Shown here: one piece after another, positions 1-64,000 of the stretch
Layout: every line of letters begins with the position of its first letter
How positions within the stretch are numbered: the stretch's first letter is position 1
Assembly: GCA_946811185.2 (NCBI GenBank)
Contig: OX328096.1
Location: forward strand, 20,277,881-20,341,880
Length of the DNA stretch: 64,000 nt
From: Hippopus hippopus
Lineage: Eukaryota; Mollusca; Bivalvia; Cardiida; Cardiidae
Direction of reading: 5' to 3'
Translations under genes and position numbers: made by a program
The notes under the pieces: model-generated
Told to the model about the DNA's origin: nothing
The model's input: the letters and a program-made list of their open reading frames with translations, nothing else
Database searches by the model: none

Positions 1-167
1 ACTTTCTGCTATTTGTAATTTTCTGCATGTTGAAGAACCATATTACCTCTCGATTGAGTCTGTTCTTAGACAAAATTGTTTTTATGGATCTATCTTTGTG
101 TGATGACTTGTGTGTTATAACACATCAAGTAGATGGGTTAAACACCCTCTTGTCAGAGCACGGCTCA
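1..167 (-). repeat. Element C, 3' portion of a copy
   Basis: Shares the block from TTTTCTGCATG to GAGCACGGCTCA with the complete copy at 48371-48634. It faces the next copy; the two end motifs GGCTCA and TGAGCC lie 6 bp apart. Confidence 0.7.
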
Positions 168-173
168 TTTAAA

Positions 174-436
174 TGAGCCCTGCTCTGGCAAAAAGGGGCT
201 TAATGCGTCTCTGTGATGCATTATACCAGGCAAGTCATCACATAATTATGGATCCATAATAGCCACTTTTTTAAACAACCGACTTACTTATGAGGTAGAC
301 TGTTCCTTCGACATACAGATAATTGACCAATAGTGAAAAGTTTCGGCCCAGGTTAGCCTGCGCGGATTGCGCAGGCTGACCTGGGTCGATACTTTTCGCA
401 GTTGTATTAAGCCCCCTTTTCACAGAGCATGGCTCA
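174..436 (+). repeat. Element C, complete copy (minus-like arrangement of paired copies)
   Basis: Ends TGAGCCCTGCTCTGGC and its inverse GAGCATGGCTCA. Contains the internal palindrome around GCCTGCGCGGATTGCGCAGGC. Ends 49 bp before the C1q exon. Confidence 0.75.
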
Positions 437-484
437 TTTATATAAGTGCTTTCAGAATTTGTATGCTTTTCTTTTAACCTGCAG

Positions 485-894
485 GTGAGAGGCCCATAAA
501 AACACCCAAGGTATCATTTTTTGTGACAAGAACATCCAAGTTTGGCCCTGTGCAACAAGATACTACCATTGAATTTGACAAGGTATTCACCAACGATGGA
601 AATGCATTTGATAAACTTACATCCCACTTTGTTTGCAACACAAATGGAACTTACATTTTCAACGCCCACATTCTGAGTCAGGAAGATCGGGACGCATTTG
701 TCATGATCATGCTAAATGAACAACCCCAGATTCCGCTGCATGGAGACCACAGATCTGGGTATGGAGTGGCTAGCAATGTAGCCATATTTCATCTTAATGA
801 AGGTGACCATGTCTGGCTACGATTGAAGAATAACTCCGCCATTTCCAATGACGCCTCTACATTTTCTGGGTATCTTATCTATACAGAGGATTAG
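485..894 (+). CDS. C1q domain-containing protein, terminal exon (partial gene)
   Basis: This looks like the last coding exon of a secreted C1q/TNF-like protein. A ...CTGCAG acceptor ends at base 484, the open frame runs from base 487 (split codon at 485-486), and the stop is at 892-894. The roughly 135 residues cover a C1q globular domain: an early aromatic strand (VSFFVTRTS), the core IEFDKVFTNDGNAFDK, the aromatic strand NGTYIFNAHIL, and the closing STFSGYLIY typical of the family. GTG at 523 is an internal Val codon, not a start. Bivalves have large sets of such lectin-like immune and matrix proteins. No collagen stalk or signal peptide is visible because upstream exons lie outside the window. 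Family call is strong; the specific ligand is unknown. Confidence 0.85.
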
Positions 895-1094
895 CTGATC
901 TCTGTCAAACAACTCATTTCAAATCATCGAAATCATAGCTACAATTTATTGCAGTATTTTATTAGTAAAAGGAAATGAATTTATTTGTGTAAGGTCAGAA
1001 AAAATTGTTAGAAAAGGAGAAAATGGCGGTAAAATGGTGAAATTGTATTATTTGTAATGCATGTAATTCTACAAGGTCTAGTATATTAAGAACA

Positions 1095-1290
1095 AATTTT
1101 AGAATAGTCCAAGTTGAAAGCATTTTCATACAACAAATCAAGTCTGACTCAAAAAATGGAATTTTGCCTCTGAAAGGGTCCAACAACATAGTGGGAAAAG
1201 GAGAAAATGCTGGTTACCTTTACCCACAATGTTTTCAAAAGCCTTCCTCCTCAAGGCCCTAAAATCTCAGATTATATGGTAAAGGTTTGA
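1095..1290 (-). repeat. Family A copy, decayed
   Basis: Reverse orientation; hairpin truncated on the right arm (GGTTACCTTTACCCAC). Confidence 0.6.
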
Positions 1291-1301
1291 TTTAAAACAC
1301 T

Positions 1302-1532
1302 TTAAACTCTTTACCAAACAACAAAATTTCAGACTGGTCCAAATTGAGAGCATTAGCAGACGACAAAATTAAAGTGACTCAAAAATTGAAGTTTGTTTTG
1401 GGAAGGGTAGAAAAACATTGTGGGAAAAGGAGAAAATGCTGGTTACCAGCATTTTCTCCTTTTCCCACAATGTTTTCAGAAGCCTTCTTTCTCAGAGTCG
1501 TGAAAACCCAGGATTGTTTGGTAAAGGGTTAA
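1302..1532 (-). repeat. Family A copy, full length
   Basis: Family A is defined by this layout: TTAA, end CTCTTTACCAAAC, about 90 bp including GCATTTGCAGACGAC, a 65-nt palindrome made of AAAACATTGTGGGAAAAGG, AGAAAATGCTGGT, one base, and the inverse, then GGTCGTTAAAA and end TGGTAAAGGGTTAA. This copy is reverse, TTAA on both sides, hairpin intact. Confidence 0.85.
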
Positions 1533-1589
1533 AACAGTAGATAGTGTGATAAAAAAAAGTTTTCTACTGCTTGTAACAACTGAAACTTG

Positions 1590-1782
1590 GAACTCTTTAC
1601 TAAATGACAAATTTTCAGATCTGATTATTTTGAAAGCACATGCAGGCAACAGAAGAGATGTTGCTATAATGGTAAAATTTTAAAATGTAAAACACTGGTT
1701 ACCTTTTCCCACAATGTTTTCAAAAGCTTTCACCCTCAGGGTTGTAATAACCCGGGAATGTTCCGGTATGTAAAGGGTTTAA
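1590..1782 (-). repeat. Family A copy, internally deleted
   Basis: Reverse. Both ends recognisable, but the left hairpin arm is lost, leaving CTGGTTACC joined to TTTTCCCACAATG. Confidence 0.7.
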
Positions 1783-3274
1783 TTAAGAACATTGTTAAAA
1801 TGTACTGTATTTAGTGACAATGCTCACTTCTCCTTCATACAAAGCATTCTACTGCAAATAACTTCTGAAACCTTTATGACCAAATGGAAAAATTGGTCAT
1901 GATAAGCTATATCTATTTCTCAAAATTATTCCATTTTACCCTTTGACCCAAAAATATCTTACAAAATCATTGTATATGATTCAATACACTGTATTTACAA
2001 GTAAGTTTCCTCCAAAAATAGACTTGCATCTGATAACTTTAAATTTGATTTTCTTAAATACAGATATTTGAATTACTCTGATTCATTCATGTATGTGTGA
2101 AATTTTATAACAATGTAGAAGATTTGACAATTTTAGGGATGTTGTGTGATCTATGTATTTTGTTGTTTAGTAACAGCTCATAGAAATTAAATGGTAGAAA
2201 ATGTACAACTCTCATTTGTTCTCTACAATAGGGTTGAAAGGGTAATACAACAATCAGTAGGTCCCAAACAACAGGGATGTAAAATTCTACTCGCCCACGC
2301 GCATTGAGTGATTTTTGACTTCGGGCGAGTACAATAAATAGCTGACTCGCCCAACTGGGTGAGTGCATATTCTGACATTATATGCACTATAAGTCCGTAA
2401 AATTCAGCAAAATTTCAGTCGGAGAACTGCTAATCAAACGGAAGTTTACATCAGTTATTTTTGTCACAAACCATGACATGCATATACACAATACAATGTC
2501 AATTTCGCCCCACCGAATCTGCATCAGATCTCTACAGCGAACCAATCAGGTATCATGTACGAGATTTAGTCACCGCCCATTGTTCTAAAAGTCATGCTTT
2601 GATTCTGCCTTGTCACAGACTTTTGGGACAACCCTCATACACTGGGTATTTAGCAACGACCTCGGGACGACTCGGAGTAAATCCGGCTGTCTACGCTTTA
2701 GTATTTATTTCTTTTCTTACGGGAATAGCCAAGGGAATTACAAACTGGTTCAGTGGTTTTCTAAAAATATTCTGAAGAAGTGGCATGACAAATATTTCAT
2801 TAAATTGATTGAATCAATACAGAAGCATTACAAAGAAGGTTATGTTAAAAGATAATTACATAAACAAATTAGGTTGATTTTGCGCTCGAACGGCAAGTCA
2901 TTTGATCAGAAAATTTGACAGCGCAGATAACCTATTTTTAGTAGCGGTGTAGGGAACACCATCTGTTTGTTTACCTCACCTTTAGAAAATGAATTCCTCT
3001 CCTTGCATGATGTTAACAAACAGGCAGTTCAATAAAAAACTAAAAATCAGACATGATAACATTTCCTGACATTTAGTTCAGATCAAAATTAGGTGTAAGT
3101 TCAGTTAATCACATGACTTTCAATTCTATTAGACAAATATTTCACGAAAAAAGGGGGAGTGAAAAACTCTGCAGGGCGAGTAACCTTTAACACTACTAGC
3201 CCTGCCGGGTGAGTAGATAAAAAAATACATAGATCTACAAGTTCGATCCTGAGCTGAAGTAATCCTAAGTAATT

Positions 3275-3432
3275 TTCTTCCATTTGGTCTGTGTGAAAGC
3301 ATTTGCAGACAGTATTTTGAATGTGGATCAAATGCTAAGCTCTCCCTTTGAAAGGGGAAGGAGAAATTCCTCCTTTTCCCAGGTTTCCATAGCCTTCTTC
3401 CTCAAACCGTTGGATTTATTGCTGAAGGATTA
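3275..3432 (-). repeat. Family A copy, decayed
   Basis: Reverse; GCATTTGCAGACAG and a shortened AAGGAGAAATTCCTCCTT hairpin remain. Confidence 0.5.
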
Positions 3433-3698
3433 CGAGTAATACAATCCAAACCATCTTCCCACTAACTTCCAGAGGCTGCAACATAAACTTTCAAGAGTGG
3501 ATAAATCTAGATTCTGCAGTGATCTACCAAGAATTATTCAGAAAGAGGGACAATTGTCCTGATAGCCTAAAAAATGGGGCATTCTGCTCCTCAAAGGACA
3601 ATTCTCATCCTTTCAACTACAATTAATTTTTGTTTGCAGTTGCTTTCAGTTTTTGAAAGTCAAATGGTCATCTGTTTAAGAGTTTAAAATGTACTTAC

Positions 3699-4255
3699 CT
3701 TTTAACCTTCTTCTGTGTTTCTTTTTCTATTTTCTCATCTTTCACTCCTGTTTCTTCTTTTACCTCCAACTTCACATCGTCCTTTATTTCTTCTCTCTCT
3801 CTTTTGATATTGTCTACATTCATTGCCTCTGCCGTTTTAGATACTTTCTCACTATCATTATCATCATCATCATTTTCACGAAACTTCTCTGTTTTTACCT
3901 TTACCTGTTTTTCTGAATTTTTCGAGTTCCTTTTCCCTTTAGCATCATTCTTTGGTGTGCTTTTCTTTCTTTCTTTACCTTTCCCTGATTTAGGAGTCAA
4001 CTTTTGTTTATCAGGGGATTTTTTCTTTTCCATAGACTCTTTCACCCCTTCTTGATTTTCTGATTCTTTCACTTGTTCTTGATTTTCTGATTCTTTGACA
4101 AGTTCTTCATTTTCCGATTCTTTCACCTGTTCTTTTTCCGTACTTTCAGTTACTTCTTCCTGCTCCAGCTTAGTTGTTTTAGATGCTGATTCTGATGTGC
4201 CTGTAGACATCTGTTCCTTTACTTCTCCTTTTTTGACCTCATTTTTTCTTTCAAC
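3699..4255 (-). CDS. LIG1: LIG1 coding exon 6, charged linker
   Basis: Acceptor CTTGTAG, 557 bp, donor GTAAGT. Encodes 185 residues of Lys/Glu/Ser linker. It contains four tandem 9-residue units starting VKES (VKESENEEL, VKESENQEQ, VKESENQEG, VKESMEKKK; about residues 205-240), then SPDKQKLTPKSGKGKERKK and an acidic DDDDNDSE patch. Low-complexity, probably disordered. The next exon (start of the DNA-binding domain) was not found down to base 1. Confidence 0.8.
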
Positions 4256-7200
4256 CTACAAGAGACATAAATTACAAAATTGAATGCTGTCTTACACAAG
4301 TAACTCTTATGCCCTGGGTTTCATCTGTACTATGCTCGGGTTCTAACATGTCTTGTAAAAAATTAATCTCCCCTAAAAAGAAAAGAAAACAATAAGGAGA
4401 AAATACTGATTACTAGCAAAGAGTAGAAATCATGATTTTAACATTTTTACAATTTCAACACCACCTACACACTCATCTGGATTTCTTTGAAGTACCAAAC
4501 TATCTGCTGAATAAGCAGTACAGTGAGTCAAGTTTTGCTGCTTTAAAGATGTATCACTTTTGTAAACATTAAGGAAAAAGGTGAAAATGACAACCAGCAT
4601 TTTGTCCTTTTTCCAGAATGATTTCAAACCTTTGAAAGACAATTCTCATTCATGATTTGATCCATATTTCTAGAATGAGAGCATCTATTCAGTTTATTGG
4701 GAACTCTGTGCTTTGATGTATGAACCTTAAGATTTCTTGTAGCCTAGCCTGGTAGGTCAGTCATTAACATACAGAGCTTCAAACCAGGTGACTGTTGGTT
4801 CAATTGATTGATTAATTGTATGGTGTTTAATGCAGTTTTCAACATTATTTCAGTTATTATATCACGGTGGCCAGTGCACCTATCCATGCTTTCCTGGATT
4901 TCTTTTTACCAGTATTCCGCACAGCATTCTTTCCAAGCCATTGGCTGCTTTTCCACATTAACCATCATCAAAACAATGATCAGTGGTGAGAGAGGAATGA
5001 ATCCTGTTGCAATGATTATCATCAATCCTCTGAAGACATTGGCCGAGCCAGGGATCAAACCAGTGACCCCTGTTCTCAAGTCCTGTACGCTACCAACTGA
5101 GCTACTGGAGCTCAGTTAGTAATATATGGAGCTTGAAACCAGGGGAGTGCTGGTTTGAATCGAAAGCTCTGCCAATTTTTCCTAAAGGATTAATGGTAGT
5201 CATCATAAGAGGATTCATTCCTCTCTCACAAATGATCAATGTTATGACAATGGTTATTCAGGAATGCAGCCTGTGGCTTGACAAGATATTTTGTGCTAAG
5301 TCTTGATAAAAGAGTCTCTTGGAAAGCATGGATAGGTGCACTGGCCACTGCAATGTAACTGAAATAATGTTGAAAATGGTGTTAAATGTTAAATAAACAA
5401 TGACACAAAACAAATTTCAACTTTTACAACTGTAGTTGCCTTTGCTGCAAGTGCAGATCATGATAAGAATGCACAGAATGTGCAATCTGATCTTAAAGAT
5501 GCCGGTCTACAGCCGGTGAGCAAAAACGCTGTTAATTTTCAAACAATTTAGAATAGTACAGAAATCAGTCCTTTTTGTAAACATGGATAAATTACTGACA
5601 TATATGGTGTAATTGAAAAAAAGAAACACGGAGATTTGTATTAGAAACCAAACATTGGTCAGAAGAAAACTGGCTGACAATCGAAGCTGTAAACAATGGC
5701 AGTGCGTCACGGAAATTTATCGTTGGTTTCCGCCTAGAGTCGGATACAGTGTAATTTGCATATAGGCCGCGACCTCCGTCTGAAAATCAAGGCTGCAACA
5801 GAGAAGCCTCCATTTTCCTTTGTTTACCTCATTAAACGCAGGGCGAAGGTCAAATATAGTCACGTGGCAGAATGCATGATCATCATACGAATCTACCCGA
5901 GTGTATAACGGATATATTGAAAATCTTCGATTCAAAAACCGGAAACGACGAGTCTGTTTACATGGAAAGCCGCAACTCAGCGAAATGCATTTTCTATCGA
6001 CCGTAATCTAAGCAACCTTGCAACCGTCAGGCGCAATATTTGGCATGAAGATATAAGAATGACTATATTTTGATAAAGACAAAATGATTTAAAACTGGCT
6101 GAAAATGAGTATAAGGGCCTCTTTAAATCTACACTGTCTGTTTGGCCGAGACTAACTGTTCCAGAATTACTTGGTACAACGAATGCCTGAACCTGAACCC
6201 TTTACCAAGCAATTCTCAGTTTCAGCAACCCTGAGGATGAAGGCTTTCAGAAAATATTGTTGAAAAAGAAGAAAATGCTGGTTACCAGCATTTTCTTCTT
6301 TTACCACAATACTTTCTATTCTTAGACAATTACCTTGATTAAAGACACACTGATTTATCGTCTGCATATGCTTTCAATTTGGAGTAGTCCAACATTTTGT
6401 CGTTTGGTACAGAGTTCATGAACTCAATGTTATACACACCTTTTCATCTTTTTTCTCTTCTTCTTCCTCTTCCACCTCCATTTTTTCTTCAATTCTTTGA
6501 AATGGGATTTTCTTTGCACTTCCTCCAACACTCTTCCTTGCTGAATTGTGCATGTAATTAAAATTGGAACCACAGCATTATTGTAGTGTCTCAAAATTTA
6601 GCTATTGCACAGGTAAGTATTTTCATTAATTTAAAACAAAAAAATACTGTATTAGCCATTTACCATACAATCCTATGTTTTAACGACCCTGAGGGAGACA
6701 GCTTGTGAAAGAATTGTGGGAAGAGGATAAAATGCTAGTAACCAGCATGTTTCTACCCCTTCAATGATAGAAATCTTTATTTGGGCAACTTTTCATATGT
6801 TCTCAAAAGTCTTAAATTTGGACATGTCTAAATTTTGTCTTTTGGTAAAGAGTTAATCTTACTTTGTATTGCCTACATGGTCCGATCACATTTGAGCTGC
6901 ATTTATTGTACTTCATATGCATTCAATTTGGTTGAGTCCAAAATTTTGCCATTTGGTAAAGAGTTAACCATTTCCAAGATAAGGCATCTGGGACTCTGCC
7001 AATTTTACAGCCTCTATTGGGGACAAAAAAGGGTCTGGTGTACTGAATGTACAAGTCTCACTCTGCAATCATCTGCTGTTGAAAACAATAAGGATAAAGA
7101 AGAAGTTGCTTGTAACAATTCCTTACTGACAAAACCAGGTTTTCGAGGGAAAACTTTCAACATGATTTCCTGGTCGGTTTCAGACCCCAATTATTTTCCA

Positions 7201-10200
7201 AAACTGAACTCAAACAGATATTTCTATGACATCTTCCTGTCTATGCATGCAAAAGACAGTTACAAAAACAGTGAAGTAGGTCCATCTTTGTTGTATGAGT
7301 CGCTGCAATGGATTAGTTGTCCCAAGTAAATTGAACCAACCACAAGGCATGTTGCAATTTAGCATACACGTCAGGTAACAAATTAGGGGTGGCTGACCTG
7401 AAAAGATTTGTCCTTGAAAGGTAAGCAAACGTTGCGAGAAAAAGGAAAAAATGCTGGTCACCACCATTTTCTCCTTTCCCACCATGTTTTCAAAAGCCTT
7501 TTCCTCTAAGGTTAATAAAATTGGGTTTGTGTGGTAAATGGTTTTAACTATATTTAGCCCCTCACCTGTTTTGCGCACAGGATATGGAGACTTCACTGGT
7601 GTGATAAAAGCACTACCCGTATCTGATGACACAGAAATACCTGAGTCCTGACTGTTCTTATTGTCCTGAAAAAACAAGAAGAATTCATTGATTGAATGGT
7701 GTTTTATGCCACTTTGAATATTATTTCAGTCATATCACAGCGACAGCTCATATCTTCATGTGAGTCCAGGGTTTCACCAGTTAGGCTCGGGTCTAAAGTG
7801 TCTTTCCCAAGGGACACTCCAACAAAAAATCCTGTGCTTAGAGTGAGGTTACAACCAAGGGCCAAAGTTACGACTTTTTACCACTGAACCATGCATGACC
7901 ATGATGAAAAAAGATGACAAAATACATGTAAAATGTATTAGAACTTTAGATCTTAACCTTTTAGCTTATTCTCATGTATTAATGACCTGAGGATGAAACA
8001 TTTTCTCCTTTTCCCACTATGTTTTCTATCTTATCAGAGAATTCAGTCCACCTGTACCACTTCTGAATTTATCATCTGCAGATGTTTTGATTTTGGCAGA
8101 GATTAAGAATTTGTTGTTATGGAAAAGGTTCAAGCAGCAGCAGGGGGTGGGATATTAAACTAGGTCAAAAGTTGCCAAGAAGCTCTTGACTTTTTACAGT
8201 TTACCTCTTATCAAATACAATTTTATTCTGCCAGTGACTAACATTTTGACAGGCTGTACAATAACAGACTGTCATCTTCACAGTAATTTCCATACTTTTA
8301 AAAAGTGCAATTTAAATCAAAAGGCATTTTAACATCCACATTGTTTACTGTTGGCTGCTATTGGGCCTTTAATGACCCAGAAGAAGAACCCTTTTGAAAA
8401 CATTGTGGGAAAAAGAGAAAATGCTGGTAACAGCATTTTCTCTTTTTTCCAATGTTTTCTATTTTATCAATCAAAGACGGAGTCCAAGATCTGAGCCATG
8501 TCACCTTTAAAGTTTTGTTGTCTGCAAATGCTTTCAATTTTGACTAGTCTACCTTTCAGTCATGTGGTAACGAGTTAAAGCAAGCTGCAACCTTTTCCAT
8601 GTCAGATTCAGGGCTTGCAAATCTCAGTTTGCATTATGTCTCACAACTGATACCCATTACACATGTTAACCCTTAAAGCGCCTTTCACAACTATCACAGT
8701 TGCCTTTTCAGCCTGTGTCAGTCAAGATCAGACTGCAAAACATGCAGTCTGACCTTTGATCTACACTGTCTGCTTTCCTGAAACACTACAGACAAAAGCA
8801 ACCATGATATTGTGATTATTTGGGTCTTATTTGTAGACTAAAAAAGTCTGTTGGTTTTATTCAGGACTTTAAGGTTAAAAGGGACATGCAACTCTTTTTA
8901 GACCAGTCCATATCAAAAGCATTTGCGGTGGACAAATTAATGTGCTTACGATGTTGGGATTTGTCTCTGAAAGGGTAGAAAATTTGGGAAAATGACTTAA
9001 AATCACATCAAAATAAAATTTTAACAATTTTTTCTCCTTTCACCACAATTTTTTCGAAAGCCATCTTTCTCGGAGATGTGAAAACAAGAGATTGCTAGGA
9101 AAATGTCCTGACAACAAAATTTTAGACTCTTCTAAATCAAAAGCATTCGCAGATAACAAACTGAATCACCTTAAATGATGATTGACAGGATGGGAAGAAG
9201 CAGAGAACCAGGACTGATAAAGCTGATCAGATCCCAATTGTAATGATGTAAAACACATGAGTATTAGTGACCTACCTTTTGTCCAATATATCATCTAACT
9301 CTTTACCAAACGACAAAATTTTGGACTAGTCCAAATTGAAAGCATTTGCAGACGACAAAATAAATTTGAATCAAAAATTTAATTTTGAATTGGAAAGAGA
9401 AGGAAACATTGTGAGAAAAGGAGAAAATGCTGGTTACCAGCATTTTCTCCTTTTCCCACAATGTTTTCAAAGGCTTTCTTTTTCAGGGTCGTTAAAAGTC
9501 GGGATTGTGTGGTAAAGAGTTAAGTGCAAACAAGGTAATTGCTGACGACTGCAAGACACATATGACAGATACAGCATGATCACAAAAGCTCACCTTGGGC
9601 ACTTTGTGATCAGGTGAACTAAAAACCCTTTTTTGGAGGAGTGACCCATACCTTTAAATTTTCTTTCTCTTCACTGACCTTCTCCAATCTTTGAGCAACA
9701 GCTTTCGGTTTGTCCCCGCCTTTATCTTCATTTTCTGTCTTTCCTGTCAAACGTGTTGTCTGTTCAATGTCATCTTCATCGTCACTGTCCAGCACTTTAA
9801 CTCGTTTTCTCGCAGGGGTTTTAATGGGACTATCATCCTGGCTGTCACTCTTCCTATGAGGTAGCAATAAGTAGAATATGTCAATACACTGTCTACAATT
9901 TCAACACACAGAGGTATAGCTCTGTCCCACATGGCTGAATTTTAGACCAGACCAAAATTAGAATATTTGCAGACATGTTAGATATAGCTGTTGTCTCTTA
10001 GGAAGCCAAAAACACCATGGAAAAGGAGAATATGCTGGTTACCAGCATTTTCTCCCTTTTCTACAATGCTTTCAAAAGCATTCCTTCTTGTGATTGTCAA
10101 AAACTTAGGATGGTCTGGTAAGGGCTAATGTTTTGGGGTATAAAGAATATTACATGTAGTTGAGTCCAAAGTTTAGTAATTTGGTGTTTTCAGAAAATCA

Positions 10201-13200
10201 CATAACATTTTCTGTTTCTTTAGTTCTTCACTAAAACTTACATAGAGGGTTTCAAGTAGAACTGTGTCATTTGTAAAATTTCTAATGTCTACCCCCTGTA
10301 TAAACTTTAGCTCTTTACCAAACAACAAAATTTTGGACTCAACCAAACTGAAAGCATTTGTTGATGAGATATTAATTGTGGCTCGAACGGTGATATCTGT
10401 CTTTGAAAGAATAGAAAACGTTGTTGGAAAAGGAGAAAATGCTGGTAACCAGCATTTTCTCCTCCTCCCACAATGTTTTCCAAAGCCTCCTTTTTCAGAG
10501 TTGTTAAAACTCAGGATTGTGTGGTAAAGAGTTAAACGAGATTTTTTTTGCAAAGATATATTTGCTGATACATACTTTAACATACAACATGACTTAGTGT
10601 CTTCTTGTGGAAGAAAACATGAAAACTTGAAAACTTTAAAATTTTATACATGCACTTCGCCTACACAAAAGTCCATGAAAATCAGAAAATAATTCAAATA
10701 CAGTTTTATTCTCAATTGAAGCAAATTAAATTAACTCTTTATTAGACAACAAAATCTTAGACTTGTCCAACTAGAAAGCATTTGCAGATAACAAATGTAA
10801 CTCAGAAAGTCTTTCAAAGGGTAGAAGACATTTTAGACAATCGACAAAAGCCTTCTTTTTCAGGGTTGTTAAACTTAAAAATAGATATTGTTTGGTAAAC
10901 TTAAGACTTGAATTGAGCGGAAAAAAATATGAATACCTATCAAATTACAAACCTTTTCTCTCCACTGTCTGGTTTGACTTTATTTCCTGTCTTTGTCTTT
11001 GGTGAAAAAAACGACCTGTAAAATAAGCAGGACAGGACTTAACTCTTTACCACACAATCGCGACTTTTAACAACTCTGAGAAAGAAAGCTTTTGAAAACA
11101 TTGTAGGAAAAGGAGAAAATGCTGGTAACCAGCATTTTCTCCTTTTCCCACAATGTTTTCTACCCTTCCAAAATCAAATTTCAATTTTTGAGTCACATTT
11201 ATTTTGTCGTCTGCAAATGCTTTCAATTTGGACCAGTCCAAAATTTTGTCGCTTGGTAAAGAGTTAACTCATAGACATTCACAAAATAAAATACATTTGA
11301 GCTATGCTCTGTGAAATGGGAGTTTAATGCACCTACAAAAAGTACTGACCAAGGTCAGCCTGTGCAATCCTGTTACCCAGGGTTCTTGGGTTAGAATCCC
11401 ATGCCCACTGCACTTTATAAACTGTATATACAAAAATTTTCACCAATCACTGTGACCTTGTAATATGAGCTGGCAAACAAGGTTTTGTACAAGACATGTT
11501 AGCTGTTCATGGCAACCATTTGTGCCAAATTATTTGAAATCCATCAATGTAGATGTAAGGGAGATAACTAGCACTCAGGTCAGAGTTATCTTTCTGTAGC
11601 GTGACACCCTAATTCATTTTCTTAGCAGCTCAACTGACATTATAAAAGACTCCTTTGGTTAAAGAGTTATGGCCTGCACAAGATTTGACCACCCATGAGA
11701 TCACTGAAAATAGATGGAGTCAATTCTTGAATGCGCCTGTCCTTCTTGATGCCCAAAGTAACCTTATCATTATCACCAGTTTTGACCCTAAGAAAATTTA
11801 ACAACAGGGGAGATACCTCAAAAATACAGTCAGAGTTATCTTTCTTGTATGCAACATACCTACTTAATAACCGTCACAGTCTGACGAAGTAACATGAAAA
11901 TATATCAACAGGTTAGATACTGGCCTACTGAAAATTTGACATTTGTGTGAGATAACTCAAATAGTCAATTGAGAACTATGACCTTGATTTTTAACCTGGT
12001 GACACAGTTCTTGCATGCAACACATCATCTATCCTTGGTGATCTTTTGTGCCAAAATATTTTGAAATCCAACAAAGAGGGCTGCACACAAACAACCATCA
12101 TTACCATAAAAGTTGCAAAAATCGACAAAGTTCAACTAAGTACTGTGACCTTGACCTTTCAGCTAGCAAAATGGTCTTAGCACATGACACATCGTCTATC
12201 CATGGTGGTAAGTTGTACCATATTATTCAGAAATCAAAGCATGCATGTCACATTTACTGGCCAGACAGGAACACCTGTCATCACTATAACTGAAGCAAGT
12301 ATTGACAAAGTTCAACCAAGTACTGTGATCTTGATCTTTGAGCTTGCAACAAAGTTGTTGCACTTGACACTTCATCGTACATGGTAACCTTTTGTGCAAA
12401 ATTTTTTTAGAAACAGACCATACACCTGGAAATTATTGGCTGAACAGGCTATAATTTTAGTAAACATTGACAAAGTTCAACCAAGCACTGTGACCTTGAC
12501 CTTTGAGCTGGCGACACAGCTGACACATCATCTATCCATAGTAACCACTTGTGTCAAATTATTTTACAATCGGACCATACATCTGGACGGCAACTGCAAG
12601 ACAGGAACACCTGTTAGTCTCAATAATGAGATGTTTACGGTGCTGCTTTTCATATTTGGACAATTAAGTACTGTCATAAGTCCCAGTGTTCAATCTAGCT
12701 TTGCTTGTAAGGGGGGGCAGGATGGGCCCACACACATTGAAATAGGAGGCCATTTTGGAAAACTGGGGGCCACACATAAAAAAAATAATACTTTGTACTG
12801 AAACGTTAACCTTTTTATTGAACAAGTATATTCTCATTCATATACATGTATCTATGAATACCATGCAAATAAACTTGAAACACTGCAGAAATTATCAGTT
12901 ATTGACGCAACCTTGTTTCCACCATTAATGTAATCCTGAAAAATGATAAAAATATGTTTGTCAATGGTAAACTGTTGAAAATTCTGATATCCTGTCACAG
13001 AGGGATTTAAGTTTCCCATTAATCACTCAAACTAGAGTTTAATTTTCTCTTCATAAACTAACCAACTTTGGAACTAATAGTCCGGGAGCCATTTTGGTTG
13101 AAACTCGCATTTCTTTGGGATTTTATTATCGTCGCTTGAACGAAGGGTAGGCACTGGCCCGATTGTGCTTTCCAAAGTAATATTTTCAACAGCTTTGCCT

Positions 13201-16200
13201 TTTTCACCCCATTGAGGCTTCCAAAATACTCAGAAAATCACTTCATTGCAATGAATAGCTGATCTTAAAAGAATTGTAACCTCTGGCAACCATATTACTG
13301 CCCAAACCGTCCAACACAAAGATTGATAACAGGCTACCAGTTTTATCTTGGTCATAACATCTGTCCGGTTATCAATAAATTCTCACTAGAAAGCTCAGCA
13401 TTATGTTTATTGAGCGCAAAAAGCAGAAATAGACAAAAAAGGACCCTAATTCGTGAAATGGGACTTTTACGATCAGGTGCGCCAGACGGGCTTGAGGTTG
13501 GTTTAGAATTGTGCCATCCTGGACTTTAGGGGGCCTATGGCATGCTCTAGATAGAACACTGAAATCCTTCATGCTATAATGACTTTTTTATTTCATCAGT
13601 ATAATCTGTACTTCAGGAAAATGCAATTAACTTTTAATATTAAACATTATCAAAGGCATACTATTAAACCTTTCATTACCTAAAGCGCTTGTAGAAGTCA
13701 TTTATAACATGTAAATCTCAAAAAAATCTTGAAGAAATTTATCGTGTGTGGTGGCCATTTTGTGTGTGTTTTCGGGAACATAAACACCTCGAGTATCAGA
13801 TGAAACGATTTGATTGAAAATATTTGTATTTCAAACAAAGGGTTATCAAATACGTACGCAAAAGATACGTTAAAATCCTAGTTTTGTGCTCTATTTGTGA
13901 AATTATGACAGTGAAAACTTGCACACAAAGTCTGTGTGGAGATTTCAATTATTTTTTTCATGATCTTCTCTGTACCAGGAGGCAACCAGTCAGAAATTAA
14001 AATCACCTTCAGGTACAGTTATCTGAAACAGAACACCTGTCATCTTTGTAATTCTAGCAAATATTGATGAAGTTCAACCAAGCACTGCGACCTAAGGCAC
14101 ATGTAAACAGTTTGCTTCGAATTGGCCATGGTCAAAATTAGATATAACTGAGAAAGGTAGGTTTTCAATGCAATTTTGATAAGAAGAGTAGTTATTACAC
14201 CCATGAATTGTGTTAGATTAGGGAAAAGAAGCATTTGGTTTGTCTGTGAAACAGTAGGTCATGACCTTTCCTTCTTTGTTCTATAGTTTTGACCCCAAAT
14301 GCGAAAGTGAGGGGTCATGGAGCTAGCGGCTTTTTATAGCGGCGAAAATAAGGGTAGGGTCAGGGCACGAAAGATTGCGAAAAAACGGCAAGGTAATGTG
14401 CTATTTTGGATTTTATCCCCAGATTATGTGTTGTTTTGAGTGTCATTTTAGCTTGGCATTTTCAGGCTAGCTTCCTGGGTTTGCATTTTGTGAATTTTGG
14501 AATATAGGCTAAAATGGCATATTTTGTCAGTTTTTTTCCGACCATGCCACTTGCCTATATTGATCATTAATTTCACTATTTCACAAGTTGAACATGATTT
14601 ATTGATAAAATCTAAAGAATTAGGATTGTGTTGTTGCATATAAGTGCTCTTTATAATTTCAGGCTGATTATATAGACCTTTGTTTGAGGAAGTTCTGTTT
14701 GGCCTATTGTCAACCGAGACAAGTTTAGCTGGCAACTGTGTCCTGCTACCTAAACCTTTGAGCTATTGTCACAACTGTTGCACTGGACACATTATCTATC
14801 CATGGTAATCATTTGTACCAAAACATTTTAGTATCGGATTACCCACATGGAAGTTACTGGCCGGACACAAACACCACTATTTTACGAACACACATACATA
14901 CACACACAAACAGGTGTACAGGGTTCATACAGGCAAGGCCAAGTAAAATTCAAGGACTTTTCAAGGACAAATCTTTACGTTTTCATGGACTAATTTATGA
15001 ATAATATCTACATGTATTCGTGAAGTCAGTACATCATTTTTGGATACAAAGTTAGCAATAATAGGAGCACTAGATGATGCAACAGGCCCAGCAACGGTAG
15101 CTATTGGGGTAGGGGGTACTATCAGGTTGTCACCTGGGGGGGAAGATGTGGTCGCAGTTTGTGTTTTATTAACCTTGGTTTCCTCTTTAACAAAGACATT
15201 TGTGAAAATCCCCGACATGGACTTCTGTAGTTTCTTACGCCCCTCTCCCTTCGCATGTGACCGCAAGGCACTTTCACCCATCCGTGCCACATCGATATCT
15301 TTCCTACATGCTAGACAGTGCGCCTGGTATGTTCGTTTCCTTTACCCACGGATACCTTTTCGGCCTGTCTCTGCTATAGATACACTTTCCCATTACGATA
15401 AAGGAAAAAGTTTGAAAGTTGAATTCAGGCTCCTTAGAATCGTTTGAACGCCATTTTGGTTTTACTTAGTCTGGATATTGGAATTGACTTTTTTCATGGA
15501 TAAAAATGATGCAATCGAACGTAAACCAGTCAGCAAGGGAGGCAACCCAAACATACGAGTACGAACATTCAGACCATGTATGTTCGAACTTCGTTTTCGC
15601 CCCCAGCACATTCGCCCATCTTTATTGTGGCGCTCTCGCACGTCTGTCATTGCTTAAAACGTGCCGATTTCCTTTCAAGCACTTTTCAAGGCGAATTTTG
15701 TTTTCAAGGACTTTTCAAGACTGCCCTTCATTTTCAAGTACTTTTCAAGCCTGTGCCAACCCTGGGTGTAACACTATACATGGTGATAAGATAAACCAAC
15801 TTCCTTGGTTATAGTATAACAGAATTAAAGATTCTTATTGTTTTTGTAAGGCTAGTTAAGGTCTACAGTCCCTAACTCTCATATGATAAGACAGAAGCTG
15901 CCAAGATTGGCCGAATAGCCGTTACGAAAACACTGATGTTACACAATATATTACCGATGAGTATGTGAGTGTACGGCCCCTAACTCTCATATTAAAAGAC
16001 AGAAGCTGCTGATATTGGCCAAATAGCCTTTACAAAAACCTCGATGTTTACCGATGAGTTAGGGGCCATAGACCTTAAGTCATCTCAACATCATACTCAA
16101 TAATAAATAACACTAAAAGCAATTCGAAATGTTTATAGACTGTCTGACTTCAACAGAGAGGTGTAAGTTAAGGGAAAATTTCAATTTCACAGGGTTTTCC

Positions 16201-19200
16201 CATGACTCTCTTATATGGGGGTAATTTGACCCAAAAATGACCCCTTTCAAATGAAGAAAAGAAGGCAAACATTGAAATTTTGGGGGTCATTTAGAAAATT
16301 TGGGGGGTCAGAATTCAAAGAAATAGGGGGTCATGGAAAACCCTGATTTCAGCTTAAGGGAAAAAAGGTTGCCTTATGATTTTAAGGTGCATTAAGTGTG
16401 CTGTCAATTACCAAACTTGTTAATATCATTGACGGTAGTTTTTCTCTTGCGATATACTGAAGACAACGGGTGGTCAAGTTGATCAGAGCGGCAATTTTGT
16501 TTGCAATTAAATACACTTTCTATCAGTTTACCGACACACCCTTTGACATGGCAGATGTACTAATTCACTTTAATATGGCTAAATCAAAAGTTGATTTAAT
16601 CAACATAAATTGCCTTTTGAGATGAACTTCCTAAACAGTACAGAACAGAAGTTAGACTTTTTCGTAATTGAAATGTACTTATATTGAGGATTACAGTGAG
16701 GAATACACGTCAATATGCCTATTGAAGATAGTTTAAATCCAAGATTAAACTGCATGTTATTTGCAATCTGATCTATATCACACATTCAGCATATTCTTCA
16801 CACACCAAGGGCTAACCCTCTAACACACAATCCCGAGTTTTAACGACCCTGAGAAAGCTTTAGAAAATACTGTGGGAGAAGGAGAAAATCCTACTAACCA
16901 GCATTTTCTTCTTTTCCCACAATGTTTTCAAATCCCATTACTTGTGCCACATTTACCATGTCCTTTGGAAATGCTTCCAATTTGGATCTGTCTATATTTT
17001 TTGTCGTGTTGTAAAGGGTTAAGATAAACATCAAACTGAAACATTGATGATAAGACTTTAGTGCCACTTTCTGGATGTGCAGAGGTTATTAACCCTTTAC
17101 CAGACAACAAAATTTTAGCCTTGTCCAAATTGAAAGCATTTGCAGACGACTATTTCAGTGTCGCTCAAATGGTGCAATCTTTCTTTGACTGGGTAGAAAA
17201 CATTGTGGGAAAAGGAGAAAATGCTGTTTACCGGCATTTTCTCCTTTTCCTTCAATGTTTTCAAAAGGTTTCTTTTCCAGGGTCGTCATAAGTTGGCATT
17301 GTGAGGTAAAGGGTTAAACAAGGTTAGATAATCAAGTGAACATATTTTCTTTTAATAAGTATTTCATATACATCTATTTCTACCTTTGTTTTCCATTTAA
17401 AAACATTTTGTGTATCTTTCAGAATCTTTCAGAGGGAAAAAAACTATAGAATTAATTAATCCATTGTGTGATGTAGCGCTGATCAGAACTCTTTGCATGT
17501 CCCATTGTTAGTCATTATCATAATGCAAACTTGTATCCTCTGCGTGTATCTCAAGTCAGTGGTTCATGTTCACAAAGCATATATTTTAAACTTTTTTCTT
17601 CAATTCAAGCATTTAAAACAAAAAATTAATAAATACTCTCTCATCCCTCCAACGTTAACAGTGGCTTATTTGGGAGCCGAAATAGGAGACAGCAATGCTG
17701 CATATCAGGTAAAATAAATGCAATGACCTGATTGGTTAAGCATCAATTTCCACGGATCCATGTATTTTCCCCCCTCCCCCGCCATGTTAGAGCACTTGCT
17801 CTGGGCGAGGGACCCCGAGATCAAATCCCGCACAGGCCACCCCCCCCCCAAGACATTTACTTTTGTATTCAACAGTGCTCTATCGTGCGCACAATGGTTT
17901 GGCATAATACCGGCAAACGCCCCTCCACTATACAGCCATATGCATACATGTGGTATTGTTTTACGAATTAAAAGATAAATTAATGAAATTATGTGCTTTA
18001 TTCCGTAAACGGGATGAATCCATAAGAAATCAAAATTCTTTTGACACACGATATAGATTTTCATGGGTTTTCGCGATATAGTGGAGGGGCGTTTTCAGGT
18101 ATACATGGATCCATGGAAATCGATATTTGACCAATCAGGTCATCGCATTTATTTTACCCGATGTACAGCCTTGTTGTCTGCTATTTCGGCTCCCAAACAA
18201 ACGACTGTTAACGTTGGAGGGATGCGATAGGTTTCATTCATTTTGCGTTTTAAACCTTTGAATTTAAGAAAAAGTTTAAAATATGTGCTTTGCGAACGTG
18301 TACCGCTGACATGAGATCACACAGAGGCTGTAGACAAGGTTGAATTATGATAATGACTGAAAATCGCACATATGCAAAGAGTTCTGATCAGCGCTACATT
18401 ACACAATGGATTAATTAATGCTTTAGATTTTCCCCCTCTGAAAGATTTTTTAAAGAGACAAAAATGTTTTAAAGTGGAAAACAAAGGTAAAAATAGATCT
18501 ATATGAATACTTATAAAAATAGAATATGTTTACTTAAATATCTAACCTTTTTCAGTAACCTATGCACATCCAAAAAGTGGCATTTGTCATCAATGTTTCA
18601 GTTCGACGTTAATCTTAACCCTTGGTGCATGAAGAATATGCTGAATATGTAGATATAGATCAGGTTGCAAATAACATGCAGTTTAATCTTGGATTAAAAG
18701 AATCTGCTATTTACAATAAGCATATTGACGTGTATTCCTCACGACGTATTCCTTACAAACAGTAGAATTCAATTTTGAAATTAAGTCTAACTCTGTTCTG
18801 TACCGGTGGAAGTTCAGCTAAAAAGGCAACTTATGTTAATTAAATATACTTTTTACTTAGTCGTATTAAAGTGGATAAGCACATCTGCCATTTCACAGGA
18901 TGTGTCGGTAAACTCTAAACTGATAAGAAGTGTGTTTGATTGCAAACCAATTTGCCGCTCTAATCAACTTGACCACCCGTTATCTTCAGTATATCATAAG
19001 ATAAAACAAACTACTGTCACTGATATTAACAAGTTTGTTAATTGACAGCACACTTAACACATTTTAAAATCATGAGACAACCCTTTTTCCCTTAACCTGA
19101 AATTGAAATTTTTCATAGTCAAGTCATAGTCAATTTTTCATAAACTTACACCTCTCTGTAGAATCAGACAATCTATAATGTTTTCGAAATGCTTGTAATT

Positions 19201-19856
19201 TAGTGTTGTTTATTTGGGTATGATGTTGAGATGACTTTACTAGCCTTACGAAAACAATAGGTATCTTTAATTCTATTATTTTATGGCAAAACGGATGTTT
19301 GTTGAGGTGTTTTATTCTTTCTCATTGAAGTTCAAAACTTTGCTAAAACAAGTAGATCTTTTGCATTGTCTGTAGCCCCCGTAAATCGCCCTTTTTGTAC
19401 ATATCTTTGTGTAAATTAGTCATCTTCAAATTTCTACCGAGAATTCATCATCGGCAGAAACATAATTATGATAGAATTATTTTTTCCCGGAATTTTTTTG
19501 CGAGAAACAGTCATGACAACACAATTTATGTAGCCTATCTGCTATACTGTATATGTATTTACTGTGGTTGTTTGGGAGCCCTTGGCAACAGTAACCAAGG
19601 AAGTCGGTTTATCTTATCACCACGGATCCATGTATTATGCCAATGGTTTTCAAAGGTTGTTCCTCCTATGACTTGAATCCCAAGAGAGGGGGCGATTTCT
19701 CCTGGGGACGAAACTTGATGCATTTGCTAATAAAAAGGCTACTTATGCGCAATTGGTTTAGGGTTTAATTGGAAGACAATCCATGTTTCTGACCGAAACT
19801 GAGCAATAACTTTGGGAATAGATTTTATTATTCACTCACGCTATAGAACGCTGCAT
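3699..19856 (-). CDS. LIG1: DNA ligase 1, N-terminal half (six coding exons, 3' end outside window)
   Basis: ATP-dependent DNA ligase that seals Okazaki fragments at the fork while bound to PCNA. Coding exons on the minus strand are 19856-19840, 11015-10953, 9853-9652, 7665-7566, 6540-6440 and 4255-3699. All have AG/GT borders and agreeing phases, giving about 346 residues. Visible: the PIP box QRSIASFF at residues 2-9, formed only after splicing exons 1 and 2; SPIKTP and the basic stretch ARKRVKV near residues 35-47, resembling the vertebrate LIG1 Cdk-site/NLS segment; a TARK motif at the exon 4/5 join, as in human LIG1; then a Lys/Glu-rich linker. The adenylation and OB domains are not in the window. 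The call rests on the N-terminal signature and exon order, not on the catalytic core. Confidence 0.82.
4804..5112 (-). mobile_element. tRNA-derived SINE (family S)
   Basis: Read on the minus strand, it starts at about 5112 with a tRNA-like head: A box TAGCTCAGTTGGTAGCG and B box GGTTTGATCCC, followed by a body ending CATAAAACACC-like and a caatcaat tail. The intact body site GTGTTTAATGCAG (4823-4835) is the empty counterpart of the one split by family A at 48800. Confidence 0.8.
5098..5395 (+). mobile_element. tRNA-derived SINE (family S), head-to-head with previous
   Basis: Head GCTCAGTTAGTAATATATGG with B box GCTGGTTTGAATCGAAAG; body ends ...GAAAATGGTGTTAAATG. Opposite orientation to the adjoining copy, so the two tRNA heads abut. 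Confidence 0.7.
5555..6135. repeat. Dispersed repeat H, copy 1
   Basis: Blocks such as GCATTTTCTATCGACCGTAA, GCAACCTTGCAACCGTCAGG and AAAACTGGCTGAAAATGAG recur in the same order at 26318-26650. Unclassified; no TIR seen. Confidence 0.6.
6194..6416 (+). repeat. Family A copy, near full length
   Basis: Forward, left flank mutated to TGAA. Hairpin centre is GGTTACC rather than the GGTAACC expected for this orientation. Confidence 0.8.
6440..6540 (-). CDS. LIG1: LIG1 coding exon 5
   Basis: Acceptor AATTCAG, 101 bp, donor GTGTGT. The split codon gives Ala, so T-ARKS across the join parallels TARK in human LIG1. It continues IPFQRIEEKMEVEEEEEEKK, a coiled, acidic stretch like the VLEEQ...EEEEEE segment of vertebrate enzymes. 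Confidence 0.8.
6652..6967 (+). repeat. Two family A copies, the second partial
   Basis: Forward copy 6652-6856 with a damaged hairpin and terminal TTAA at 6853-6856. It is followed by the right third of another forward copy ending TTAA at 6964-6967. Confidence 0.75.
7430..7550 (-). repeat. Family A partial copy beside LIG1 exon 4
   Basis: Reverse; hairpin read as AAAATGCTGGTCACCACCATTTT, right end TGTGGTAAATGGTTTTAA. Confidence 0.65.
7566..7665 (-). CDS. LIG1: LIG1 coding exon 4
   Basis: Acceptor TTTTTCAG, 100 bp, donor GTGAGG. Encodes a Ser/Asp-rich segment (DNKNSQDSGISVSSDTG) ending PYPVRKT. A decayed family A copy abuts it on the downstream side (7430-7550), only about 16 bp from the donor. 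Confidence 0.78.
7688..7895 (-). mobile_element. tRNA-derived SINE (family S)
   Basis: Minus-strand head GGTTCAGTGGTAAAAAG with B box GGTTGTAACCTC, and a tail complementary to TTGATTGAATGGTGTTTTA. Confidence 0.75.
7985..8105 (+). repeat. Family A partial copy
   Basis: Forward; only the right hairpin arm (ATTTTCTCCTTTTCCCAC) and the TCATCTGCAGATG block remain. Confidence 0.55.
8178..8372 (+). repeat. Element D, half copy
   Basis: Carries TTCTGCCAGTGACTAAC and CAGACTGTCATCTTCACAG in the order seen in the complete copy 23135-23505, and ends GGGCC-TTTAA. Its terminal TTAA is shared with the A copy that follows. Confidence 0.65.
8369..8578 (+). repeat. Family A copy
   Basis: Forward, TTAA at both ends; hairpin slightly shortened (GCTGGTAACAGC). 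Confidence 0.75.
8666..8878. repeat. Element B copy, TTAA-flanked
   Basis: Ends TTAACCCTTAAAG and inverse CTTTAAGGTTAA. Central imperfect palindrome AAGATCAGACTGCA / TGCAGTCTGACCTT. Confidence 0.75.
8888..9190 (-). repeat. Two decayed family A copies
   Basis: Reverse copy with an interrupted hairpin (to about 9104), then the left third of a second reverse copy (GCATTCGCAGATAACAAAC). Confidence 0.55.
9295..9523 (-). repeat. Family A copy, full length
   Basis: Reverse; left flank CTAA, right TTAA; palindrome intact apart from one arm base (GTGAGAAAAGG). Confidence 0.85.
9652..9853 (-). CDS. LIG1: LIG1 coding exon 3
   Basis: Acceptor CTCATAG, 202 bp, donor GTATGG. Encodes KSDSQDDSPIKTPARKRV and an acidic run LDSDDEDD, matching the SP-rich then Arg/Lys then acidic pattern in vertebrate LIG1. 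Two S/T-P sites (SPIK, TPAR) are possible Cdk targets and ARKRVKV is a likely NLS. Leaves in phase 0. Confidence 0.82.
9938..10127 (-). repeat. Family A copy, worn ends
   Basis: Reverse; hairpin readable (ATGCTGGTTACCAGCATTTT), right end CTGGTAAGGGCTAA. Confidence 0.65.
10307..10535 (-). repeat. Family A copy, full length
   Basis: Reverse; left TTAG, right TTAA. Hairpin centre is GGTAACC, flipped relative to its outer ends. Confidence 0.82.
10731..10904 (-). repeat. Family A copy lacking the hairpin
   Basis: Reverse; TTAA at both ends, but the palindrome is deleted down to GACATTTTAGACAATCG. Confidence 0.75.
10953..11015 (-). CDS. LIG1: LIG1 coding exon 2
   Basis: Acceptor TTTTACAG then 63 bp then donor GTTTGT. 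It completes the PIP box (SFF) and encodes SPKTKTGNKVKPDSGEK, a basic linker like the one after the PIP box in animal LIG1. Enters with two bases owed and leaves with two over. Confidence 0.82.
11039..11267 (+). repeat. Family A copy, full length
   Basis: Forward; perfect TTAA at both ends (11039-11042, 11264-11267) and an almost perfect palindrome. Lies 24 bp upstream of the LIG1 exon 2 acceptor. Confidence 0.88.
11268..14918. other. LIG1 intron 1, distal part: no gene seen
   Basis: Starts with a short element C fragment (11308-11375), then the 175-bp tandem array. 12650-14740 is unclassified non-coding sequence that separates the array from an outlying unit at 14750-14880. Confidence 0.5.
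11950..12645. repeat. Tandem array of about 175-bp units
   Basis: The phrase TGTGACCTTGACCTTTGAGC with CATCATCTATCCATGG-like text recurs near 11975, 12150, 12327 and 12493 (spacing 166-177 bp). A further diverged unit sits at 14750-14880. This motif is common in molluscan repeats. Confidence 0.7.
14919..15764 (-). mobile_element. hAT-like DNA transposon with 6-bp target duplication
   Basis: Terminal inverted repeats CAGGGTTCATACAGGC (left) and CAGGGTTGGCACAGGC (right, inverted), flanked by a perfect direct repeat GGTGTA at 14913-14918 and 15765-15770. Subterminal TTCAAGGACTTTTCAAGG motifs occur at both ends. Carries a broken BED-type zinc-finger frame. Too short for a transposase, so non-autonomous or internally deleted. 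Confidence 0.78.
14961..15393 (-). pseudogene. BED-type zinc-finger fragment inside the transposon, frameshifted
   Basis: Frame 1 from the ATG at 15393 gives ...DRPKRYPWVK and then stops. The frame shifted by one base continues RTYQAHCLACRKDIDVARMG, then ESALRSHAKGEGRKK and a Ser/Thr-rich tail ending at 14961. The pattern W-V-x-Y-x-x-x-C-x-x-C...S-x-L-x-x-H-x-x-G-x-x-H/R-K is that of the BED finger at the N-terminus of hAT-type transposases. The shift lies between the tryptophan and the first cysteine. The final zinc ligand position is Arg, not His (GEGRKK). Confidence 0.65.
15856..16078. mobile_element. Element F, TTAA-flanked, inside the left arm
   Basis: Ends TTAAGGTCTACAGTCCCTAAC and inverse; internally two direct units starting CCCTAACTCTCATAT about 115 bp apart. 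The right arm reads CTAG-TAAA-GTCATC here, an insertion-free counterpart. Confidence 0.78.
16190..16345. mobile_element. Short CAGGG...CCCTG element with 6-bp target duplication
   Basis: Inverted ends CAGGGTTTTCCCATGAC / CAGGGTTTTCCATGACCC, flanked by ATTTCA on both sides. The right arm of the giant repeat carries the unoccupied site (ATTTCAGGTTAAGG, inverted near 19095-19115). Same end type and duplication length as 14919-15764. Confidence 0.82.
16812..17022 (+). repeat. Family A copy in the left arm
   Basis: Forward; CTAA/TTAA ends. The right arm is unoccupied at this point (CACCAAGGGTTAAG inverted, about 18617-18630). Confidence 0.82.
17089..17317 (-). repeat. Family A copy in the left arm, full length
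   Basis: Reverse; TTAA at both ends, hairpin intact with one mismatch (GCTGTTTACCGGC). The right arm lacks it. Confidence 0.85.
17768..18099. repeat. Loop of giant inverted repeat, with its own inner inverted repeat
   Basis: AAACGCCCCTCCACTATA (from about 17914) pairs with TATAGTGGAGGGGCGTTTT (about 18077). Between the left arm and this lies C-rich DNA with a tRNA-like patch (GTTAGAGCACTTGCTCTG; B-box-like GATCAAATCCC at 17819-17829). Confidence 0.65.
18100..19638 (-). repeat. Right arm of giant inverted repeat
   Basis: Begins ATACATGGATCCATGG and ends CCACGGATCCATGTATT, so the arm has its own short inverted ends. It lacks the four insertions of the left arm, but has about 300 bp of private sequence (roughly 19285-19585). 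Confidence 0.83.
19840..19856 (-). CDS. LIG1: LIG1 coding exon 1 (17 bp)
   Basis: The minus strand reads ATG CAG CGT TCT ATA GC followed by the donor GTGAGT, giving MQRSI plus two bases of Ala. Joined to the G that opens the next exon it makes MQRSIASFF, the LIG1 PCNA-interacting peptide. The exon is too short for ORF callers; the exact match of motif, phase and donor supports it. The intron that follows is about 8.8 kb. Confidence 0.82.
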
Positions 19857-19990
19857 TTTTGTTTCGTTCACCTGAAACACCGATAAAAGCTACTGATTTC
19901 CCGCCACGAAAGTCAACCGGATGTTGATATTAGTGAATGTCATTGTCCCGCTAAACACCAACAAGAAACATAAAGAAGCGAGAAGATGGG
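19857..19990. promoter_or_regulatory. Probable divergent LIG1 / TMEM184 promoter with E2F-type site
   Basis: The stretch just upstream of the LIG1 ATG is free of recognised repeats. TTTCCCGCC at 19897-19905 is a consensus E2F site about 45 bp from the LIG1 start, fitting the S-phase control known for LIG1. On the + strand a plausible untranslated exon ends ...GAAGATGG with donor GTAAGA at 19990, pointing towards TMEM184. Transcription starts are inferred, not seen. Confidence 0.5.
19930..19989 (+). other. Candidate 5' UTR exon of TMEM184 (start not defined)
   Basis: A purine-rich leader ending ATGG before the donor GTAAGA. Spliced to the acceptor at 31222 it would create a four-codon upstream frame (M-D-D-D-stop) overlapping the main ATG. 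Supported only by the donor, location and direction; it could belong to another transcript. Confidence 0.3.
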
Positions 19991-20394
19991 TAAGAAGCGA
20001 CTTTATTTTTCAATGCTGAAGAAATCGTTTATCTTTCAAATTACTGAAAATTTAGCCTTTTTTTCAAGCATTTGTTTATTAATTAATCAAAGTCAAAGCT
20101 GCTGAAAGTGGTCAAATCATGTGTGTTTTGACGCTCATAAGTTTTGACGCCCATTGAATTTTACAACAATCAGTTTACAAGTGTCTTCTACTGGCGGCCG
20201 CATTTGAATTATACATCCCTCAGCCACTAACACTTTAAATACAGAAGTTACTTATATACTCTGTTAAAACACGTGAAAAAACACAGACTTCTACTAAGAT
20301 TTTCCGTGAATCTTCCAAATCAGGCAGAGCAGGGATTGTACATGTGTATATAAAATCCCTGGGCAGAGTAAACAAAAGATATAGAGCGACTTGG

Positions 20395-20589
20395 CACCTT
20401 TACTCCAGGTTTTTAAATTTTTTTTTTCTGCCAGCGATTAACCCTCGGATCGACCATCCAATAAACGATTGTCATCCTCACAAGAACTGTCACACTTTTA
20501 AATAGTATGATTTTAATTTAGATTCGTTTTAAATAACACCCGAATTGTTTACTTTTGGCCGCTACTGGTCCTTCTGAAAATGATATTAA
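20395..20589 (+). repeat. Element D, half copy
   Basis: TTCTGCCAGCGATTAACCC and GATTGTCATCCTCACAAG, as in 23135-23505; ends at the TTAA that opens element E. Confidence 0.65.
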
Positions 20590-20818
20590 GGATACGGCAC
20601 CTTCATGGGATTCATGTAACATTCGTGTAACATCGCCTTTCATCGCCAAAATCGTACAGATTCGGAAAAGACTCGGGTAATCCATAATCGAGGCGGGGAC
20701 CAGCGTCTATCGGCCGATCGGTTACGAATTACACGAGTTTTAGCCGATTCCGTACGTTTTTTTTTTCTGCGATGAAAGGCGATGTTACACGTCTCCCATT
20801 AGGGTGCCCTATCCTTAA
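20586..20818. mobile_element. Element E, TTAA-flanked fold-back
   Basis: Ends TTAAGGATACGGCACC and inverse GGTGCCCTATCCTTAA; second inverted block GTGTAACATCGCCTTTCATC. The central part is not paired. Confidence 0.78.
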
Positions 20819-21517
20819 AACTGTTAATGGATAATTAAATCGGTGCCCCAGGCTATAGGATGTAATCCAATCCTTAACTTTCTATTTAAATTCCCTCAGT
20901 AGTTTACATCTAATGTTGCAAAAGCTGAAGTGTGACAGTAGAGTTTGGAAGAGACACTCCTGATGGACTTAGCATATTGGTTACATCTAATAAACTGTTT
21001 AATTGTAGATATTTCAGACTGAGTAACGGGTATCAAAGTTGAAAAGTAGCCCATATGTCTGCAAGAAGTAAAACATTGTACATGTACATGTGCAGGTTAA
21101 AGTATATATATAGAGAGATTTATCACATGTATAAAATCTCCCCAGCAGTGCCAAGACGTATACGAGCGGGAAAAGTTGTGATTTTCATGCTTAATAAAAC
21201 CAGGGATTGTATATACTCTGCATATACGATCCCTGATAAAACAAAGAAATACGCTATAAGGTATTTAATGTTAACAAAATTTGAAAATATTTCAATTTAC
21301 TCCCTCTGCAATCTGTTTCATGCTACTTTCGTTGTAAATATCACAGAGCTATCTTCTTGTGTATATACACATTTCAAAACTAACTATACGAGCGTAGATC
21401 TGTAGATCACGGACCTGTAAACGGTATACTGTATAAGCTGAAAGTCAAGATAAAGGATACTCATTTCTCTGTCATTGGTTTTATGTGCTAAATAGAATCT
21501 CAAATTTGTGTCTATGT

Positions 21518-21616
21518 AATATCATTTTATCAAACACGTTGACTATTTAATGAATATGATGCTCGCCAAGGCTCGCGTCATATATTTAAAGTCAACTCGT
21601 TTGATAAAAATGATAC
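21518..21616. repeat. Hairpin with 30-nt imperfect arms
   Basis: ATATCATTTTATCAAACACG then GTTGACT on the left pairs with AGTCAACTCGTTTGATAAAA then ATGAT on the right, around GATGCTCGCC-AAGG-CTCGCGTC. Confidence 0.75.
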
Positions 21617-21678
21617 AGTAATACATAAACACTCACGCAAGATCCTCTATATATCACATAATTTAAATGTCCATCTGA

Positions 21679-21800
21679 TTAATTCTTTGCCATATGACAA
21701 ATGTTTAGACTTGTCCAAAGTGAAAGCATTTGCAGACGAAAAATTAAATGTGACTCAGTTGATGCTATTTGTCCTTAGAAGGGCGGAAAACATTGTGGGA
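21679..21800 (-). repeat. Family A copy, truncated in the hairpin
   Basis: Reverse; TTAATTCTTTGCC, GCATTTGCAGACG, then breaks off after AACATTGTGGGAAAAG. Confidence 0.7.
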
Positions 21801-23134
21801 AAAGAATTGTGGGAATTATTTGGAAAAGGGTATAAAGGCGTAATTCATATCTATGTAAACACATATAGACGCTTCGGTGTTCTTTTGAAATGAAATCCAC
21901 AAATCAAAGCGCTGACAGCGCTGGAAGGACAGTTTTCTCAGCAGAAAGGCTTCTTTCCGTCATTGTTTTGTTCACGGTCTTTATGTATTACATTTTTTCG
22001 ATATACTGCAGAGAAGGTGCAATGTTTCTGTTTTAACAGAGGGTCGGCCTTATTTAAAGAACAAACTCAGAAACTGTAACGACCAATTGAAACAAGCACA
22101 GCAAAAATAAGAATTTTTAACTTTTATTTCTATGGCCGGTATAGCTAAAAACAACAAAACTATGGTCTAGTAAAATCATATTGTTCTATAGGATCAGTTT
22201 AAAAAGACAAGAAACATGAAAATATGTTTGATTATTATTTCTTGCTGTCACGGTAAAAACTGACAAAATTCAAAGCTGGTGCTCTGTGCGAATTCCAAAG
22301 CTTGCTCCAAGAAATGTTTCAAATCCTCTCAACACCAATCTGTTTTTAACTTGATAAATCCAGAAAGTTTTGACACAGGCTGGTGTTAAAATGATTAATG
22401 CACAGACTTTTCGGTAAAGGATTAACCACTTTGTTCAAATAATTCCCAATTAAAAAGTGACAAGCAACAAGGAAATAAAGTAGCGAAACCAATCAGCTAT
22501 CTTAGTTGATAAACTCAAAATCAGAATAAAGTGGTCACCCAAAGAATAGATAATAGCTCTTCAAACTGGTCTTATCGAAAGCACCAGACGACGAATAACA
22601 TCAGCAGGGATCCGTCTGTATGTGATTAGTAAATTGTTTTGCAGTAGGCAATAGATCTAGTCTGCTTATGTAAGTTTCACAGGGGACAACGTGTAATTCT
22701 GATACAACTAAGTGCCCTTGAAACGACTACTTGTGACATTCCTGTGGTCAGCATCCCTAAAGCTCTTCTTGGCAGAGATATTGAAAGCTTCATCATAGTG
22801 GAACACATCTTACTTTATTGAACTCTAGAGTATCCTTTCAAGTGGTGCTATGACCACTACATATCGATCGAGGACACAATTTAGATTGTAACTTGCTAAG
22901 CCTTTAGGCAAATAAATTTTTGGGTTGATCAGCTTTTATTTTTCTTTAGCGACTGATAAATTTAACAATCAAAAGTCACTTTTTCGTTAAAAAGAGCCGA
23001 CGAAGTCAACATCCAAGTATTTCAGTGGATGTCCCTAGGTTGTGAAGTACTGGATTGGAAGATATCGCTGTTTTGCTGATTCAATTGATGCGTTCGCATG
23101 AAAATCAAGATCAGATGCTAGTTTTAGACTAACG

Positions 23135-23505
23135 GTTAAAGGCCCAGTAAAGGCCAAAGTATCAAAGCAGGTGTCATAATACAATTAAATTTAAATCATA
23201 CCATTTAAAAGTATGGAAAATATTATGGAGATGACAGTCTGTTCTCGTGTGGTCGGGCCATATGTTAGTCGCTGGCAGAAAAAAGAATTTTAAAAACAGG
23301 CAAAATGTAAACAAACGACACAGCTACCTGGCAGGTTTTAACCTAGTTTTGAAATTCATTTCTCTGCCAGCGAATAACTCTCGGACCGACCCTACAATGA
23401 CAGATTGTCATCCTCACAATAATTTCCATACTTTTAAATGGTATGATATAAATTCAAATGCATTTAAACACCCGCTTTGTTTACAGTGGCCTATTGTTAC
23501 TTTAA
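23135..23505. mobile_element. Element D, complete fold-back copy, TTAA-flanked
   Basis: Starts TTAAAGGCCCAGTAAAGGCC, ends GGCCTATTGTTACTTTAA. Arms of about 130 bp pair: ATCATACCATTTAAAAGTAT, GATGACAGTCTG and GTCGCTGGCAGAAA against their inverses. The centre includes AAACAGGCAAAATG. Confidence 0.78.
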
Positions 23506-24476
23506 CCGCCGAATGTAAAAGCTGAGCCTGGTCCGTGTTTGTGCTTTTGCACGAAACACGGACCAGTAGGTGCCCTCCGTATAGAGAAAGTTACGTCGTG
23601 AAAGAGGTCAGTTTAAAACGCATTCTAGAATTTGCCGGGCAGAGAATAAGAAAAAGTACCCTTAAGTACATGTGTACTTCAAATATTTTTAATACATTTT
23701 AAAATAAGGATTAAATATATGATCACAATAATATTTCGTAACAAAATGAATACATGTATTCGAATTTCTATCATGATGAGAATACCACAAGTAATCCACC
23801 AATAATAGGATGGGGCGTTAAACTAGATTTACGACACAATTAGCGCCTTGTAATGCCATGTGATGACATTGTAGTCATGAGGCTGTGCACTAGAAAAAAA
23901 ACAATCACGTCGAGTTTTTACCTGAAAAGATTTATGATTATTTCAAACTTCTTTAAAACCGCCCCCCCCCCCAAAAAAAAAAAAAAAAATGTTACGGTAA
24001 TAACATTATTATGTGAAAAAGATACTCTCGAAACTTAGCAAGGAGATTACTGCCTCTGTGGACAGAAGATCGCCAAGGGTACAAATTCTTATGTAAGGAT
24101 GCGTACAGAGTATAATAAAGATCAAACCTTTAACTGCACATCTGAAGTGCTGTCTGATCTACAGTCTTTACAATTCAATGTGTTATTGTGTTATCCTCAA
24201 TCAAACAGCTCAGTACTTACAATTTCTTGATCACTTTAACTGGTCGAAAGTGTCCATTCTATTTCGCTGGTGGTGAATGGCTTAGGTTTCATTTCAAGCT
24301 TAAATTGGAAAACGTTATTTAAAGTTTGCTTAATAATCAGTTTAAAATTACATGTATCATAATCACAGGTTAAATGATTTCCGTCATTTACAAGTATATT
24401 CAGAGAAATATTTTTTAACCAAGCACGTGGCTAGTTTGGTTACCTCTCCTGGTACAGCTTGTACATGTACATTCCT
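23506..24476. other. No gene seen
   Basis: AT-rich; C-run then A-run near 23960-23990. A short palindrome GTCCGTGTT...AACACGGAC at about 23530-23566. Confidence 0.5.
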
Positions 24477-24689
24477 TTAACCCTTATCCTGCTAAATAAC
24501 TAAAATGAAACTTTTCAGCCGTTATTAAAATCCTAAATTTTGCTATTTCAAAGGTATTTTTTGAGGAAAAAATATGTCTTTATCGGACAATGTAGATCTA
24601 AGATCAGACTGCACGTTCTGTGCAGTCTGATCTTGATGCACATTGTCCGCAAAAGTTCAGTGAGTCGCGCTTAGCAGCCTAAGGGTTAA
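24477..24689. mobile_element. Element B, complete copy, TTAA-flanked
   Basis: Ends TTAACCCTTATCCTGCTAAA and inverse TTAGCAGCCTAAGGGTTAA. Central palindrome AGATCAGACTGCACG-TTCT-GTGCAGTCTGATCT. Best-preserved member of B in the window. Confidence 0.82.
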
Positions 24690-25700
24690 AAGTAGTACTA
24701 CTGTTCGGCAAAACGTACTTTTTTTTCGAATCCAGGCGTTTGATAGTGTCGTCAGCAACAGTGTTAAAACATGACTTATACAAATCACGACCAACCGTGA
24801 TATAAATTTGCAGTGAAAAATTGCATGCTACAGCCGCTAGACAGTGCTTTCGTTTACATAACTGACAAACGTAATGATACAGAAGCTCAGAAGGCGTCGA
24901 AGCTAATGACTCGGCGATAAATTCAGTAGCGGCATGGTGCAATCTCCATATCTGTATTGGTTAGGGTATCTGAATTAAAGACTTAATTGAAGGCATGAGT
25001 AATTGGGCAAAGCTATATTTCTTTTAATGACATCCTGCGTTATAAGATATGAAAATTTGAAATAATTACATATATTTAACCGAACCACATTTTTTATTTT
25101 TAGTTTGATTTAATCATATGGTTTGTGAGTAAAAAAACACTTTCTTTCAAAAGTAGTAAAGTACTGTATGGAATTGTCTCACCTTTTGAAAATTTACAAA
25201 ACACAGAATAAAATGAATTAAGGAAAATAGTCTAATAACAATAATTGACTGAAAGAATGCAAATGCTATAGGTTTATTGCTCCACTTCTGTTCATGACGT
25301 CAACCAAGATTTTCTTTTTTTTTTTCAGAACTGAGAAAAACATATTATCCACGTTGTCTGCGCATGTCATATTCTTCGAAGATTCGACCTGTCTGCTATG
25401 ACGCATCATCGATCCCATATGCTAGCGAAAAGTAGGGCTTATACCGAAGCTATTACCCAAGCCTGTAGGCGCTGTTTTAATAAATGGCAGGTGCATAGGT
25501 TACATGCTAGCTGATCATAGCAGAATGAATCGCACCAGGAAGCGTTTTATTGAGTAAACGTTTATTTGATTTTGAAATTCAAAGTAACGGTTGTCGTTCT
25601 GAAAAGTAGTCCGGTTCTGTACCCAGAATGCCCAAAGTAGATAGATGTGTATTTGTAGAATGCCATCTAGCGGGAGATAATGATATTATCCATGGCTTAC

Positions 25701-25929
25701 TTAACCCTTTACCAAACAATCCCTGGTTTTTACGACCCAGAGGAAGAAGCCTTCTGAAAACATTGTGGGAAAGGGAGAAAATGCTGGTAACCAGCATTTT
25801 CTCCTTTTCCCAAAATGTTTTCTACTCTTCCAAAGTCAAGTTTCAATTTTTGAGTCATATTTATTTTGTCGTCTGTAAATGCTTTCAATTTGGACAAGTC
25901 CAAAATTTTGCCGTTTGGTAAAGAGTTAA
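25701..25929 (+). repeat. Family A copy, full length
   Basis: Forward; TTAA both ends; hairpin intact with GGTAACC centre. Its right TTAA is shared with an element D copy. Confidence 0.87.
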
Positions 25930-26303
25930 AGGCACGGTAGCAGTCAAGTGTAAATTCGAGGTTCTAAAGCCAGACGGCACATCATAATTCAAATCATTCG
26001 AGGTATGGATATTAATAGTATAGATATTGGTAATGGTCTCATTATGTACTACAGTATAATCTGTCAAAGTTCAAGTGGCCGACAGAAAAATGTATTGTAA
26101 TACTATATAGAACAGATTTTGCCAATTTTTGTTTTATTTTTAAGTACATTTTTCTGCCAGTGACTGTTACTTTGACAGATTGCACTCAATACATTATGAG
26201 ACTCATAATAATTATAATAACGTTAAAATGGTACTAATTAAATTTGTCGACATTTTCATCCCCAAGTTGTTTGCTTTTTGCTGCTAGTGTTCCCTAAAAA
26301 TAT
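25926..26303. repeat. Element D, diverged full copy
   Basis: TTAAAGGCACGGTAGCAG start; TTTTCTGCCAGTGACTG and inverse GGCCGACAGAAAAATG show the fold-back arms. Confidence 0.65.
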
Positions 26304-26317
26304 ATCCTTACAGCTAG

Positions 26318-26650
26318 AGAGGAAAAAACGCTGTTAAAACTTGTAGAATGGCTCCGCTGCGTAAACATACATAAATTACCAATATATATATGGTGTAAGG
26401 GATAGAAAACTCCCAAGGGATTCGTTCTCAATTAAAACAGAAACCACAACAGCGATTGCTTTGAAGGCCTCCGACAACATGACATGCATTTTCTATCCGT
26501 CGTAATTTATGCAACCTTGCAGCCGTCAGGAGCAACATCTTGCGTGAAGATACAAGAATAATGATGGCTTCATAAAATAAGATGGGTTAAAAACTGGCTG
26601 AACACTTGCTGAAAACAAGTGTATATGTATCTTTAAAAACTATATCAGAT
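26318..26650. repeat. Dispersed repeat H, copy 2
   Basis: Same block order as 5555-6135, including AACCTTGCAGCCGTCAGG and AAAACTGGCTGAACACTTG. Confidence 0.6.
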
Positions 26651-26679
26651 GTATAATTAATTTTCTAAAGTACTGTGAC

Positions 26680-26830
26680 GTGCAACGGCCTGGTCTCCCA
26701 TCCAGGCTCTAACCGTTACTTAACTTGCACGGACAGAACTACACCAAACCACATCGCAGGTTTGAAGTGCCTACTAATATATCTAACCTCGCTCCATGAC
26801 AGTACACCAGTATCACAGCATCAGCACAAT
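26680..26830. repeat. Dispersed repeat G with 5S box C-like patch, copy 1
   Basis: CGGCCTGGTCTCCCATCCAG inverted is TGGATGGGAGACC, like 5S rRNA box C. The remainder (ACACCAAACC, GCAGGTTTGAAGTGC, CTCCATGACAGTA) is shared with 30938-31100. Confidence 0.55.
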
Positions 26831-28280
26831 GGAATGGCCAAAAATGAGCAAGGTTTTTTTTTTTTTTTTTTTGAGAGAGAAGAAAATTTTCAAATTTTGT
26901 CTAAATAAATCGTCCCCATTCAATTTTGGGATGATTTCGATCTCCAAGGGATTGCTCCATCAGCCTTTGGGAATGTTATCGGGTTACAAGTCAGAAAGCT
27001 TTAAACTACTAATAAAACAAGGAAAGCATTATCACCTATCATATTCATTTATAAGATGTGAAAAAGCGCTGTGGGATATCAATTGATGGTGGAAAACTTT
27101 GTATATTTGTATTATTATAATAACTGGGGCTGCAAACGAGCCCGCAGAATACACATGTCCACATTTTCGACCAACGGCATATTGCATTTTACTCATTCGA
27201 GACAAACACAAAGCAAGCAGTATGTCAAATGCTGACGTGTACACCGAAAAAAGGACAGAAAACCACGTATCGTAGTTTCCGTCGCTCTATGACATCTATT
27301 GTCGGTTGTTTCATACTTTGGATAAGTTGAAGAGTAATCAAGAAAGGTAACCGCGAGCCTACAACAAATAAACGCAGTTTTAATCCCAAAATCAAATTTA
27401 AAGGTTTTGTCATTCCAATACAGAGTTAGAATTCAAATGAAATGAATAAGTTTGACAAATTTATGCAAAAATAAAATGCATTTTTTCTTTATTTTTATGC
27501 AAATAACATGAAAGTCCTTTTCTCGTGTACCTAATTATTATCCATGACGTCACTAACTTTTAACTTCCTGTGAGATACCCTAATTTGACAGCAATATGTC
27601 ATGGTATTAGTTTACGTTTTTCTGTGTAAACTTATGTGTAATGATCGTTTTGGCTAACACAGCACCCATGAAGTAAAGCCATTTATTCAAGGTAAATGAT
27701 AACTTATTTTGTGAAGGTGTCTGACACCTCTATTTTAGAGATAATATGGACAAAATTAACCAAACATATTTTATGTAGGCTTACGTACTGTATCCCCATA
27801 GAATTTAGGGATTCAATATGCATGTATATAGAGTCCCACGGCATTTGTACAATTTATTCACATTTTGTATCAAAAAGGCAGTTATTTGAACTCAAGTGTC
27901 TTCCAGTTTATTCCTATCAGTAAAATGCAGTTTAGAAGCATTTTTACAGGTTTTACACCCCATGATTCATTTCCACCTGTTAACTATGTATCCATTTATA
28001 TGCTATTTTTAGACATATCCAAACTGTCATGTGTTGTATCAAGATTAAATATCAGACAGTAAGGAAAAAAACAATTTGTTAAAATGTATGGACAAATTGA
28101 TTGGAAAGGAAAGCATGAGGAAGGAGCAAGATTTTGCTCCGTTTAGGAAGGATCAATTGCTCCTTTTCTGACATTGTTTGCTCAAAACTGTCAACTAATG
28201 GATCCATCACAGAACTTCATGAATATTGATCCTGAGTGTGTCAGTCTGAAATAATCCTTCTGATCACCATGGGATTGAAA
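26831..28280. other. No gene seen
   Basis: T-run at about 26851-26872; remainder unclassified. Confidence 0.45.
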
Positions 28281-28474
28281 GTTTTAACAACGTTGACAAG
28301 GAACGTTTATGAAAACATTGTGGGAAAAGGAGAAAATGCTTGTAATCGGCATTTTCTTCTTTCGCTACAATATTTTCTACACTTTTACTAAAAGTCTCAT
28401 CGTGTGAGCTACATTCACGTGCAAATGCTTTCAATTTGGACAAGTGTGAAATTTTATTACATGGGAAAGGGTAA
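28281..28474 (+). repeat. Family A copy, worn
   Basis: Forward; hairpin GCTTGTAATCGGC; ends GGGAAAGGGTAA, which the next copy shares. Confidence 0.7.
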
Positions 28475-28701
28475 ACCCTTTACCAAACAATCCCTGGTTT
28501 CTACGACCCTGAGATAGAAGCCTTTTGAAAACATTATTGGGAAAAGGAGAAAATGCTGGTAACCAGCAGTTTCTCCTTTTCCTACAATGTTTTCTACCCT
28601 GCTGGAAACAAATTTCAATTTTTGAGTTACGTTTATATTGTCATCTGCAAGTGCTTTCAATTTGGACCAGTCTAAAATTTTGTCATTTGGTAAAGAGTTA
28701 A
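28471..28701 (+). repeat. Family A copy, full length, tandem to previous
   Basis: Forward; left GTAA, right TTAA; hairpin near perfect (CCAGCAGTTTCTCC). Confidence 0.83.
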
Positions 28702-30044
28702 AGAATATGTTAGTTCTAATATAAACATTTTGGAAAGCTTAGAAATGGGTACATAGTTGACTCTTTACCAAACAATGTCATTTCACTGGTCACTGTAAGT
28801 TTAAACATCTCTATTTTACATCAGCTGAGAATCAAGTTCTTGCAACTTATACTAATCTACTAATCTCTCTCGATTTTGATTCCTGGAGACTACACCAGTA
28901 CTAGCACAGAAAGTGTGTGGGTAATTGAATAGTCCCAAAGTTGATACCCGTCCTGGGTATCAATCTCATTAACATATGAATAGAAGGCTGATGCTTTACC
29001 TCACAACTTCCACACCACACTTGGATCATTGGGCAGTTCTTATAATGATATTTGGAGAAAAAAAATTTGCTGTTAGGCCAAAACAAAATATGTTAGGTTC
29101 CTGTTACATACGTTCTGAGAATAAGGGTCGGTAGGTTGGAAAATTGTTATTTTTTTTTCAATTTTTTTTTTTCCAAACTGCCCCAGGGCAATTAATAGAG
29201 GTAAAACAGCACAGAATTTTCAGAATTTTTTGAGGACAACAAAAACATTATGGTGTGATAAAATATTAAACGATCAACAGGTAAAAAGACTTTTAGATAT
29301 GGTCTATACCCAAGCGTCTGAAAGTATCACTGTTATAAGCATAAGATAGGCAGGGGTGCCCTCTATTCTTGCCCTCTAGACCTCTATTCTTGCAGATTCA
29401 TAGTTTTGCTAGGGTTGTGCATGGCTCAGTGGTTTAGATGTAGGAAGGTGAAGGATTTTAGACCTTGAGACCCACTGTTTGATTCTCACTTTTGCACTTT
29501 GGTTGAAGTTGGAAGCAATCACAGATGAGTTAAGCACAGTGTTCCCACTCACACAAATTATTGTGTAAATCATGTTACAGAATTAGAATTCACATAACAA
29601 TTTTGGTTACACGCGAGACCTCACATAAGAAAAAACTTGGGGGGAAAAAAGCCATTATCCACTTATCTTGTGTAAAATGACAGATTTTGAAGTTACTTGT
29701 TACCCTTATTGACATTTTTTGGAAATATCTATCCATAAATTTACAGAAATGAAAAATTGATCAGTGCAAAAAATACGGAAACCCATGACAGAACAAAATG
29801 TTCGTTTTGACATTGTCCAGTCAGAGTCACTTCAGACCGTCTTTTCAGCTTTTTAATGACTTTAAGCAGTAAATTTCCACAAATATCTTAATATAACAGA
29901 CGTTTTTGCTGCGAATCATCAATATGGATTGCTTTACCTCTAGCTGAGAACCATTATTGTCATACCCTCTAATATGAAATCTTACGCCCAGGTTTACAGC
30001 TCAGGGGGTAAGTGTACCCTTGAAATAAAAAGCCAGTGGGAACA
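28702..30044. other. No gene seen; SINE inside
   Basis: An A-end fragment at 28755-28790 and a tRNA-like SINE at 29410-29570; otherwise unclassified. Confidence 0.5.
29410..29570 (+). mobile_element. tRNA-derived SINE head
   Basis: A box ATGGCTCAGTGGTTTAGA and B box GTTTGATTCTCAC about 60 bp apart. Confidence 0.6.
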
Positions 30045-30213
30045 CTGTAAGCATGACTTAGATAAAAGGATTTGTCTCTGAAATGGTAAAAAAAAAATTG
30101 TTTAGAAAAGGGGGAATCGCTGATTACCAGTATTTTCTCCTTTTCCCACATGTTTTCGAATGCTTTTTTCTTCTGGGTTGTAAAAACATGGGATTGCATG
30201 GTAAAGAATGAAT
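30045..30213 (-). repeat. Family A copy, worn
   Basis: Reverse; hairpin GCTGATTACCAGT, right end GCATGGTAAAGAATGAA. Confidence 0.65.
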
Positions 30214-30235
30214 AAACAGACAGTTGTTTCATCTA

Positions 30236-30439
30236 ATAACCCTTAGGCTGCTAAGCGTAACTCACCGACCTTTTGTGGATAGCATAGGTCAAGATCAGAC
30301 TGCACAATCTGATCTTAGATCTACACTGTCCAATAAGGAGATATCTTTCCTCCAAAACTGCCTTTGCAATAGGAAAATTTAGGTTTTCACGATTGGCTTG
30401 AAAGTTTTGTTTCTTTTATTTAGCAGGATTACTTATTAA
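30236..30439. mobile_element. Element B copy
   Basis: Starts ATAACCCTTAGGCTGCTAAG, ends TAGCAGGATTACTTATTAA; core AAGATCAGACTGCACAATCTGATCTT lost half its palindrome. Right TTAA shared with the next A copy. Confidence 0.75.
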
Positions 30440-30664
30440 CCTTTTACCAGATGACAAAATTTTAGACATATCCAAATTGAAAGCCTCTGCAGACGACAAA
30501 TTGAACAATGCTCAAAAGATCTATTTTGTTTTAGAAAAGGTAGAAAACATTGTGGGAAAAGGAGAAAATGCTGTTTATCAACATTTTCTCCTTTTCTCAC
30601 AATGTTTTCAAAAGGCTTTTTCCTCAGGGTCGTTAAAAGTTGGGACTGTGTGGTAAAGAGTTAA
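30436..30664 (-). repeat. Family A copy, full length
   Basis: Reverse; TTAA both ends; hairpin with a few changes (GCTGTTTATCAAC). Confidence 0.83.
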
Positions 30665-30873
30665 GCCTTTATCAAACAATCCCAGCTTCTGACCATCCAG
30701 GGGAAGAAGACTTTTTAAAAAAAAATATTGTGGCAACTGGCATTTTCTCTTTTTCGCACAATGTTTTCTACCCTTTCAAAGACCAGTCCCATTGTTTGAG
30801 CCAAACTTTATTTGTGTGTTGCAAATGCTTGGTATTTGGACTAGTCCAAAGTTTTGCGTTCGGTAAAGAGTCA
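30661..30873 (+). repeat. Family A copy, abutting previous
   Basis: Forward; left TTAA at 30661-30664 is the same one that closes the previous copy. Left hairpin arm mostly deleted. Confidence 0.75.
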
Positions 30874-30937
30874 GTCATATTTTTTTTGAAGAAATGGAAA
30901 ATTTTGTTTTTCAATGGTATTGAAAACATTTTAGTGT

Positions 30938-31100
30938 AGCGTGCAATGGCCTGGTTACCCATCCAGGTACCAGCTATAAGCAGGTTGCTTAATTTGCACG
31001 GAGAGAATTACACCAAACCGCATTGCTGTAAAAGCTAGCTCAACAGCAAGGCAGGTTTGAAGTGCTTAAATGTCTAACCACTCTCCATGACTGTAGGGAA
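30938..31100. repeat. Dispersed repeat G, copy 2
   Basis: Same blocks as 26680-26830: TGGCCTGGTTACCCATCCAG, ACACCAAACCGCA, GCAGGTTTGAAGTGC. Lies just upstream of TMEM184 exon 1. Confidence 0.55.
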
Positions 31101-31222
31101 TGGGAAAGTTGCTTTTGAACCACAAATACTTCTTTTCTCACATATTTTTCCCTAAAACTTAATATCAGAGACCCATGAAGTTGCAACTGTGCAATGATGT
31201 ATTAGTCACTATGTACTTGCAG

Positions 31223-60481
<29,259 letters not shown>

Positions 60482-60698
60482 ATGTTCAGAGTAATGTCCC
60501 TTAGACAAATGACTATTTAAACAAGACAAGAATGGCAGAAATGATAAAGAAAAGCTTTGTATGATTACTGATCATGACAAAATTTCAGGGTCTGCAATCA
60601 AATATGATGATTGTCACTTTTTTTTTTTTTTTTTTTTGATTACTCCATTTCCAAAGTTTGGTTCATGGATTTTAGGAATATGACATAATTCTTCAACT

Positions 60699-61010
60699 CT
60701 TAATCAGTTGGCAGAAATGTTTTCCGAAGTTTTCTTCTCCAGAATTTTAAAAACACATGCCTGTCTGGTAAAGACCTGCATATTCATACAATCAAAGACA
60801 AATACTTAAAAAGAAATCTTTAAAAAACTTTAAATATGCCAAAATACATGAATTTGTGTGAAATGTGATCCCATCTGCATATACATACAGTTATTTTATC
60901 CTTTTACCACACAATCCCCTATCCTTAAGACTTTGAGGAATAGGACTTTTTTTTTTACAACATTTTGGCATTTTTCTCCTTCACTCATTCTGTTCTCTTT
61001 TATGTTAGTG
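60699..61010. repeat. Family A remnants
   Basis: Reverse right end at 60699-60776; forward left end at 60898-61010 (CCTTTTACCACACAATCCCC). Confidence 0.5.
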
Positions 61011-61242
61011 ACCAATTCCCATCATATGCACTGTTGTTGAATTCATGTCAGATTTTTGTCATGACAAAGCTAGATCCTTTATCGATGTTTTAGTTTTACC
61101 AAGTAAACTGTAGAAGTTGTCTTTGTTAACTTTTGTTTTGAATGTCTTTTTCACAGTATAAAGTTTCAGACCAAAGGGATATGGATGACTTGATTGTTAG
61201 TAAACGGGAACTTACATTGTGTAGATATATGGAAGCAAGCTG

Positions 61243-61474
61243 AACCTTTACCACACAGTTCTAAGTTTTAGCAACCCTGAGTAACATGGCTTTTGGAAAG
61301 GTTGTTGGAAAGGGGAATATACTGGTAGCCAGCGTCTTTTCCTTTTCCCGTACATGTTTTGTATCCTTTCATCAACAATTCTTAACACTTGAGTTACATT
61401 TAATTTGTTGTCTGCTTATTCTTTTAAATCTGGCAAGTCTAAGATGTACCGTAGTTGTCTCGTAAAGAGCTAAC
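61243..61474 (+). repeat. Family A copy, worn
   Basis: Forward; hairpin ACTGGTAGCCAGC. Confidence 0.68.
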
Positions 61475-61698
61475 TCTTTACCAGATGACAAAATTTCAGA
61501 CTAGTCCAAATTCAAAACATTTGCAGATGACAAACCAAGTGTGACTCAAAAAATGACACTTCTTTTGGGAAGGGTAGAAAACATTTTGGGAAAATGAGAA
61601 AATGCTGGTCACCAGCATTTTCTCATTTTCCCACAATGTTTTCTAAAGGCTTTTTCTTCAAGGTCATTAAAACTCTGAATTGTGTGGTAAAGGGGTAA
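61470..61698 (-). repeat. Family A copy, full length
   Basis: Reverse; left CTAA shared with previous, right GTAA; hairpin centre GGTCACC, arms otherwise perfect. Confidence 0.82.
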
Positions 61699-62714
61699 AG
61701 AAGCAGGAACAAATTGACAAAATTTTATGGGAAAAGTAGTCAGAAATCAAAACAGAAAAGTAAATATATGTAAATAGGAAAAAAAAAAACAATATGTATA
61801 TAACTTTGTGGCATATGTGTAAACAAAATATTCTGTGTGGCATATGTGTATAAGTATTCTTAATGTTTTAAAGTGATCTCTGTAGTTTTATGAATTTACT
61901 ATCTGTGTTTCATATCTAGCTATTTCTTTTCTTCTTTTTCTGTCTTTTTTTTTCATTGCCTGTATTAAACTCAAGTGCTAGTATTACTTTTTGGTAGGGA
62001 TACTTTATAGAGGGATATTGAGTTGGAAGGAAAAGGTTGTGCCAAATTGATGAATCATAAGATTATGTAGATATAGCAATGGCAGGTTGAAAAACTGATT
62101 TGTTGTTTGTGGAAAAAAATTCTTCAACTTTTTTGATCTTGGGGATTTCGATAGTTTAAATTTTTAATCTGGAAAAAAAAAAAAATTGTTTCATTTCTAA
62201 ACAAGTCTCTTGAGGAATTAAGTTAAACATTTTGAAAAATTAACACCTAAAGTAACATAATTGAAAACATTTTGTACTCATCAATATTGAACCAAAATAT
62301 CAATGATATTTAGGGGTATAATGATTTTTTTTGAACTTGCGACTGTGGTAGATTCTTAAATACTCTCTTCTGTGTAGCTTTATTTTAGCATATTTTGTAC
62401 CAAATTTCACTGTCTGGATTTGATTCCTTTCCCTGTACTCTGTATAAGATTTATGTGCTTCTGTAAGGGAAGTTATTTGATGTTTCTGTGGTATATGTGT
62501 AGTTAGCCCTTTTACATAAAGACAATTTTTTGACCTACCTCCAACTTACACGGTTTATTCAAAGGACAAAGATGTGAAAGAAATGAGAACATCATTTTAA
62601 GAATGAATGCATTTTACTTGTAGAATTAGCTAATTACTGTACATGGAAGTTTTGAACCCACCAAAACTAATACAAATCGTACAAAGGACATACATTGGGA
62701 GAAGGAAAATGTAA
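61699..62714. other. No gene seen
   Basis: AT-rich sequence within the probable TMEM184 3' UTR or flank; TGTGGCATATGTGTA occurs twice near 61806-61855. Confidence 0.45.
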
Positions 62715-62947
62715 TTAACTTTTTACCACACAATGCTGAGGTTTAATAACTTTGAGAAAGAAGCATTTCGAAAATACTGTTGGAAAAAGGAGAAAATGCT
62801 GGTAACCAGCATTTTCTCCTTTTCCTACAATGTTTTCTACCCTGTCAAAGACTGATTCCATCATTCGAGCCACATTTAAATTGTCGTCTGCAAATACTTT
62901 CAATTTTCAAGACAAGTCTACATTTGTGTCGTTTGATAAAGAGTTAA
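62715..62947 (+). repeat. Family A copy, full length
   Basis: Forward; TTAA both ends; hairpin near perfect. Confidence 0.86.
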
Positions 62948-63361
62948 GAGTGCCATCTTTACCATCTCTGGAATGTCTCATGTTTGTGTATGTAGATAAA
63001 TTTATCTTTATTTCTGTTTTGCTTTTAATGCTCATGAAGTTTTATTGCATAGCACATGTTTAGTCTATCTGCCCACTACTCATAAATGATAAATTGTGTG
63101 AAAGAGAAAACAGTGTGTACATAAAGATTGCTTTTTGTTATTATGTTCTCTGATTGAGAAAGCATGGCAATGTATAAATATGGAGAGCCTTCTTGTTGCC
63201 ACATCATTTTATTGAGAGAATAAAATACTGTGTAAATATGGAAGACAGTGTTATTATGTTTCAGAGAGTATACATGTAACAGAAAATATAGACTGCTTGT
63301 TTATCATATAGATAACAAAGCATGGTGTATGCATACAGGGTCTTGTTATCAGGTAAGCTCA

Positions 63362-63590
63362 TTAACTCTTTACCAAACGACAAAATTTTGGACTCGACCA
63401 AATTGAAAGCATTTGCAGACGACAAAATAATTGTAGCTAAAATAATGATTTTTGTCTTTGATGGGGTAGAAAACATTGTGGGAAAAGGAGAAAATGCTGG
63501 TTACCAGCATTTTCTCCTTTTCCCACAATGTTTTTTAAAGGCCTTTTCCTCAGCGTCGTTAAAACACGGGATTGTGTGGTAAAGAGTTAA
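63362..63590 (-). repeat. Family A copy, best-preserved example
   Basis: Reverse; TTAA 63362-63365 and 63587-63590. The 65-nt palindrome at 63470-63534 is perfect around a central T. Confidence 0.92.
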
Positions 63591-63726
63591 GAGAATATAG
63601 AACGCTGTGTTACATGCATATTTTTTCATTCTCTGAAACATGATAATGCAGTCTTCCATGTTCTCTCAATGAACTTACCTGATAACAAGACCCTGAATTT
63701 TTATACCATATTATATTATCTACTTA

Positions 63727-63893
63727 AATAATCTTCTTTCTATCGTGGTATATCGTTCAATAAACCACAGTCATGAGTTATGAGGCACAATAAATAATTC
63801 ATGAGGGCGATAGCCAGATTGGTTTATTCATTGTGCCTCATAACTCACAACGTGGTTTATTGAACAATAAACCACGATAGAAAGAAGATTATT
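63727..63893. repeat. Long hairpin with about 70-nt arms
   Basis: AATAATCTTCTTTCTATCGTGG and GAGTTATGAGGCACAATAAA on the left pair with the right arm; loop contains GAGGGCGATAGCC. Unlike family A. Confidence 0.82.
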
Positions 63894-64000
63894 TCGATTC
63901 TAACATGAACAACTCTTAATCAAAGGAAAACAAGTTTATACTTAGAGTAAAAACGCTGATGCAGATTATATTCCATTGAATAACTTACTTACTTTATACA

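Follow-up and report, generated by a model that had tools for sequence, protein, structure and literature searches.

A central palindrome in an abundant TTAA-bounded MITE, constant among source copies and decaying after insertion

The window, by which we mean the whole 64-kb stretch of DNA analysed here, looks eukaryotic, and only two exons, C1q and Ost-alpha/TMEM184-like, were recognised in it by Pfam. The first is a C1q-domain exon at 478-894 (PF00386, E = 2e-26); the second, at 59792-60481, matches Solute_trans_a (PF03619, E = 1e-10) and is presumably TMEM184-like. A Pfam scan of 24 of the window's 51 ORFs of at least 90 amino acids revealed no transposase. A tandem array with a 166-bp unit, present in about 5.7 copies, occupies 58497-59451, and an inverted repeat with 43-nt arms that are 95% complementary, containing a second pair of 24-nt arms, lies at 63726-63894.

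Almost a quarter of the window (15,774 bp, 24.6%) consists of pieces of a single element. A profile search, in which the alignment profile and the consensus were derived from the same copies (35 seed copies from the window), returned 93 non-overlapping pieces in both orientations, 52 of which cover at least 195 of the 229 model positions; after nested pieces were joined, 90 copies remained (18 excised as described below and 72 left in place). The preliminary description had put the number at about 80, so that its claim of abundance stands with a corrected count, and the presence of copies in both orientations was borne out. The consensus of the window's copies is 229 bp long, is bordered by TTAA on both sides and has ends of the form C[T/C]CTTTACCA. 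The focal copy at 63362-63590 on the plus strand, recognised by its sequence, the profile search and excision, runs from TTAA to TTAA over 229 bp as TTAACTCTTTACCA...TGGTAAAGAGTTAA, with the left TTAA and 10-bp terminal inverted repeat (TIR) at 63362-63375 and the right TIR and TTAA at 63577-63590, both annotated on the plus strand. The focal unit and the consensus thus agree with the earlier account of full copies of about 229 bp, bounded by TTAA and carrying short inverted ends, and its assignment to a strongly amplified MITE of the piggyBac type is supported. A chance origin of the element is ruled out by the profile census together with the stability of its fold relative to shuffles, given below. 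The focal copy itself lies within a larger inverted-repeat structure at 63191-63722, with arm pairs at 63309-63363/63668-63722 (82%), 63235-63267/63630-63662 (85%) and 63191-63220/63661-63690 (77%), which is apparently a different repeat that was the target of the focal insertion.

Searches for relatives of the element found none in the viral contigs, GTDB genome contigs or phages covered, an Rfam scan gave nothing at gathering score, and no description of it was recognised in the open-licence papers searched, although the family may already carry a name in repeat libraries. Spliced leaders with a 10-mer identical to the end motif (PMC5111886) were taken as a chance match.

Excision of copies with TTAA at both ends, leaving a single TTAA behind, removed 18 copies in two rounds. 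These included copies at 1302-1532, 17089-17317, 30436-30664, 48800-49029 and 57148-57376 on the plus strand and at 11039-11267, 25701-25929, 40573-40797, 42728-42949 and 62715-62947 on the minus strand. Removal of younger copies also allowed five split older copies to rejoin, each scoring above its pieces. The copy at 52020-52247 (minus) splits an older one at 51968-52420 (minus; joined score 174.9 versus 126.0 and 30.5 for the pieces), and the copy at 47517-47746 (minus), which has no arm mismatches, splits 47347-47768 (minus; score raised from 83.3 to 98.7). Likewise, 49679-49907 (plus) is nested in 49524-49964 (minus; 108.6 to 137.4) and 50929-51145 (minus) in 50878-51197 (plus; 66.4 joined versus 17.4 and 38.6), while a tandem pair sharing one TTAA at 37515-37969 (plus; 37515-37743 and 37740-37969) splits an older copy at 37465-38125 (plus; 131.1 versus 11.0 and 104.8). 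The rejoining of these five hosts shows that the element inserts at TTAA, ends up with TTAA on both sides and was active at different times. No preference for insertion beside its own ends was apparent, since the 10 shared TTAA junctions compare with 12.4 (sd 3.0) expected if TTAA sites are used at random, in a calculation with 83 insertions that assumes 1.5 inner TTAA sites per copy.

At the centre of the consensus is a 67-nt palindrome, formed by 33-bp arms (model positions 108-140 and 142-174) around a single base (141). In the focal copy the left arm falls at 63469-63501 (plus), the centre at 63502 and the right arm at 63503-63535 (plus), and the inverted repeat as read from that copy has 35-nt arms, 97% complementary, with 1 nt between them. 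Folded as a single DNA strand, the consensus reaches -56.8 kcal/mol, compared with -22.8 (sd 3.4) for 200 shuffles (z -9.9). The central base is A in 6 of 46 full copies, or 8 of the 51 with complete arms, too few to judge flipping.

The palindrome diverges far less than most of the element, as the preliminary description had noticed. Mean per-position divergence among 46 full copies, with CpG columns excluded, was 0.085 in the hairpin and 0.198 in the rest of the interior (Mann-Whitney P = 2e-10), and the hairpin had the lower value whichever of the four bases stood in the consensus; between nearest-neighbour copies the values were 0.121 and 0.272. The comparison of arms with flanks that the description had proposed therefore yielded unequal divergence, lower in the hairpin, and not the equal divergence that it had named as counting against its reading. 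Its statement that the arms pair perfectly in many copies was, however, overstated: among the 51 copies in which 30 or more of the 33 arm pairs could be read, two have no mismatch, five have one and 22 have at least six. Across the 21 copies with at most two gapped model positions, divergence was 5.2% in the arms, 7.4% in the TIRs, 10.8% in the left stretch 15-64, 25.5% in the spacer 65-105 and 17.5% in the spacer 178-214, and within the same copies the arms were slightly below the TIRs (0.070 versus 0.102; 34 copies, P = 0.04). Within the interior, it is thus the palindrome only that is at least as conserved as the ends, whereas the spacers diverge more.

A mixture of subfamilies was considered as the sole cause of this contrast and rejected: k-modes clustering into 2-5 clusters lowered flank divergence only from 0.198 to 0.181-0.185, with the arms going from 0.083 to 0.075-0.083. 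The two sizeable clusters that it yielded, of 12 and 34 copies, are distinguished by 10 positions, all of them outside the 67 of the palindrome.

The arms also provide a clock. A source with a perfect palindrome produces copies whose arms are identical at birth, so the mismatch between the two arms dates each copy, and the divergence of any region can be modelled as a birth divergence s (substitutions per site) plus k times arm age. With 263 mismatches in 1659 arm pairs from 51 copies, all flanks together gave s = 0.184 (bootstrap 95% 0.160-0.212) and k = 0.66 (0.39-0.99), and a constant-ratio model with s = 0 was worse for the flanks by 21.1 log units. By region (bootstrap 95% intervals), s was 0.030 (0-0.113) for the TIRs, 0.066 (0.032-0.093) for the stretch 15-64, 0.335 (0.282-0.367) for the spacer 65-105 and 0.197 (0.159-0.237) for the spacer 178-214. 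For the arms, s was 0.002 (0-0.009), a value that shares its bases with the clock and is not independent of it, but shows that there are few paired changes between arms and consensus. In the 16 of 51 copies with at most two arm mismatches, divergence was 2.9% in the arms, 8.6% in the TIRs, 10.7% in 15-64, 27.5% in 65-105 and 18.8% in 178-214; in the 20 with at least seven, the corresponding values were 16.9%, 16.7%, 21.0%, 29.2% and 20.8%. The least-decayed copies therefore already carry the full spacer excess while the arms go on to decay from 2.9% to 16.9%, indicating that the contrast was present at insertion. Divergence of the spacers increases very little with arm age (k 0-0.67 for 65-105 and 0.04-0.74 for 178-214), which the simple model does not predict; the low values may come from saturation or from older copies lying nearer the consensus. 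Statistically, within this one window, the hairpin does not vary from one source lineage to the next and decays once a copy has inserted.

The joint behaviour of the two arms points the same way, as they drift nearly independently, with a small excess of pairing remaining. Paired double changes numbered 19, where age-matched shuffles gave 13.4 (19 was reached in 112 of 3000), and standard arm pairs numbered 1396 compared with 1384 (72 of 3000 reach the observed value); against plain shuffles, 1430 standard pairs compare with a maximum of 1429 in 2000. Maintenance of pairing under a drifting sequence is thus scarcely evident; what stays constant among sources is the sequence itself. Taken with arms that lie below the TIRs, the slight excess of pairing may reflect a small effect at the level of copies or subfamilies.

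These results bear directly on how the contrast arose. The preliminary description had suggested either recent spread or repair or selection keeping the palindrome. Recent spread alone does not explain the pattern, because sources differ in their spacers but not in the hairpin. That each inserted copy has its palindrome preserved, by repair of one arm from the other, conversion from other copies or host selection, now appears distinctly improbable. Such preservation would fit a hairpin divergence less than half that of the rest, seen among nearest neighbours as well, along with the slight within-copy excess of pairing and arms a little below the TIRs. However, simulations with protected or repair-reset arms (40 replicates each) gave s near 0 and k of 2.6-2.8, far from the observed s of 0.18 and k of 0.66, whereas simulated birth variation (40 replicates) gave s = 0.17 and k = 1.0. 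The spacer excess is moreover complete in the least-decayed copies, and arms in the most decayed class have diverged as much as the TIRs. Neither the arm clock, the simulations nor the mismatch classes, in other words, support preservation of the palindrome in individual copies.

Two further explanations are a palindrome without function and an element with coding function. The element could be a coding sequence or an exapted exon, given that the plus strand of the consensus has an open frame whose translation is matched by 7427 overlapping predicted proteins at E <= 1e-3. We regard this as extremely improbable, as divergence shows no codon-position signal (0.166, 0.150 and 0.153 at positions 1, 2 and 3), the translation contains no Pfam family up to E = 1, and copies occur in either orientation and have inserted into each other. 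At 229 bp, and with neither codon-position signal nor Pfam family, the element is short and apparently non-coding, as expected of a MITE, and the open frames of such elements appear to seed public protein sets with thousands of probably spurious predictions. A majority sequence drawn from the top 120 of the 7427 proteins departs from that of the window at 9 residues. All of these lie outside the 23 hairpin codons, where agreement with the majority is 0.93, compared with 0.77 elsewhere; because the matches were picked by similarity to the query, they serve as supporting evidence only. A hairpin devoid of function might, on the other hand, be constant because a few sources happened to share one version or because recombination spread it. 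The restriction to one window and the recovery of only two sizeable clusters are compatible with this, yet at birth the flanking spacers are highly variable and the segment between them is not, and the same pattern recurs in the predicted proteins from outside the window, similarity-chosen though they are; we therefore think it unlikely.

We propose instead that the palindrome is probably a cis-acting module of a piggyBac-type non-autonomous MITE, with a filter acting on which copies get mobilised. The TTAA target and the element's tips suggest a transposase of the piggyBac type, which would be encoded elsewhere and would move this apparently non-coding MITE in trans, inserting it at TTAA. As the statistics from this one window show, the source copies that kept transposing diversified in their spacers while the palindrome stayed constant, the end repeats nearly so and the stretch 15-64 less so; after insertion, a copy's hairpin receives no special preservation. 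The filter would then fall on mobilisable copies, and from the constancy of the palindrome among sources we infer a role in mobilisation, as a cis-acting requirement alongside the ends. How the palindrome might act is speculative: most likely it would serve within the element as a site bound by a dimeric factor, for example the cysteine-rich domain of the transposase, with a cruciform as a less likely mode. A bolder and only tentative version of this proposal would make the 67-nt palindrome a third essential cis module, its sequence conserved across source lineages no less strictly than the ends, that served as an internal assembly site for a transposase dimer or as a cruciform and helped the MITE to fill a quarter of the region.

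Comparison with known systems provides precedents for parts of this proposal. In piggyBac and piggyBat, the transposase dimer binds palindromic sequences through two of its cysteine-rich domains (PMC11707139), and this binding at the ends makes an internal dimer site our first hypothesis. These elements share with ours TTAA and palindromic sequences inside the element; in contrast, their palindromes are short (19 bp in piggyBac, of an imperfect 14-bp type in piggyBat) and located in the ends, not 67 nt and central, and they encode a transposase, as the element here appears not to (PMC11707139). The CMITEs of Acropora corals, which are TTAA MITEs whose interior is conserved more between families than their TIRs and is of unexplained origin (PMC2872659), resemble the element in their TTAA duplication, CCCTTT-type ends, non-coding character and conserved interior. 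However, a CMITE measures about 100 bp, of which 75 bp form the conserved interior, compared with 229 bp here, and the word stem 'palindrom' is absent from that paper. The right consensus tip reads CCCT inward and fits the CC[C/T]T motif given there (PMC2872659), whereas the left, CTCT, does not quite fit. The printed 60-bp CMITE core showed no similarity to the element (195 of 300 shuffles reached its score of 15), and the two thus do not share an internal core; CMITEs offer an earlier example of a conserved interior, but one to which no sequence similarity could be detected. Palindrome formation is also known among MITE-like repeats of Anopheles gambiae, where palindromic repeats make up 6 of the 32 clusters, within a group spanning 430-1678 nt; TTAA is unmentioned in the available part of that account (PMC3212995). 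In the 229-bp element described here, the ends form one module and the central palindrome another.

Sequences needed for MITE movement are usually sought at the ends, and the least variation between source lineages is here found in an internal palindrome, making it a testable candidate for what the unexplained conserved cores of coral CMITEs do. Palindrome arms can in addition serve as a built-in clock, comparable to the paired LTRs of a retroelement, by which changes that predate insertion can be told from those that followed.

Two other properties of the palindrome were considered and are not claimed. A motif in the arms that resembles the TIR at 8 of 10 bases, which might have been a trace of a dimer, gave P = 0.08 for the arm and 0.18 for the interior. 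The palindrome as a deletion hot spot was suggested by several copies that lost one arm with a breakpoint near the centre, but over all pieces 16 of 30 deletions of at least 5 bp fall in the hairpin, compared with 12.0 expected, which is not significant (P = 0.09). The right arm is mostly or wholly lost in the copies at 7998-8130, 10731-10899, 21679-21804, 31991-32130 and 32816-32952, which have one breakpoint between model positions 129 and 142 and differ in the other, and in the copy at 53646-53945 about 93 bp of other sequence breaks the palindrome near its centre.
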